Shown piece by piece: positions 1 through 59,070 of a stretch of 59,070 nt of DNA (position 1 is the first letter of the stretch; every line of letters begins with the position of its first letter). The DNA is taken from NCBI GenBank assembly GCA_947089855.1, contig CAMUML010000024.1:1-59070 (forward strand). The letters are read 5' to 3'. The stretch comes from an uncultured Eubacterium sp. Its GTDB lineage: Bacteria; Bacillota; Clostridia; Lachnospirales; Lachnospiraceae. The translations under genes and the position numbers were made by a program. The notes under the pieces are model-generated. The model had not been told where the DNA came from. It did no database searches and was given only the letters and a program-made list of their open reading frames with translations.

Positions 1-52
1 AGCCTCATAACTTAGAATATTTGTCAAGAGCAAATTGGCTGTGAATAGTAAC
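1..52. repeat. Family A palindromic element, truncated by window edge
   Basis: The first 52 bases are the inner and right parts of a 64-bp element that recurs complete at 8234-8297 and 22233-22296, here in the opposite orientation. It ends with GGCTGTGAATAGTAAC, the inverse of the GTTACTATTCACAGCC end of the other copies. It sits just downstream of the histidine kinase stop codon. It is probably a non-coding MITE or REP-like sequence. Confidence 0.85.
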
Positions 53-62
53 AAAGATTTGC

Positions 63-980
63 CTATCCTTCATTCGGCAGGTATACATAAAAGGAGCTTC
101 CCTTACCAACGTTTGACCGGACTTTCAGATACCCATTTTCTTGCATCACCATCTGCCTTGCCAGGTACAGCCCGATACCAGCCCCTTCCTGGCCGGCTGA
201 TTTCGTGCCACGGTAAAACCGCTGAAAAATCTGTGCGGTTTCTTCTTCTGGTATCCCAATGCCGTTATCGCAGATTTCAATCCGTACAAATAATTCCGTC
301 TCCAAAAGGCTGACAGTAATTGCCCCATGCTGCGGGGTATATTTTACCGCATTATCTACAATATTATAAATAGCTTCTATTGTCCATTTCCAGTCAAACC
401 AGGCGGTAAGCCCTTGCGGGAAAAAGGTTAAAGCGATTTGTTTTTGTTCTGCCTTAGGCGCGATCTGGTGCAGCACTTCTTCCAGCATCGGGGCTACGGC
501 ATGCTTGCCTGGATGCATAACGATCATTCCGGCTTCTAGCCTGGTAGCCTTTACAAGCGCAGCTGTTAGGAAATTAAGCTTTTGTGCCTGGCGGTTTAAT
601 TCCAGTACAAAAGCTTGCGCTTCCTGTGGCAGTGCTGCCTCTTCCAACATTTGCGCATAGAGCAGCAGGTTTGCCACTGGTGTTTTTGTCTGATGGGAAA
701 TGTCGGAAATCAGCTGTTTGACCTGTTCTTTTTCTTTTGCAAGTGCCCGGGCTGTCTGCTCCGAGGCAGCCAGGTAATGCGCCAGTTTGGTTTCGATAGA
801 CGATAATAGGCTTTCATCATAGGATTGCTCCTGGAAGCTGCCATCTGCCGCTGCTTCCAGCATCCGCCCCATCCGTTCCATAATCCTGCGCAGGCGCCAG
901 CGTGCCAGGCATACCCAGGCAGCAGATAAAATGAGTGCGGCTATTGCTATGGCGCATAATAAGATTCCCATTCCAGCCAT
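63..980 (-). CDS. Membrane sensor histidine kinase
   Basis: This 305-residue sensor kinase would autophosphorylate a histidine and pass the phosphate to the response regulator encoded 2 bp upstream. One hydrophobic segment (about residues 5-25) anchors it, and there is no sizeable extracellular domain, so the signal is probably sensed in the membrane or through a partner. The dimerisation and phosphorylation helix carries ISHQTKTP near residue 95. The HATPase domain follows, with an N box (YNIVDNAVKYT), a G1 box (DNGIGIP) and a G2 box (GAGIGLYLAR). It ends beside a family A repeat. Small kinases of this layout in Firmicutes often respond to cell-envelope stress or peptide antibiotics, but no transporter gene lies next to it here, so its stimulus is unknown. 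Confidence 0.9.
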   Translation of the reverse strand: MAGMGILLCAIAIAALILSAAWVCLARWRLRRIMERMGRMLEAAADGSFQEQSYDESLLSSIETKLAHYLAASEQTARALAKEKEQVKQLISDISHQTKTPVANLLLYAQMLEEAALPQEAQAFVLELNRQAQKLNFLTAALVKATRLEAGMIVMHPGKHAVAPMLEEVLHQIAPKAEQKQIALTFFPQGLTAWFDWKWTIEAIYNIVDNAVKYTPQHGAITVSLLETELFVRIEICDNGIGIPEEETAQIFQRFYRGTKSAGQEGAGIGLYLARQMVMQENGYLKVRSNVGKGSSFYVYLPNEG

Positions 981-982
981 TT

Positions 983-1687
983 TTACACTCCTGCAAAGGG
1001 GTTTTCATTTTTTTGTGTAGCCCAGACATAGCCAATTCCGTATACAGTTTTAATATACTGTGGCTTTGCGGGGTTCTCTTCAATTTTTTCACGCAGCCGC
1101 CGGACCGTTACCGACAGCGCGTTTTCATCTACATATTCGGCGCAGGCCGTCCAGATACGGTCAACCAGTGCCGCACGTTCCAGCGTAATACCTGGATTTT
1201 GGGCCAATATTTTTAGCAGCTTTTGTTCTGTCCTGCTAAAATCCAATTCCACATCCCCTTTGTAAAATTTCTGGTTAGCGAAGTCAAAGATAAAAGTACC
1301 CAAACGGATGGCCTCCCCCTGTTTTTCTTCCAGCCTGCGCAGCTGTGTATGGACCCGTGCCCGCAGGACAGCCAGGCTAAAAGGTTTGGTAACATAATCG
1401 TCTGCACCGGATTCCAGGCCAGCCACAATATCGGTTTCCATATCATTGGCGGTTAACAGGATAACCGGCATCCGTGAAAAAGCCCGGATTTCTTTTAAAA
1501 GGTCCATACCATTGCCATCTGGCAGGCAGACGTCTAGAATCAGAAGGTCGCACGCCCCATTTTTTAACTGTTTGCGTGTATCCTGAACCGTACCACAAGG
1601 AATAAAGGACAGGCCTTCTGATTTTAAAGCAATACAGATGCCGTTGCAAAGTGCAGCATCGTCTTCTGCTACTATGATTGTTTTCAT
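983..1687 (-). CDS. OmpR-family response regulator
   Basis: This 234-residue transcription factor is the partner of the kinase just downstream. The N-terminal receiver has the acidic pair in VAEDDAAL, the phospho-acceptor aspartate in LLILDVCLPDGNG, and the conserved Thr (LLTAND) and Lys (YVTKPF). The C-terminal winged helix carries the usual RRLREKIEENP and TVYGIGYVW segments of the OmpR/PhoB family. It is of normal length. The two genes are only 2 bp apart and surely co-transcribed. A promoter-like site lies at 1756-1784 and a perfect 12-bp palindrome at 1712-1723. The regulon cannot be told from this window. Confidence 0.93.
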   Translation of the reverse strand: MKTIIVAEDDAALCNGICIALKSEGLSFIPCGTVQDTRKQLKNGACDLLILDVCLPDGNGMDLLKEIRAFSRMPVILLTANDMETDIVAGLESGADDYVTKPFSLAVLRARVHTQLRRLEEKQGEAIRLGTFIFDFANQKFYKGDVELDFSRTEQKLLKILAQNPGITLERAALVDRIWTACAEYVDENALSVTVRRLREKIEENPAKPQYIKTVYGIGYVWATQKNENPFAGV

Positions 1688-1711
1688 TTGATTCCCTTTT
1701 TATGATATTTT

Positions 1712-1723
1712 TATCGTACGATA
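1712..1723. promoter_or_regulatory. Perfect 12-bp palindrome in the leader of the two-component operon
   Basis: TATCGTACGATA is a perfect palindrome about 25 bp before the response regulator start and just downstream of the putative promoter. OmpR-type regulators usually bind direct repeats, so this may be the site of another factor or chance. Confidence 0.3.
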
Positions 1724-1755
1724 GACGTTTTGTTTGGAATTGCGTCCTCTTTGCT

Positions 1756-1784
1756 ATTATACCCTACCCCAGCCTGTCCGTAAA
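1756..1784 (-). promoter_or_regulatory. Putative sigma-A promoter of the two-component operon
   Basis: On the minus strand TTTACG is followed by a 17-bp spacer and a perfect TATAAT. The -10 box lies about 70 bp before the response regulator start codon. Confidence 0.5.
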
Positions 1785-1823
1785 TAGGAAATGCCAACGC
1801 TGTAGGTTCAAGTATTGACGGTG

Positions 1824-1940
1824 GTTACTATTCACGGGCCAGGAATGCGCATAAACTGCGCATTCCGTGAGAACATGATTCAGGAGTGAGGGGCGGTTTT
1901 GCGGAGCAAACTTCCAATATCGCCCCGAATGGTTAGTAAC
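1824..1940. repeat. Family B palindromic element
   Basis: This 117-bp element starts with GTTACTATTCACGGGCC and ends with TTAGTAAC. It contains a perfect hairpin (GGAATGCGCA, loop, TGCGCATTCC) and a second one with GGGGCG/CGCCCC arms. Its first 71 bp recur nearly unchanged at 49009-49079. The motif TGATTCAGGAGTGAG inside it also appears inverted in the composite element at 8234-8408. It fills much of the 450-bp gap before the response regulator; from 1941 to about 2070 nothing else is recognisable. Confidence 0.8.
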
Positions 1941-2073
1941 TGACGGTGATAGTATTTATAAAATGTGGACTGTAGATTTTCTGGGTTTCAATATAGATAG
2001 AATAGATGAAACTGGGAATTTTATATGATAGCCTTTGGGCCTTGACACGATGGAAAACCCGGATATGAAGGCA

Positions 2074-2122
2074 ATGGCAAAAATCTACAGCAAAATACCA
2101 ATATGCCTACGATTTTTGCCAT
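2074..2122 (-). terminator. Hairpin downstream of the cytidylate kinase-like gene
   Basis: The arms ATGGCAAAAATC and GATTTTTGCCAT form a perfect 12-bp stem with a 25-nt loop, 16 bp past the stop codon. The tail has no long U-run, so termination is only likely, not certain. Confidence 0.4.
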
Positions 2123-2137
2123 AATTAAAATTTATAA

Positions 2138-2761
2138 TTAATATTTCATGATCTCTTTGTACCGCAAAATCATCTCGACGCACCCCTCTACGCCAAGCCT
2201 TGCAGAGTTTAGCGTCAAGTCATAGGATTTGGAACTGCCCCATTTTTTGTTGGAATAATAATTATAGTAGCTGGAACGCTGTTTATCCTTCCTGCTGATC
2301 ATATCTTTTGCTTTTGATTCACTGACATCAAATTCTTTCATCGCATTGCGGATACGGAAGTCCAGGTCGGCATGGATAAACGTATTGATCGTACGCGGAA
2401 ATTCGCTTAATGCATAATCGGCGCAACGGCCTACGATCACACATGATTCTTCCTGCGCAAGTTTTTTTATCGTATCAAACTGTGCCAAAAAAATCTTATG
2501 GTTCAACGGCATATCCAAAAATGGTGCCGCGGTATAGCCAGTGGCAGAATACGTATCCATAACAAGGGAATATAAAAAGCTGCTGGTTGGTTTTTCATCC
2601 TGTGAATGGAAGATTTCTTCACACAAGCCGCTCTCTTTTGCCGCCCTGCTTAACAGTTCTTTATCGTAACACTTTATGCCAAGCCTTTCCGCCAGTTCCA
2701 GGCCAACGTTTTTGCCAAGGCTTTCAAATTCACGTCCAATCGTAATTACAAAATTGCTCAT
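2138..2761 (-). CDS. Cytidylate kinase-like protein
   Basis: This 207-residue protein resembles the cytidylate kinase-like family (PF13189) found throughout the Clostridia. It begins MSNFVITIGREFES, where the usual P-loop is replaced by the family's ITIGREFGS-like motif, and continues with ELAERLGIKCYDKELL and CVIVGRCADYAL, both typical of the family. The start at 2761 has a strong ribosome site (AGGAAGGAGC) eight bases before the ATG; an upstream in-frame Met has none. Members probably phosphorylate a nucleotide or a related small molecule, but their true substrate is not established. It stands alone behind its own promoter. Confidence 0.85.
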   Translation of the reverse strand: MSNFVITIGREFESLGKNVGLELAERLGIKCYDKELLSRAAKESGLCEEIFHSQDEKPTSSFLYSLVMDTYSATGYTAAPFLDMPLNHKIFLAQFDTIKKLAQEESCVIVGRCADYALSEFPRTINTFIHADLDFRIRNAMKEFDVSESKAKDMISRKDKQRSSYYNYYSNKKWGSSKSYDLTLNSARLGVEGCVEMILRYKEIMKY

Positions 2762-2821
2762 AATAACCGCTCCTTCCTGATAACCAATGTTGCCTAGCCT
2801 GTTGTTCTTAAGGATATTTTT

Positions 2822-2850
2822 ATTATAATGCATCTGTTGCAAAATGTACA
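2822..2850 (-). promoter_or_regulatory. Promoter of the cytidylate kinase-like gene
   Basis: TGTACA, a 17-bp spacer and a perfect TATAAT on the minus strand, about 60 bp before the start codon at 2761. Confidence 0.55.
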
Positions 2851-2901
2851 GAAAAATTTATATTTTTTTCTTAAAAATGTGTATAATGCACAATTTTCCG
2901 C

Positions 2902-3834
2902 CTACAACGCCCCAGTCCCCAGCAGTTTCTCAAAATATTCCGGAAGCGGCGCCGTAACTAGGATCTCCTGCCCAGTCCGCGGATGGCAAAAACCAAGCGT
3001 CATTGCATGCAGGCACTGCCCCTGCAGGCGGAATTTGCAGTGTGCCGGGCCATACAATGGATCCGCCAGTACCGGATGGCCAACTGCCGCCATATGAACG
3101 CGGATCTGGTGCGTCCGGCCGGTTTCCAGCTCAAATTCCATATAGGTATGGCTGTTAAACCGCTCCAGCACTTTGTAATTGGTAGCCGCATACCTGCCGT
3201 TTGGCACGCCGCATGCCATTTTCAGCCGGTTTTTAGGGTCACGGCCAATGTCCATGCAAATGCGCCCATGATCCTGTTTCATACGCCCTAATACAATCCC
3301 GCGGTAACGCCTAGTAACCGTGTGTTCCTTAATCTGTGCTGCAATCTTTATATGGGCATCGTCATTTTTGCATACAATCAAAGAACCTGTGGTATCTTTA
3401 TCGATACGGTGTACAATGCCTGGACGGATTTCTCCATTGATTCCGGACAGGCTGTCCTGGCAGTGGTACATAACGGCGTTTACCAATGTCCCTGTATAAT
3501 GGCCTGCGGACGGATGCACGACCATGCCTTTGGGTTTATTAACGACTAAAAGGTCTTCATCTTCATATAGGATGTCCAAGGGAATCGGTTCAGGCAGGAT
3601 AGCTGCCTGGACGGCAGGCGGTACCTGGACCGTTACCAGGTCGCCTGTTTTAACGGCGTAACTGGATTTTGGAGCTGCCCCCGATATATGGACCTGCCCT
3701 GTTTTGATCAATTTTTGAAAAAATGCCCTGGATAATTCTGGATAAATAACCGACAGGTATTTATCCAGGCGGCAGCCTTCGTATTCCATATGGACTTCAA
3801 AGGTTTGTAGGGATGCTGGCTCCGGCTGCTCCAT
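2902..3834 (-). CDS. RluA/RluD-family 23S rRNA pseudouridine synthase
   Basis: This 310-residue enzyme converts specific uridines in structured RNA, most likely 23S rRNA, to pseudouridine. It has an N-terminal S4 RNA-binding domain (about residues 14-75: CRLDKYLSVIYPELSR) and a catalytic domain with the signature GIVHRIDKDTTG, which holds the catalytic Asp. The motif ELETGRTHQIRVHMA follows. The start at 3834 is preferred because GGAGGGGGT stands just before it, while the longer reading would begin inside that ribosome site. It follows lspA in the ylm cluster, a common order in Firmicutes (the YlyB type). Exact target uridines are unknown. Confidence 0.93.
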   Translation of the reverse strand: MEQPEPASLQTFEVHMEYEGCRLDKYLSVIYPELSRAFFQKLIKTGQVHISGAAPKSSYAVKTGDLVTVQVPPAVQAAILPEPIPLDILYEDEDLLVVNKPKGMVVHPSAGHYTGTLVNAVMYHCQDSLSGINGEIRPGIVHRIDKDTTGSLIVCKNDDAHIKIAAQIKEHTVTRRYRGIVLGRMKQDHGRICMDIGRDPKNRLKMACGVPNGRYAATNYKVLERFNSHTYMEFELETGRTHQIRVHMAAVGHPVLADPLYGPAHCKFRLQGQCLHAMTLGFCHPRTGQEILVTAPLPEYFEKLLGTGAL

Positions 3835-3876
3835 TTTACCCCCTCCTTCCATTGTTTTGCATCGTGTCCGGGTGCC

Positions 3877-4398
3877 TCACTGCCTGTGCTTGGAAAAAAA
3901 ATGGATCTGTGCAAAATCGTCTTCTTTATAGTAAAACATAATCAGCCCGATCAATGCCGCAGTTGCAGTGGTAACATAAATATCGGCTACATTAAAGATC
4001 GGGAAATCAATCAGTGAAAAATAGAAAAAATCAACTACATATCCATGCAACGCCCGGTCGACGGCATTCCCGGCTGCACCGGACCAGTATAAGACGGCGA
4101 CGATGCGTAGAAAATGGAAACGGCTTGCCTTCGGTATCCTTGTATAAGCATATGGAATAAAAATGAGCATAGCCAATGCCATAATTAAAAAAAAGGGCCG
4201 CTGCCCCTGGAGCATCCCGAATGCAGAACCGCGGTTTTCTAAATACCGCAGCTCAAATACACCGTTTAGGACCACAAAGGCCTCCTGCCCTTTCAGAGCC
4301 GCTTGTGCCGCCTGCTTGGTGGCCTGGTCGAAAACTGTCAGCAGCAGCGCGCCTGCAGCTGGCAGCAGCAGGCTGTTTTTATTTGTACTTTTTATCAT
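3877..4398 (-). CDS. lspA: Lipoprotein signal peptidase (signal peptidase II)
   Basis: LspA cleaves the signal peptide from prolipoproteins after lipid is attached to the +1 cysteine. The 173-residue protein has four hydrophobic segments and the family motifs: ENRGSAFG, then GAAGNAVDRALHGYVVDF with the first catalytic Asp, then FNVADIYV with the second. The start has a clear AGGGGAT ribosome site. Likely clients in this window include the sugar-binding lipoprotein (55276-56565) and the carboxypeptidase with a lipobox (9341-10408). It lies between ylmH and the pseudouridine synthase gene, as is common in this phylum. Confidence 0.95.
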   Translation of the reverse strand: MIKSTNKNSLLLPAAGALLLTVFDQATKQAAQAALKGQEAFVVLNGVFELRYLENRGSAFGMLQGQRPFFLIMALAMLIFIPYAYTRIPKASRFHFLRIVAVLYWSGAAGNAVDRALHGYVVDFFYFSLIDFPIFNVADIYVTTATAALIGLIMFYYKEDDFAQIHFFSKHRQ

Positions 4399-4461
4399 AC
4401 CCTATCCCCTGCATGTTGCGTTATCGTTGTATGTTTTGCCGAATGGCTTGTTTGGCTCCGC

Positions 4462-5214
4462 TTAGGAATATATTTTATATTTATACTTTATCCGGCCCTT
4501 TTTGGTTGTCTGGCCGTCCGTTTCAATCTGGAATTTTCCAAAATGGCGCACAGAAAGCAAGTCCCCATTCTGACAATTATATCCATTTTGCTGGATTTTT
4601 CTGGCATTTACGCAGGCATTCCCTTCATTTATTATTTTTTGTGCAGCGGAACGCGGCAATTTACAGACATCTGCAAGAATTGTGTCTAATCTGAGTGAAG
4701 AAACAATGCTTTCATTTTCGGACATTTTTGGCTCATAGGAAAAATCTGCCACCGGTATCTGCCGGCAGGTTACTGCCGTATGGCGGATGGCTGTACAATT
4801 TTCCAGGATAAAACTGGTAACGGAGCGGATGCAAAAAACAGTTATGCCGGATTCCAGCATCAAAATATCGCCCAATGATTCCCGCTTTAAGCCCAGGCCC
4901 ATGCATGTGCCAAGCACATCCCGGTGCGTCAGCGGCTCTGCAAATTTAGGGTGGTCTGGTGTGATGCATACCACATCCATCGGATATTCCCACACATAAG
5001 AAAGAGCATCAGGGATAAAAGCTGCCATCTGACGCTCTGCATGTGCATACCCGCCAGATACTTGAAAGGAACTGTAGCATTCCTTTGTACACTGGCGTAG
5101 TATATCTAGTTCATTCATATTTAGAAAATTGCTGAATGTTACGATATTCTTATCGTCTGCACGTTTTGACAGATCGATAAAACGCTTTTTCAAAAATTGT
5201 GTTTCCTGCTGCAT
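4462..5214 (-). CDS. ylmH: YlmH-family S4 RNA-binding protein
   Basis: This 250-residue protein matches YlmH, an RNA-binding factor encoded in division clusters of Gram-positive bacteria and linked in recent work to ribosome-associated quality control. The C-terminal S4 domain (about residues 175-235) reads LRLDTILADVCKLPRSAA, then KIINEGNACVNARK and GDLLSVRHFGKF. The N-terminal part has the family's FSNFLNMNE and RQMAAFIPD segments. The start has a GGGGGCACCT ribosome site. It lies directly after sepF; the ylmG gene that often separates the two is absent here. Confidence 0.92.
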   Translation of the reverse strand: MQQETQFLKKRFIDLSKRADDKNIVTFSNFLNMNELDILRQCTKECYSSFQVSGGYAHAERQMAAFIPDALSYVWEYPMDVVCITPDHPKFAEPLTHRDVLGTCMGLGLKRESLGDILMLESGITVFCIRSVTSFILENCTAIRHTAVTCRQIPVADFSYEPKMSENESIVSSLRLDTILADVCKLPRSAAQKIINEGNACVNARKIQQNGYNCQNGDLLSVRHFGKFQIETDGQTTKKGRIKYKYKIYS

Positions 5215-5285
5215 AGGTGCCCCCTTCTTCCTTGTACTGTTTTTTGTATATGGCCCTAAAAACTGCCAAATGGTTTTTCGCAGTT

Positions 5286-5852
5286 TTAAATATCCATACG
5301 CAGTGCAGCAGAACCGTAAGAATCCAGCAAGTTTTGAAAATCGCCGGATATTTCAACATTTGAAGGCGTAATTACAAATATGTAATTGCTGACCTTTTGT
5401 AAATTGCCGTTGATCGCAAAGCAGGAACCAGAAGCGAAATCTATAATGCGCTGTGCAATGTCCACATCCAGCCCTTCTACATTTAAGATTACCGGGCGGT
5501 TCATCAATAGCGTTTCGGTAATTTCCCTCGCCTCTTCAAAAGCAGTCGGCTTGATGACACATAATTCCATGCCGCCTGAAGCTGGGGTGCGTCTGGAAGA
5601 CGGGCGCATCGGGGTTACCTTGCTGTTTGGCCTTGCCGCAGTACGGTCCCTGTTCCGGTTAATGTCAATTGGCTGATTGCTGCCGGAACTTTTGTATACA
5701 GGCTCTTCCGGTTCATTTGCCGGAGCGCTGCGGCGGCGTTTTGGCGCTGGTTCTTCCTCTTCTTCCTCATCATAATAATCGTCATCATAGTAATCGTCGT
5801 CATCGTCCGGATTCATATGCATTACGTTTAAAAGGGAATCTACTAAGCTCAT
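5286..5852 (-). CDS. sepF: Cell division protein SepF
   Basis: SepF binds FtsZ filaments and, through an N-terminal helix, the membrane, aligning the Z-ring. The 188-residue protein begins with the short amphipathic helix MSLVDSLLNVM, followed by a very acidic run of Asp, Glu and Tyr (about residues 15-35), then a basic, proline-rich linker. The folded SepF domain (about 95-180) has VIKPTAFEEAREI, ILNVEGLD and RIIDFASGSCFAINGN. A strong AAGGAGAG site precedes the ATG. It is transcribed with yggS upstream and ylmH downstream. Confidence 0.95.
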   Translation of the reverse strand: MSLVDSLLNVMHMNPDDDDDYYDDDYYDEEEEEEPAPKRRRSAPANEPEEPVYKSSGSNQPIDINRNRDRTAARPNSKVTPMRPSSRRTPASGGMELCVIKPTAFEEAREITETLLMNRPVILNVEGLDVDIAQRIIDFASGSCFAINGNLQKVSNYIFVITPSNVEISGDFQNLLDSYGSAALRMDI

Positions 5853-5913
5853 ATTATATCTCTCCTTTTCCCATGGTCCTCTTATTCCACTGGGGCTTTC
5901 ATGGAACTATCTG

Positions 5914-6621
5914 TTACAGGTTATTGGGCCCTTGCTTATAGCTGCGCGCTCCGAAAATTCCAGTCCCTACGCGTACCATAGTAGCGCCTTCTTCTATAGC
6001 GACGGTATAGTCGCCCGTCATACCCATAGACAGCCTACGCATAACTACATTATCTAGGTTTTTGTTTTCAATGTCAACAGCTAATTGCCGGATTTCCTGA
6101 AAATATTTCCGGTTATCTTCCGGATTCTCCACATACGGCGCAACTACCATCAGCCCTTCGGTACGCAGGCTGTCTAAATGGGAGATTTCTTCAGCCAGCT
6201 GTATGGCATCTTCTTTTTGGACGCCGAACTTGGTCTGTTCGTCTGCAATATTTACTTCTATTAAGATAGGCATTACTACGTTGTGCTTCTTTGCCTGGAT
6301 ATTTATTTCTTCAGCCAGGCGGTAGGTATCTACGGAATGGATCATACATACTTTGTCGATAATGTGCTTTACTTTATTGCGCTGTAGATGCCCGATCATA
6401 TGCCAGCGTATATCACCAGGCAGTTTGCTGTATTTATCGCAGATTTCCTGGACTTTATTTTCACCAAAATCGCGTACCCCTGCGTCGTAGGCTTCCTGGA
6501 TCAATTCGGCTGGCTTTGTTTTGCTGACGGCGATCAGCGTTACGGATTCCCTTGTGCGGCCGCCTTTTTTACAGGAAGCTTCTATGGCTGCTTCCACATT
6601 TGCTAAATTTTTTTTTAACAT
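5914..6621 (-). CDS. YggS-family PLP homeostasis protein
   Basis: This 235-residue protein belongs to the YggS/PLPBP family (YlmE in Bacillus), a single-domain pyridoxal phosphate carrier that balances vitamin B6 and amino acid pools. The cofactor lysine lies in LIAVSKTKPAE; FGENKVQE, WHMIGHLQRNK and RRLSMGMTGDYTVAIEEG are all family signatures. The start at 6621 (MLKKNL) is chosen for the AAGGAGGAC site before it; a longer in-frame Met at 6663 has none. It follows the HlyD-like gene and precedes sepF, the standard order. Confidence 0.95.
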   Translation of the reverse strand: MLKKNLANVEAAIEASCKKGGRTRESVTLIAVSKTKPAELIQEAYDAGVRDFGENKVQEICDKYSKLPGDIRWHMIGHLQRNKVKHIIDKVCMIHSVDTYRLAEEINIQAKKHNVVMPILIEVNIADEQTKFGVQKEDAIQLAEEISHLDSLRTEGLMVVAPYVENPEDNRKYFQEIRQLAVDIENKNLDNVVMRRLSMGMTGDYTVAIEEGATMVRVGTGIFGARSYKQGPNNL

Positions 6622-6667
6622 ATTTATGTCCTCCTTATTATCAAGCGGATTTTTGGATGGCAAGATA

Positions 6668-8104
6668 TTACAGGTTGATCATTTGCCCTTCCGTAACCGC
6701 ATTCCCGTCCAATGCGATATGGTCATAAAGCATAATCCCGTATTCCGTCCCAGCCTTTACGATCGTATAGTGGTTGCTGCTGAAAATCTCTTCAATCTGC
6801 CGAAAAACAGCATACCCTTTGTTAATATTATAAACGCCTTTTAACTTTGCAGTCCTGGAAACTTCGAACTGGTCTTTGGAATTAGGCAATACAATCCGGT
6901 CGCCGCGTCTGATCCCTTCCTGTGAGATATATGACATTTTTTCTTCTTCCTCTTTGTAGTATACCGTTGTTGGGACAAAAATGGCGTCTGCATAAGAACC
7001 GTCTTCTTGCAGGTGTTCCACCCAAAGGCCGTCCTGGATGGATTTGTCGGCTCCGGCGCTTTCTTTTGTAAAATATTTATCCGGCACCAGTTCGAATGTT
7101 TTTGAGGTTATGGAACTGTTTGGGATCTTTAAGCCGGTCTGCTGGTCCAGCAGGATATTAATGTCAATAAAACGTTCATATGCATAACGGATCATAGAAT
7201 TATGCAAGGTTAACACCAGATAATTTTGGCCATCTTTATTGCCGGTCTTATAATCTGCCCAGGCTGTCGCATGGTCTTCTTTAAACCGGATCTGGATCGA
7301 CCCTTCTTCTTCCAGCGTTACCTTCATCTGGGAATCAATTGGGACAACAATCTGCCACTCCTCGCTTGTAATCAGTTTGTAAACCGGCTGCCCGCTTTCG
7401 ACCGTATCGGATGTTTTAATGCTGGACTTTTTGTAGGAAGAATGGTCAAAGAAATCCATGGTAACCGTTTCTGTAGTGACGTTTTCAAAGCCATCTGTGT
7501 AATAGGCCACAATGCCTGGTTCGCCAGCCCGGTATAAATGGAAGGTCTGGTTATCCTTTGCATAGTCCGTATAATCCGAGATTGCATGCAGCGCGCCAAG
7601 GTTCATGGCCTCCATCAGCCGTCCGCTTAAATCTGTTTTAAAATTATAGGTAGCGGAATAAGACTGGTCCTGGTAGCTTTTGACATAATCCCGTATCGAA
7701 CCTTGAATATCGCTTAGGTTATCTTCCGTTAGGACAGCTGTTTTATCGGCAGCTCCGTTTAAACGGCCAGATACGTTCCCATTTTCATCAATGGAACAAA
7801 TAAGCGTGCCGTTTGCGGCTTTTGTATTGTCTTTCAGATAATAATCCAGGTTCCCGCTATGTTCGGCAGTTACAACGGTTTCTTTGCGCAAAATCAAACC
7901 AGTATAGGAAGTATTGACTTCAATTGTCCCCTGTTCGACCTCGTAGCTGCTGATATGGCTTTCTGTAAAATAATGGTAGGTATGGAATGCAATATAGCAT
8001 GCGACAGCCAAAAATAAGGCTGTGCCTAGGTTCATCTGGATACCGCCTGGAAAACGGACGATATTGCGGCGGTTTCTTTTTTTCACCCTTTTTTTTTCTG
8101 CCAA
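6668..8104 (-). CDS. HlyD-like membrane adaptor protein of the division cluster
   Basis: This 478-residue protein has a basic N-terminus (KKRVKKRNRRN), one transmembrane helix (about residues 25-43) and a long outer part. The region after the helix (SHISSYEVEQGTIEVN, then TGLILRKE) resembles the biotinyl-lipoyl-like start of HlyD-type membrane fusion proteins. Clostridial genomes often have such a gene directly before yggS and sepF, so a role at the division site or in envelope transport is inferred, not shown. The start is a TTG preceded by AGGGCAGGA; a later start cannot be excluded. The stop lies 46 bp before yggS. Confidence 0.75.
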   Translation of the reverse strand: MAEKKRVKKRNRRNIVRFPGGIQMNLGTALFLAVACYIAFHTYHYFTESHISSYEVEQGTIEVNTSYTGLILRKETVVTAEHSGNLDYYLKDNTKAANGTLICSIDENGNVSGRLNGAADKTAVLTEDNLSDIQGSIRDYVKSYQDQSYSATYNFKTDLSGRLMEAMNLGALHAISDYTDYAKDNQTFHLYRAGEPGIVAYYTDGFENVTTETVTMDFFDHSSYKKSSIKTSDTVESGQPVYKLITSEEWQIVVPIDSQMKVTLEEEGSIQIRFKEDHATAWADYKTGNKDGQNYLVLTLHNSMIRYAYERFIDINILLDQQTGLKIPNSSITSKTFELVPDKYFTKESAGADKSIQDGLWVEHLQEDGSYADAIFVPTTVYYKEEEEKMSYISQEGIRRGDRIVLPNSKDQFEVSRTAKLKGVYNINKGYAVFRQIEEIFSSNHYTIVKAGTEYGIMLYDHIALDGNAVTEGQMINL

Positions 8105-8233
8105 TCCTGCCCTCTGCCTCCTTTTTGCCAGCCAATCCTTTGCCCTTATTCTGATGGGATATGGGATTGCCTAGGTTTTACAATCATAGATACCCTGATA
8201 CGGTTTCCCTTTCGTAGTATCTGCCCCAAATTT

Positions 8234-8408
8234 GTTACTATTCACAGCCAATTTGCTCTTGACAAACATTCTAAGTTATGAGGCTGTAAATAGTAACATT
8301 CGCAGGCTCATGGAAAGAATTTGCCTTGCAAATTGGAGCCTGCTCACTCCTGAATCAGCTTGGCAGCCACCTGGACAGCGGAGTGTTTAGGTGGCTGTGA
8401 ATAGTAAC
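8234..8408. repeat. Composite of family A element and a second palindromic unit
   Basis: A complete 64-bp family A element (8234-8297: GTTACTATTCACAGCC to AATAGTAAC) is followed at once by about 110 bp that contain CTCACTCCTGAATCA, the inverse of the family B core motif. The segment closes at 8408 with GGCTGTGAATAGTAAC. The whole 175 bp is thus bounded by the same inverted ends, as if one element were nested in another. It lies between the HlyD-like gene and the DUF378 gene; the rest of that gap holds only a ribosome site. Confidence 0.85.
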
Positions 8409-8493
8409 CCAAATTTTCTAATTTTTTGTAAAAATGTTTTGCCGTATAAATTTGCAGGCAGCGGCCATACTAAACGAAAAGGAGGTAATTGTT

Positions 8494-8706
8494 ATGAATA
8501 CTAAATTTTTGGACTATACACTGTTGACCCTAGTAATTATCGGGGCAGTCAACTGGGGCCTGATCGGTTTCTTCCGGTTTGACCTGGTCGCTTTCCTGTT
8601 TGGAAATATGTCATGGCTTTCTAGGATCGTCTATGCCTTGGTGGGCCTTGGCGGGCTATACCTGTTAAGCGCTTATGGGCGTATCCGGTCTATGAACCAG
8701 GCATAA
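8494..8706 (+). CDS. DUF378 small membrane protein
   Basis: This 70-residue protein has two hydrophobic helices and the pattern of the DUF378 (YuzA-like) family: a Leu-rich first helix with IIGAVNWGLIG, then FRFDLVAFLFG, and a second helix (IVYALVGLGGLYLL). Function is unknown in the family. The start at 8494 is set by a perfect AAAGGAGGT site. It is the only plus-strand gene in the first 26 kb, apparently a single-gene unit. Confidence 0.85.
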   Translation: MNTKFLDYTLLTLVIIGAVNWGLIGFFRFDLVAFLFGNMSWLSRIVYALVGLGGLYLLSAYGRIRSMNQA

Positions 8707-8712
8707 AAACAA

Positions 8713-8740
8713 GGGTGCCTTAAGCATTCTTAAGACACCC
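8713..8740 (-). terminator. Intrinsic terminator between convergent small genes
   Basis: A hairpin with arms GGGTGCCTTAAG and CTTAAGACACCC, 4-nt loop, lies between the convergent genes. On the minus strand it is followed by TTGTTTTTAT, a good U-tract for the gene ending at 8753. On the plus strand the tail is poor, so it may be only partly bidirectional. Confidence 0.75.
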
Positions 8741-8752
8741 CTACATACATTA

Positions 8753-9172
8753 TTACAGGGATATAATTACTTTTGCCTTAGCACATTCCGGTAAATCTTG
8801 TTCATCCTTAGATATGCTTAAGAAAAACTTTACATTGTATTTTTCGCTGATAATATCCAATTTTTCAATGGCATGCTGAAGCTGGTCATCCGCAAGCCCT
8901 GCGATCGTAAGAAAGCTGTCCAAGTACATTTCCTGCAAATCATGGTCTTGGGATACGATACCGCAGATAAACCCCAAAAACTCATCACAGTTAGAAACTG
9001 GGAAATCCGTTACGTTGATTAAGCGTATTTTGTTATTAAGCTCGTACATATGCTTTTGGCTTTTATCCAGATATACGACATTCCCCTGTGCCTGCTTGAT
9101 GGCGGTATTTGCCTTATCCAGCAAGTGCTTTGTCTTTCCTTTTCCTTTTTTGCCACAAATTATCTCGACCAT
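8753..9172 (-). CDS. Small P-loop protein of unknown function
   Basis: This 139-residue protein opens with VEIICGKKGKGKTK, a Walker A-like loop (GKKGKGKT), followed by helices and a segment VVYLDKSQ that could hold a Walker B-type strand. I cannot assign a function. Similar short clostridial proteins are sometimes labelled PilT-like, but there is no pilus gene nearby and it is far too short for PilT. The start at 9172 follows an AGGAGGAGA site. It has its own promoter (9304-9332) and terminator (8713-8740). Confidence 0.75.
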   Translation of the reverse strand: MVEIICGKKGKGKTKHLLDKANTAIKQAQGNVVYLDKSQKHMYELNNKIRLINVTDFPVSNCDEFLGFICGIVSQDHDLQEMYLDSFLTIAGLADDQLQHAIEKLDIISEKYNVKFFLSISKDEQDLPECAKAKVIISL

Positions 9173-9303
9173 TCTTATCTCCTCCTGCATGTTGTTGGCT
9201 GACACTCCGAAACCTTTCCAAACCTTTTTATAATCTTTTCATAGATGGTGTCCAAAAAATTGCTCAAAAAAATTTGAAATAATCAACGGAATTTGTTAAA
9301 AAC

Positions 9304-9332
9304 ATTATAAAATACTTTTCGATAAAATACAA
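9304..9332 (-). promoter_or_regulatory. Promoter of the small P-loop gene
   Basis: TTGTAT, 17-bp spacer, TATAAT on the minus strand. The transcript would start near 9297 and carry a leader of about 125 nt to the ATG at 9172. The -35 box lies just past the stop of the carboxypeptidase gene. Confidence 0.6.
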
Positions 9333-9340
9333 CTGCTTAT

Positions 9341-10408
9341 TTAAAAAATGAGCAATTCCCCTATCAGGTTATAAAGCGAGTCGCTGTCTGTTGCCTTCAT
9401 AACCACTGCAATTACTGGTTCCTGCTTTTGGTTTTTGCCATATAATGCCAGGCAGTATCCAGCATCGTTGGTCGTCCCGGTTTTGCCGCCTATTACCGTG
9501 ACACCATCCGGCGGCTGTGCCGTCCCGTCAAAAAAGCGGTTGGAGGATTTCCATTCCTGTGTCCCTTGTATGCCGTTTATATCGGTATATGTGGCCGTAT
9601 AGCTTTTTGCACCTAAGATTGTTTCAAACTCCGGATAGCCAAGCGCGGCATTTAAGATCAAATATAGGTCATAGGCGCATGTATAATGGTTTTTATTTTG
9701 CAGGCCGTGTGAATTTACAAAATGCGAACGTGTAGCACCGATCGAACGTGCTTCTTTATTCATCAGTTTTGCAAACGACTTCATATCGCCGGATATATGC
9801 TCTGCAATTGCCACTGCAGCGTCATTGCCGCTTGTCAAAAGCAGGCCGTACAGGAGGTCTTCTAATGTCAGTTTATCCCCTTCCCGCAAAAACGCGACCG
9901 AAGAGCCTTCGGGCTGGTTCAAATAGGACGCAGCCTGGCTGACGGTAACGGTATCTTCCAGGTGGCCGTGTTTTAAGGCGACATAAGCCGTCAACATTTT
10001 TGTTGTACTGGCTGGATAGAGCTTTTTATAAATATTTTTGGAAAATGGGATGGTCCCATCTGACAGGTGGAAGGCGCCTGCGGCTTCTGCAGCCTGGGCA
10101 TCCGGCCCGCTTTTATCCTGGTTGTCCTTCCCCGTGCATAGCTCCTGTGCAAAATAGTGTATTCCGTCTAAGTTTTCCGATGCCGCTGCGCCAGTTTCCT
10201 GCGGCTGTTCGTAATGTATGGATGTACCATATACATCGTATGCATGTTCCAGTTCGTAAGTTTTTGGCCCACAGCTGCTAAGGAGCAGACAGGCAGCCGC
10301 GGCAGGCAGCCATTTAGCCTTTTGTATTGCCGCCCGTGGGCCGGCGTTACTGGCAAATTTTATTGCCCGCCAGTATAAATTGTGTGTATGTTTATCCTTT
10401 GCGTACAT
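9341..10408 (-). CDS. Serine D-alanyl-D-alanine carboxypeptidase (lipoprotein type)
   Basis: This S11-family enzyme (355 residues) trims the terminal D-Ala from peptidoglycan pentapeptides outside the membrane. The three active-site motifs are present: STTK (about residues 134-137), SGN (193-195) and KTGT (about 310). The signal sequence ends in LLLSSC with the lipobox cysteine at about 46, so it is likely a lipoprotein. The region before the hydrophobic core is unusually long, about 35 residues, and residues 18-26 (FASNAGPRA) are encoded by a 26-bp repeat also found at 22296. The gene is last in the shape and division run, after mgsA. Confidence 0.9.
   Translation of the reverse strand: MYAKDKHTHNLYWRAIKFASNAGPRAAIQKAKWLPAAAACLLLSSCGPKTYELEHAYDVYGTSIHYEQPQETGAAASENLDGIHYFAQELCTGKDNQDKSGPDAQAAEAAGAFHLSDGTIPFSKNIYKKLYPASTTKMLTAYVALKHGHLEDTVTVSQAASYLNQPEGSSVAFLREGDKLTLEDLLYGLLLTSGNDAAVAIAEHISGDMKSFAKLMNKEARSIGATRSHFVNSHGLQNKNHYTCAYDLYLILNAALGYPEFETILGAKSYTATYTDINGIQGTQEWKSSNRFFDGTAQPPDGVTVIGGKTGTTNDAGYCLALYGKNQKQEPVIAVVMKATDSDSLYNLIGELLIF
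10331..10356. repeat. 26-bp repeat unit D within the carboxypeptidase signal region
   Basis: These 26 bp match 22296-22321 with a single difference (CGCCCGTGGG here, CGCCCGCGGG there, both then CCGGCGTTACTGGCAA). Here the unit is read in frame as part of the signal peptide; at the other site it provides the stop codon of RNase G. The identity is too long to be due to chance. Confidence 0.8.
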
Positions 10409-10434
10409 AAGTATCCCCGTCCGTTTCTGGCCTT

Positions 10435-10830
10435 TTAGCGGTACATTTCACGCCATTCCAGGTCGCCCCGGTCCAGCGACTTGATCAGCAGCTCTGCGGT
10501 CGCAAGGTTGGTTGCCAGCGGTATGTTATGTTTGTCGCACAGCTGTACGACGTTGTTGACGTCCGGCTCATGGGATTTTGGCGTCATCGGGTCGCGCAGG
10601 AAGATCACAAGGTCTATATCATTTTGTTCAATTTGTGCGTTTAACTGCTGTGCGCCGCCTAGGTGGCCGGCCAGGTATTTGTGGATGGAAAGGTTTGCCA
10701 CATCTTCCACCAGCCGGCCAGTCGTGCCTGTTGCAAATAATTCATTTTTGCATAAAATCCCCCGGTATGCGATGCAGAAATTCTGCATAAGTTTTTTCTT
10801 CGAGTCATGTGCGATTAATCCAATATTCAT
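10435..10830 (-). CDS. mgsA: Methylglyoxal synthase
   Basis: MgsA converts dihydroxyacetone phosphate to methylglyoxal and phosphate, a bypass that relieves sugar phosphate build-up. At 131 residues it is of normal length. Diagnostic motifs are IGLIAHDSKKK, ATGTTGRL, AGHLGGAQQ, the catalytic Asp region DLVIFLRDPM, and the C-terminal NLATAELLI. It follows the rodA-type gene by 15 bp and precedes the carboxypeptidase, so it appears to be co-transcribed with the shape genes. This placement is common in Clostridia though there is no clear functional link. Confidence 0.96.
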   Translation of the reverse strand: MNIGLIAHDSKKKLMQNFCIAYRGILCKNELFATGTTGRLVEDVANLSIHKYLAGHLGGAQQLNAQIEQNDIDLVIFLRDPMTPKSHEPDVNNVVQLCDKHNIPLATNLATAELLIKSLDRGDLEWREMYR

Positions 10831-10845
10831 TCCGTATACCCCGCC

Positions 10846-11949
10846 TTAATATTTTTTCGGTTGCAAGCCCACATTTAATACAATACCTATCCCTATATAT
10901 AAAGACACGAGGGATGTCAGCCCGTAACTGACAAATGGCAGCGTCAGCCCCGTGTTTGGCAAAAGCCCTGTCGTAACACAGATATTGACAAAACTTTGGA
11001 ACCCAATCCATGCAGCCATGCCGCAGCAGATCAAGCGCCCGGACAAGTCTTTTGCTTTACGGCCGATCAGGACGCATTCCAAAGCAATCAACATCAACAA
11101 TACAACAATCACCGCTGCACCGACAAACCCCAGTTCCTCGCTCGCTACGGAAAAGATAAAATCCGTATGCGGCTCGGAGATAAAATTGCCATTTTTTACT
11201 GAATCAAAACTGTCATTATTAAGCCCTTTTCCCCATAACTGGCCAGAACCGATCGCCATAATGGAATTTTGCTGCTGGTACGCTTCGCTCGGATATTTCT
11301 TTGGATAGCGCCACGCCAAAATCCTGGTCAGCTGGTAGGACTGGATAATTTTTTGGTCCGGCTGCATAATAATATATAACAGTATGACAGCCGCCGGAAT
11401 ACAGATGGCCGCTGCTATACCAATTATTTTATAACTAATCCCTGCAATAAACAAGAGGGTAATAAAAATTAATGCAGTTACAATAGTCGTAGATAAATCC
11501 GGCTGCTTTAACGTAAGGCCAAGCGGCAGCAGGATCAGCACTGCCGTAATGGCAAGCGCGCGCAAAGTACTGATCTGTTCTTGGTATTTCATAAAAAACG
11601 CTGCAAAAAACAGGATAACTACAATTTTTGACAGCTCCGACGGCTGGAACTGTATGCCGGCTATTTCAATCCACCGTGATGCGCCGTGGCTGGATTCCCC
11701 GGCAAAAATTACGGCTGCGAGCAGGATAAGGTTGGCAAAATACATTGGCCAGACCAGCTTGAGCAAAATCGAATAATCGAACAGGGACATAAAAACCATA
11801 AAAAACAGCCCAATTACCATCCCGGCAATCTGCCGGTCCTGCACCGATTCCAAAGCGCTCCCGATTATGGATATGCCAATGACTGTGATTGCTATTACAA
11901 ACAGGCAAAGGCGGAAGCGGTAATTTTTAAATGAATACATCTTAAACAT
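10846..11949 (-). CDS. rodA: RodA/FtsW-family peptidoglycan glycosyltransferase
   Basis: SEDS proteins polymerise lipid II into glycan strands together with a class B PBP. This protein has about ten transmembrane helices and the family motifs ASRWIEIAGIQFQPSELSK, KQPDLSTT and, near the C-terminus, GLTLPFVSYGLTSLV. Its place after mreBCD, PBP and minCDE points to RodA, the elongation enzyme, rather than FtsW. The start is uncertain: a TTG at 11979, the ATG at 11949 used here, or an ATG at 11940. The nearest strong ribosome site (GGAGGAAG at about 11970-11978) is poorly placed for all of them. Confidence 0.9.
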   Translation of the reverse strand: MFKMYSFKNYRFRLCLFVIAITVIGISIIGSALESVQDRQIAGMVIGLFFMVFMSLFDYSILLKLVWPMYFANLILLAAVIFAGESSHGASRWIEIAGIQFQPSELSKIVVILFFAAFFMKYQEQISTLRALAITAVLILLPLGLTLKQPDLSTTIVTALIFITLLFIAGISYKIIGIAAAICIPAAVILLYIIMQPDQKIIQSYQLTRILAWRYPKKYPSEAYQQQNSIMAIGSGQLWGKGLNNDSFDSVKNGNFISEPHTDFIFSVASEELGFVGAAVIVVLLMLIALECVLIGRKAKDLSGRLICCGMAAWIGFQSFVNICVTTGLLPNTGLTLPFVSYGLTSLVSLYIGIGIVLNVGLQPKKY

Positions 11950-11988
11950 ACATTCCAATGCCCTGGGGGCTTCCTCCAATTGTAATTT

Positions 11989-12270
11989 TTACTGGTATTC
12001 CGGCTGGTGCTTTACGCAAAGGATCGGAATATTTGCATATAGCGCCGGTACCGTGCCGTTATGGGTCTGTGAAACAGTACGGGTAATCTGGATGTCCAGC
12101 CCTTCGGTATCAATCTCCATATATTTGGAGATCACCTGGATAATGTCATTTTTTATCATTTCCAGCATATCGGCAGAACAGTCTGTCCGGTCCGATATAA
12201 GAAGCAGCTTTAAACGGTCCTTCGCCACGTCCTTGGAATTCCGTCGAAAAATAAAACGCAAAAATCTCAT
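11989..12270 (-). CDS. minE: Cell division topological specificity factor MinE
   Basis: MinE stimulates the MinD ATPase and drives MinCD away from mid-cell. The 93-residue protein has an N-terminal membrane-targeting helix (MRFLRFIFRR), then the family core AKDRLKLLLISDRTDCSADML and YMEIDTEGLDIQITR. A good AGGAGGCGG site precedes the ATG. It follows minD by 11 bp. Having MinE rather than only DivIVA suggests pole-to-pole oscillation, a pattern found in Clostridia but not in Bacillus. Confidence 0.95.
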   Translation of the reverse strand: MRFLRFIFRRNSKDVAKDRLKLLLISDRTDCSADMLEMIKNDIIQVISKYMEIDTEGLDIQITRTVSQTHNGTVPALYANIPILCVKHQPEYQ

Positions 12271-12281
12271 CCTGCCGCCTC

Positions 12282-13073
12282 CTATACTCGTTTAGTCAAG
12301 CCGCGGAACCGCTGGAACCATACCTTTTTCTGGTTTAAATCCATGATCGGCAGTTTCTCACCGTTAATCCGGCGGCAGATGTTATGGTATGCCTGCCCGG
12401 ACATAGAATCCAGCCCGGACAACGGTTCCCCTTGGTTTGTGGAAATTACTATATTTTCATCGTCCGGTACTGCGCCAAGCAGCGGGATCGGCAGGATGTC
12501 GCAGACATCTTTTAAAGACATCATGTCCCCGCGCCTGACCATATCCATGCGTACCCGGTTGATCAAAAGCTCGATCTTTGGCATATCCGCTGACTTTAGC
12601 AGGCCAATAATGCGGTCGGCATCACGGATCGCAGATACCTCCGGCGTCGTCACCACAATGGCGCGGTCTGCCCCGGCAATTGCATTTTGAAAACCCTGTT
12701 CAATGCCGGCAGGGCAGTCCAGAAGTATGTAATCAAAATCTTCCCGCAGTTCGTCCGTCAGCTTTTTCATCTGCTGGGGCGTGACAGCTGTCTTGTCACA
12801 AGTCTGCGCAGAAGGGATCAAGTACAGGGTTGGATGGCGCTTGTCTTTGATCAGGGCCTGTTTGAGCCGGCAGCTCCCTTTGATCACGTCCACAAGGTTA
12901 TATACAATGCGGTTTTCCAGCCCCATTACAACATCCAGGTTGCGCAGCCCGATGTCGGTATCTACCAAAACGGCTTTTTTGCCGAGCATGGCAAGGGCAC
13001 ATCCTACATTTGCCGTTGTCGTAGTTTTGCCTACGCCGCCTTTACCTGATGTAATTACAATAACTTCGCACAT
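12282..13073 (-). CDS. minD: Septum site-determining ATPase MinD
   Basis: MinD is the membrane-binding ATPase that recruits MinC. The 263-residue protein starts with the deviant Walker A motif ITSGKGGVGKTT, has the switch region DTDIGLRNLDVVMGLE and the DCPAGIEQGF motif. It ends in a basic amphipathic helix (KKVWFQRFRGLTKRV) that is the membrane-targeting sequence. An AGGAGG site lies nine bases before the ATG. It lies between minC and minE. Confidence 0.97.
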   Translation of the reverse strand: MCEVIVITSGKGGVGKTTTTANVGCALAMLGKKAVLVDTDIGLRNLDVVMGLENRIVYNLVDVIKGSCRLKQALIKDKRHPTLYLIPSAQTCDKTAVTPQQMKKLTDELREDFDYILLDCPAGIEQGFQNAIAGADRAIVVTTPEVSAIRDADRIIGLLKSADMPKIELLINRVRMDMVRRGDMMSLKDVCDILPIPLLGAVPDDENIVISTNQGEPLSGLDSMSGQAYHNICRRINGEKLPIMDLNQKKVWFQRFRGLTKRV

Positions 13074-13100
13074 AATATGAATCCTCCTGATTTATTCTAT

Positions 13101-13790
13101 TTAAAATAAATCTTTTGTATAAGGTTCCATTATGACATGCCCGTCGCAGACATGCGCTATCTGTGGGGCCGGTCCTTCCTCTGCCTTTTTTTTGCGGAAG
13201 AAGCCGCCTTTGTTTTTTCCTTTTTCTGCTTTTGCCTGTGGTATGTACAGGATGCTCCCGATCTGGATCTGGCCGGTATCGATTGACAGTGCCGCGATAT
13301 ATGCGTTGTGGTCGCCATATGCCCCTGCCTGCGCCAGCCCGTCCAGTGCGCCAAATACTACAATGCTGCCGCCGGCCGTAACTTTTGCGCCTTTTGGGAC
13401 GTCCCCGATAATGACAATGCCCGTTTTTGACTGGATGTCGTCCCCAGGTTTTAAGGAGCCATAATGGCAGATGGCATGGTTTACCACCCGCTGGCGGACA
13501 TATGCTTCTGTTTGTGCCAATACACATGCTTCCTTAATCTTATCCTGCTCCATAATGCAGATAATATTCACGCTGGTATAGGATTCTATGGCTGCGATCA
13601 AGTCATACTCCTGCTCCACTGTGAGCGCATAGCCTTCAAATGAAATCCCGATACTGGCATTTTTAAAAAATGATCCAGCTTCTTTAAATTTGGAAATGAC
13701 AGCCTGCGTCAGATCCTCAAATTCCATATCGGGATTCAAGATCAGGTGAATCCCGTATGATTTGCTCTTTATAACAACTGCCTGCTTCAA
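13101..13790 (-). CDS. minC: Septum formation inhibitor MinC
   Basis: MinC blocks FtsZ assembly away from mid-cell. The 229-residue protein has an N-terminal domain of about 90 residues and the C-terminal beta-helix (about 115-205) typical of the family: SGQ-like NHAICHYGSLKPGD, then IGDVPKGAKVTAGGSIVVFGALDGLAQAG split over several turns, and AYIAALSIDTGQIQIG. Translation probably begins at a TTG, since GGGGGAGGAGC stands directly before it and no ATG is in reach. It is 20 bp after the PBP gene. Confidence 0.95.
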   Translation of the reverse strand: MKQAVVIKSKSYGIHLILNPDMEFEDLTQAVISKFKEAGSFFKNASIGISFEGYALTVEQEYDLIAAIESYTSVNIICIMEQDKIKEACVLAQTEAYVRQRVVNHAICHYGSLKPGDDIQSKTGIVIIGDVPKGAKVTAGGSIVVFGALDGLAQAGAYGDHNAYIAALSIDTGQIQIGSILYIPQAKAEKGKNKGGFFRKKKAEEGPAPQIAHVCDGHVIMEPYTKDLF

Positions 13791-13810
13791 AGCTCCTCCC
13801 CCTCAATTGA

Positions 13811-16681
13811 TCAATCGGTCACACCGTTGGCCGAATCGCCGATGTCCACTGCCTTTCCAGTAATCAGCTTGTCCGTATCCTCCAGGTTAAAATAATATTT
13901 TAAAATCTGAGCCGATACGTCTGCGGCATTGTGTGAGGTATAGCCGTATGCAATCCTTGTTGCGATAGAAATTTCAGGGCTTTTAAACGGCGCATAGCCT
14001 ACAAACAGCGCATGGTTCCCACGCGTATTCACTACTTCGGCTGTCCCTGTCTTTCCAGCCACAACCATTGGGAAACCCTTAAATTCCGGCAGGTCTGCTA
14101 CGACTAAGCGGTTTCCGTTTTGGATGGCACTCCATGAGCTGTCAGCGACATTGTCCATCGTATTTTTGACAGCCGGCTTGTATGTTTTTACTACTTTGCC
14201 GTCTTTATCGGTCAGTTTTTTTAACAGCGTGTAATCATATACCGTCCCCTTATTTGCTACGGCCGTTACATAACGGGCAAGCTGGACCGTTGCATAATTG
14301 TGGTTGCTCTGCCCGATGGCAGCGGTAACTGGAAATTCATTCGCGATCTCTGGGCTGGCTTCCGGTATTTCAATGCCAGTCGTATCATTTAAGCCGTATT
14401 CCTGTGCGTAGGACGTCAGTTTGCGGATGCCTGCCGGGTCGTTGTATACGCCGCCGACCAGGCTCATATCGTATGCAAGCTGGTAAAAGAAATAGTTGCA
14501 GGATACGCGGATCGCATTGGTTACATTCAGCCATCCATGACGGGACGGGTAGATCCAGCAGTGTGGTTCATGGTCTATTTTGTCAAATTTGCCCAGCCCG
14601 TTAATCTTGGTGTCCGGCGTAATAAACCCTTCCGTCAGCCCGGCCGTTGCAGTGACCATTTTAAACGTAGACCCTGGCGCGGTCAGTTCCTGTGTGGCAT
14701 GGTTATACATCGGGGAAGCCTTATCGACATTTAACTTTGCAAAATATTCAGCGTCTACTGTATTGGCCAGACGGTTATTGTCGTAGCCAGGATAAGACAC
14801 AAGCGCTTTTAGCTCGCCGGTATTTACATCGGTAATGACACAGGAGGCGCTGCATGGATCCAGGGCAAGCTGGCCCGGCGTAATATCCAGGTTATAAATA
14901 CAGTCTTTTAAAAACGTAAAGGAAGAGATAACGCCTGCTTCCAGCTGCGCCCGTTTTTCTGCGTTTTCCTTTATCAGATTCTGGTCGTATAAGATCAGGC
15001 AAAGCTGTGTCCCCGTGACAATATCCTGCTTAATTAAATGCTGGTATATTTTTTTCTGGAACCCGTCGTCGTCCTTTATGGTATCGGCAATATAATTGAT
15101 CAGGTCGCTGTAAATTTCAGAGGAATCGGAATATTCTTCTTCCGCCTGGAATACATTATAATCAATCCAGCCCGCATTGATGCAGGCGCTTAAAAAGTCT
15201 TTTAGGCTGCACGTTTCGTTGGCCCATGCCTGATAGGCTTCGTCAGACTTGTCTATCCGGTCTTCCAACAGGACATGCTTTTTTTGGAGCATGGAAACAA
15301 TGTAGCTGTAATAGCTTTGGTATTCTTCGGTGGCTGCGGCATATGCTTCCGGCATACTGGTGCTGCACTGCTCCCGGATACGTGCAAGCACCTGTCCAAG
15401 CCTGTCCTGATAGGATGCTTCTACTGCCTGTTCGGTACTGCTTGCCTGTTTTTGTGTAAAATGCGAAGTATCGATCACACTGTTGTCGATCAGTGCAAAG
15501 TATACGTCGTAGATAGGGATTTTAATATCTGCCGCTTTTTCCCCTGCCTTAAACTCTTTGGCATAGATGATTTTATTGTACAAAATACCCGCCAGTTCCT
15601 GTTCCAGCAGGTGGTATACCGCTTTTTGCAGCTTTCCGTCTATGGACAGGTATACGTTATTGCCGGCAGACGGTTCTACGTGGTCGGTTGTCTGCAGCTC
15701 TTTGCCGCGGACGTCTACGAAAACCGTTTCCGACCCTTTGGTCCCCTGGAGCTGTGTGTCCATAACCTGTTCGATACCGGATTTTCCGACAATATCCGTC
15801 AACAGGTATTTTTTCTTTTGTTTCGCAAGTTTTTTATTTTTTTTGGAAAGCTCTTCGTATTCGGTCGTGGAAATTTTGCCGGTATAGCCGATAATGGATG
15901 CAAAATATTTGCTGTCATTATATTTGCGGATATAGTCTTCTTCAATTTCCACCCCTTGCAAATGCGCTTTATTTTCTTTAATATAAGCCATCGTCTCGTC
16001 ACTGATGCCAGTAGCGACCGTGGTAGAAATATACCGCTGGAATTCATACTGGGCCAATGCATAGCGGATGACCAAAATCCGGTACTGCATAATGGACGAG
16101 TACCCGCTTCCATTCAGGCCGTAGCGGTCTTTCAAATAGGTAATGATCTGTTCTTCGGTAGCTTGTGCGGTATCATAGCCAAGCTTTTTGTCCCACTTAA
16201 GGTCTTCTATGTCTGCTTTGCCGTAAACGTCTGCACGGAAACGCATCAGGCGGGCATCTTCTACTAGGAAGGCATATTTCCCGTTCCGTTTCATGCGGAT
16301 GTCAAAGTCATTGACATAATCATCCCCATTTTTTTTCAGTACCTTAAGGATTTCTGCAATAATACGGTTCAAAGCCTCATTTTTTTCATCGTTGCTTCCA
16401 TACGTGCCGTTATCTTCTAGTGTAACTTTATAAGCCAATTCATTGTAGGCCAGCACCCTGCCGTTGCAGTCGTATATTGCCCCGCGGGTGCCGGTCAGCG
16501 TTTTTTCTTTTTTGATCGTCAGTGTATAATTTTCCTGGTAGGTTTCCCCATTGATGATCTGTAAGGTAAACAGGCGCTGCAGCAAGACGGCACCCATTAA
16601 CATGATCAACACCGACAGCACAAACAGCCTGGAACTGAAAAAACTTTTCAGGAAATCTTTTATGGAATCATATTCAAACAA
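13811..16681 (-). CDS. Class B penicillin-binding protein (PBP2/MrdA type transpeptidase)
   Basis: This membrane-anchored transpeptidase cross-links peptidoglycan during elongation. It has one N-terminal helix (about residues 17-37), a PBP dimer region with TRGAIYDCNGRVLAYN, and the three catalytic motifs STFK (about 671-674), SCN (about 727) and KTGT (about 877). At 956 residues it is longer than the roughly 600-700 of E. coli or Bacillus PBP2. A mainly helical stretch between about residues 370 and 620 accounts for this, as in other Lachnospiraceae. It starts at a TTG that overlaps the mreD stop by 8 bp, so translation is probably coupled. The RodA-type gene four genes on is the likely SEDS partner. 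Confidence 0.93.
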   Translation of the reverse strand: MFEYDSIKDFLKSFFSSRLFVLSVLIMLMGAVLLQRLFTLQIINGETYQENYTLTIKKEKTLTGTRGAIYDCNGRVLAYNELAYKVTLEDNGTYGSNDEKNEALNRIIAEILKVLKKNGDDYVNDFDIRMKRNGKYAFLVEDARLMRFRADVYGKADIEDLKWDKKLGYDTAQATEEQIITYLKDRYGLNGSGYSSIMQYRILVIRYALAQYEFQRYISTTVATGISDETMAYIKENKAHLQGVEIEEDYIRKYNDSKYFASIIGYTGKISTTEYEELSKKNKKLAKQKKKYLLTDIVGKSGIEQVMDTQLQGTKGSETVFVDVRGKELQTTDHVEPSAGNNVYLSIDGKLQKAVYHLLEQELAGILYNKIIYAKEFKAGEKAADIKIPIYDVYFALIDNSVIDTSHFTQKQASSTEQAVEASYQDRLGQVLARIREQCSTSMPEAYAAATEEYQSYYSYIVSMLQKKHVLLEDRIDKSDEAYQAWANETCSLKDFLSACINAGWIDYNVFQAEEEYSDSSEIYSDLINYIADTIKDDDGFQKKIYQHLIKQDIVTGTQLCLILYDQNLIKENAEKRAQLEAGVISSFTFLKDCIYNLDITPGQLALDPCSASCVITDVNTGELKALVSYPGYDNNRLANTVDAEYFAKLNVDKASPMYNHATQELTAPGSTFKMVTATAGLTEGFITPDTKINGLGKFDKIDHEPHCWIYPSRHGWLNVTNAIRVSCNYFFYQLAYDMSLVGGVYNDPAGIRKLTSYAQEYGLNDTTGIEIPEASPEIANEFPVTAAIGQSNHNYATVQLARYVTAVANKGTVYDYTLLKKLTDKDGKVVKTYKPAVKNTMDNVADSSWSAIQNGNRLVVADLPEFKGFPMVVAGKTGTAEVVNTRGNHALFVGYAPFKSPEISIATRIAYGYTSHNAADVSAQILKYYFNLEDTDKLITGKAVDIGDSANGVTD

Positions 16682-17192
16682 ATTTTACACCACTCTTTCT
16701 TTCGGATGCCTCCAGCTTCTGGTTGACCTTCAAAAGCACTGGGTACAGCGCGATCATAACAAGCAATGTATATACCAGTTCCGGTATGATCACATGCAGC
16801 AGGTAATAGCCAAAATGAAACTGCCCACGGAATAGGAACTTTAATACGTATACTGCTGTATTGTACATAATATCGCTTGCGGAAATGAGCAGCATCGGCA
16901 GTTTAATATCGTCCGGAAAAAAAAATTTGCGGAACATACCATTGCAATAGCCGACATACATAAATACAAGTGAATAAAATCCAAGTACGGTACCGTAAAA
17001 GGCATCAAAGACCAGCCCGGTCAAAAAACCGAGATACATGCCCTCTTTGCGCCCGCGCATAAAGCCGAACGAAGACACCGCTATTATCAGCAGGTTCGGC
17101 GCGATGGAAGCAAGGGCAAGCGCCTGAAACAGTGTTGTCTGCAGTAAAAAACATAGGAATATAACGATAAATACGGTAATTTTTCTCTTCAT
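16674..17192 (-). CDS. mreD: Rod shape-determining protein MreD
   Basis: MreD is an integral membrane part of the elongation machinery. The 172-residue protein has five or six hydrophobic segments, with the family features SIAPNLLIIAVSSFGFMRG and GFLTGLVFDAFYGTVLG. It follows mreC by 21 bp and overlaps the PBP start by 8 bp, which suggests coupled translation. The name rests on size, topology and position as well as these motifs, since MreD diverges quickly. Confidence 0.9.
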   Translation of the reverse strand: MKRKITVFIVIFLCFLLQTTLFQALALASIAPNLLIIAVSSFGFMRGRKEGMYLGFLTGLVFDAFYGTVLGFYSLVFMYVGYCNGMFRKFFFPDDIKLPMLLISASDIMYNTAVYVLKFLFRGQFHFGYYLLHVIIPELVYTLLVMIALYPVLLKVNQKLEASERKSGVKFV

Positions 17193-17213
17193 CCTGCATT
17201 GCCCCTGGTTTCA

Positions 17214-18083
17214 TTAGTTATCTTCTGACTGCACTGACTGCTTCTTATCCAGAATCACCAGAACATTTTTGATATGTGCAAAATCTACGGCAGGCGCGAC
17301 GGTACCGGATTTCGTCAGGTTGTTCGCATCCATTTTCAAATCGCTGATATGGCCGATCAACAGCCCCGGTACGTATTTGCTGCTCGTATAAGAAGTTACG
17401 ACCTGGTCGCCTACGGAAACTTTGTCTTTTTCATCGGTTAGGTCTGTCAGTTCGATGACCTGCGACCTGCTCATGGTTTCCAGGTCGCCATTGACAAAGC
17501 AAGTATCGGAAGTGGTAAGCACCATTGCGCTGACGCTGTTGCGGTCGTCGATAATCGAACGGACATTGGCGTAATTTGGCCCGACTTCGGTTACGATCCC
17601 CACCAGCCCGCTGCCGGCGATAACGTTCATATCCACTTCTATCCCATCTTTGCTCCCTTTGTCGATAATAAACGTATCAAACCAGTTTCCAGCGTCCTTG
17701 CCGATAATGCTGGCGCCGATCTTTTTGTATTTATATTTTTCATCTAGATCCAGCAGCTCCCGCATATCTGCAATATCATACTGTTCCATTTTGTAGGTAC
17801 TAAGTTCTGTCGTAAGCTCGTCCACCTGTGCTTGCAGCTCTTCATTTTTTTTCATAACATCCCGCAGCTGTTCCAAGTTGTCGGCGAGGCTGTCGGCCCA
17901 GGCGCCGATCTGGTTGATGCCCTTTTGCATTGGGATAAACGCGTATCCTGCTGCCGTATTTAACGGCGTAAAGGAAAAATCCAGCAGGAAGCTTGCAAAC
18001 ATTGCCGCAATGCAAAGGGCGGTCAGTGACAGCAGCACATATTTCACTGGAATGTGGAAACGCGCTTTTCTTCTTCTTCTCAT
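17214..18083 (-). CDS. mreC: Rod shape-determining protein MreC
   Basis: MreC is a bitopic protein that activates the PBP2/RodA pair. The 289-residue protein has a basic N-tail (MRRRRKARF), a transmembrane helix (about 12-32), a coiled coil (about 65-100) and two beta domains with KDAGNWFDTFIIDKGSKDG, GLVGIVTEVGPNYANVRSI and VGDQVVTSYTSSKYVPG, all typical of the family. A GGGGATTT ribosome site precedes the ATG. It lies 11 bp after the mreB stop. Confidence 0.95.
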   Translation of the reverse strand: MRRRRKARFHIPVKYVLLSLTALCIAAMFASFLLDFSFTPLNTAAGYAFIPMQKGINQIGAWADSLADNLEQLRDVMKKNEELQAQVDELTTELSTYKMEQYDIADMRELLDLDEKYKYKKIGASIIGKDAGNWFDTFIIDKGSKDGIEVDMNVIAGSGLVGIVTEVGPNYANVRSIIDDRNSVSAMVLTTSDTCFVNGDLETMSRSQVIELTDLTDEKDKVSVGDQVVTSYTSSKYVPGLLIGHISDLKMDANNLTKSGTVAPAVDFAHIKNVLVILDKKQSVQSEDN

Positions 18084-18094
18084 GCTGAAATCCC

Positions 18095-19114
18095 CTATTT
18101 ATAAATGCTTGATTTCAGGCTGTAGGCCAGGTGCTTGAATTCATTGTCCGATACAATTTTAATCAGCCCCTGTGCTACGGTTTCTTCCGGATTTTCCGCA
18201 CAGTTTACCTTGATGTTCGTAATATCCGAAAACAATAGGTCCAGTTTTTCAATTTTAGAGCCGCCGCCTGTAATATAAATGCCGGAATGGATAATATCCT
18301 TTGCCAGCTCCGGCGGTGTTTTCTCTAGGATCAGCTTGATATTTGTGCAGATATTCGTCAGATGGTCGCGGATGGATTCATATACGATGGAAGCTGTGAT
18401 CTCCATTTCGATTGGCAGGCCGCTTACGACATCTCTGCCTACAATTACCATCTGGTCGCTGCGCCCTTCCATTGCGCTGCCCAGTTCTTCTTTTAAAGAA
18501 CAGGCTGTTTTGCGCCCGATAACCAGGTTGTAGTTTTTGCGGATATAGCTGATAATGGATTCATCCAGGCGGTTCCCGCCAAAATGCAGCAGATGGCTGA
18601 TCACCAACCCGCCCAGGGAAATAATGGAAATCTCTGTGGTATCTGCCCCTATATCTACGACCATAATACCGGTCGGCTCATTGACATTCAGCCCAAGCCC
18701 CACCGCATCTGCAATCGGTTTTTCACATAGAAGGACACTTTTGGGTTTTGCCTTGCTCTTGTAGAAAATATCAGAGAATGCTTTTTTTTCTACCTCTGTA
18801 ATGTCCGTCGGCACTGCAACTACAAATTCTGCGCCGCGTGTCTTGCCTTTGGCATTTTTTTCCAAAAATTCAAACAGCATTGTCTGCATATTGTTATAGT
18901 CTGCAATGACGCCGTTTACGATCGGAAAAGTCACAAGGATCTGGTCCGGGGCTTTTTCATACATTGCATATGCATTGTTGCCATAGGAATACATCTGATT
19001 TTTATTGATAATCGCAATCGTATTTTTTTCATTCAGGATGGTCCCGCTGGCCTTGCAATAAACTTTTAAGTTGGCAGTCCCTAAGTCTACGCCATAAATA
19101 TTTGCTGACATCAT
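18095..19114 (-). CDS. mreB: Rod shape-determining protein MreB
   Basis: MreB is the bacterial actin that organises lateral wall synthesis. The 339-residue protein begins GVDLGTANLKVY (phosphate 1 loop), has VVDIGADTTEISIISLGG (phosphate 2) and TGGGSKIEKLDLLF (adenosine motif). It is slightly divergent (DLGTANLKVYCK instead of DLGTANTLVYVK), so Mbl or an MreB-like paralogue is possible, but it heads the mreBCD run. Two adjacent Met codons could both start; the AGGAGAC site fits the first. Confidence 0.93.
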   Translation of the reverse strand: MMSANIYGVDLGTANLKVYCKASGTILNEKNTIAIINKNQMYSYGNNAYAMYEKAPDQILVTFPIVNGVIADYNNMQTMLFEFLEKNAKGKTRGAEFVVAVPTDITEVEKKAFSDIFYKSKAKPKSVLLCEKPIADAVGLGLNVNEPTGIMVVDIGADTTEISIISLGGLVISHLLHFGGNRLDESIISYIRKNYNLVIGRKTACSLKEELGSAMEGRSDQMVIVGRDVVSGLPIEMEITASIVYESIRDHLTNICTNIKLILEKTPPELAKDIIHSGIYITGGGSKIEKLDLLFSDITNIKVNCAENPEETVAQGLIKIVSDNEFKHLAYSLKSSIYK

Positions 19115-19164
19115 TTTTGTCTCCTATCGGGGCCTGGCGGGCGCCCGGGCAGGCGGCCCGGACG

Positions 19165-19857
19165 CTACGCAAGCAGTCCCCTTTCTCTAAAACTGTAATA
19201 GTTATTGTCGCCGATAATGATATGGTCGGCAAGCCCTATCTGCAGCAGCCGTCCGCACTCGGCAATGCGTGCCGTAATACGTTCATCCTCACGGCTTGGC
19301 TGTGGGTCGCCGCTTGGATGGTTATGCAGGAGGATAATTGCGGAGGCATTCGCCCGCAGCGCTTCTTTAAAAATATCCCTTGGCGATACGATGGAAGCGC
19401 TGGTGCTTCCAATGGATAAGACCTGGCTGCCGAGGTAATGGCATTTCATATCCAGCATACAGACACAGGCCCGTTCTTTTGGTTCGTGGCGCATATCTTC
19501 CATAAAATAATCCGCCACAGAACTGGGATTGTCAAATTTTACATCCAAGAAACGCACGGTTTTTGCGATCCGCTTTGATATTTCGGCAATGCATTTTAGC
19601 TGTACTGCTTTTACCGGGCCAATCCCTGGTATCTGCATCATACCGTTTAACGTATACTCGTATAGGTTGAGCAGGTTGCGGCAGCCTCCGTTTAAAAATT
19701 GCTGCGCCAGCTCCATTGCCGTCGTCCCCTGCATTCCGGTCCGGATGAATACTGCTAACAGTTCTGCATCCGACAAATATTCCGCCCCATATTTTAGGCA
19801 TTTTTCATATGGCCGTTCGGAATCCGGAAGCTCTTTCATTGTAAAATGTTTCTGCAT
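19165..19857 (-). CDS. radC: RadC-family JAB-domain protein
   Basis: RadC proteins carry a JAB/MPN metalloprotease-like domain; despite the name, their role in DNA repair is doubtful. This 230-residue form has an N-terminal helix-hairpin-helix part (MQIPGIGPVKAVQL) and the metal motif ILLHNHPSGDPQPSREDE with the HxH...D ligands. The start is uncertain between a GTG at 19878, the ATG at 19857 used here (behind GGAGAGGG) and an ATG at 19839, where the usual MKELP start lies. It precedes mreB, a common order in Clostridia. Confidence 0.93.
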   Translation of the reverse strand: MQKHFTMKELPDSERPYEKCLKYGAEYLSDAELLAVFIRTGMQGTTAMELAQQFLNGGCRNLLNLYEYTLNGMMQIPGIGPVKAVQLKCIAEISKRIAKTVRFLDVKFDNPSSVADYFMEDMRHEPKERACVCMLDMKCHYLGSQVLSIGSTSASIVSPRDIFKEALRANASAIILLHNHPSGDPQPSREDERITARIAECGRLLQIGLADHIIIGDNNYYSFRERGLLA

Positions 19858-19921
19858 ATTGATTTTCACCCTCTCCACTCTCTCTTGGACTGGATAAAAA
19901 AGGAATATACAGTTACCTATC

Positions 19922-21217
19922 TTAACACATTAATTCACGATTAACAAGATTTCGCTCATAAAGTTTTTGTAAAGACATTAAAATCCCAAATTTGGCATGG
20001 TACCATGTCAGGCCGCCTTGGAAATAGACGTTATAAGGTTCCCGCAGCGGCCCGTCCGCACTCAGCTCGATCGAAGAGCCTTGTACGAATGCCCCTGCCG
20101 CCATAATCACCGGGCTGTCGTAGCCAGGCATGTCCCAAGGCTTTGGCGTTACGAAACTGTCTACCGCAGACGCCGCCTGGATGCCTTCGCAGAAAGCGCA
20201 TAGGCGCTGCGGGGAACCAAGCGTTATGGCCTGGATAATATCATACCGCGGCTCCTGCGCGTTAGGGACTGCTGTAAACCCAAGCTTTTCGTAAACAGCG
20301 GCGGCAAAAATAGCCCCTTTTAAAGCGGAAGCGGTTACAACCGGCGCCTGGAACAGCCCCTGGTAAAATGGCTGCATCACGCCTAAAGAAGCGCCGACTT
20401 CCCTTCCAAGCCCGGGTGCGGCCAGCCGGCAGGCAGCGTTTTCAATACATTCCTTTGTACCGGCAATATAACCGCCAACCGGCGCAAGCCCACCGCCTGG
20501 GTTTTTAATCAGGGAGCCTACGGCCATATCTGCGCCAAAATCCGAAGGTTCATATAATTCTACAAATTCCCCGTAGCAATTATCGACCATGCAAAGTACA
20601 TCCGGCTTGACCTGTTTGGCATAGGCAACCAGTTCCCCGATTGCCCCGCAAGACAGGGTCGGACGGGCCTGGTAGCCTTTTGAGCGCTGCACGGCTATGA
20701 TTTTAGTCTTTTCATTTATGGCCTGTTTCATTCCTGCAAAATCAAAACTTCCGTCCGAAAGCAAATCTACCTGGCGGTAGGTAATGCCGTATTCAGCCAG
20801 GGAACCTTTGGAGGGCCGGATACCGATTACTTCTTCGAGTGTATCGTATGGTTTGCCGGAAGCTGATAACAATTCGTCTCCTGGGCGCAGGTTCGACATT
20901 AGCGCTAACGCCAGCGCATGGGTACCGCATGTGATCTGCGGGCGCACCAGCGCATCCTGCGTGTGGAAATAGTCCGCATATACTTTTTCCAGCGTATCGC
21001 GCCCATAATCGCCATAGCCATAGCCGCTCGTTTGCTGGAAGCAGTCCGCACTGACTTTGTTTTTTTGCATCGCATGGATCACTTTTAACTGGTTGGCTTG
21101 TGCCACTTCATCGATCTGCGAAAACCGTTTTTCCAAACTGGCCGCGATTTTTTCACCAAACCCGGATACCTCGCGGCAGATACCCATTGTTTCATAAATC
21201 CCGGTTACGCTTGTCAT
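19922..21217 (-). CDS. Methionine gamma-lyase-like PLP enzyme (aluminium resistance protein family)
   Basis: This 431-residue protein is a fold-type I PLP enzyme of the family annotated as methionine gamma-lyase or aluminium resistance protein. The likely cofactor lysine is in GSLIKNPGGGLAP. Other family signatures are GYGYGDYGRDTLE, RPQITCGTHALALAL and MVDNCYGEFVE. True substrate is not established for most members. Its start overlaps the end of miaA by 26 bp, so the pair is co-translated, as is common in Firmicutes. Confidence 0.9.
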   Translation of the reverse strand: MTSVTGIYETMGICREVSGFGEKIAASLEKRFSQIDEVAQANQLKVIHAMQKNKVSADCFQQTSGYGYGDYGRDTLEKVYADYFHTQDALVRPQITCGTHALALALMSNLRPGDELLSASGKPYDTLEEVIGIRPSKGSLAEYGITYRQVDLLSDGSFDFAGMKQAINEKTKIIAVQRSKGYQARPTLSCGAIGELVAYAKQVKPDVLCMVDNCYGEFVELYEPSDFGADMAVGSLIKNPGGGLAPVGGYIAGTKECIENAACRLAAPGLGREVGASLGVMQPFYQGLFQAPVVTASALKGAIFAAAVYEKLGFTAVPNAQEPRYDIIQAITLGSPQRLCAFCEGIQAASAVDSFVTPKPWDMPGYDSPVIMAAGAFVQGSSIELSADGPLREPYNVYFQGGLTWYHAKFGILMSLQKLYERNLVNRELMC

Positions 21218-22196
21218 CGCTGTTTATGATTCCTTTCTCCATGAGGATAGCATTTATATAGGATAAAATTTTGTCGTTATCATAAGAAAACGTTTCTTTA
21301 TTCAGCCAAATCACGTCTTTTTCGCGCCGGAACCACGTTAATTGGCGTTTTGCAAAATGCCTGGTATCGCGCTTTATGACACGCACGGCCTCGTCCAGTG
21401 TACAAGCACCGGATAAATATGGAAACAGCTCCTTATAGCCAAGCCCCTGCATCGAAACCATATCCGGCGTATAGCCCATACCCTGCAGTTTACGTACCTC
21501 TTCTACCAGCCCCGCTGCAAGCATATCGTCTACCCGCTGGTCAATCTGGCGGTAAAGGCGTTCCCGCCGGTCGGTTAAGGCAAAATAGGCGGCACGGTAT
21601 GCAGGCTGCTTTTCATGTTCCTTCTCATTATGCTCAGAAATCCTCTGTCCTGTCAAGCGGTAAAATTCCAAAGCACGTATGATGCGCTTTGTATTATTTG
21701 GATGGATGGCTTTTGCAGACGCTGGGTCAACGCTTAAAAGCATATTATGCAGATGCTGCATGCCAAGCTCTTTGGCAAGCTGTTCCAGTTCCTGCCGGTA
21801 CGCCCCGCCAGCATCCTGGCTGGAAAAATCAATGCCATATAGGACTGCCTGGATATAAAAGCCGGTGCCGCCCGTGATAATAGGGATCTGTCCGTTTTGG
21901 CAGATTTCCTGGATATATTTTTTCGCGCGCTGCTGGAAAAGGACGACGTTAAACGGCTCGTCCGGCAGCAGTTCGTCAATCAGGTAATGGCGTACCCCCT
22001 GCATTTCCTGCGGGGTGATTTTCGCAGAACCAATATCCATATACCGGTAGACCTGCATGGAGTCCGCAGAGATAATGGCGCCGCCCACCTGCTTGGCCAG
22101 CTGGATGGAAAGCCCTGTTTTCCCAACGGCCGTAGGGCCGGCCAGGATAACCAGCGGCAGCAGGCTGGACGGCTGGCCTCCTATCTGGTTTTCCAT
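21192..22196 (-). CDS. miaA: tRNA dimethylallyltransferase
   Basis: MiaA transfers a dimethylallyl group to N6 of adenosine 37 in tRNAs reading UNN codons. The 334-residue protein has the P-loop GPTAVGKTGLS, SADSMQVYRYMDIGSAK, TGGTGFYIQAVLYG and the C-terminal RYAKRQ-like HFAKRQLTWFRRE. A GGGAGGTG ribosome site lies 13 bases before the ATG, a little far. A family A repeat lies just upstream (22233-22296). It is followed by the methionine gamma-lyase-like gene with overlap. Confidence 0.96.
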   Translation of the reverse strand: MENQIGGQPSSLLPLVILAGPTAVGKTGLSIQLAKQVGGAIISADSMQVYRYMDIGSAKITPQEMQGVRHYLIDELLPDEPFNVVLFQQRAKKYIQEICQNGQIPIITGGTGFYIQAVLYGIDFSSQDAGGAYRQELEQLAKELGMQHLHNMLLSVDPASAKAIHPNNTKRIIRALEFYRLTGQRISEHNEKEHEKQPAYRAAYFALTDRRERLYRQIDQRVDDMLAAGLVEEVRKLQGMGYTPDMVSMQGLGYKELFPYLSGACTLDEAVRVIKRDTRHFAKRQLTWFRREKDVIWLNKETFSYDNDKILSYINAILMEKGIINSDDKRNRDL

Positions 22197-22232
22197 TGTC
22201 TGAGTTCACCTCCCAATTTATGAAATTTTGTT

Positions 22233-22296
22233 GTTACTATTCACAGCCAATTTGCTCTTGACAAATATTCTAAGTTATGAGGCTGTAAATAGTAAC
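22233..22296. repeat. Family A palindromic element, complete copy
   Basis: A 64-bp element with ends GTTACTATTCACAGCC and GGCTGTAAATAGTAAC, differing from the copy at 8234-8297 by one base in the middle (AAATATTC against AAACATTC). It separates miaA from the RNase G gene and adjoins repeat unit D. Confidence 0.88.
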
Positions 22297-22321
22297 GCCC
22301 GCGGGCCGGCGTTACTGGCAA
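22296..22321. repeat. 26-bp repeat unit D providing the RNase G stop codon
   Basis: The unit matches 10331-10356 with one mismatch and begins on the last base of the family A element. It contains the TAA stop of the RNase G gene (22312-22314). With the end of the A element it forms the inverted repeat GTAACGCC ... GGCGTTAC (22292-22315), which could fold at the 3' end of the RNase G mRNA. Confidence 0.78.
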
Positions 22322-23562
22322 TTGTTGGTGTCCGTCCGTGTAAACTGCTCTGCCAGCGGTTTTTTCACCTTCTTGCGGGTGAGTTCTACAAGCCCTAGCT
22401 TGGTCATGCCGGCAAGCCGCACCGGAACCGGGTCGCGCTTTAATATCGCCCGGAATTCCGACAGCAGGGCTGTATTTAAGCTTTCATCATATAAGTCAAT
22501 AAAATCGATGATTACAATACCGGAAATATTGCGCAGGCGCAGCTGTACAGCGATTTCCTTAGCGGCTTCCAGGTTAATCTGGTAATGGTATTGCTGTTTT
22601 TGTTTCTTTAAAATATTTTTTCCGCTGTTGACATCGATCACTGTCAATGCTTCAGTAGGCTGGATAACGATATTTGCGCCCGATTTTAGCCAGACGCGCG
22701 GCTTCCTGGCAGCTTCCAGCTGCGTTTTGATGCTGTAAAGCGCACCGAGCGGCAGCAGCGGGTCTTCGTATAAGCGGATGGCATAGCCAGGCTTTTGCAG
22801 GCTGGCCGGCATCTGGCAGCCATTTAGCTGGCTGAAAATATCCTCATCGTCGGTAACCACTTCTTCCAGATCCGTTTTATCGGTATCTTCCAGCATTTTT
22901 AAATAAAACGGGCGTTCCCTGCGCAGGCAGGAAAATACAGTACGTGTGGACGCATGGGCTTTTACCGTTTCATATTCCGCCTTTAGCTGTAAAAATTCCG
23001 CACGGATAGCAGCTTCGCTGGTGCCTGCTGCGTTCGTGCGCATAATAAGCCCAAAGCCGCTGCCTTCCAAACAAAGGCTTTGGGCAATGCCAGCCAGCCG
23101 TTGTTTTTCGCCCGCAGGCAGCTTGGAAGAAAGCCCAGTTTTGTGGTTGGCGCTGGTTAATACAAGGTATTCCCCTGCAAACCCCAAGTTTGTTGTTACG
23201 ACTGCTTCTTTGGACTTCATCGCTTCTTTTACTACCTGTACTACCAGCTCATCCCCGGCTGCCAGCGGTTTTTGGGATATTTTTTTTGTAAACAGCGGGT
23301 TTTTGACATTTTCCATTGGAAGGAAGCAAAGCCTGCCGGGGCCGATTTCCACAAAAGCCGCATCCAGCCCTGCCGCTATATTCTGCACACGTGCTACATA
23401 CATATTATTTAATATACTTTCCGCGTCAGACGGCTGCACCGCAGCTTCGGCCATCCGTCCGCCTTCATATAATGCGCAGACCTGGTACTGGCCTTGGACG
23501 CCTGCATCTGGCAGGCAGAATGTTTCTTTGGTTATGATCAGTTTTTTTTGCACTGTTGCCAT
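22312..23562 (-). CDS. rng: Ribonuclease E/G family endoribonuclease
   Basis: This 416-residue enzyme cleaves single-stranded, A/U-rich RNA and matches the RNase G-type catalytic core. An S1-like part (about 45-115: ARVQNIAAGLDAAFVEIGPG) is followed by the RNase H-like and DNase I-like regions, with VIDVNSGKN carrying a metal-binding Asp, and IVIIDFIDLYDES with the others. The C-terminal GLVELTRKKVKKPL is the usual end, though the zinc-link cysteines of E. coli RNase E are not evident. The last codons and the stop lie in a repeat (22296-22321), so the tail may have been altered. It lies 11 bp after the radical SAM gene, a standard neighbour. Confidence 0.92.
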   Translation of the reverse strand: MATVQKKLIITKETFCLPDAGVQGQYQVCALYEGGRMAEAAVQPSDAESILNNMYVARVQNIAAGLDAAFVEIGPGRLCFLPMENVKNPLFTKKISQKPLAAGDELVVQVVKEAMKSKEAVVTTNLGFAGEYLVLTSANHKTGLSSKLPAGEKQRLAGIAQSLCLEGSGFGLIMRTNAAGTSEAAIRAEFLQLKAEYETVKAHASTRTVFSCLRRERPFYLKMLEDTDKTDLEEVVTDDEDIFSQLNGCQMPASLQKPGYAIRLYEDPLLPLGALYSIKTQLEAARKPRVWLKSGANIVIQPTEALTVIDVNSGKNILKKQKQQYHYQINLEAAKEIAVQLRLRNISGIVIIDFIDLYDESLNTALLSEFRAILKRDPVPVRLAGMTKLGLVELTRKKVKKPLAEQFTRTDTNNCQ

Positions 23563-23573
23563 GCCATTTTCCT

Positions 23574-26306
23574 TTATCCCTTTATTTCCTGCCCTGCCTG
23601 CAACAATGGCTTTTTCTCGCCGCTGCTGTCTGTGTAATAGGTGTCCCTGCGGTGGATCTGCATTGCATAAGGGTTATATTCCAAACCCAAATACGCATAA
23701 AACGCTTCCAAAACAAGCTCCGGTTTTAAATTATCGGTACTTCCGGTGCTGACAGACAGGTAAAAAGCCGGATGCCCTGCATAGCCCCGCTGCTGGGGGA
23801 GGATCTGAAAATCATAAATAAGGGGTTTTAAATCAATTGCTTTTTCGCTTTTTTTTGTCTTTTTGGTGATCCATATATGTTCCTGCAAAGCAAAAAAACC
23901 ATGCAGGCTGTTTTGGCAGCCTGTAATGTCCTGCAGTGGCCCGGGCACTTCATAGCCGTCCTTGTACCAGATGCCGTAGTCTGCCGCAGACACCTGGGAC
24001 ATGGCTGTTTTCGCTTTACTGTCTAGCTGCACATATCCGGTTACCTCCAGGCCGTCTGCCATCGCCGCATTTAAATCTGCAATGGATACTTTAGATGGCT
24101 TTGAAGTATACACTTCTATATCCAGATATTCCCCGTCGCTTGTAAGGCCCACGCCAAGCGGCGCTGCAAACGACATAACCGGATGCGGGCTATAGCCTTT
24201 CGTATAGCAGATGTCAATACCGGCCTTACGCAGTGCTTTTTGAAAAAAACGCATAATATCCAAGTGGCCAATAAATTTCATGGCCCCATATTTGCGGAAT
24301 TTTATACGGACCTTCATTTTTGCTGGGCTGGCTGGCATATTGCTGCTTTCCTGTTTGTTTTGGCTGGCTATGGCGCTGCTGTTTCCTTGGCTAGTTAGGT
24401 CCTGGCTAGTTAGGTCCTGGCTAGCTATGGTACTGTTGTGGCCACGCCTGTTTTCTAGGCAGACGCCGCTTTCAAACTGTGCTGCCCCGCATCCAGAACA
24501 CTGCATACGGCAATTAGGGGACACTTCCCCCTGCCCTGCCCTTTTCCATTCCCGCAGCAGGTATTCTTTTGATACGCCGGTATCAATAAAATCCCAAGGG
24601 AACCGCTCATCCTCCCCACGTTCCCGCATACTGTAAAAATCCGGGTCAATGCCCGCTTTTTCGAATGCCTGCTGCCAGCGGCCATTGTCAAAAAATTCCG
24701 ACCAGGAATCAAAAATTGCGCCGGCTTCATAAGCATATTGGATGGCCTTGGCCACCTTGCGGCCGCCGCGTGCCAAAATGCCTTCCAGGACGGTTACATC
24801 GGCTTCATGCCAGTTATATTTCAAGCTCTTTTTATTTAGCTGCGCCTGCATCGCCCCGTTTACTATTTTTGCACGGCGCAGATATTCTTCCTTCGGGTAC
24901 ATCCGTGCCCACTGGAACGGCGTAAACGGTTTTGGCACAAAAAAGGATGTACTGGCCGTAATCTGGCAACGGCCATTGCGGCTGCCTTTGGGAAGTTCAT
25001 AATATTTTGCTGCAATCTTATCCGCAAGCTGTGCGATTGCGCGCATATCATCCTCTTCTTCGTATGGGAGCCCGAGCATAAAATACAGTTTTACTTTTTG
25101 CCAGCCGCCTGCAAACGCCATACCAGCGCCCCGGAGGATGTCCTCTTCGGCCAGCCCTTTATTAATAATATCGCGCATACGCTGGGAACCGGCTTCGGGT
25201 GCAAAGGTCAGGCTGGATTTGCGGATGTCTTGCACTTTTTCCATCACATCCAAGGAAAAGGCATCGATGCGCAGCGACGGCAGGGAAATATTAACGCCTT
25301 TGCCTTTCAAATGGCTAATCAGGTAACTGGTAAGCTCTGCCAGCCCAGAATAATCGCTCGAACTTAACGACGTCAGCGAGATTTCATCATAGCCTGTATT
25401 TTGAAGCAGCCGTTTGGCCGACTGCTTCAGTGCTTCTACCCCTTTTTCCCTGGTCGGGCGGTAGATCTGGCCGGCCTGGCAAAAACGGCAGCCGCGGATG
25501 CAGCCGCGCATCAGCTCCAGTACCACACGGTCCTGCGTAATTTTAAGGAACGGGACCACTGGCTTTTCGGGATATACAGCATTTGTCAGATCCGTAACCA
25601 GCTGTTTTTTTACCGTTGCAGGCACGCCCGGCACATTTGGAACCATCTGTGCAATGGTCCCGTCTTCTTTGTAGGATACGTCGTAAAGCTGTGGTACATA
25701 AATGCCTGGGATAGCGGCAGCCCGCACCAAAAAGTCCATGCGGGAACCGTTTTCTTGTTTTGTCTGTTTATATAAGTCAAACAAGGCATCATAGGAAACT
25801 TCGCCTTCCCCAATATAAAACAGGTCAAAAAATTCTGCAACCGGCTCCGGGTTGTATGCACACGGGCCGCCACCAATGACCAGGGGCATGTCCCCGGTAC
25901 GTTGTGAAGCAGAAAATGGAAGCTGTGCAAGGTCTAAGATCTGCAGGATATTGGTATAGCACATTTCATATTGCAGGGTGATGCCTATAAAGTCAAAGTT
26001 ACGGACCGGTTCCTGCGATTCCAGTGCAAACAGCGGGATGTTTTGTGCTTTCATAATATGGTGCAGGTCCGGCCACGGGGAAAAGACACGTTCACAGTAT
26101 ACGTCGTCCCTGCGGTTGAACATATCATATAAAATTTTCATCCCTAAATGCGACATGCCGATCTCATAGACGTCGGGGAAACACATGGCGAAGCGGATGT
26201 CAACATCCGCAGGGTTTTTGATTATGCAGTTGGCTTCGTTTCCGATATACCTTGCCGGTTTTTCAACCTTTAATAACAGTTCTTCTTGTAAGGCTAGTTT
26301 TCTCAT
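23574..26306 (-). CDS. B12-binding radical SAM protein fused to a TIGR03936-type domain
   Basis: This 910-residue protein joins two partners that many Clostridia encode as adjacent genes. The N-terminal 620 or so residues match the TIGR03960 radical SAM family: a B12-binding-like region, then the cluster motif RGCIRGCRFCQAG (CxxxCxxC). The C-terminal 230 match the TIGR03936/DUF2344 family (KYGAMKFIGHLDIMRFFQKA). The linker at about 625-665 is rich in Ser, Gln and Asn and contains a 15-bp tandem repeat reading SQDLTSQDLT. The start at 26306 follows GAAAGGAAT; a TTG 15 bp earlier is less likely. The substrate is unknown; tRNA or ribosome modification is a guess from the RNase G neighbourhood. 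Confidence 0.88.
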   Translation of the reverse strand: MRKLALQEELLLKVEKPARYIGNEANCIIKNPADVDIRFAMCFPDVYEIGMSHLGMKILYDMFNRRDDVYCERVFSPWPDLHHIMKAQNIPLFALESQEPVRNFDFIGITLQYEMCYTNILQILDLAQLPFSASQRTGDMPLVIGGGPCAYNPEPVAEFFDLFYIGEGEVSYDALFDLYKQTKQENGSRMDFLVRAAAIPGIYVPQLYDVSYKEDGTIAQMVPNVPGVPATVKKQLVTDLTNAVYPEKPVVPFLKITQDRVVLELMRGCIRGCRFCQAGQIYRPTREKGVEALKQSAKRLLQNTGYDEISLTSLSSSDYSGLAELTSYLISHLKGKGVNISLPSLRIDAFSLDVMEKVQDIRKSSLTFAPEAGSQRMRDIINKGLAEEDILRGAGMAFAGGWQKVKLYFMLGLPYEEEDDMRAIAQLADKIAAKYYELPKGSRNGRCQITASTSFFVPKPFTPFQWARMYPKEEYLRRAKIVNGAMQAQLNKKSLKYNWHEADVTVLEGILARGGRKVAKAIQYAYEAGAIFDSWSEFFDNGRWQQAFEKAGIDPDFYSMRERGEDERFPWDFIDTGVSKEYLLREWKRAGQGEVSPNCRMQCSGCGAAQFESGVCLENRRGHNSTIASQDLTSQDLTSQGNSSAIASQNKQESSNMPASPAKMKVRIKFRKYGAMKFIGHLDIMRFFQKALRKAGIDICYTKGYSPHPVMSFAAPLGVGLTSDGEYLDIEVYTSKPSKVSIADLNAAMADGLEVTGYVQLDSKAKTAMSQVSAADYGIWYKDGYEVPGPLQDITGCQNSLHGFFALQEHIWITKKTKKSEKAIDLKPLIYDFQILPQQRGYAGHPAFYLSVSTGSTDNLKPELVLEAFYAYLGLEYNPYAMQIHRRDTYYTDSSGEKKPLLQAGQEIKG

Positions 26307-26492
26307 GGTATTCCTTTCCAATTTTCATTCAGGGCCAATTGCCAATATTATATACATTTTAAAGGAGAACTTCAAGCAAAATTACGTCCATTCATTTTGT
26401 ACGGCTAAAAAAACATCCCCTGTTGGCATAATATGGTAAAATAAAGATTAAATAGACGGTTTTTGGCAGGCAAAAGAAAGGGGTTATGAACA

Positions 26493-28286
26493 ATGTTTGC
26501 AAACTTAAAAGTACGCACGAAACTTGTGATACTGACAACTGTAGCCGCAGCCTCTATGTTTATTATGGGTTTTTTAAACATGGATGGTATGGACAAGTCT
26601 TACAAGCAGTCCGTCTCCAGTATGAAAAAGGTGCTTTATGACGATTACGACGCACAGATCAAAAGCCAGGTAGAAAACGTCATTACCTTGCTGGAAGAAG
26701 AATATGCGGAATATCAAAGCGGAAGGTATACGCAGGAAGAGGCAAAACAAGCGGCTGCCGCTGCCGTAAGGGCACTCCGCTACGGAAATAACGGCTATTT
26801 TTGGATCGATACCTACGAAGGCGACAATGTCGTCTTGCTGGGGCAGGAGGTCGAAGGCACGAACCGCCTGGAAGAAAAAGACAGCAATGGGTACCAGATG
26901 ATAAAAGACATTATTAAAAACGGCCAGCAGCCAGACGGCGGTTTTACAGAATATTATTATACAAAAGAAGGTGGAAACGAAACTTACCCAAAACGCGCAT
27001 ACAGCAAAGCATTTGAACCGTGGCAGTGGGTAGTCGGCACTGGAAATTATATTGATGAGCTAGAAGAGATGTCCGTTTCCAATAACGAAGCAGTCAAAAC
27101 AATCTTCGACCATACCAAACGGCTTTCCATCCTATCGATAACCGTTTCTATCCTGCTGTTAATTGTGATAGCGCTGCTGATTGTTACCGATATTACAAAA
27201 TCGTTAAAAGCTGCCTCCCAAGAGCTAAACTGCATGGCTGACGGCGATTATACAAAAAGCTTTATGGAAAAATTTACAGGCCGCAAGGATGATTTTGGCG
27301 GATTGGCCCGCTGTATCCGTGATATGAAATCCGCAATGGTCCAATTAATCCGCCATGTACAGTCGGAATCAGAGTCCATCAATGCCGCAGCCGGTTCCGT
27401 AAACGAATGTGTTGCAAAGCTAAACGACGATATAGCAAGCGTATCTGCTGCATCGGAAGAACTGTCCGCAGGCATGCAGGAAACAGCAGCTACTACGACA
27501 ATGGCAAATGAATCCGCCGGCGAAATACATACCGCTGTAGAGCATATCGCCCACCGTTCCCAGGACGGGGCGCAGGGTGCTGCTGAAATCAAAGGGCGTG
27601 CCGGCCAGACAAATCTAAAAATCAAACAGGCACAGCAAAAAGCTGTCCAGTTAAAACAAGAAATCCAGCAGGATTTAGAGGCAGCCCTAGAAAATGCAAA
27701 GGTAATCGACCAGATTTACGAGCTGTCCGGCGTGATTATGAATGTTGTTTCCCAAACAAACCTGTTATCGTTAAACGCATCCATTGAAGCCGCCCGGGCG
27801 GGCGAAGCAGGCAAAGGCTTTGCCGTCGTCGCAGGTGAAATCGGAACGCTTGCGGAACAGTCCAGGCAAACCGTTATACAGATACAGGCAGTCACCCAGG
27901 AAGTGACGAAAGCGGTGGAAGACCTTTCGGCAAATGCCAGGAAACTATTGGAATTTGTCGTAAACGACGTAACCAACGACTACGAAGGGTTCCTTACGAT
28001 TGGCGAACAATACGACCAGGACGGTGCTTCGGTAGACAGCTTAATGAGCGATTTTAGCTCGATCGCCCAAGAGCTGTTCCAAAATATGGAAAACATTAAA
28101 AACTCCATGAGCGATATTTCAAAAGCAGCGGAAGAAGGCGCAGAAGGCACAACGGAAATCGCACAGCGCGCTTCGGAGATTGCAGGGGAATCCAGGGAAG
28201 TATTGGGCCAGGTCACAAAGACAAAGCAGAGTGCGGAACTTTTACAGGAAGAAATCGGGAAATTCCGGGTAAATAGTGCTGGGTAG
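26493..28286 (+). CDS. Methyl-accepting chemotaxis protein with a Cache sensor
   Basis: This 597-residue receptor would report an extracellular ligand to the CheA/CheW array. It has a first membrane helix (about 11-29), an outer single Cache-type domain (about 35-185, with [13 protein letters not shown] and [13 protein letters not shown]), a second helix (about 205-228), a HAMP region, and the cytoplasmic signalling hairpin. The tip reads [20 protein letters not shown], nearly invariant in the family. It starts behind GAAAGGGG. No other chemotaxis gene is in the window. Ligands of such Cache domains are often small organic acids; the one here is unknown. Confidence 0.95.
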
Positions 28287-28308
28287 GGGCTGCTAGCCCC
28301 TATCCCAG
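28279..28308 (+). terminator. Stem-loop over the chemoreceptor stop codon
   Basis: CTGGG plus TAGGGGC pair with GCCCCTA plus CCCAG around a short loop, and the stem includes the TAG stop. It is strong, but no U-run follows, so it may protect the mRNA 3' end rather than stop transcription. Confidence 0.45.
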
Positions 28309-28311
28309 AAT

Positions 28312-28416
28312 GTTATACTGCAAACCGCCAGAATGTACAGTAATACAACTAAGAAAGTGCCTGGCTGGCGGTCTGCGGTCATGTTATACTGTAAATTTAA
28401 CGGGTGTGCAGTATAA
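28312..28416. repeat. Family C palindromic element, copy 1
   Basis: This 105-bp element begins GTTATACTGCA and ends TGCAGTATAA. Inside it CCGCCAG pairs with CTGGCGG, and ACTAAGAAAGTG is shared by all copies. Others are at 32626-32730 (inverted) and 56614-56718. It lies between the chemoreceptor and the convergent AAA/PD-(D/E)XK gene. Confidence 0.88.
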
Positions 28417-28448
28417 GATGCGCGCCTGCCCTGATGGCGGCAGCTTTG

Positions 28449-30143
28449 TTATTTTATCTGTTTTTTTGCCAGCATGGCCTTGCACCGCTTTTTATAGCAG
28501 GCGATCCCATATTTGAGGATATTCTCTACCCCATCGTCTTCAAGGTTCTCTTCATACTTTGTATATTCAATCTGTTTTAATGCCTCCTTACATGCCCCGT
28601 CCAGATCTCCTCCATGGGCATATTTCACTTCTATGATAATCCCCATATCACCGGTATCCGGTTCCACAAGAATATCCGCATATCCTTCTCCCATTTCCCG
28701 GTTGGAAGAAATGCCCCACCGGGTTTTCACTCCTAAGATTTCAAGCAGAACACCATGATAAAAATTTTCTTTCATGTTTGTTCTTACAGCTGTATCCCGG
28801 ATACTGATGGTTTTCCTTAAATATCCCGTGAAAATTTTTTCTACATTTTCTACATCCCCATTTTGCAGGGCGTTGCAGAAACGGTTCAGCATATCCCCGT
28901 CTTCCCGGACGTTCTCCTGAAAGAATTCCATAATCTGTGTTACATAAATATCCCGGATTTCCAGATTGGGGATCGCCAGTTTCATCCGCCTCCCCTCTGC
29001 TTTTCCCCGCTGGGTCAGATAACCGGTGGTAAAGAGCAGGCTCCAGATATTGTCAATGGACTGGTAAACTTCTGCATACGTGAGTTCCTGATGGATCTCC
29101 TTTGTAATGGATTCCCCCGCCACCAGGCGCTCAATCTCCCGTTTGGCTGTGGCATTGGCTGATTCCTGGATAAACCGTTTTACTGCGTCGTTGCTGCTGG
29201 TGTTGATCCAGTAGTTTTCCGGCTGCACATAAGGCTCGCTCCGGATCCTGTCGCAATGGTTCAGCACATCCCAAGGGCAATACAATTTTGCATTTCCAAA
29301 CTGGTAACCGTCATACCATCTTTTTACTGCTTCATAATGGTCCATTACATCATAATATTCCAGTAGTTCCCTTACTTCTTTGTCTGTAAAGCCAAAATAT
29401 TCATCAAAGCGTTCATCCGCAATCGTCAACACTTTTAGGTTGTTAAGGCCGGTAAAGATACTCTCCTTTGAAATTCGCAGGCACCCGGCCAGTACTGCTA
29501 ATTTCAGGCTGCTGTTCGTCTTTAGTACCTCCCCAAGCAGGATCCGGATCAAAGAGGCCATCTGGCTGTAGTATCCGTTCGCATGGGCTTTTGCCAGAGG
29601 AACATCATATTCATCAACCAGCACAATCACTTTTGCCCCATAATGTTTTTCCAGCATTCCGGACAACTGCCTTAAGCTGCTGCCAAGCGTAGCTTCATTC
29701 ATATGGTCGTCTAAGAGTTTTCGATACGCTGCTTTGTCATGGGCATTCAGCTGTTTACTGTCCAAAAGAACGTAGAACTCCGCCGCCGTTTCCATGATAA
29801 GCTGAACTGCCCTTTGATAAGCTACCTCATAGGATCTTGCGTCAATCCCTTTCAGGGAAACTGAAATAACTGGATATTTCCCCATATATTCCTCGCAGAG
29901 CGCGGTTTCTTTAGAAATATCCAACCCGTTAAAAATATGCGGATCCCCATTGAGGGAGAAAAAATGTTCCAGCATACTCATATTCAGCGTTTTCCCAAAT
30001 CTTCTGGGACGGGTGAACAGGTTTACCGCTCCCCAATTATGGAGTAATTCCGCAATAAACCCTGTTTTATCGATATAGTAAAAGTCTTCTTTTTGAAGTT
30101 CTTCAAAGCTTTCAATCCCAATCGGAAGTTTCTTCTTTCTCAT
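28449..30143 (-). CDS. AAA-ATPase-like / PD-(D/E)XK nuclease-domain protein
   Basis: This 564-residue protein belongs to a large family in gut Firmicutes and Bacteroidetes that pairs a degenerate AAA-type ATPase (PF09820) with a C-terminal PD-(D/E)XK nuclease-like domain (PF08011). The opening LPIGIESFEELQKEDFYYID and the P-loop-like RPRRFGKTLNM are hallmarks, as are VIVLVDEYDVPLAKA (Walker B) and the nuclease-like YADILVEPDTGDMGIIIEVKYA, with D, E and K in place. Biological function is unknown; many paralogues per genome suggest a mobile or defence-related role. The start (30143, or the ATG two codons upstream) is ambiguous. Family C repeat copy 1 lies just past its 3' end. Confidence 0.85.
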   Translation of the reverse strand: MRKKKLPIGIESFEELQKEDFYYIDKTGFIAELLHNWGAVNLFTRPRRFGKTLNMSMLEHFFSLNGDPHIFNGLDISKETALCEEYMGKYPVISVSLKGIDARSYEVAYQRAVQLIMETAAEFYVLLDSKQLNAHDKAAYRKLLDDHMNEATLGSSLRQLSGMLEKHYGAKVIVLVDEYDVPLAKAHANGYYSQMASLIRILLGEVLKTNSSLKLAVLAGCLRISKESIFTGLNNLKVLTIADERFDEYFGFTDKEVRELLEYYDVMDHYEAVKRWYDGYQFGNAKLYCPWDVLNHCDRIRSEPYVQPENYWINTSSNDAVKRFIQESANATAKREIERLVAGESITKEIHQELTYAEVYQSIDNIWSLLFTTGYLTQRGKAEGRRMKLAIPNLEIRDIYVTQIMEFFQENVREDGDMLNRFCNALQNGDVENVEKIFTGYLRKTISIRDTAVRTNMKENFYHGVLLEILGVKTRWGISSNREMGEGYADILVEPDTGDMGIIIEVKYAHGGDLDGACKEALKQIEYTKYEENLEDDGVENILKYGIACYKKRCKAMLAKKQIK

Positions 30144-30179
30144 CTCCATCTCTTCCCTGGCCCCTTCCATCATCTCGTA

Positions 30180-30559
30180 TCAGTTGTTTTCATCCGGCCA
30201 GCAAGGCTTTCCTTTTGCAGGAGCCTTATCCCATAATAGGCAAATCCGCGCTGCACTAGAAATAATTTCCCTAGCCAGGTATAGGCCGATACCGACGCCT
30301 TCTTCCTTATAGGCGCGTTGTTCCCGGTAAAACGCTTGAAGATGTCGTTTTGTTGAAAATCGCTTCTTCTGTCCATTTTGGGTCAAACCTGACACGCAGC
30401 TGCTTAGGGCAGTGTGCTTCAACCGTCTGCCCCTTGTGTGCGGCAGCCGACCTGTTCCAGCGTATAGGCAGGCGTGGGTGCATAGCCGTTTTTTTGCATG
30501 TGGTAGCACAGGCCGTCGTTTAACAGCTCGTCATCTTCTATAATTAATATTTTTTCCAT
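30180..30559 (-). pseudogene. Remains of a two-component system (response regulator joined to kinase fragments)
   Basis: Reading leftward from an ATG at 30559, which still has an AAAGGAGC ribosome site, the first 32 residues are a response regulator N-terminus (MEKILIIEDDELLNDGLCYH). The frame then leaves the receiver. In another frame come kinase pieces: QLRVRFDPKWTEEAIFN (the start of the N box), then DIFKRF, and after a further frame change FYREQRAYKEEGVGIGLYLA (the G2 box). The rest of the regulator, the kinase sensor and the phosphorylation helix are missing. It is therefore a decayed regulator and kinase pair with internal deletions and frameshifts. The kinase pieces resemble the intact kinase at 63-980. 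Confidence 0.85.
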
Positions 30560-30663
30560 ATGAGGCTGCTCCTTTACGTGTCGTATGCGTATCCGCCTAA
30601 ATTCTGGTTCCATTATATCCGATTCCCCCTCAAAATGCAACACAACATCCGGGAGGCCATTTC

Positions 30664-31143
30664 TTATTTATGATAAGGCTCCCCATTTATGATCCGGAAG
30701 CTGCGGTAAATTTGTTCCAGCAAAATAACCCGCATTAACTGATGCGGAAATGTCATGTTAGAAAAGCTTAACCGCAGGTCCGCCCGGTCTAAAACAGCTT
30801 TTGACAGCCCAAGCGACCCTCCGATCACAAACAGGATGTGGCTGGCCCCATTTACGCCAAGGCTTTTGATTTTTTCCGCAAAAGCGATGGAATCATACGC
30901 TTTTCCGTCTATGGCAAGTGCAATGACATAAGTACCGCTGTGTATCTGCTTTAACAGCCGGCCGCCCTCTTTTTCCAAAATCTGCATTTTTTCCCGCTCC
31001 CCTGCTTCTTCTGGTGCTTTTTCATCCGGCACTTCTATTATGGAAAGTTTTGCATAACGCCCCAGCCTTTTTTGAAATTCGAAAATGGCTTCCCGGTAAA
31101 ACGGTTCTTTTATTTTCCCAACTGTTAAAATGGTAATTTTCAT
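30664..31143 (-). CDS. rlmH: 23S rRNA (pseudouridine1915-N3)-methyltransferase
   Basis: RlmH methylates N3 of pseudouridine 1915 in helix 69 of 23S rRNA, using S-adenosylmethionine. At 159 residues it has the normal length. Signatures are ITILTVGKIKEPF, LAIDGKAYDS, FVIGGSLGLSKAVL (the SPOUT knot) and the C-terminal RVILLEQIYRSFRI with GEPYHK. The start at 31143 has a GGAGAAAA site; a longer reading would begin before it. It stands alone, divergent from the zinc-ribbon gene. Confidence 0.97.
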   Translation of the reverse strand: MKITILTVGKIKEPFYREAIFEFQKRLGRYAKLSIIEVPDEKAPEEAGEREKMQILEKEGGRLLKQIHSGTYVIALAIDGKAYDSIAFAEKIKSLGVNGASHILFVIGGSLGLSKAVLDRADLRLSFSNMTFPHQLMRVILLEQIYRSFRIINGEPYHK

Positions 31144-31209
31144 AGTTTTTTCTCCAATTTGCATTTTTCCGTAGATTTTAAAAAGAAATGTGTTATAATG
31201 TGATTATCT

Positions 31210-31243
31210 TGTAACAGTTCAATGGATTATCTGAACTGTTACA
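31210..31243. promoter_or_regulatory. Perfect 12-bp inverted repeat between divergent genes
   Basis: TGTAACAGTTCA, 10-nt loop, TGAACTGTTACA. It lies just after a TATAAT box (31194-31199) on the plus strand, so it could be an operator for the zinc-ribbon/xpt unit or a hairpin in its leader. A purine riboswitch, common before xpt, is not visible here. Confidence 0.45.
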
Positions 31244-31318
31244 TTATCTTAACGGTTAACCGATAAATTGTACAGTAAAAATTGCCAATTCACACAACAG
31301 ACAGGAGAACGATCGAAC

Positions 31319-31972
31319 ATGTGGTGTCCAAAATGCAAAGCAGAATACCGTGACGGCATTAAAGTATGCGCAGACTGCGGGCTGCCCCTGGTGGAAGCGC
31401 AGCCGATGCAGCTGGATACTTCCCCAGTGGAAGAAAAAATAGGCGTCTTAAAGCGGATGGACAGCCGTGAAACCTTGCAGTCCCTTTCGGACGGAAATAA
31501 CGCATATGTGAAAAAAAGCACAAAATACGAAGACATGAAGTCCAGTGCCTATGCATTTTTACTCGTAGGCGTAGGCGGCATTGTGCTTTTGATCCTTGCA
31601 TTTGCAGGTGTGCTTCCAGGGCCGCTTGCGGAACATATGAAAGGGCTTATGGGGATTGTGATGGGAGGCATGTTCCTTATTTTTTTTGTGATCGGAATGC
31701 GTTCTGCCTGCAAACTCGGAGGTTTAAAGGCACAAGTGCTGGCTGAACAGCAGCAAACAGATGCCGCCCACAGCTGGTTTTATAACAACTATTCCGCAAA
31801 AGCTGTGGATGTTTCGATGGAAATCAATGCGTCCGATGAACTGCAGCAAAAATTTTTCCTGCGCAGCCAGTTTATCAAACGCGTGCTGTGTACACAGTTT
31901 CCCGATTATGAAGATTCTTTTTTGGATTTTTTAACGGAACAATTCTATGAAGAATTATTCCCGCACGACTAA
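31319..31972 (+). CDS. Zinc-ribbon membrane protein of unknown function
   Basis: This 217-residue protein begins [20 protein letters not shown], a four-cysteine zinc ribbon (two CxxC pairs). A linker follows, then two transmembrane helices (about residues 80-101 and 108-128) and a soluble C-terminal region of about 85 residues with many acidic and aromatic residues. The start at 31319 follows AGGAGAACG; an earlier in-frame ATG lacks a ribosome site. Similar small proteins are common in Lachnospiraceae but have no known function. It is 14 bp ahead of xpt and likely co-transcribed with it. Confidence 0.8.
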
Positions 31973-31986
31973 CAGGAGGAGAAATC

Positions 31987-32580
31987 ATGAAATTACTAGA
32001 AGAAAGAATACTGGCAGAAGGCACCGCCATCGATGAAAATATCTTAAAGGTGGACGGGTTTATTAACCATCAGGTCGAACCAGAGTTGATGCGGGCGATC
32101 GGGAAAGATTTTGCCACACACTTCAAGGATAAAGGCATCACAAAAGTGGTTACCATTGAAAGCTCCGGCATTGCGCCTGCCCTGATGACGGCAGAGGCAA
32201 TGGGCGTACCGCTGTTGATCCTGAAAAAATCGCCGTCCAAAGTTTTAAATGCAAATATGTTCCAGACGGTAGTTACTTCTTTTACCAAAGGCAGCAGTTA
32301 TGAATTGACGCTTGCCGGGCATCTGATTTCGGAAAATGACCATGTGCTGATCATTGATGATTTCCTGGCAAACGGTGAGGCGGCAACGGGCGCTATCCGC
32401 TTAATCCGCAAAGCCCACGCTACGGTTGCAGGGGTAGGCATTTTAATCGAAAAATCGTTCCAGCCTGGACGTGCAAAACTGGAGGAACAGGGGTTTTATG
32501 TTTATTCGCAGGTCCGTATTGCAAGGCTTGGCAAAGGGGTGATCGAGCTTTTGCAGGGTGAAGAAGACGCAGGCAACTAA
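31987..32580 (+). CDS. xpt: Xanthine phosphoribosyltransferase
   Basis: Xpt salvages xanthine by transferring it to phosphoribosyl pyrophosphate to form XMP. The 197-residue protein matches the Bacillus enzyme along its length: [36 protein letters not shown], the PRPP-binding loop [16 protein letters not shown], and IEKSFQPGR. An AGGAGGAG site precedes the ATG. It lies directly downstream of the zinc-ribbon membrane protein, an unusual partner. Family C repeat copy 2 lies 45 bp past the stop. Confidence 0.97.
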
Positions 32581-32625
32581 TGTCAAGTATTTTACAAAGG
32601 CTGTCTATAAAAATAAATCCATAAC

Positions 32626-32730
32626 TTATACTGCACACCAGTTAAATTTACAGTATAACCTGACTGCAGACCGCCAGCCGGGCACTTTCTTGGTTACGTT
32701 ACTGTACATTCTGGCGGTTTGCAGTATAAC
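32626..32730. repeat. Family C palindromic element, copy 2 (inverted)
   Basis: A 105-bp copy of the element at 28312-28416 in the opposite orientation, ends TTATACTGCA and TGCAGTATAA, with the internal CACTTTCTT and CTGGCGG motifs. It sits between xpt and the blaI-type promoter. The stretch 32731-32899 holds nothing else I can recognise. Confidence 0.88.
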
Positions 32731-32899
32731 ATTCCGAAAAGGGTTGGCCGCCGCTGCTGCAAGTAGTGGCGGCTATTTCGTTGCTATTTACGGCCTGTAG
32801 GCCACAATTAACAGCGTTCCTGGTTCGGCATTTCCTAGTTTAGGTTGTTTCAATCTGATAAAACAAATTCGCAAGGGCAACAACGAGTGGGCAAAAGCC

Positions 32900-32951
32900 T
32901 TGACAAAACTGTCTAATGGTGTTAGACTCATATTGTCTAATACAATTAGAC
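32900..32951 (+). promoter_or_regulatory. Promoter with two operators for the blaI-M56 operon
   Basis: TTGACA (32900-32905), 17-bp spacer and TAGACT (32923-32928) form the promoter. Operator 1, GTCTAATGGTGTTAGAC (32911-32927), fills the spacer and -10 box. Operator 2, GTCTAATACAATTAGAC (32935-32951), covers the start region. Each is a 6-5-6 inverted repeat with the same arms, 24 bp apart start to start. Binding by the BlaI-type repressor encoded next is inferred from position and symmetry. Confidence 0.8.
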
Positions 32952-33025
32952 GGCTTTCTAGGCAGCTGCGCTCCGGTGCATTTCAATATTGGAAGATGTT
33001 GGTTTTCCAGAAAGGAGGAGTTTTT

Positions 33026-33406
33026 ATGAAACCCTATCAATTAGGTGAAATGGAAAAAAAGTTTGCGGATATGCTATGGGAGAAAGCTCCCATTGCTACG
33101 AGGGAGGTGGTAAAATTATGTGAAGCAGCTTTTGGGTGGAAGCGGACAACGGCTTATACGATGCTAAAACGGCTATGCGACCGGAACTTGTTTGTAAATA
33201 CAGGCGGTATGGTAACTGCCCTGATGCCAAAGGAAGATTTCCAGGCGGCACAGGGGGAACAATTTATCAATGAAACGTTTGACGGTTCGCTGCCGCAGTT
33301 TTTAGTCGCGTTTTGCAGGCGCAGGAAGCTAGGGAAACGGGAAATTGTAGAATTGAAGAAATTTATTGAAGGCTATGAAGACGATAAGGAAGGAGGCAGC
33401 TTATGA
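33026..33406 (+). CDS. BlaI/MecI-family transcriptional repressor
   Basis: This 126-residue winged-helix repressor matches the BlaI/MecI/CopY family: YQLGEMEKKFADMLWEKAPI, then a recognition region KRTTAYTMLKRLCDRN, and a dimerisation tail (FCRRRKLGKREIVELKKFIE). In known systems the partner membrane protease causes the repressor to be cut when a signal is bound. The start at 33026 is fixed by AAAGGAGGAG; the reading extends upstream through the promoter, which cannot be coding. Two operator-like palindromes lie 75-115 bp upstream. It overlaps the M56 gene by 4 bp (ATGA), which suggests coupled translation. Confidence 0.93.
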   Translation: MKPYQLGEMEKKFADMLWEKAPIATREVVKLCEAAFGWKRTTAYTMLKRLCDRNLFVNTGGMVTALMPKEDFQAAQGEQFINETFDGSLPQFLVAFCRRRKLGKREIVELKKFIEGYEDDKEGGSL

Positions 33407-35670
33407 CCAAGGTCTTTATCCGTGTTTTAAATATGAGCCTGACTGGGGGCATTGTTATTTTAGCTGTCTTGTTGTTACGGCTGTTTTTGAAAAAAGCACC
33501 GAAAATCTTTTCCTATTGCCTGTGGGCGGCTGTCCTGTTCCGGCTGCTGTGCCCCGTATCTTTTACTGCGGGCTTCTCCCCTTTTGCCATGTTAAAGGCG
33601 CCGTTTCCACAGCAGGTAGAACCAGGATACCTTTCCGTAGGCTTGGAATCCGAGTGGCAGCCAGTCCGTTGGAATAGGGTTTCCAGCCAATCCTCGGACA
33701 GCTTAAGCCAAGGCAGCCAAGGCGCCGCAGACGAAAAAATAGTGGAAACAGGGCAAAAGGAACTGCCCATCCGCATGGGTGCGGTACTTTGGATACTTGG
33801 AGCCAGCCTGCTGGCAGGTTCGAGCGTGCGGGCTTACTTGAAATTAAAACGGCATTTAAAAGGTTCGGTATGGGTAACGGAAAATATCTATACGGCTCCA
33901 AGCATTGCTACCCCATTTGTTACCGGTATTTTCCGGCCGTCTATTTATCTGCCTTCCCACCTTGGAGCGGAAGGACGGGCTTATGCGCTGCTCCATGAGC
34001 AAGTACATATTAGGCGGGGCGACCATATTTTAAAATTGATTGGATTTTTGGCCTTGTGCATCCACTGGTTTAACCCGCTTGTATGGGCTGCTTTTATCTT
34101 AAGCAGCAAAGATATGGAAATGTCCTGTGATGAAGCGGTGATCCGTAAGATGGGCGCTTCTGTGAAAAAAGGGTATGCAAACACCCTGCTAGCTATGGCA
34201 ACTGGAAAGGCGGCAATCAGCGGCACCCCGCTTGCTTTTGGGGAAGGGGATGTTGGCAGCCGCATTAAAAATGTCCTCCGGTACCGGCAGCCTGCAGCTG
34301 TTGCCGTAAAAGCTTTAACACTTATCTGTGCCGCTTGTGTGGCCATTTTGCTTGCAAACCCGTCTGTCAATGCCAAAACAAGTTTTGCCAGCCAAAAGGC
34401 AGCTGGTTCCGATGTAAAGAAAAACCCTGCGAAAAACAAAACAGCGCAGCCAAAACAAAATACTGCCCAAAACCAGGCGGCACAGCCAAAACAGGTTACG
34501 GGCAAGGACCAAACAGCGCAGCCAAAACAAAGCGATGTCAAGCTTTATGAGATGTCGATACGCAGCATTGCACAAAAGGAACGGACGGTTGATTCCTATG
34601 TCCCTCCGTTTCAATCCCAAAAAAGCAAGTATTTTAAAGGTGGCAGGCCGCTTGCAATTGCAGATAACTGCCAGTTCCTGGTAAACTTCAGTATGAATAG
34701 GAATCCGGTAGATAGCTACCAGGAGGTTACGTTTGGCCAATTTGCAGACCTGGTCAATAAAAGCCCGCAGGAGTTAAATAAGCCATGTATGGTTCAGATA
34801 GCAGGCGGACAAATCGTTTCTATTGCTTTAAAAAGCGCCTGGTACGATTATGGCATTTCCCCAGCTGATAGCGTACCGTATGCTACAATTTATGATACGC
34901 TGGCCGCTAAAGGGGAAAGCGCTTTTTCCAAACATTATTCCAAGGTTTCTTCCAAACGTCTGGATATAGCAGACAGGGATGGTATGGAAACCGTGGAAAC
35001 CTATATATCAGATGATAAGGACAGCGGCGTTGTGCTGATACGGGATAAGGATGGCCAAGTCCTTAACACCCAGGATGCTTCTACCGCAAGGGCCGGATGG
35101 AAAAATATATACGTTGGCAGTACAAAAGAAGGTGGTTTTATCCTAAATGTAGGTATCGAAGACCGCTTTGATTACGGCCTCTACAGCTATAGCGTCTACC
35201 GGCTGGACCAGGAAGGCAAATACCTGCTTGGCGCTGGTTCTGAATTTGAATTCCATCTGGGTGGGGGCAGCGATCTTATTTATGATGATTCCGTATTGAA
35301 AGAGTGGCTGAAACCAATGGGCTATTACCTGCAAAACAGCCAGTTGGTTTTAAGCACCCAGGATGGGGCCATACGGACAGAAGCTGTGTCAGAGGCAGGC
35401 AAGTACAATTACGGGACTTTAAACCTAAAAGGAAGGGCATTGGAAATCAGTGCTTCCGATAAGGATATGGTCCATTTCCATGATAACTGGTATAGTAAAA
35501 AAATATTGCCGGAAAAAACCGTCGAGTGGCTATCCTGGTATAACCAGCTGCCAGAGGAAGAACAATTGGCCGTCAGTGCTGTTCCAAAGGGGCTGCTAGA
35601 TTGGCCAAATAGCGCTTGGAAAGCCCAAAAGGATGCGGCTGCTGGAAACTTGGCCGCAACTACGCCATGA
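33403..35670 (+). CDS. BlaR1-like M56 membrane metallopeptidase with an unrecognised ectodomain
   Basis: This 755-residue protein has a BlaR1/MecR1-like membrane protease part: helices at about 12-30, 35-53 and 124-142, the zinc motif HEQVH (198-202) with a likely third ligand in SCDEA (about 244), and a fourth helix (301-319). After a linker with three AQPKQ units (about 348-376), some 375 residues lie outside the cell. In BlaR1 this part is a penicillin-binding domain; I see no SxxK/SxN/KTG set here, so the signal is probably not a beta-lactam. It shows repeated Tyr, Gly and Asp-rich beta-like segments (GLYSYSVYRLDQEGKYLLG). It presumably triggers loss of the BlaI-type repressor encoded just upstream. 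Confidence 0.88.
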   Translation: MTKVFIRVLNMSLTGGIVILAVLLLRLFLKKAPKIFSYCLWAAVLFRLLCPVSFTAGFSPFAMLKAPFPQQVEPGYLSVGLESEWQPVRWNRVSSQSSDSLSQGSQGAADEKIVETGQKELPIRMGAVLWILGASLLAGSSVRAYLKLKRHLKGSVWVTENIYTAPSIATPFVTGIFRPSIYLPSHLGAEGRAYALLHEQVHIRRGDHILKLIGFLALCIHWFNPLVWAAFILSSKDMEMSCDEAVIRKMGASVKKGYANTLLAMATGKAAISGTPLAFGEGDVGSRIKNVLRYRQPAAVAVKALTLICAACVAILLANPSVNAKTSFASQKAAGSDVKKNPAKNKTAQPKQNTAQNQAAQPKQVTGKDQTAQPKQSDVKLYEMSIRSIAQKERTVDSYVPPFQSQKSKYFKGGRPLAIADNCQFLVNFSMNRNPVDSYQEVTFGQFADLVNKSPQELNKPCMVQIAGGQIVSIALKSAWYDYGISPADSVPYATIYDTLAAKGESAFSKHYSKVSSKRLDIADRDGMETVETYISDDKDSGVVLIRDKDGQVLNTQDASTARAGWKNIYVGSTKEGGFILNVGIEDRFDYGLYSYSVYRLDQEGKYLLGAGSEFEFHLGGGSDLIYDDSVLKEWLKPMGYYLQNSQLVLSTQDGAIRTEAVSEAGKYNYGTLNLKGRALEISASDKDMVHFHDNWYSKKILPEKTVEWLSWYNQLPEEEQLAVSAVPKGLLDWPNSAWKAQKDAAAGNLAATTP

Positions 35671-35707
35671 AGATTTTCTGGAACGGATTTCCCTTTTATG
35701 GCTTTAC

Positions 35708-35749
35708 AAACAGCCCGCAGATACTGGAATAAATACCTGCGGGCTGTTT
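35708..35749. terminator. Bidirectional terminator between convergent genes
   Basis: AAACAGCCCGCAG and CTGCGGGCTGTTT form a perfect 13-bp stem around a 16-nt loop between the M56 gene and the convergent MMPL gene. The A and T runs are part of the stem, as in two-way terminators. Confidence 0.75.
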
Positions 35750-35758
35750 GGCCTTATG

Positions 35759-38700
35759 CTACTCACGGTACAGTCCAAACAAATTTAAGAATTTCTGCCA
35801 TGCTGTAAGCTTCTTTTGCGCCTCCGGCATTCCCTCACTGGCTTCTTCCTTCTGAATGCCGTTCGTCTTCATTACAAACTGCACGCTTTGAACATTTGTA
35901 TTTTTCTCCGATACAAAAGAAACCGCCGCAAAATCTCCTCCTGTCACGGTTTCGACCAGCCCGTCAATTTGATCCGCAACTTCCGTATCCATGCCCTTGG
36001 TTTCCGCCCTCATCGTGGAAGTCCCCTCTTTCAATTCACCGACGCCGTCAGAAAGCTGCGCAATGCCAAACAAAAGCTCTGCAACGCCATCATCTAATGT
36101 TCCGGTCCCGTCCTTTAGTGACCCTGTCCCATTGTATAGTTCCACAATACCGGAAAGCAATTCGCCCGTCCCGCTGTATAAGCTTTTGCTGCCTGTTTTT
36201 AACGCGCTGCTTCCGGCAGCCAGCCCAGACACTCCATCTGTGATCTGTGAATAGCTTGCGGCAATCTTAGCGACAGCATCTGTATAACCGCCAATCCCCC
36301 GGTCCAGCTTCCCGTATTCAGAGACTAAGCTATTTACGGCAGAAGAAAGCTCTGACATCCGGTAAGCCAAACTTCTAATAATATTTGCCAGTTCCCCTAT
36401 TTTAACATCAAAAGCCGCATAACTTTGCTGCAGGGCTGTTGCGCCATGCAACAAAGAAGATAAATTGGCATTTGCTGCCTCCAAATAGCTTTCGGTTCCG
36501 CCTATGCTGGCATTGTTAGCTCCTAATAAGGAAATTATGCCAGAAAGCTGTGAAACCTGAGATTCTATTTCTGATGTATTTATCCCGGCATTTTTAAGGG
36601 TTTCTATTTGCACGGCCAAGGACGCGGCCAGTCCTTCCAGACTGCTTGCCGCATCTTCATTTTTTTGCCGTAGTCCGTCAATATCCAGGCCGTTTTGGGA
36701 CATCACAGCCTTATAAGCATTAAAATTTACGTTGTTTTTCAGGTCAGTGGCCCCGGTTACAAGATTGCCGATCCCAGTTTTAATTGCTGAAGACGCATCG
36801 GTCAATGCGCTTATATCCTCTGTTGCCAAAGATACCCCGCCTAACGCTTTCTGAAGCTGTAAAAGCGCCGCCTGAAAAGAAGCCGAACCATTTACCAATT
36901 CTGGCGACTTCTGGTTCAAGGCAGCCAGCGCCTCCTGCATTTGCACGATTCCGCTGTTTAGGGAATGAATCCCTTCGTCCAGCACATTTATGCCATTTTG
37001 CAGGTCAGCGGCGCCATTTTGCAAATTGCTTCCGCCCTCTTTTAACTCTGCGGCGCCGCTATAAAGCTGCCCCGCCCCATTTTTCAAATCCTTCACGCCG
37101 CTTTTTAGTCCGGACTGCGCGCCGTCTTGTAGATCCGAGGCGCCATCCTGCAGTTTGGACGCCCCGTCGTCTAACTGGCTGATTGCGTCCAACAGTTGCG
37201 CAACCTGATCCATCAATTCTTCATCCTCTACTTCAATATTAAGGTTCAGCGGGATTGCGTTGATCGACATCCCGTCCATTTCAAACGCAGATACTTTTGC
37301 GGTAATCCTAATGTCTGCGCCTTTTCCGGGCAGGACCGTATAGGTGAGCTGCTTCTTGCTTCCAACATTTGCAATCGTAGCGTCTGGGGCAACAATTTCT
37401 TTGCATAGATCCGTATCGAATGACAGGGAAGCCTGCAACGCGTAATGGTCGTAGAAACCGCCCTGGCATTGCCGGTTCTGCGCAATGCGGATTGCCATTT
37501 TCAGATTACCGCTTTTACCTGCAATTTCCTCCGCCGTATATTCTTTGCCGTCCAAAAAATAACGTATCTGAATATCCCACGGCATTTCCAGGCTTTCCAG
37601 TTTTCCTTCGTAATAAAGCTTTTCGGCGGACGGACGGATTTTTACAGTACCGCTAGAATAATCAACCGTATCTGTCGTCGTCATATTCCGCACATCCGAA
37701 TAGTTTCCGTAGTCGATAATTTCCTCTTTTGTATTGTCTCCAAAAATATTGACAACATGGATTTCTTCTACCAATCCGTCATTTCCCATATTTACATAGA
37801 CAACTTCTTCTTTCTCTGTGTTTGCTTCCATGGCGGACACAGAAATAGGCAGGGCAGCTGCAAAAAGGGCAGACGCAAGAAATACAGATATAAAATTTTT
37901 CAGGTGAAACCGGTTCATGGCCATTACCTCCCTATGAAATACAAATTTTTTATGTTTCTGTTTTTTCTTCGTTCCTGTAATCCACTGGTCAAACAAAAAT
38001 AACAGGCCAGGAAGGACCAGCAGCACAACTGCTAATGAAAATATAGCGCCGCGGCCTATAAAAATGCCGAGCTGTGCCAAAAGCTGGTTCGTAGAGACAT
38101 ATCCCAGCAGTAATCCAACTACAGTCAAGGCACTGCCTGATGTCAAAATAGATACGGTGACGTCTGAAACGGTCTGGCGGACAGCCTCTTTTTTCGGCAG
38201 GCTCCTGCGGTTCTCTTTGTAACGGTCTGTCATTAAGATTGCATAATCAACGGTCGCGCCAAGCTGGATCGAACTGATAATCAGGTATGCGATATAGAAA
38301 ATGGCCTGATCCATAAAATACGGGCACGACAGATTCAGCCAGATTGCCGTTTCTATGCCCAATACCAGAATAACGGGCAGCATAACGGATCTCATTGTCA
38401 AAAGGAGGATGATAAAAACGGCGGCAATTGCAGCCAAATTGACTTTGACCATATCTACCGTTACGGTATCCATCAGGTCATACGTACTGGCCCCCTCCCC
38501 TGCAAGATACCATGTATCGGGGTAATGGGACTGCGCAATGTTCCGTATTGACTCTACAAGGGAAAAGGTTTCTTCCCCTTCATAGGCGACGTCCACCGAA
38601 AGCGCCATCCGGCTGTAATTTTCACTCATTATCTGAGACAAGGTATCTTCGTTAAGATACTCCAAAGGAATTTCTGCTCCAGCCAGATCCACATAGGATA

Positions 38701-39997
38701 GAATACTTGTAATCTGAGGAAGTTCATGGAGCTCATCCGAAAGCGCCGTCTCTGCAGCGGTATCGCCACGGGGGACCAGCAGCACATAGGTGTCCCGTTG
38801 GCCGAATATTTCCTCAATCGAAGCTATATCCCTGCCAAGCTGTGTTTCCTCATTAAAGATTTTGGATGACCCGTAATAATATTCATTCGCATTTGACCCC
38901 AGATATGCCGGAACCATGACAACTGCAAACAGGCACACCATTGGGACTGCGATACGGCTGACTGCCTCCCCAAATTTCCGGAAACCAGGCACAAACGGCC
39001 GGTGCTTTGTTTTATCCAGCCATGGATAAGCTGCCAGAATAAGGGAAGGCATAAACAAAAATACAACGATAAGGCTTACCGCTACGCCTTTTGCCAGCGC
39101 AAACCCCAAATCCGGCCCGATTCGAAACTGCATCAGCGCCAACGCCAAAAAACCGATGACCGTTGTCAATCCGCTGGACAGGATTGAAGACGTGGATTTG
39201 CATAAGGCGTGTACCATAGCCTCCTGTGTATCCGCCATCCCCTTCCTGCATTCTTCAAACCGATGGATTAAAAATACGGAATAATCCAGCGAAACCGCAA
39301 GCTGGAGGATGCTTCCAGCCGCATTGGTAACAAAGGAAATCTCTCCAAACATCAGGTTCGTCCCGTCATTGATTACGATCGCTATCCCCAGGCCGGTCAA
39401 TATCATCAAAGGCTCCGCCCATGAGCCGGTTGTTAAAATCAGCACAAACAATACAAACAGCACAGCGACCACCGCAATTTTCTGGATTTCTGAGACAGTG
39501 TTCAAAGTCGCCGCCGCCGTAGAAATGGCGCTCCCGGACATGGCATTTTCATCACCGATGATTTTACGTATATCAGCTGCCGCGCGGATCCGGCTTTCCT
39601 TTTCTATTGTTACGGTGAACAGGGCTGTATGGTCCATATAATATGTTTCGAGCGTATCCGGATCCATCATGCTGGCCGGGAGCGTAATGTCCACCACGTC
39701 ATCCAGCCATGCTACATCCGTAACGCCGTCCACGGCTTTCAGCTTCTCCTTATATTCTAAAGCCTCGGGGATTGTGACATGGTTTACCATAACGCGGGCA
39801 TTCGGAATCCCTCCCTCAAATTCCTGCTCCATCACCTCCAACGCAGCAGTTGATCTGGCTCCTTTGGGCAGGTAATCATTCATATCATAATTGACAGCCA
39901 CAAAATTCTTTAATACGGCGCATGCGGTTGCCAATATAAGAAAAAAGGTCAGGATCCATTTCCGGTGCTTGACAACGCCTTGATAGAACTTTCTCAA
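35759..39997 (-). CDS. MMPL/RND-family transporter joined in frame to a secreted repeat protein
   Basis: This 1412-residue reading frame has two distinct parts. Residues 1-693 form a complete MMPL/RND exporter with two sets of six membrane helices (SLDYSVFLIHRFEE and TVDYAILMTDRYKENRR match the family). The rest (from ATG 37918, 719 residues) begins like an independent secreted protein: MNRFHLKNFISVFLASALF and a signal-peptide end at SVSAMEA. It continues with a beta-rich domain, then long GxxxLxxG repeats (LQDGASDLQDGAQSGL) like those of YhgE/Pip proteins. The junction retains a ribosome site. Translation most likely starts at a TTG (39997) behind TGGAGG, not at the far upstream ATG. Substrates are unknown; lipids or peptides are usual for MMPL. 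Confidence 0.85.
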   Translation of the reverse strand: MRKFYQGVVKHRKWILTFFLILATACAVLKNFVAVNYDMNDYLPKGARSTAALEVMEQEFEGGIPNARVMVNHVTIPEALEYKEKLKAVDGVTDVAWLDDVVDITLPASMMDPDTLETYYMDHTALFTVTIEKESRIRAAADIRKIIGDENAMSGSAISTAAATLNTVSEIQKIAVVAVLFVLFVLILTTGSWAEPLMILTGLGIAIVINDGTNLMFGEISFVTNAAGSILQLAVSLDYSVFLIHRFEECRKGMADTQEAMVHALCKSTSSILSSGLTTVIGFLALALMQFRIGPDLGFALAKGVAVSLIVVFLFMPSLILAAYPWLDKTKHRPFVPGFRKFGEAVSRIAVPMVCLFAVVMVPAYLGSNANEYYYGSSKIFNEETQLGRDIASIEEIFGQRDTYVLLVPRGDTAAETALSDELHELPQITSILSYVDLAGAEIPLEYLNEDTLSQIMSENYSRMALSVDVAYEGEETFSLVESIRNIAQSHYPDTWYLAGEGASTYDLMDTVTVDMVKVNLAAIAAVFIILLLTMRSVMLPVILVLGIETAIWLNLSCPYFMDQAIFYIAYLIISSIQLGATVDYAILMTDRYKENRRSLPKKEAVRQTVSDVTVSILTSGSALTVVGLLLGYVSTNQLLAQLGIFIGRGAIFSLAVVLLVLPGLLFLFDQWITGTKKKQKHKKFVFHREVMAMNRFHLKNFISVFLASALFAAALPISVSAMEANTEKEEVVYVNMGNDGLVEEIHVVNIFGDNTKEEIIDYGNYSDVRNMTTTDTVDYSSGTVKIRPSAEKLYYEGKLESLEMPWDIQIRYFLDGKEYTAEEIAGKSGNLKMAIRIAQNRQCQGGFYDHYALQASLSFDTDLCKEIVAPDATIANVGSKKQLTYTVLPGKGADIRITAKVSAFEMDGMSINAIPLNLNIEVEDEELMDQVAQLLDAISQLDDGASKLQDGASDLQDGAQSGLKSGVKDLKNGAGQLYSGAAELKEGGSNLQNGAADLQNGINVLDEGIHSLNSGIVQMQEALAALNQKSPELVNGSASFQAALLQLQKALGGVSLATEDISALTDASSAIKTGIGNLVTGATDLKNNVNFNAYKAVMSQNGLDIDGLRQKNEDAASSLEGLAASLAVQIETLKNAGINTSEIESQVSQLSGIISLLGANNASIGGTESYLEAANANLSSLLHGATALQQSYAAFDVKIGELANIIRSLAYRMSELSSAVNSLVSEYGKLDRGIGGYTDAVAKIAASYSQITDGVSGLAAGSSALKTGSKSLYSGTGELLSGIVELYNGTGSLKDGTGTLDDGVAELLFGIAQLSDGVGELKEGTSTMRAETKGMDTEVADQIDGLVETVTGGDFAAVSFVSEKNTNVQSVQFVMKTNGIQKEEASEGMPEAQKKLTAWQKFLNLFGLYRE
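37918..37932 (-). promoter_or_regulatory. Internal ribosome binding site and start inside the MMPL reading frame
   Basis: GGGAGGTAATGGCC stands directly before ATG 37918, which opens a classic signal peptide. The spacing from GGAGG is about 8 bases, ideal for initiation. A TAG lies just before it in another frame (about 37933). The second half can thus be made as a free 719-residue secreted protein. Confidence 0.7.
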
Positions 39998-40131
39998 TAT
40001 TTGATACCTCCATTCACGTTCTGCGGCGGTCCCGCCGCTTTCATACTGTTTCGGTCTCCCAGCAGCAATGGCTGGATTATCTGGACGGTTACCATTCCCA
40101 AGCCATGATCCATTCCACGAAGGGGACAATG

Positions 40132-40161
40132 TTGACATTTCGACAGTGTCTATATTATAAT
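40132..40161 (+). promoter_or_regulatory. Promoter of the TetR gene with a palindrome in its spacer
   Basis: TTGACA (40132-40137), 18-bp spacer, TATAAT (40156-40161), followed by a leader of about 90 nt to the TetR start. The spacer contains GACAGTGTC (40142-40150), a candidate TetR operator. On the other strand ATTATAAT could also serve the MMPL gene, so one site may control both. Confidence 0.6.
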
Positions 40162-40257
40162 GGTAAAAACCACTTAAGTTCCAGAACAATCTAGCTGCAG
40201 GTGTAGATATTCCGACAATCTGGAGCAAAATGTAGAAATTTCAGGAGAGTAAAAACG

Positions 40258-40854
40258 ATGAAGGTAAGAAATTTAAACGCATCCTCCCACAAAACAAGAC
40301 AGCTGATCAAGGATACCTTTGCCCAGCTCCTGCATGAGAAACGCAATGTTTCTAAAATCAGCGTTACGGAGCTGGTAAAATGTGCAAATATCAACCGCAG
40401 TACCTTTTATTCGCATTTTGACGATATTTGGCAGGTTGCAGAGGATATAAAAGCCGAAACGATGAAAGCCTTCTTTGAAAACAAGACGATTGCAAGCTTA
40501 AATGATATTGAGCCCTTTTTAGACGAAATTTACCGTTATATTAGGAAAAATGACGACCTGTTCCGTCTTATTTTCATATCCGACGAGGTAACGGGCTTTG
40601 TACAGCGTCTCGGGAACATCTGCAAGGGCAAAGTATATACGGCGTTTTTGAATGACCCTACAGTGGCAGACAAGGACTTGCTCGAACTTGAAATATCAAC
40701 TTTTTCCGACGGCATGGCGATGCAGTTTATCCGCTACTACCACAATGATTATAATGTTTCGCTTGAAAATATCATAACCTTTGCCAAAATATGGAGCAGG
40801 GAAATCATCCTCCGCAGAACGTCCAAAGCTGTAAAAAAACGGGAAAATGCTTAA
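40258..40854 (+). CDS. TetR/AcrR-family regulator, divergent from the MMPL gene
   Basis: This 198-residue regulator has the N-terminal helix-turn-helix of the family (TRQLIKDTFAQLLHEK, ISVTELVKCANINRSTFYSHF). The C-terminal ligand-binding part is like those of TetR C-terminal type regulators in Firmicutes (LFRLIFISDEVTGFVQRLGN). Its start follows AGGAGAG. It is transcribed away from the MMPL gene, the usual layout for a repressor of a transporter. Its last codons overlap the convergent ftsH-type gene: both stop codons lie in one CTTAAG. Confidence 0.92.
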   Translation: MKVRNLNASSHKTRQLIKDTFAQLLHEKRNVSKISVTELVKCANINRSTFYSHFDDIWQVAEDIKAETMKAFFENKTIASLNDIEPFLDEIYRYIRKNDDLFRLIFISDEVTGFVQRLGNICKGKVYTAFLNDPTVADKDLLELEISTFSDGMAMQFIRYYHNDYNVSLENIITFAKIWSREIILRRTSKAVKKRENA

Positions 40855-42704
40855 GAGCCTGCATGGAATCCGTTTTTATAACGAATATCCTGGTTCCCTA
40901 ATATTTCCATAAATTCTTCGCCGGTGATGGTTTCCTTTTCGTACAGAAATTTCGCAAGTTCATTTAATTTTTCACGGTTTTCCAGCAGAATTTCTGTTGC
41001 CTTTTCATGCTGTTTTTTCACCAGTTCCACTACCAGACGGTCCACCCTTGCCTGCGTTTGGGCAGAACAGGCGAAAGCTGCATCACCTCCAAGATATTGG
41101 TTATCCACTGTTTCAAAAGCCACCATGCCAAAGTCGTCGCTCATGCCATAACGGGTAATCATTGCCCGGGCCAGTTTGGTTGCCTGTTCAATGTCATTGG
41201 AAGCACCTGTGGAAACAGTGCCGAAAATAATTTCTTCGGCAGCCCGCCCGCCAGTATAAGTTGCAATTTTATTTTCAATTTCCTCCCTGGTCATAAGGTA
41301 GTGGTTATTATCCTCCACCTGCATGGTATATCCCAGTGCGCCAGAGGTCCGCGGAATAATCGTAATCTTCTGTACCGGGGCCGATTGTGTCTGCTTTGCA
41401 GCCACCAGGGCATGGCCGATTTCGTGGTAAGCTACCGTCCATTTCTCCTTGTCCGTAAGGATTGCATTTTTCTTCTGGTATCCGGCAATGACCACCTCTA
41501 TACTTTCTTCCAGATCAGCCTGGGTGGCATATTTGCGTCCATCCCGCACCGCCCGCAGCGCTGCCTCATTCACAATATTGGCCAGCTCTGCGCCAGAGGC
41601 TCCGGAAGCCATGCGGGCAATCTGTTGGAAGTCAGCGTCTCCAGATATTTTGATTTTTTTCGTATGGACTTTCAAAATAGCCTCCCGTCCTTTCAAATCC
41701 GGCAGTTCCACTGGCACACGGCGGTCGAACCGTCCTGGGCGGGTTAGTGCAGGGTCAAGGGATTCTGGCCGGTTGGTAGCTGCCAGAATGATAACGCCGG
41801 TGTTGCCTTCAAAGCCGTCCATCTCTGTCAGAAGCTGGTTTAATGTTTGTTCCCTTTCGTCATTGCCGCCCATCTTCCCAGAATTCCGCTTCTGTCCAAT
41901 CGCGTCAATCTCGTCAATAAATACGATGCAGGGAGCTTTTTCTTTTGCCTGCTTAAACAAATCCCGCACCTTAGAGGCTCCCATGCCCACAAACATTTCC
42001 ACAAACTCCGAACCAGACATCGAAAAGAAAGGGACGCCTGCTTCGCCTGCTACAGCCTTGGCCAGCATTGTCTTGCCGGTACCGGGAGGGCCTACCAGAA
42101 GAATGCCTTTTGGCATAGATGCACCAATCTCTTTATATTTATCCGGGCTGTGGAGATAGTCCACAATCTCTGCCAGATTTTCTTTTGCCTCATCCTCGCC
42201 TGCCACATCAGAAAACTGGATGCCATCAGAAGATTTTACATATACTTTGGCATTGGATTTCCCCATACCAAACATCATGGAATTGGGCCCGCCTGCTTTT
42301 TCCATCATCTTTTTGGACATCCGATGCCCCAACCATGCAAAAATGGCAATTGGCAGCACCCAGCTTAACAGAAAACTAAGAAACGGAGACATCTGCTCTA
42401 CAATCTCACTGGAAAAAACGGCACCGGATTCTTTTAGACGGTAGATCAGGTCCGGGTCATTCATCAGGCCAGTCTTATAGATTTTTGTGTCATCTTTATC
42501 CGTGAACAGAATCTGGTTGTCCTGTATTTCCACACGTCCAATTTCCTTATTTTCACTCATTTCCATAAAAGCGCCATAGTCCACCTTCCGGATCTGCCTC
42601 TGGGCCAGCCATGGCATAGCTAAGAAATTAAACAGCATCAGCACAAGAATGACGATGCCATAGTAATAGAGCAATGGCTTTTTTGGAGTTTTTATTTCGT
42701 TCAT
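40851..42704 (-). CDS. FtsH-type ATP-dependent zinc metalloprotease
   Basis: FtsH proteases pull damaged or regulatory proteins through an AAA ring and cut them at the membrane. This 617-residue protein has two membrane helices (about 11-33 and 107-126), Walker A GPPGTGKT (205-212), Walker [11 protein letters not shown], the arginine-finger region TRPGRFDRR, and the zinc motif HEIGH (427-431), where most FtsH proteins have HEAGH. Its second-region helix SRH is also normal. The start at 42704 is set by GGGAGGGATG; the ATG 6 bp upstream is too close. It follows a small gene by 12 bp. The Ile in the zinc motif and the location away from hpt/tilS suggest a second, accessory copy. Confidence 0.93.
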
Positions 42705-42716
42705 ATACATCCCTCC

Positions 42717-43148
42717 CTATCTGTGTTCGTCTAAATCCATCTGGGCATCAATGGCAGAAAGCACAGCCAAGAGCGCATAACGCATAGCCTGGGCCGCAAA
42801 ATCAATAGCGTATTCCCCATACAGGCTGATTGCCTCAACCTGATCTGCAAAGAAACAGCTGCTTCCCCCATGAAGATAACCTGGCAATTCGTCCTGAAGA
42901 ATCCGCCGGATGCGCCGGTCATAATCAAGCTGCGCACCAGACAGAGCGGCGATTGCCGGGGAACGGCTGGTATTCACGCTTTTTTGCAGCTGCAGTTCCG
43001 CATCACGGTATTCTCCAAAAACCATCTCCAGTTCCTTTTTGATTTTTGCGTGGTCTTCTGACTGGTACAGATGAAGGCAGCTTAAGGTCCGTTCGTACTG
43101 ACGCTCCAATTCGCTGAGTTTGATTGCGAAGATTTCCTTCTGGCTCAT
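42717..43148 (-). CDS. Hypothetical helical protein upstream of the FtsH-type gene
   Basis: This 143-residue protein is not recognised. It looks mostly alpha-helical and soluble, with heptad-like stretches (KLSELERQYERTL and FGEYRDAELQLQKS) and an alanine-rich C-terminal helix (AAQAMRYALLAVLSAID). An AGGAGGAAGG site precedes the ATG. The stop is only 12 bp before the ftsH-type start, so the two are surely co-transcribed. A role as adaptor, inhibitor or substrate of the protease is a guess based only on this linkage. Confidence 0.75.
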   Translation of the reverse strand: MSQKEIFAIKLSELERQYERTLSCLHLYQSEDHAKIKKELEMVFGEYRDAELQLQKSVNTSRSPAIAALSGAQLDYDRRIRRILQDELPGYLHGGSSCFFADQVEAISLYGEYAIDFAAQAMRYALLAVLSAIDAQMDLDEHR

Positions 43149-43243
43149 GTGGTTCCTTCCTCCTTTATATAATTGATTTTGTAAAAACTGATTTTATTAT
43201 AATAGATACAGAGGTATTCCTGCCACTGTCAGTTTTGGACAGA

Positions 43244-43304
43244 TGTATGGACAGATTCCCGGATGTGTCAAAAAACTTTACACATCCGGGAATCTGTCCA
43301 TACA
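43244..43304. repeat. Perfect 25-bp inverted repeat
   Basis: The arms 43244-43268 (starting TGTATGGACAGATTCCC) and 43280-43304 are exact complements around an 11-nt loop, CAAAAAACTTT. It lies between the small helical gene and the TetR gene. There is no U-run on either side, and the TetR gene has its own terminator, so this is not a normal terminator. Confidence 0.85.
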
Positions 43305-43365
43305 AAAGCGGTACTTACAACGCCTGGCATAGTGATCCTTGCCGTAAATTGTTTATAAAGAACAA

Positions 43366-43396
43366 AGCGGGGATGTCCGCATATGGCGCCCCCGCT
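43366..43396 (-). terminator. Terminator of the 43395-43937 TetR gene
   Basis: On the minus strand AGCGGGG and CCCCGCT form a stem followed by TTGTTCTTT. The stem begins in the TAG stop codon. Confidence 0.65.
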
Positions 43397-43937
43397 ATTT
43401 TCTATTCATAAGTTCTATTCTCTCTGAAATTAATCTCTGCATTTGTCTGGCCAGCTTTTCTTTGTCCAGAGATTTCTTTCCGCAGTTTTCCAACAGCAGC
43501 CCTACAATTCCATACGTGCAGAAATCCAGCATAACTTTTGCATCAGCAAGGGGAAGATCCGGCTTCGGTTCCTGGCGGACAAGCATTTCCTGAAGATAGG
43601 AGCGTACCGCATCTACAAATATCTTCTCAACCTGTCCGCGCCTTTGAGAGTGCAAAAGTTTTTGCAAAAGTACATCTGTTTCGGAAGATGTTTCGATAAA
43701 TGTACGTAGGGTTTCTTCCGGGGTCCCTAGACTCGTTTTGCATTCCAGAGCCCTTTCAAATGCCTGCTCTACGGACCACTCGATGACCTCTAAAATATCC
43801 TGGAAGTGATAATAAAAAGTCTGGCGTGAAATGTGGCAGGCTTCCACCAAATCTTTGACGGTAATCTTGTCTACGCTTTTCGTTTTGGAAACCTCCATAA
43901 AGGCTGAGGCAATCGTTGCCTTCATATTCGCTGGCAA
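43395..43937 (-). CDS. TetR/AcrR-family regulator
   Basis: This roughly 180-residue regulator has a TetR-type helix-turn-helix (KITVKDLVEACHISRQTFYY, then HFQDILEVIEWSVEQ). Its C-terminal domain is of the type seen in many Firmicutes TetR proteins of unknown ligand. The start is probably a TTG at 43937 (then PANMKATIASAF), seven bases after AGGAGGG; the ATG two codons upstream is too close to that site. It lies upstream of the small helical/ftsH-type pair, from which it is separated by a terminator and a long hairpin, so control of that pair is possible but not shown. Confidence 0.88.
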   Translation of the reverse strand: MPANMKATIASAFMEVSKTKSVDKITVKDLVEACHISRQTFYYHFQDILEVIEWSVEQAFERALECKTSLGTPEETLRTFIETSSETDVLLQKLLHSQRRGQVEKIFVDAVRSYLQEMLVRQEPKPDLPLADAKVMLDFCTYGIVGLLLENCGKKSLDKEKLARQMQRLISERIELMNRK

Positions 43938-43983
43938 GTGCATCCCTCCTTTTTAGATTTCTTCACGAATGTAACATTTTGTG

Positions 43984-45009
43984 TCAAATGATAAGCATCG
44001 CATCCCCAAAGCTAAAAAACCGGTACCGCTCCCGCACTGCTTCCTGATAAGCATGCAGTACCTGCTCCCTGCCTGCCAGTGCGCTGACCAGCATTAGGAG
44101 CGTGGACTCTGGCAGATGGAAGTTGGTAACCAGCCCGTCAATGCATTTAAATTGATAGCCAGGGTAGATAAAGATCTGCGTCCAACCGGACGATGCTTTG
44201 ACATGCCCTGCCCCATCGGATGCCGTTTCTAATGTCCGGGTACTGGTGGTTCCTACGGCGATAATGCGGCCGCCTTGATCTTTGGCCTGGTTAATAAGGT
44301 TGGCCTGGTCCTGTGCAATGCTGTAATATTCCGAATGCATCGTATGGTCCAAAATATTTTCCGTTTTGACTGGGCGGAAGGTCCCGAGCCCTACATGGAG
44401 GGTCACTTCGGCAATGGATACGCCTTTTTCTTTGACCTGTGCCAGCAGCTGTGGGGTAAAGTGTAGTCCAGCGGTTGGGGCCGCAGCAGAACCTTCTTCC
44501 TTTGCGTAGACAGTCTGGTAGCGCTGTTTATCTTCCAGCTGGTGTGTGATATAGGGCGGCAGCGGCATTTCGCCAAGCTGGCTTAACACTTCCTCAAAGA
44601 CGCCCTTATAAGTAAAACGTATCAAACGGTTGCCTTCCGTTGTAACGGCAATAACTTCGCCGTACAGCTGGCCGTCCCCAAAAATGGCTTTTGTTCCGAT
44701 TTTTGCTTTTTTCCCTGGTTTTACAAGGGTTTCCCAGACATCTGCTTCTTTTCTATTTAGAAGCAGCAGTTCGATCTTGGCCTTTGTCCCTTCTTTTGTG
44801 CCAAACAGCCTGGCCGGGAGGACTTTCGTATTATTCAATACCAGGCAGTCGCCCGGATTTAGGTAGTTTGGCAGGTCATGGAAAATACGGTGTTTGATAG
44901 CGCCATCCGCCCGCCCCAGCACCATTAGCCTGGAGCTGGAACGGTCTTTTAACGGGTCTTGCGCGATCAGTTCCTTTGGAAGTTCATAGCTGAAGTCTTT
45001 TACATTCAT
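43984..45009 (-). CDS. queA: tRNA preQ1(34) S-adenosylmethionine ribosyltransferase-isomerase
   Basis: QueA builds epoxyqueuosine in the wobble position of GUN tRNAs by adding the ribosyl part of SAM to preQ1. The 341-residue protein has the usual start ([19 protein letters not shown]), [22 protein letters not shown], and the SAM-binding [14 protein letters not shown] with HVGLGTF. The start at 45009 has an AGGATGGA site; an ATG 9 bp upstream is too close to it. It lies 10 bp after pheT. Confidence 0.97.
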
Positions 45010-45019
45010 GGTTTCCATC

Positions 45020-47440
45020 CTATTTACGCAGCTCTATGCCTTCTGATTCCAATGCTTTTAGGATACGGCCTAACGGTGCATTTACTGCTTCATCGTCTAA
45101 GGTACGGTCTGGCGCCCGGAAAGTGATCGAATAAGCCAGGGATTTAAATCCAAGTTTAATCTGGTTCCCTTCATAAATATCAAACAGCTGGTAGCTTTCC
45201 AGGTACTGCCCGCCTTTGGCCTCTATGATTGTTTCAATGTCGCCGGCCAGTATGCGTTTCGGGCATACCATACTGATGTCGCGGGTAACGGCTGGGAATT
45301 TTGCAATTCCGGTATATTTACGGTCAAAGCTGGCACGTTCTACAATCTGCGGCATATCGATGACAGCAAGGTAAACACGCTCCTTAATGGAGTAGTTTGC
45401 GGCTACCGCCGGGTGTACTTCCCCAAAATAGCCGACTACAGCACCGTCATATGCCACAGTGGCCTGGCGGCCTGGGTGCAGGAACGGTTTTTGGGCATCT
45501 GGCTGGTACGCTGGTTTTTTACGCATGCCGGCTTGTTCAAAAAATTCCTCAATCACGCCTTTCATTGTGTAAAAATCGCCGTCGCCGTACATGCCAAGCG
45601 TAAATTGCATCCGCTCGTCCGGAAGTTCGGACAACGGCAGTTCTTTTGGCAGGTAAATATTTCCAAGTTCGTACAGGCGTACATTTTTATTCCTTCTATT
45701 GTAATTTGTAGAAAGGGAAGACAGCATACCATGAATCGGGACCGTGCGCATAATGCTGAAATCTTCGCCTAATGGGTTTGCAATCACCACTGCCTTGCGC
45801 AGGCTGGAATCCTTTGGAAGCAGCAGCTTGTCAAATACTTTTGGGCTTTCAAACGAATACGACATCCCTTGGCTGAAACCGCAGTATTGTGCGACGTCCC
45901 TGGCAATCGCTTCGATACGCAGTTTTAACGGCAACTTTCCAGTCGTCGCTTCCCCAGACGGCAGTGTGGTACCGATCTTATCATAGCCGTAAAACCGGGC
46001 CACTTCTTCTGCCAGGTCTGCCCCGCATTCCAAGTCCTGGCGCCATGTTGGGATCAGCACCTGGTTGGTATTTTTATCATATCCTAATTCAATTTTTTCA
46101 AAATATGCGAGCATCTGCTCTGGCGCAATCTGCGTACCGAGCAGCCGGTTGTATTTTTCCGGTTCAAACGGTATCTGCCTGCCTTCTTTCACCGTTGGAT
46201 ATACGTCTACGGCGCCTCCGACTACTTCCCCAGCCCCTAGTGCTTCGACCAGCTGGCATGCACGGTCTATCGCTAAGATGGCATTATTGGGGTCCAGCCC
46301 TTTTTCAAATTTACTGGACGCATCGGTACGCATTCCGATTTTTTTTGCGGAATGGCGGATATTTGTCCCGTCAAAGCAGGCTGCTTCAAAAAGCATAGTG
46401 GTAACATGGTCCGTGATCATAGAATTTTCGCCGCCCATAATGCCGGCAATGCCAATTGGTTTTTGTGCATCGCAAATCATTAATACGGAATCGTCTAATG
46501 TGCGTTCCTGGCCGTCTAAGGTGGTGAATTTCTCGTCCTTTTGGGCACGGCGTACTACAATCTGCCGGCCGGCAACCGTATCCAGGTCATAAGCGTGCAT
46601 TGGCTGCCCAAATTCTTCCATGACATAGTTTGTAATGTCTACAATATTGTTGATTGGGCGGATACCATGTGCTGCAAGCCTGCGCTGCATCCATTCCGGC
46701 GACGGTGCGATCCGGATATTTTTTACCACACGTGCAACATAACGCGGGCACAAGGCGGTATCTTCCACCGTTACTTTAATATATTGGCTGGCATCTTCCA
46801 CATTCCCAGTCGGCGCGATGGCCGGAGGCTGAAATGGCAGGCCAAACGTTGCGGCAGCTTCGCGCGCAATACCAACCACGCTAAAGCAGTCCACACGGTT
46901 GGATGTTATTTCATATTCTACGGATACGTCGTCCAGCCCAAGTTCCTTTACCGCATCTGCCCCAACGGCAGCGGTATCATCAAAAATATAAATGCCGTCT
47001 TCCGGTGCATTTGGATACATATCCCTGGAGGATCCAAGTTCTTCAATGGAACACATCATGCCGTTGGACACAACGCCCCTTAATTTGCCTTTTTTGATCT
47101 TCACGCCGCCTTCGGTTTTTGATCCGTCATGGCCGCCAGCTACACGCCCGCCATCCAACACAACCGGCACTTTTTGCCCCTGTGCAATATTTTTCGCGCC
47201 AGTCACAATCTGTACCGGTTCCCCGCTGCCAACCGCTACTTGGCAGACAACCAGTTTGTCTGCATCCGGGTGTGGCTGGATGTCTAAAATCTGTCCAACC
47301 ACAATATGGTCCAGGTCTTTGTCAAATGCTTCAAACCCTTCTACCTTTGTACCGGAAAGCGTCATAGCATCCATATATTCCTGTGGGCTGACATCCAGCC
47401 CGGGTACCAGTTCTTTTATCCACTTTAAAGAAGTATTCAT
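45020..47440 (-). CDS. pheT: Phenylalanyl-tRNA synthetase beta subunit
   Basis: PheT forms the (alpha-beta)2 enzyme that charges tRNA-Phe and holds the editing site. The 806-residue protein is of normal length for Firmicutes. It has the N-terminal EMAP-like tRNA-binding domain ([16 protein letters not shown]), a B3/B4 editing region, B5 ([14 protein letters not shown]), and the C-terminal FDX anticodon-binding domain ([14 protein letters not shown]). A GGAGGGAT site precedes the ATG. It follows pheS by 15 bp under the same T-box. Confidence 0.97.
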
Positions 47441-47455
47441 GTCTATCCCTCCAAC

Positions 47456-48475
47456 TTAAAACTGCGCCAAAAACCGGCTGTCGTTTTCATATAACAGGCG
47501 CATATCGTCAATTTCATATTTTAAAAGTGCAATACGCTCCAGCCCTACGCCAAATGCAAAGCCGGAATATTCCTCTGGGTCGATGCCGCTCATCTTTAGC
47601 ACCTTTGGATGGATCATGCCGCACCCTAAAATCTCGATCCAGCCGCTGCCCTTGCAGAACCGGCACCCTTTCCCGCCGCATTTAAAGCATGTTACGTCCA
47701 TTTCCGCACTTGGCTCCGTAAATGGGAAATGATGCGGGCGGAATTTTACTTTGGAGCCTGCCCCAAACAGCTCCTTGGCAAATTCAGCCAGGGTCCCTTT
47801 TAAATCAGCAAACGTAATGCCCTTATCGATCACCATGCCTTCAATCTGATGGAAAGACGGGGAATGCGTAGCATCCACTTCGTCAGACCGGAACACACGC
47901 CCTGGTGCGATCATGCGGATCGGAAGCGGGTGGGTTTCCATTGTCCGTACCTGGACAGGGGATGTCTGTGTACGCAGCAAAATTTTATTATTGATGTAAA
48001 AAGTGTCCTGTTCATCCTTTGCCGGATGGTCTGGCGGGATATTTAATGCTTCAAAATTATAATAATCATATTCCACTTCAGGGCCTTCAACTACTTCATA
48101 GCCCATCCCGATAAAAATACGCTCTACTTCTTCCAGTGCGACCGTATTTGGATGCCGGTGCCCGACGCGGTTGCGCTTTGCCGGCAGGGTAACATCGATC
48201 ACTTCCTGTTTTAGACGGAAGTTCAGTTCGGCTTCCTCCAGCTTTTTTTTAGTATCTTCCAGCATTTCCTCAATAGCGGCCCTGGTATCGTTGACCAGCT
48301 GGCCGACGGCTGGACGGTCTTCTGGGAGTACGTCTTTCATGCTTTTTAAGACGGCTGTAAGTTCCCCTTTTTTTCCAAGGAAAGCTACCCGCACGTCGTT
48401 TAATTTGGATAGTTCTTCAGAAGCCTGGATCTGGCGCATGGCTTCTTCTTTGATTTTTTGCAGTTTTTCTTTCAT
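47456..48475 (-). CDS. pheS: Phenylalanyl-tRNA synthetase alpha subunit
   Basis: PheS holds the aminoacylation site for phenylalanine. The 339-residue protein has an N-terminal coiled coil (about 1-85), the class II motif 2 region HTSPVQVRTM and VFRSDEVDATHSPSFHQ, a cysteine cluster (CFKCGGKGCRFCKGSGW) and motif 3 GFAFGVGLERIALLKY. An AGGAGACC site precedes the ATG. It is the first gene after the T-box leader (48594-48935). Confidence 0.97.
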   Translation of the reverse strand: MKEKLQKIKEEAMRQIQASEELSKLNDVRVAFLGKKGELTAVLKSMKDVLPEDRPAVGQLVNDTRAAIEEMLEDTKKKLEEAELNFRLKQEVIDVTLPAKRNRVGHRHPNTVALEEVERIFIGMGYEVVEGPEVEYDYYNFEALNIPPDHPAKDEQDTFYINNKILLRTQTSPVQVRTMETHPLPIRMIAPGRVFRSDEVDATHSPSFHQIEGMVIDKGITFADLKGTLAEFAKELFGAGSKVKFRPHHFPFTEPSAEMDVTCFKCGGKGCRFCKGSGWIEILGCGMIHPKVLKMSGIDPEEYSGFAFGVGLERIALLKYEIDDMRLLYENDSRFLAQF

Positions 48476-48593
48476 TGCAAGGTCTCCTTATATAAAAAAT
48501 AAATAAAAAATCTGTGCAAATACCGCCGTTGAAATTTTGCCTTGCACTGACGCGAATCAGCCAGTACGAAAGGCTGGGCCAATAAAAGGCAAT

Positions 48594-48935
48594 AAAAAAA
48601 CCCCATCCCTAAAAAGGGACGAAGCTATATCCGTGGTACCACCCTGATTCCTGCTGTGATGCGCAAAAAACAGCGAAAGCATGTTGCTGCCATGCCTTAA
48701 CTGCCTGGCTTAACTGGCAGGCACTTGAGATACGTAACGTGTATTGGCGTTCCAGGCTACGCAGGTACTGGTTTTGTACCGTTCCCCTGGACTGCTCCAG
48801 TGTGAAACCCCGAAAACCAGTGTTTCTAAAAAGCTCTCAGCGTGCCGCTTTTTTTCTCTGTCAGGCTTACTGGCTAACGGGCACCTAGGCAGTTGCTGCC
48901 TTGGCCACCTTCGATGCATTTTTCTATTAAAAACT
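48594..48935 (-). ncRNA. T-box leader of pheST, probably sensing uncharged tRNA-Phe
   Basis: The minus-strand leader contains the conserved T-box sequence GGGTGGTACCACGG (48631-48644). It is followed by the terminator GTCCCTTTTTAGGGAT, GGGG and seven Ts (48594-48619). Uncharged tRNA-Phe would pair with the T-box and favour the antiterminator, allowing pheST expression. A possible Phe specifier codon, TTC, lies at 48804-48806 in the context GGTTTCACACTGGAG; this assignment is inferred from position in the presumed Stem I. The leader boundaries are approximate. Confidence 0.9.
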
Positions 48936-48941
48936 GCACCC

Positions 48942-48970
48942 ATTATAGCGCAGTCTGGGCATTTAGGCAA
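48942..48970 (-). promoter_or_regulatory. Promoter of the pheS-pheT operon
   Basis: TTGCCT, 17-bp spacer and TATAAT on the minus strand, directly before the T-box leader. Confidence 0.7.
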
Positions 48971-49008
48971 GGAAAAAATTTAAAAATTTATAAAATGTTA
49001 TATTTTGG

Positions 49009-49102
49009 GTTACTATTTACGGGCCAGGAATGCGCATAAACTGCGCATTCCGTGAAAACATGATTCAGGAGTGAGGGGCTGGAAGCCTAACCCGCAGCCC
49101 CA
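49009..49102. repeat. Family B element, second copy, shortened
   Basis: The first 71 bp (GTTACTATTTACGGGCC, the GGAATGCGCA hairpin, TGATTCAGGAGTGAG) match 1824-1894 almost exactly. After that the sequence differs and ends in a GGGGCT/AGCCCC hairpin, without the far GTAAC end. It lies between the hemerythrin gene and the pheST promoter, and its last hairpin could serve as terminator for the hemerythrin gene. Confidence 0.8.
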
Positions 49103-49109
49103 TCATCCT

Positions 49110-50468
49110 TTATTTGGCCTTTTCAAAAAAACGGTCCACTTCTTTTTTCACAGATTCGGCTGAAAGCGATTTTAGCAAATACCCTTCCGGTTTTAATGCG
49201 ATCGCCCGTTTAACGCTGGCTTCATCTACCTTATTGGTTAAAAAAATAACTGGAATATCCGTAAATTTCCTTTCGGAACGGATCATTTCCAGAATCTGGC
49301 GCCCATTGCAGACTGGCATTTCATAGTCCAGCAAGATCAGGTCTGGCTTGGCAAGCGTGATCTTGCTGATGGCAGCTAATCCAGATTTTGCCGTAGCTAC
49401 TTCATAGTCGCTGCCAAACAGGCTTTGCATTGCTTGTAGCGTAAAGTCGGAATCATCTACTATAAGCAGCCTTTTTTTTGGTTTTTCTGCTATTTTTATG
49501 TCCTCTTGCATATGCAGGCATTTTTCTATTTTAGACATTGCATTTTTCGTAATAGATAAAACGCCGTCTTCACTATGCATCTTATCGGATGCAGACATGC
49601 AATATGCAAAATATCCGTCCCCAGTATCAAACAACATGCTAAACTGCGGATTTTGTTTTTGGAATACCTGCTGAAACTGCCCATAAGTCAAGACTTGCTC
49701 TGCTTTTTTTTCAAATTCCCCGGCAGCTGGGAGATACGTTTTTACTTGTTCTACTAGCTGCATTGCCAAATACCTGGCTACCTTTATCATCATTATGCTT
49801 ACAGCTTTGGACTTAATGTCTACTACATTCCCAATGGCATGGGCAATCATCTGTTCTTCAAAAATAAAGTAGAATTCCAGCTTTTTTGCTTGCCTATTGC
49901 TGTAAATGATCCGGTAATAAATGCCGTCTCCAAACTTCTCACCTCCATAATAGCTGCTGATAAGCTGTGTGTGGATATGGAACATATGGTGCAGCAGGCT
50001 GATAATTGCCTGGCCCATAACCGCCTGTTCTTCCTCTGGAAGAAGGTTTTTCCATTGATTTTCCGTCTTTTTGCCTACGATCCTATGGTCTTCCACTAAT
50101 GTATGCCCTATCAGCCAGCTGGCGCATACACCTAGGAAATGGCTGATGGCGCTTTTGGAATAATTGGTCCGTTCCAGCTCTTTTTCTAATGCGGGAAGCG
50201 TCCGTTCGCGGAAATTTTTATGGATATGCCGGTGTGTGTTTAACCCTTCATATCCAATCGAAGCCATGTAGTTTTCTTCATCGGAACAGTGCGCAAGCGC
50301 ATAGTCTTTAAAGTACTTTATCGCTTCTTGGCAGGCAAAATGGCTTTTTTCCTCCTGCTTTGTGAAAACAAATAATTTATTAAGGATATGGAACAGCTTT
50401 TCATGTTCCCTATCAATGATTTCTACTCCAATATTATACTTTTCATTCCATACCAATTGATTTTCCAT
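49110..50468 (-). CDS. Bacteriohemerythrin with a C-terminal response-regulator receiver
   Basis: The 452-residue protein begins with a hemerythrin domain (about 1-135) that would bind a di-iron centre and sense or carry oxygen. The ligands are visible: H22, HCSDE (60-64), HRHIH (79-83) and HTLVED (122-127). The C-terminal 115 residues are a receiver, with RLLIVDDSDFT, the acceptor Asp in LILLDYEMPVCNG, FLTNK and YLLKSL. The middle (about 140-330) is not recognised; it has helix-rich stretches (IMMIKVARYLAMQLVEQV) and a segment GDGYFAYCMSASDKM. Together these suggest an oxygen-linked signalling protein, perhaps tied to chemotaxis. It stands alone, with a normal AAAGGGG site. Confidence 0.88.
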   Translation of the reverse strand: MENQLVWNEKYNIGVEIIDREHEKLFHILNKLFVFTKQEEKSHFACQEAIKYFKDYALAHCSDEENYMASIGYEGLNTHRHIHKNFRERTLPALEKELERTNYSKSAISHFLGVCASWLIGHTLVEDHRIVGKKTENQWKNLLPEEEQAVMGQAIISLLHHMFHIHTQLISSYYGGEKFGDGIYYRIIYSNRQAKKLEFYFIFEEQMIAHAIGNVVDIKSKAVSIMMIKVARYLAMQLVEQVKTYLPAAGEFEKKAEQVLTYGQFQQVFQKQNPQFSMLFDTGDGYFAYCMSASDKMHSEDGVLSITKNAMSKIEKCLHMQEDIKIAEKPKKRLLIVDDSDFTLQAMQSLFGSDYEVATAKSGLAAISKITLAKPDLILLDYEMPVCNGRQILEMIRSERKFTDIPVIFLTNKVDEASVKRAIALKPEGYLLKSLSAESVKKEVDRFFEKAK

Positions 50469-50496
50469 ACATGTTTCCCCTTTGCCATTTTAATAT

Positions 50497-50591
50497 GGTG
50501 CTGCACCCAGCCAGAAAGGAACATATTATGTGGTTGAATACTGCCAATGGGCTATGCAGGGGGAGGTTCGTTTCTGGCTGGATGCAGCACC
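50497..50591. repeat. Palindromic element with 26-bp arms
   Basis: The arms 50497-50522 and 50566-50591 (GGTGCTGCACCCAGCCAGAA and its inverse, two mismatches) flank 43 bp. A further 9-bp inverted repeat, GGGCGTGTT/AACACGCCC, spans 50593-50657. The total length is typical of a MITE, but I see no second copy in this window. Nothing else is visible before the terminator at 50758. Confidence 0.7.
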
Positions 50592-50757
50592 CGGGCGTGT
50601 TCGGAATGTAAACCAGGCCGTTCTTGCTACTGCTGTCTAAAATAATAAAACACGCCCTGGCAGGCCACCAATGATAGCCTATTGGTATATTTTATTCCGG
50701 TTTTGCAAAAATTCCCCTTTTGTTCCTGTTTTTATAGGTTTTTATTTGTAAACTATT

Positions 50758-50799
50758 AAAAAAGCATCCAAACCCAATGTAGGGTTTCGATGCTTTTTT
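50758..50799 (-). terminator. Terminator of the sucrose operon
   Basis: AAAAAAGCATC and AAACCC pair with GGGTTT and GATGCTTTTTT around a 6-nt loop, 16 bp after the GH32 stop. The arms' A and T runs make it a strong two-way terminator. Confidence 0.88.
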
Positions 50800-50815
50800 G
50801 CACAGTTTTCCTTTT

Positions 50816-52300
50816 TTAAACCAGATCATATTTCACAATATCCATCCATACGTCCCCATCGGCCAAAAAAGAAATCCCATCTGCTTCCTGGCGGGTATAG
50901 ATGGTGGCTGACATTGCCTGTTCCCCGCCGTTTACAAATACCTCTACACTAAACCGGTCAAGGATAATCCGCAGTTTTAATTCACCGTTTTTGCAGTCTA
51001 CCAGGCTTCTGCGCTGATGGATGACGGCCCTTCTGGAGCCGGAAAATTTCCGGTCAATTTTAAGTATGGATTCTTCTGGGCGCAGGCTTAGTGAGGTATA
51101 AAATTCCTCATCCTGTGCAAGACGGATGGAAAATTTCCGGTACATGGTATTGCTGCCTGGACGGATGGAAAGCTCCATATCTACCCTGCGTCCGCAGATG
51201 CCTGCAAAACGGGCAGTTCCGTGGACATGCACATTTTGGTAAGCGGCCTTGCCGCTTCGCATGGCATCTAGTTCTTTTACCGGCCATTGGTAGAGCCTGC
51301 CGTTTTTGACATGCAGCTCCCTTGGCAGGCTCATCTGCCCAAACCATAACGGGCGTTCGGAAACCCGCGTACTGCAGGTATCCCAGTTTTGCATCCAGCC
51401 AATCATGATCCGCCGGCCGTCCGGCGCCAGTATGGTCTGCGGTGCATAAAAATCAATTCCATAATCAATGGATTGGCTGGATTCTTCGCAAAAAGTATCT
51501 GTGTATCCGTCGTAACTGCCAATAAGGCATAACGTCCCGTTTCCGTTATGGTATTCAAACCCCTGCGGCATCATATCCTGCGGGCTGGTCAAAAGTACCC
51601 CTTTTCCATCGAGCAAAAAAAAGTCCGGGCATTCCCACATCAAGCCGAAACGGTTATGGTTTGCAATAAAAACTTTTTTAAAGTTCCAATGGAAGCCGTT
51701 TGTGCTAGTATACAATAAGATATGGCCGCTTCCGTCAGCTGGACGGTTTCCAACTACACAGCAATAGGTACCGTCTTCCTTTTGCCACATTTTCGGATCC
51801 CGGAAATCAAAACGGCTGGAGCCTTCTGGAAGGTCTTTTTCATCTAAAACGGGGTTATTTTCGTATTTTTCATAATCTGTGCCATCCCCAACAGCCAGGC
51901 ATTGGGCCTGGATTTCCAAAGTACCGCCGTTTTTTTGCCGTTCCTGCACGACGCCGGTATACATGAGCAGATGCCGGCCGTCCGGGAGCGTTAATGCACT
52001 TCCGGAAAAACACCCGTCCCTGTCGTATATCTCGTCTGGCGCCAGTGCTGCCGGCAAATACTCCCAGTGCAGGAGGTCGCGGCTGACCGCATGGCCCCAA
52101 TGCATTGGGCCCCATACCGAATCATAGGGATGGTACTGGTAAAACATATGGTATACCCCGTTATAGTACGAAAATCCGTTCGGGTCATTCATCCAGCCTA
52201 TCCGCGCAGACAAATGGAATGCCGGCCTTTCCGCTTCTTTGATAAGTTTCTCGCAAGCCTCTTCGTATTTACGGGCTTCGCGCAATGTCTGACTTGCCAT
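50816..52300 (-). CDS. Glycoside hydrolase family 32 (sucrose or sucrose-6-phosphate hydrolase)
   Basis: GH32 enzymes hydrolyse beta-fructosides such as sucrose and short fructans. The 494-residue protein has the three acidic motifs: WMNDPNG with the nucleophile D39, FRDP (D168) and EC with the acid/base E223. FSGSA also matches. It lacks a signal peptide, so it acts in the cytoplasm, on sugar brought in by the ABC importer. Because uptake is by ABC and not PTS, unphosphorylated sucrose or fructo-oligosaccharide is the likely substrate. The start has an AGGAGACAG site. It is the last gene of the operon. Confidence 0.93.
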   Translation of the reverse strand: MASQTLREARKYEEACEKLIKEAERPAFHLSARIGWMNDPNGFSYYNGVYHMFYQYHPYDSVWGPMHWGHAVSRDLLHWEYLPAALAPDEIYDRDGCFSGSALTLPDGRHLLMYTGVVQERQKNGGTLEIQAQCLAVGDGTDYEKYENNPVLDEKDLPEGSSRFDFRDPKMWQKEDGTYCCVVGNRPADGSGHILLYTSTNGFHWNFKKVFIANHNRFGLMWECPDFFLLDGKGVLLTSPQDMMPQGFEYHNGNGTLCLIGSYDGYTDTFCEESSQSIDYGIDFYAPQTILAPDGRRIMIGWMQNWDTCSTRVSERPLWFGQMSLPRELHVKNGRLYQWPVKELDAMRSGKAAYQNVHVHGTARFAGICGRRVDMELSIRPGSNTMYRKFSIRLAQDEEFYTSLSLRPEESILKIDRKFSGSRRAVIHQRRSLVDCKNGELKLRIILDRFSVEVFVNGGEQAMSATIYTRQEADGISFLADGDVWMDIVKYDLV

Positions 52301-52333
52301 ATCTGTCTCCTTTTGTCATCATAGATATAAGAA

Positions 52334-52352
52334 GCAGGCATTTTATGCCTGC
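52334..52352 (-). other. Stem-loop over the lacI-type stop codon
   Basis: GCAGGCAT and ATGCCTGC form an 8-bp stem with a 3-nt loop, which contains part of the TAA stop. The tail (TTCTTAT) is weak, so it may reduce but not stop transcription into the GH32 gene. Confidence 0.5.
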
Positions 52353-53332
52353 CTAGTTGTCCCTCCATATACAAACGTAACCGGAAGGATTGTCATTTGG
52401 TCAACTGGCTCTTTATGGATCAGCCGGATGGCTTTATCTACACTCACTTTTGCCATATCTTTTATGGGCTGTGCAATGGAAGATAGCAAGTATGCCCCTT
52501 TGTTCATATGTTTTAGCCCGTCATGCCCGATTACCTGCACATCCTGCGGTACCTGGATGCCCAATTGGCGCAGCAATTCTAAAACGGCCAGTGCGAGCCC
52601 GTCGGTACTCGTATAAATACCATCAAAAAAAAGTACCCCGCCTTGCATATGGCTTTTTAAATACTGATAAATATCCGCTTCTGAATAGGATTCGGTATCA
52701 TCTCCAAAATCAACCATTTTATAAACAACGCCCTGTTTCTGGCAGGAAGCTTCAAACCCCTGTCCACGTTTTAACGTTTCGCTTTCTAATGTGGAACCAG
52801 TCCGGATAAATAAAAGGCGCTTGCTGCCGCCTGCTACTAAATACTCGGCAGCCAGTTCCCCGCCGTGGAAATTATCGGAAGATACGCAGCAAATATCCGT
52901 TTTGAAATGCCTGTCAATCATAACCATTGGTATATCACCGGATAGATATGGCTCTGTTTCATTATAAGTAACCCCAATAATTCCGTCTACCCGGTTTTGA
53001 TGCACCAGTTTTAAATAATAAGCTTCTTTTGCAACATCTTTTTGGGATTGGCATAAAAACATTTTATAGCCGCGCTGGTACAGTTCCCTTTCGATATAGG
53101 AAACCAAACATGCAAAAAACGGGTTTAATATATCCGGTACAATCACGGCGATCGTATAGGTATCGTTTGTCCGAAGGCCACGTGCATAATAATTCATCTG
53201 GTATCCCAACTTTGCAATGGACGCTTCCACTTTTTTCTTATTTTTTGCGCTGACATGTTGTCCATTTAATACTTTTGATACGGTTCCAACCGCTACGCCT
53301 GCGTCGTTTGCTACATCTTTGATCGTTGCCAT
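52343..53332 (-). CDS. LacI-family regulator of the sucrose operon
   Basis: This 329-residue repressor has the LacI helix-turn-helix at its start (TIKDVANDAGVAVGTVSKVL) with the hinge helix, followed by a periplasmic-binding-like sensor domain (IAVIVPDILNPFFACL, GVLFFDGIYTSTDGLA, VQVIGHDG). It would bind a sugar and release the operators at 56724 and 56908. The start at 53332 has a GGAGGGGCT site; a longer in-frame ATG reading (from 53434) would run through a hairpin. It lies between the permease and GH32 genes, so it is part of the operon it controls. Confidence 0.93.
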   Translation of the reverse strand: MATIKDVANDAGVAVGTVSKVLNGQHVSAKNKKKVEASIAKLGYQMNYYARGLRTNDTYTIAVIVPDILNPFFACLVSYIERELYQRGYKMFLCQSQKDVAKEAYYLKLVHQNRVDGIIGVTYNETEPYLSGDIPMVMIDRHFKTDICCVSSDNFHGGELAAEYLVAGGSKRLLFIRTGSTLESETLKRGQGFEASCQKQGVVYKMVDFGDDTESYSEADIYQYLKSHMQGGVLFFDGIYTSTDGLALAVLELLRQLGIQVPQDVQVIGHDGLKHMNKGAYLLSSIAQPIKDMAKVSVDKAIRLIHKEPVDQMTILPVTFVYGGTTRQA

Positions 53333-53380
53333 AGCCCCTCCACCACTGACTATCTTGATGGAGGTCCTTTTTTCGGAAAT

Positions 53381-53438
53381 ATTTATGGAATGGCCCCCTT
53401 TCCAGGGGCGTCCGTTCGGCCTCCACCATTCCATAAAT
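53381..53438 (-). other. Intercistronic hairpin between permease and regulator genes
   Basis: ATTTATGGAATGG and CCATTCCATAAAT form a perfect 13-bp stem, with a small inner CCCCT/AGGGG hairpin. It lies between the importer genes and the regulator gene. Such hairpins often stabilise the upstream mRNA, giving more transporter than regulator; this is an inference. Confidence 0.65.
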
Positions 53439-53471
53439 TATACCATGACTTCTAGAAATTTCAATTCTTTC

Positions 53472-54317
53472 TTAGTTTTTCGCGCCTGTAGAAGCAATGC
53501 CTGCTACATAGTATTTTTGAAGCAGCAAAAAGATAATTAAAACAGGGATCGTAACAATCGTCAGCCCTGCCATAACATTGCCGTAATTGACTGGGGAAAT
53601 GCTAAATAAGCTGCTCAGTGCCATCTGGATCGTCTGTTTGCTTGTATCGGAAATGACCATAACCGGCCATACGAAATCATTCCACAGCGCAATAAATACT
53701 AGGATGGTAACCGTTGCATAGATAGGCTTTGCAAGTGGCACGATTAACTGGAAAAATGTACGCATTGCGCTGGCGCCGTCTAGTTTTGCCGCCTCTTCAA
53801 TGCTTTCTGGAATCCCAAGAAAATTCTGGCGGAACAAAAAGATATACATTGGGCTGGCAATAACAGGCAAGACCAGTGCAGTATAAGAATCCGCAAGGCC
53901 AAGTTTATAGATAATGGAAAACTGCGGCAGCATAACTGTCTGTGCCGGGATTACCATGACTGCAAGCAGTACCGAGAATATAATATTTTTACCTGGAAAT
54001 TTCAGCCGCGCAAATGCATAGCCTGCCATAGAATTTACAACCAGCCCCAATGCAATCGCAACAATAATATAAGAAAAGGAGTTAAACATTGCTTTTGCAA
54101 GCGGGATCTTCGCCATAACTTCTTTGTAGTTGAAAAATACGTCTGGCTGGAAAGACGGCAGGAACGCCTGGATACCAGTAATATCGGAAAAAATACCTGC
54201 ATCATTTTTAAAAGAACTGACTACCATCCAGATAAGGGGAAACATAAAAATAATGGCAATGGCTGTTAATATGAGGTACATCCATATTTTGCTTCCCATT
54301 TTCATTTTTTTCTCCAT
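53472..54317 (-). CDS. Sugar ABC transporter permease (MalG/MsmG type)
   Basis: This inner-membrane permease (281 residues) has six helices and the EAA loop EAAKLDGASAMRTFFQLIVP, which contacts the ATPase. With the permease before it, it forms the channel of a CUT1-class importer. No ATPase gene lies in the operon, as is common in Firmicutes, where one MsmK-like subunit encoded elsewhere serves several importers. The ATG follows AGGAGGAA. It begins 9 bp after its partner stops. Confidence 0.95.
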   Translation of the reverse strand: MEKKMKMGSKIWMYLILTAIAIIFMFPLIWMVVSSFKNDAGIFSDITGIQAFLPSFQPDVFFNYKEVMAKIPLAKAMFNSFSYIIVAIALGLVVNSMAGYAFARLKFPGKNIIFSVLLAVMVIPAQTVMLPQFSIIYKLGLADSYTALVLPVIASPMYIFLFRQNFLGIPESIEEAAKLDGASAMRTFFQLIVPLAKPIYATVTILVFIALWNDFVWPVMVISDTSKQTIQMALSSLFSISPVNYGNVMAGLTIVTIPVLIIFLLLQKYYVAGIASTGAKN

Positions 54318-54326
54318 TTTTTCCTC

Positions 54327-55205
54327 CTAGTCTTCATTGCTCTTTGATGTTATTTTATTTTGTACCAGTGAAATCACAAGTACAATTACGGTAAATACCA
54401 ATGCCATCGCAGAACCATACCCCATCTGGTTATAGCGGAAACCGGTCTGGTATATTTCATATACAATTGTCATAGTTGCATTCTGCGGCCCGCCGCCGGT
54501 CATCATCATTGGCTGGATAATCAGCTGGAATGCACTAACTACAATATTTAACGATACAAAAACTGCGATATTTTTCAGCCCTGGCAAGGTAACATTGATA
54601 AATTGCTGTATTTTTGTAGCACCGTCCATTTCCGCTGCTTCATAAAGATGAAGCGGGATGTCCTGCAGGCCGGAAAGGAAGATCATCATCTGGAACCCGC
54701 ATCCTTGCCATGCGGACAGTACAACAATGCAAAGCATAGCCGTCTTTGGGTCATTCAAAAATTTAAACGGCCCAATTCCAAAGCTGCCAAACAAGGAATT
54801 CAGCAAGCCATTGTTTGGATTATAAATATATGTCCATAAAATCGATACTACGACAAGCGATAAAACGGTCGGTGCAAAAAAGGCTAGGCGGTAAATAGAA
54901 ATCCCTTTCAATTTCCGGTTGATCAACAATGCTAACCCCAACGCCAGGCAAACCTGCAACGGCACAACCAGTATTACAAATACAAACGTATTCAAAATGC
55001 TTTTGCGGAACACCGTATCCTGCGCTAATTTTACAAAATTTGACAACCCAATAATCTTCATGTCCCCAGGCTTTAAAATATTGTAGTTGGTAAAACTATA
55101 CCCAAGCGTAAGAATAAATGGGATCAGCAGGAAAACAAACAATAGGATAACGGCAGGTGCAATAAATGCATATCCGGTCAGGTTTTCCTTATTTAATTTT
55201 TTCAT
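54327..55205 (-). CDS. Sugar ABC transporter permease (MalF/MsmF type)
   Basis: The 292-residue permease has six helices and the EAA loop YEAAEMDGATKIQQFINVTL. It has the short form of the CUT1 MalF type, without the large periplasmic loop of E. coli MalF. Its N-terminal segment AFIAPAVILLFVFLLIPF is typical. It sits between the binding-protein gene and the second permease. Confidence 0.95.
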   Translation of the reverse strand: MKKLNKENLTGYAFIAPAVILLFVFLLIPFILTLGYSFTNYNILKPGDMKIIGLSNFVKLAQDTVFRKSILNTFVFVILVVPLQVCLALGLALLINRKLKGISIYRLAFFAPTVLSLVVVSILWTYIYNPNNGLLNSLFGSFGIGPFKFLNDPKTAMLCIVVLSAWQGCGFQMMIFLSGLQDIPLHLYEAAEMDGATKIQQFINVTLPGLKNIAVFVSLNIVVSAFQLIIQPMMMTGGGPQNATMTIVYEIYQTGFRYNQMGYGSAMALVFTVIVLVISLVQNKITSKSNED

Positions 55206-55275
55206 TTAAATCCTCCTTCCATTTATCAAAGTGTGGCATTGCTGCACTTTGCCAATACCACACTTTGCCTGATAT

Positions 55276-56565
55276 TTATTGGGTATCTGTTTGGAAATTA
55301 TATTGTTCCACTGCCTGGTCGAGTGCTTCTTTTACATCCATGCCAGTCAACACATTTTGGACAGCAGTTGCAAACTGGTTGCTGAGGATGGCATAGTTTA
55401 CCGAAACCGGCCTTGCCTTTGCCGTATTTGCAAGCTGGTATTTAAACACGCTCAATTCTTTGTCAAAGGCTTCGATCCCCTTAAAAGCAGACTGCCTGGA
55501 CGGCGGCATTGCATTTGCACTGTACATCCTGGCACCTGCGTCTGCACTTGTCATAAAGCGTACCAGTTCTGCCGCCCCTTCCTTCTTTTCCTGTGCACAA
55601 TTGCCTGAAATTGCAAATGTCCAGGAACCGCAGGCAGATACCGCTTCGGAATTTTCATCATATTTTACCATCGGCATCAGCCCCCAGTTAATATCAAACT
55701 TCGCCAGGTTCCCTGGTTCCCAAGACCCGGTCAGCGCCATAGCGGCCTGGCCCAGTTCAAAACTGTTTTCGGCAGGCGTTGCGCTTGCATATCCATTGTC
55801 TGTCATTTCTTTTATCCAGGAAAGCAGGTTTACCGTCTTTTCGCCGTTCAAATAGCCTTCCGCAGTCAATCCATCATCCGATACTACGTTTCCGCCCTGC
55901 GACTGTACCAGTGGCAGGAAAAAATAAATCAGCGTTTCATCTTTCGCATCTAATGACATCGTAATGCCATAGCAGTCGTCCGTCGTTAGTTTCTTTGCCG
56001 CATCGGTCAGTTCTTCCAGCGTCCACGGGTCATCTTCTGTAGGCGGCGTAATCGATGCTGCATCAAACATATCCTTGTTATAGAAAATGCCGACGGAAGA
56101 ATCCATTGCGCCTAATGTATAGAGCTTGCCGTTATAGGTGCCCTGTTCAATAATGGATGGGTTATAGTCAGAAAGTTCTTCCTTTGTAAAATATTCGTCA
56201 ATCGGGATAATGGCCCCTGCATCTGCATACTGTGCAACGGTTACGCCGTCCACTGTGTAGACATCTGGCAGGCCACCATTGGAAATCGCTGCATTTACTT
56301 TATCATCATAACCGCCCGCATCGCCGGAACGGGCTATCTGCGAGATCACTGCATGGTATTTTCCAGCATACTTTTCATTGAATTCCTCTACCAAAGCCCC
56401 ATACAGCTTCCCTTCCTCGCTGCTGTCTGTTTCATGCACCCAAATAGACAGTTCCGTGGAACCGTCCGCCGCAGGCTCCTGCCCCTGTGTGCCGCTTTCT
56501 TCTTTGTTTCCACAACCTGCCAGCAAGGCACTTGCCAACAGTAAACTCAATACTTTCTTTTTCAT
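55276..56565 (-). CDS. Sugar-binding lipoprotein of the ABC importer
   Basis: This 429-residue solute-binding protein delivers sugar to the permease pair. The signal peptide ends with a lipobox (LLASALLAGC, Cys about 18), so it is tethered to the outer face of the membrane. It matches the CUT1/MalE-type family: DVYTVDGVTVAQYADAG, YNKDMFDAA, AMALTGSWEP. Co-occurrence with GH32 and a LacI regulator suggests sucrose or fructo-oligosaccharides. It is the first gene of the operon and has a long, structured leader of about 360 nt. Confidence 0.94.
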   Translation of the reverse strand: MKKKVLSLLLASALLAGCGNKEESGTQGQEPAADGSTELSIWVHETDSSEEGKLYGALVEEFNEKYAGKYHAVISQIARSGDAGGYDDKVNAAISNGGLPDVYTVDGVTVAQYADAGAIIPIDEYFTKEELSDYNPSIIEQGTYNGKLYTLGAMDSSVGIFYNKDMFDAASITPPTEDDPWTLEELTDAAKKLTTDDCYGITMSLDAKDETLIYFFLPLVQSQGGNVVSDDGLTAEGYLNGEKTVNLLSWIKEMTDNGYASATPAENSFELGQAAMALTGSWEPGNLAKFDINWGLMPMVKYDENSEAVSACGSWTFAISGNCAQEKKEGAAELVRFMTSADAGARMYSANAMPPSRQSAFKGIEAFDKELSVFKYQLANTAKARPVSVNYAILSNQFATAVQNVLTGMDVKEALDQAVEQYNFQTDTQ

Positions 56566-56613
56566 GGTTATCCTCCTTTAGTTTTGGAACCGCTACTGCC
56601 GCTCCCTTTTATT

Positions 56614-56718
56614 GTTATACTGCAGGCCACCAGAATTTACAGTAATGCAACTAAGAAAGTGATTGGCTGGCGGCCCGCAGTCGGGTTATACTGTAAATGT
56701 AACTGGTGTGCAGTATAG
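56614..56718. repeat. Family C palindromic element, copy 3, in the sucrose operon leader
   Basis: About 105 bp, beginning GTTATACTGCA and ending TGCAGTATA, with the shared ACTAAGAAAGTG and CTGGCGG motifs, in the same orientation as copy 1. It lies in the untranslated leader of the sugar operon, between operator 2 and the binding-protein start codon. Confidence 0.85.
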
Positions 56719-56723
56719 CATAG

Positions 56724-56737
56724 TTGAATCGTTTCAA
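56724..56737. promoter_or_regulatory. LacI-type operator 2
   Basis: TTGAATCGTTTCAA matches operator 1 except at one position. It lies 184 bp from operator 1, centre to centre, downstream of the transcription start. It is suited to a DNA loop or roadblock by the LacI-family regulator of the operon. Confidence 0.75.
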
Positions 56738-56744
56738 ATGCGTT

Positions 56745-56900
56745 CTTTTTTATAGCACCCATAATACAGGGCGGCTGCCGGGTCCGGTTGTATCATGAAC
56801 TGGTTACCGCTCGTTATGGATGCTTTTTTATAGCACCCATAATACAGGGCGGCTGCCGGGTCCGGCTGTATCATGCACTGGTTACCACTCGTTATGGATG
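56745..56900. repeat. Two 78-bp tandem direct repeats between the operators
   Basis: 56745-56822 and 56823-56900 are near-identical copies in direct tandem (four base differences seen), each opening with CTTTTTTATAGCACCC and ending TCGTTATGGATG. They lie entirely in the leader, exactly between operators 1 and 2. Function is unknown. Confidence 0.9.
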
Positions 56901-56907
56901 CTTAAAA

Positions 56908-56921
56908 TTGAATCGATTCAA
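56908..56921. promoter_or_regulatory. LacI-type operator 1
   Basis: TTGAATCGATTCAA is a perfect palindrome with the central CG of LacI-family sites. It starts about 10 bp past the -10 box and so covers the transcription start of the sugar operon. Confidence 0.85.
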
Positions 56922-56931
56922 CTTTTGCTTT

Positions 56932-56960
56932 ATTGTAGTAAATGCTGAATAAACTGTCAA
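56932..56960 (-). promoter_or_regulatory. Promoter of the sucrose operon
   Basis: A perfect TTGACA, 17-bp spacer and TACAAT on the minus strand, directly followed by operator 1. Confidence 0.85.
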
Positions 56961-57065
56961 TATGAATTCTTATATTTTTTCTTTTTCTTAAATATTACAC
57001 AAAATTTTCTGTGCTATTTTATTTAATTTAACCAAATATGGAGGTTTTTCAGATATGGATATAAA

Positions 57066-57089
57066 AACCCCCTCAACAAAGAGGGGGTT
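57066..57089 (-). terminator. Terminator of the second carboxypeptidase gene
   Basis: AACCCCCTC and GAGGGGGTT form a 9-bp stem with a 6-nt loop. On the minus strand it is followed by TTTTATATCC. It lies 80 bp after the stop codon. Confidence 0.85.
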
Positions 57090-57168
57090 CCATCAAAGCA
57101 GAAACCATCTGGCAGCAACGTTGCTGATGGCGTGATGCCGGATGGCCGGGGCGGTTTCCGAAACGGGT

Positions 57169-58335
57169 TTACGGTTTGCTGAAAAACCGTTTATATAGTT
57201 TTACATGGTCATAAATACAGCTCCAGCCGCTCACTGTATTTGCCGTTACACAAATGTAATTTTCACCATTTTTGCCTTTTCCGTAGCTGACTGCACAATT
57301 CCCGGACTGGGCCACGTACCCGGTTTTCCCGCATAAGACTTCCCCGCCGGCGTCTTTATCTTCAATCCGGCGCAAAAACCAGTTTGAAAGAAGGATGCCC
57401 TTTGGATGCTGCTTCGTTTTTGAAGTATTATAGGTACGTGCCGACAGGATTTCCTGGCACATGTCATTTGCAACCGCTGCTTCCATCATAACAGCCATAT
57501 CCGAAACGGTACAGTAGTGGTCTTCATTGTAAATGCCGACGCAATTGGTAAAATGGGCTGTTTCAGACAGGCCAAGCTCATCCAGCTTTTCGTTCATAAG
57601 CTCCACAAAAGCATCCTGCGACCCTGCCACATACTCAGCCAACCCCAATGCGGCATCGGCGCCAGACGGCAGCACAGTGCCATACAGCAAGTCTTTTACC
57701 GTTACTTTTTCCTTTTTTTCAAATCCAGCGCTGCTGCATTCATTTGTATAGCAGTAGTCAATAATGTCATCTGTTATCTTAAATTTTTCGTCAAAGTTTT
57801 TTGTATTGGAATTTTCAATCTGCTCCACAGCAACCAGCAGGGTCAATACTTTTGTCATAGACGCCGGTACAATGCGTTTCGTTTCATTTTTCCTAGCTAC
57901 AATGGTTCCATTGTCTATATCTGCCAAAATCACATATTTGCTTGTTATTTTTTTCCCTAGACGTTTCGTATCTTGTGTCGTTTCATAATTTTCATTTTCC
58001 TCTTCCTGTGCCCCCTGTGTACTGCCAGGCTCTTCTTGGGTGTTATTGGCTTCCCCATCGGAAACGGTGCCTGCCTGCCCATCTGTTTGGCCGTCTGCCA
58101 ACGGTGCTTGGCTGGCCTCCTGTTCCGCTTTGGCTGGCTGGTTGGCACCGCCTGGTTTTTCTGGCTTCTTCCCCCTGCCTAGGACAAAGAAGAAGATAAC
58201 GGTAATGGCAACCGCTGCAAGCCCAATATTGCACAAGGTCCAGATCAGCACGCGTTTGCGCCTTTTTCGTTTGCTCTGCCTCCTTCTTTGCTCTGGGGAC
58301 ATCCAATAGCTGTTGTCGTCGAAATGCTTATTCAT
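57169..58335 (-). CDS. Serine D-alanyl-D-alanine carboxypeptidase, membrane-anchored by its N-terminus
   Basis: This 388-residue S11-family enzyme has a very basic N-tail (RRRQSKRKRRKR), a membrane helix (about 29-52), a low-complexity linker rich in Gln, Gly, Ala and Glu (about 55-120), and the catalytic domain. The motifs are SMTK (159-162), SGA (in place of the more common SGN, in PSGADAALGLAE) and KTG (in CGKTGYVAQSG). Normally such enzymes are anchored by a C-terminal helix; here the anchor is N-terminal and the C-terminus is short. Its start has a strong AAAAGGAGCC site. It is a single-gene unit. Confidence 0.9.
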   Translation of the reverse strand: MNKHFDDNSYWMSPEQRRRQSKRKRRKRVLIWTLCNIGLAAVAITVIFFFVLGRGKKPEKPGGANQPAKAEQEASQAPLADGQTDGQAGTVSDGEANNTQEEPGSTQGAQEEENENYETTQDTKRLGKKITSKYVILADIDNGTIVARKNETKRIVPASMTKVLTLLVAVEQIENSNTKNFDEKFKITDDIIDYCYTNECSSAGFEKKEKVTVKDLLYGTVLPSGADAALGLAEYVAGSQDAFVELMNEKLDELGLSETAHFTNCVGIYNEDHYCTVSDMAVMMEAAVANDMCQEILSARTYNTSKTKQHPKGILLSNWFLRRIEDKDAGGEVLCGKTGYVAQSGNCAVSYGKGKNGENYICVTANTVSGWSCIYDHVKLYKRFFSKP

Positions 58336-58553
58336 AACTTACGGCTCCTTTTTTCATTTCTGTTGTCTTTTCCCGGTGCTTGGGAACTGTTAAAAAATAA
58401 CTTGTGATATTTACGATTCCTTACTTTTCTTTTATTCCTATTTGTATAACGGCCTCGGAAACAAAAATAGATCCATTTCCTGGCAGTACGAAAAACTGTA
58501 TCCTCCATTATACTATTTTACAGCACAAAAACAACTATTTTTTGATGAAATAA

Positions 58554-58709
58554 ATGCTGCTGCAAGCGATACTGAAAATCGGGTACAGAGAACTGGGCTT
58601 GTCTGAAGAACTGGGCTTGTCTGATAATGAAATTTCGGAAAAACTGCAACAGAAATACCAACTGTCGAAAATTGATGCGGAAGCCTACTTGAGAACACAC
58701 ACAGCCTAA
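58554..58709 (+). pseudogene. Short coding remnant with an internal 18-bp tandem repeat
   Basis: An open frame of 51 codons gives a protein-like sequence, ending EAYLRTHTA, with helices and a repeated ELGLSE/D segment. The repeat is an 18-bp tandem at 58590-58625. A stop codon stands directly before the ATG and there is no ribosome site, so this is probably the C-terminal end of a lost gene. Similar short helical tails occur in Rpn/PD-(D/E)XK transposase-like proteins, but I cannot be sure. The rest of 58336-58927 holds nothing I recognise. Confidence 0.3.
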
Positions 58710-58927
58710 CCATGAGCAGGCGCAAAGAACAAAAAATCAAAGAGAAGAGGAATGCCCAGTGCTACAACACCGGGCATCCAGAAACGTTCCTTACGGAAAC
58801 GCCAAAGTAAAATATGAGTATATGAAAACAACATTAGTATACCGCAGTTTTAGCGTTTCCAACAGCCTGTTTCCATAACCCTTTGCCTAGTATTCCGGTA
58901 AGATAAACAGCCTGCATATCAAAATCT

Positions 58928-59070
58928 TTATCCCGTATCTGCCCGCCTCCCGCTTTTCAAATCCTTTGCCATACATAATGATTCCGGCATATCCTCATAC
59001 GGACCATAATTCGGGATCACCTGAAAACCCAGCTTTTTATATACGGCACAGGATTCAGCCAATAACTCCC
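58928..59070 (-). CDS. GNAT-family N-acetyltransferase, C-terminal part
   Basis: The gene runs off the right edge of the window; only its last 47 codons are present. They read [20 protein letters not shown] and then [11 protein letters not shown]. This is the usual end of a GNAT acetyltransferase, where the conserved Tyr-x-x-x-Gly-Phe follows the acetyl-CoA-binding helix. The full domain and its ribosome site lie outside the window, so substrate class cannot be told. Confidence 0.7.

Follow-up and report, generated by a model that had tools for sequence, protein, structure and literature searches.

We think it likely that the long reading frame on the minus strand of the window (the whole 59,070-nucleotide stretch that was analysed) represents a two-gene export unit of the Clostridia whose frames have run together, comprising an MMPL pump and a separate coiled-coil stalk that is the counterpart of the MmpL5 hairpin. 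A single open frame of 1412 residues encodes a 693-residue MMPL pump and a 719-residue secreted repeat protein, which we call the rod, and to judge from the sequences this pump-plus-rod pair looks like a widespread but little-described partnership. The join itself is probably minor and its outcome probably close to normal, because ribosomes could still use ATG 37918 and a signal peptide lying at the junction should ensure that pump and rod end up as separate products. Transport by RND/MMPL pumps past the thick Gram-positive wall has been little explored, and a secreted hairpin family tied to such pumps across gut Clostridia is a concrete candidate for a missing stalk. The fusion matters less than the partner, and is best seen as an example of overlapping partner genes that merge when a single base differs, probably with little consequence.

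How are the two frames joined?

On the minus strand, the mechanical reading frame opens at TTG 40228 and reaches its stop at 35759, and the span singled out in the earlier note ends at 39997. From sequence comparison, the most likely start of the pump is TTG 39997, preceded by a GGAGG, because the frame above it closes within 0–32 codons in 13/13 relatives whose upstream DNA was inspected; an extension up to TTG 40228 was dropped for the same reason. At the other end of the pump, the Shine-Dalgarno sequence of the rod (GGAGG, 37931-37927) lies 8 nt ahead of ATG 37918, and the earlier note was right that two genes have merged into one frame without the secreted member losing the signals for its own start: open frame, GGAGG and ATG are all retained (Table 1). 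The idea that a small indel could explain the join also survives, since Shine-Dalgarno and ATG stand one base closer together in the window than in its three closest relatives (L039, L037 and L007), and it is this spacer of four bases, not five, that makes the pump and rod frames coincide. The TAG at 37934-37932, which is out of frame relative to the pump, had been taken for the lost pump stop, a suggestion that has to be abandoned: it is absent in those three relatives, in which the pump frame crosses the rod start and ends 14 nt into the rod. Programmed frameshifting and A-tract phase variation were both rejected, given that the closest relatives' pump frame is identical up to the rod Shine-Dalgarno and that the length difference sits in the spacer, outside any A run. 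One weak terminator-like match (38021-38006) lies within the last pump codons, one being found where 5.1 are expected by chance; an Rfam scan of 35000-41000 gave no match, and the junction pattern had 0 matches in viral contigs.

Table 1. Features of the pump-rod unit and its divergent neighbour (positions in the window)
Feature	Position	Strand	Remarks
MMPL (RND superfamily) pump	37919..39997	-	693 residues to rod ATG; without own stop
Junction	37926..37940	-	last pump codons overlap rod Shine-Dalgarno
Four-base spacer GGCC, after GGAGGTAAT, before ATG 37918	37919..37922	-	closest relatives L039, L037, L007: five bases, AAACC
Rod, the secreted hairpin protein; 719 residues and stop	35759..37918	-	alignment, arm covariation
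Rod signal peptide, residues 1-29, likely cut after SVSA	37832..37918	-	judged by eye
Rod N-terminal domain, residues 31-228	37235..37828	-	without curated family match
Hairpin arm 1, residues 214-341 between anchors; LxxG array ~249-323	36896..37279	-	arm covariation, repeat positions
Hairpin middle segment, residues 342-544, variable, presumed distal	36287..36895	-	length does not track arms
Hairpin arm 2, residues 545-668; LxxG array ~566-632	35915..36286	-	arm covariation, repeat positions
Conserved C-terminal strand (SFVSEKNTNVQSVQFVMKT in window) and amphipathic tail WQKFLNLFG	35762..35920	-	alignment
Divergent TetR-type regulator, weak match	40258..40854	+	TetR_C_8 0.0015, TetR_N 0.0061, both below Pfam cut-off
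Promoter-like site TTGACA-18-TATAAT towards TetR-type gene	40132..40161	+	12/12 consensus positions; consensus match only

An obvious worry is that faulty assembly or sequencing created the fusion, and that pump and rod are in truth two overlapping genes, as they are in the nearest relatives. We consider this unlikely, even though this is a single draft genome (101 contigs, 89.7% complete), the nearest relatives differ by just one base of spacing, and such errors do occur in a related record, L037, where the pump lies in two frames and an A run in the rod is shorter. The change from AAACC to GGCC is no homopolymer collapse, a comparison with same-genus contigs, feasible for 22 genes (29.4 kb), showed no frameshift (a small control, for which 455 relative ORFs were tried), and L075 provides another fusion that is in frame.

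How common is the join?

The earlier note had proposed comparison with homologous loci, and this excludes the possibility that relatives have only the fused form. Pump and rod are separate genes in 52 of the 54 orthologous loci with a readable junction, mostly overlapping or very near to each other, and are fused in two, the window and L075. This count leaves aside loci with an unreadable pump end or rod start, duplicates sharing the last 60 nt of the aligned pump, the damaged loci described below and loci fetched later; L088, which has a TGA at the junction, was counted as separate. None of 59 more distant loci is fused, nor, in a script count, is any of the 45 below 40% pump identity, and widespread fusion in the divergent paralogue class was rejected on finding stops between the genes in 5/5 such loci whose translation was inspected.

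Could the fusion nevertheless be a functional single-chain protein, selected to tether the rod one-to-one to its pump? The intact frame across all 1412 residues and the second case in L075 speak for it, as do existing one-chain pumps with a coiled-coil insert, such as the pump of L215 (same genus), where ~430 residues of coiled-coil-like sequence are inserted at pump residues 440-456. We nonetheless regard this as very improbable. The L215 coil, a long helical repeat region like that of the rod, sits in the second extracellular loop and not at the presumed cytoplasmic C terminus where the window join occurs, fusions are confined to the 2/54 orthologues with 0/59 farther afield, and both fused loci retain the Shine-Dalgarno, the ATG and a cleavable-looking signal peptide while differing in their linkers.

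Another reading is that the fusion marks early decay, the unit being weakly constrained in this group so that its junction has drifted. Damaged versions are indeed found: in L073 (81% pump identity) and L053/L009, a deletion joins the front of the pump in frame to the back of the rod, yielding deletion chimeras; the deletions of L077 and L071 break the frame; and in L012 fragments of the rod lie in two frames, with no pump in the sequenced stretch examined (L053/L009 and L012 are of the same genus as the window). In the window, by contrast, both parts are full length and keep their alignment-invariant residues, and Shine-Dalgarno, ATG and signal peptide are intact, which makes decay a distinctly unlikely account of the join.

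What are the two proteins?

The pump part is well supported as an MMPL protein (Pfam MMPL, 6.5e-55; PF03176 in two stretches at 186.8 bits against a curated cut-off of 20.5), and its best sequence matches in the PDB are MmpL4/MmpL5. By hydropathy, its hydrophobic segments (11-37, 164-371 and 511-676) flank extracellular stretches at 38-163 and 372-510, and the second of these, at ~140 residues in all, has no MmpL5-type coiled-coil insert; by family, we describe it as a compact MMPL of 12 helices.

The rod begins MNRFHLKNFISVFLASALFAAALPISVSA, followed by M, which by eye is a standard signal peptide; the joined protein has a hydrophobic stretch at 697-725, and an N-terminal hydrophobic stretch is present across the alignment of 30 rods. 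For the N-terminal domain, neither Pfam nor the PDB gave a convincing match, and the NCBIfam tables of those rods that were scanned contained no match. The remainder is dominated by LxxG heptads: LxxGxxxLxxG occurs 18 times in residues 226-660, whereas 5000 composition shuffles gave 0.11 on average and never more than 3, and TIGR03057 (X-X-X-Leu-X-X-Gly heptad repeat) scores 76.4 bits against a cut-off of 18.6 and is matched by 28/30 rods at 1e-4. This generic xxxLxxG repeat is the only model to exceed its curated threshold, if one disregards a borderline match to COG6_N of Pfam, at its cut-off, which looks like coiled-coil cross-matching. Homology of the rod coil to the TIGR00833 pump coil was set aside as well, because the rods of L040 and L083, which match it weakly, match SMC and other coils better.

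The arrangement of these repeats, as read from aligned sequences, indicates that the rod is an antiparallel hairpin, because its two LxxG arms lengthen and shorten in step, by heptads (r 0.996 across 30 rods). All 7/7 non-zero sister contrasts agree in sign, and a further 30 rods gave r 0.905 when all were kept, including those outside the 18/30 that had passed the anchor filter (11 failed on anchors and 1 was a duplicate). The length of the middle segment does not follow that of the arms in either set, and there is just one proline in 433 residues. The 30-rod alignment omits three long rods (L060, L061 and L080, 890-989 aa), which were set aside before the arm test, together with rods from genome-search loci and those with an unresolved start or frame. 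The earlier idea of a rod-like protein holds up. A divergent class of rods mostly lacks LxxG repeats, and in 20 of these divergent rods the coil could not be anchored for covariation.

Long LxxG heptad repeats are also a feature of YhgE/Pip, to which the rod had been likened. The repeats are alike, but the comparison goes no further: no YhgE/Pip model in Pfam or NCBIfam matched the rod at E 0.1, and the rod has no C-terminal hydrophobic segment. No LPXTG was seen at its C terminus either.

Does the rod belong to the pump?

The rod N-domain is present in 112/392 genomes of the order, and the 30 best-scoring loci for this domain all (30/30) adjoin an MMPL pump, in agreement with the earlier proposal that pump and secreted part belong together. 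The pump is directly upstream in 26 of them, one has an intervening gene, one a 1.5-kb gap, and in two the rod precedes the pump. This linkage, which survives both reversed order and an intervening gene, leads us to doubt a rival account on which the hairpin works as an adhesin or a structural component of the wall and has no tie to the pump beyond their common operon. Such a role would fit the company that some of these genes keep: L252 and L253 have a gene with choline-binding wall repeats in the same cluster (its domains were examined in L252), and L251 has a peptidoglycan-binding protein between pump and rod. It would also fit three orthologous pumps (L059, L065 and L093/L257) with no detectable rod downstream, so that in these the rod may be dispensable or encoded elsewhere, and binding of the rod to its pump is itself our inference.

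How does the unit compare with known systems?

The closest parallel is with mycobacterial MmpL4/MmpL5 and MmpS. According to the reports cited here, the MmpL5 hairpin is a 196-residue insert within the pump and is required for efflux (PMC12501195), it reaches 125 Å (PMC12346298), and the MmpL/MmpS partner genes overlap in one operon with coupled translation (PMC12346298). The window shares the type of pump, these being its nearest relatives by sequence among solved structures, and, to judge from its relatives, overlapping and probably translationally coupled partner genes in one operon; it also shares an antiparallel helical hairpin, placed by arm covariation on the partner protein. The difference is that MmpL5, as described there, has its hairpin built into the pump, whereas that of the window is a separate secreted protein with an N-terminal domain of its own. 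By inspection rather than a dedicated search, no MmpS-like gene was noticed in the pump-rod unit. Rv0455c of Mycobacterium tuberculosis is set apart by its description as predicted to bind the side of the coil, the rod being the coil itself. A literature search for such a secreted MMPL-pump partner found none.

How might the unit work?

The ancestral genes, we suppose, had a slight overlap and probably coupled translation; in the window, the Shine-Dalgarno-to-ATG spacer falls one base short of that in the closest relatives, so that the pump frame runs on into that of the rod. Ribosomes could still initiate internally at ATG 37918, and in any read-through product the signal peptide would follow the lysine-rich, presumably cytoplasmic tail of the pump in the right orientation for insertion, so that signal peptidase, cutting after SVSA, would release the same rod. 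Once secreted, the antiparallel coiled-coil hairpin would most likely dock on the outside of the pump and carry substrate from the membrane through the wall, as is thought for the built-in hairpin of MmpL5.

More tentatively, and as a conjecture we would hold at somewhat less than even confidence, clostridial MMPL pumps may in general be split MmpL5-type machines, in which a separately secreted antiparallel coiled-coil hairpin of adjustable length comes together in trans on a compact pump to form a stalk or tube across the wall, with heptads gained or lost in pairs to tune its length; the window would then show the merging of two genes while it is under way.

What lies beside the unit?

No convincing inverted repeats were found in the divergent promoter region between the pump and the weakly TetR-like gene (Table 1). 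Weak matches of this protein recur in many loci, uncounted and with positions only partly checked. In Staphylococcus aureus, FarE/FarR pairs a pump of the MMPL/RND type with a TetR-family regulator that is transcribed divergently (PMC10019231), a Gram-positive arrangement that the window may resemble, its own regulator being only weakly TetR-like; the parts of that report cited here mention no secreted partner, in contrast to the rod of the window.

Is this one gene or two?

The earlier note had the pump and the rod in one frame, and this is borne out: the minus strand stays open, uninterrupted, between TTG 40228 and the stop codon at 35759. The pump itself most likely begins at TTG 39997, which is preceded by GGAGG, because in relatives the frame above that point closes early (within 0-32 codons in all 13 inspected upstream of the pump). 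Counted from this TTG, 693 residues run straight into ATG 37918 and the 719-residue rod, which does have the start signals claimed for it, namely a Shine-Dalgarno site (see the table) and, judged by eye, a signal peptide. A small conserved frame seems by eye to end right before the pump start in seven other loci (L039, L037, L036, L040, L085, L082 and L047); none was noticed by eye in the window.

For comparison, named GTDB contigs supplied 49 loci, and further ones came from searching 41 genomes of relatives (the window's own among them), 13 of the genus and 397 of the family; junctions were read by script, 15 of them also in translation. The orthologous set comprises 54 non-redundant loci with at least 50% pump identity, the window counted and loci with a lost junction excluded. 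Checking homologous loci, as had been proposed, finds pump and rod separate in 52 of the 54 and fused in two. One is the window; the other is L075, a MAG labelled Lapin-016 bin71 (66% pump identity), whose fusion retains a G-rich site, the ATG and the signal peptide. The script had flagged a third, L088, but a TGA separates its genes. Fusions number 0/14 at 40-50% pump identity and 0/45 below 40%, and a divergent paralogous pair in the window's own genome is two genes. In 42 of the 50 separate loci measured, the rod starts between -17 and +18 nt from the pump stop. By this comparison of sequences, the fusion is rare and local.

How did the join arise, and does it matter?

In the closest relatives (L039, L037 and L007; 84-86% identity across the aligned pump), the pump frame runs over the rod's GGAGG and ATG and stops 14 nt within the rod gene. 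The out-of-frame TAG, which the earlier note pointed out, is therefore not the stop of these relatives. Its idea of a small indel fares better, since the spacer after GGAGGTAAT has five bases (AAACC) in these three loci and four (GGCC) in the window, and one base fewer brings the two frames into register.

A missing base might of course be an assembly or sequencing error, which is possible in a draft genome of 101 contigs and 89.7% completeness, and L037, with its pump spread over two frames, is a caution here; its rod also has a shorter A run than that of L039, and together with the split pump this probably reflects sequencing errors. However, the differing bases of GGCC and AAACC are no homopolymer collapse, no frameshift was found in the 22 genes (29.4 kb, a small sample) comparable with same-genus contigs, and L075 provides a second fusion. 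The join could also be a first step of drift, and some close relatives have indeed lost the unit or carry a broken one: deletions have put pump front and rod back into a single open frame in L073 (81% pump identity) and in L053/L009 (the same locus), similar deletions in L077 and L071 end at a stop or shift the frame, and in L012 the rod is in pieces spread over two frames, with no pump within the stretch covered.

Features at the junction and deletion chimeras in related loci
Feature	Locus	Coordinates	Strand	Remark
GGAGG of rod	window	37931-37927	minus	8 bases before ATG 37918
TAG, other frame	window	37934-37932	minus	out of frame with pump
Deletion chimera	L073	5076-7469		
Deletion chimera	L053 (= L009 locus)	623-2902		

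The fusion is expected to be nearly silent in effect. The pump tail TGTKKKQKHKKFVFHREV is rich in lysine and, positively charged tails being cytoplasmic under the positive-inside rule, presumably lies in the cytoplasm. The next hydrophobic stretch, 697-725 of the joined protein, is the rod signal peptide, whose orientation would insert it with the SVSA/M site exposed outside, so that a read-through product could be cut to the identical mature rod; ribosomes may also initiate at ATG 37918.

What is the rod?

The long repeats of the earlier note are well above chance (18 LxxGxxxLxxG matches against 0.11 in shuffles), but the likeness to YhgE/Pip did not hold up, as no such model matched in Pfam or NCBIfam. 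The sole NCBIfam model above cut-off is TIGR03057, a generic repeat model, and Pfam gives a COG6_N coiled-coil cross-match at cut-off (27.4 bits). Thirty rods align end to end; their N-terminal domain contains invariant residues, their conserved C-terminal strand has the consensus SFVSEKNTNVxSVQFVIKT, and most end in an amphipathic tail of WQKFLxLFG type. The N-terminal domain, aligned separately, matches nothing convincingly in Pfam or PDB, and no NCBIfam match in the tables for the rods scanned covers it; a search of 392 genomes of the order finds it in 112 (cut-off 1e-15).

Invariant anchors bound two arms, arm 1 (past residue 213, ending at 341) and arm 2 (residues 545-668), whose lengths vary together (Pearson r 0.996 across the 30 rods), as in the pairs 148/143, 127/122, 119/115, 98/94, 91/87, 84/80 and 80/73, with 98/93 and 99/101 off the pattern. 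Among 15 sister pairs picked by identity, the sign of change agrees in 7/7 with any arm change, and its size within one residue in 6/7. The middle segment varies in length without tracking the arms (Spearman -0.57 and -0.53). In 30 further rods, r is 0.935 for the 18 that pass the anchor filter and 0.905 with none dropped, L117, L256, L136 and L232 being clear misfits. Arm 2 equals 122 residues plus or minus whole heptads in 29/30 of the first set and 24/30 of the further set, and there is one proline in 433 residues. Such paired loss and gain of heptads matches what an antiparallel two-stranded coil requires, and we read the rod as an antiparallel hairpin, array 249-323 lying against array 566-632. 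At a helix rise of 1.5 Å per residue, arms of ~112-124 residues would make it about 17-18 nm long, or up to about 32 nm should the 203-residue middle continue as hairpin. The divergent rod class, of which 20 rods were tried, allowed no anchoring, and repeats are mostly absent from it.

How might pump and rod work together?

Linkage was examined for the 30 best-scoring N-domain matches, the window included. An MMPL pump lies directly upstream in 26, within 1.5 kb of flanking DNA; with further DNA read for the other four, one gene intervenes in L251, the gap is ~1.5 kb in L250, and the rod precedes the pump in L252 and L253, so that all 30 are linked despite altered gene order. Three pumps of the ortholog set with no rod detected downstream (L059, L065 and L093/L257) argue against strict dependence of pump on rod. 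The gene between pump and rod in L251 (1574-3871) has five peptidoglycan-binding stretches together with a weak match to SpoIID, and the L252 and L253 pairs are preceded by a choline-binding wall repeat protein (domains tested in L252) and a divergent TetR gene.

The pump is MMPL by Pfam (E 6.5e-55), and MmpL4 and MmpL5 are its nearest solved relatives by sequence. According to PMC12501195, MmpL5 carries a coiled-coil hairpin inserted in its second periplasmic domain, and deleting this hairpin abolishes efflux. PMC12346298 describes a 125 Å hairpin in a trimeric needle by cryo-EM, with translationally coupled, overlapping MmpS5 and MmpL5 genes; the two papers conflict as to whether the hairpin extends as far as the outer layer. 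A same-genus pump, L215 (G006:C43), likewise holds ~430 residues of heptad-repeat, coiled-coil-like sequence in one chain, inserted in its second extracellular loop. The window's pump, in contrast, has no such insert in its second extracellular stretch of ~140 residues, and its hairpin is a separate secreted rod, so the simplest reading by analogy is that this system would provide the stalk in trans. The pump belongs to a known family, and what is new is this proposed stalk in trans; no published description of the pair appeared in a search of titles and abstract openings, with most subscription journals outside its range. In a related pump class (L216, L217 and L218), the C-terminal tail has short repeated motifs (GxVxGxVxG-like), bactofilin-like by eye.

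The divergent gene near the pump resembles TetR weakly and has a promoter-like consensus match ahead of it, which suggests regulation akin to FarR/FarE, a pump with a divergent regulator (PMC10019231), although the regulator here is only weakly TetR-like. By the same analogy, our guess is that the substrate may be lipophilic, fatty acids for instance. Across this TetR-type gene from the pump lies an FtsH-type AAA metalloprotease (Peptidase_M41; 40851-42710), and 32936-35670 holds a penicillinase-repressor-type gene and a BlaR1-type M56 peptidase that has a long extension at its C terminus.
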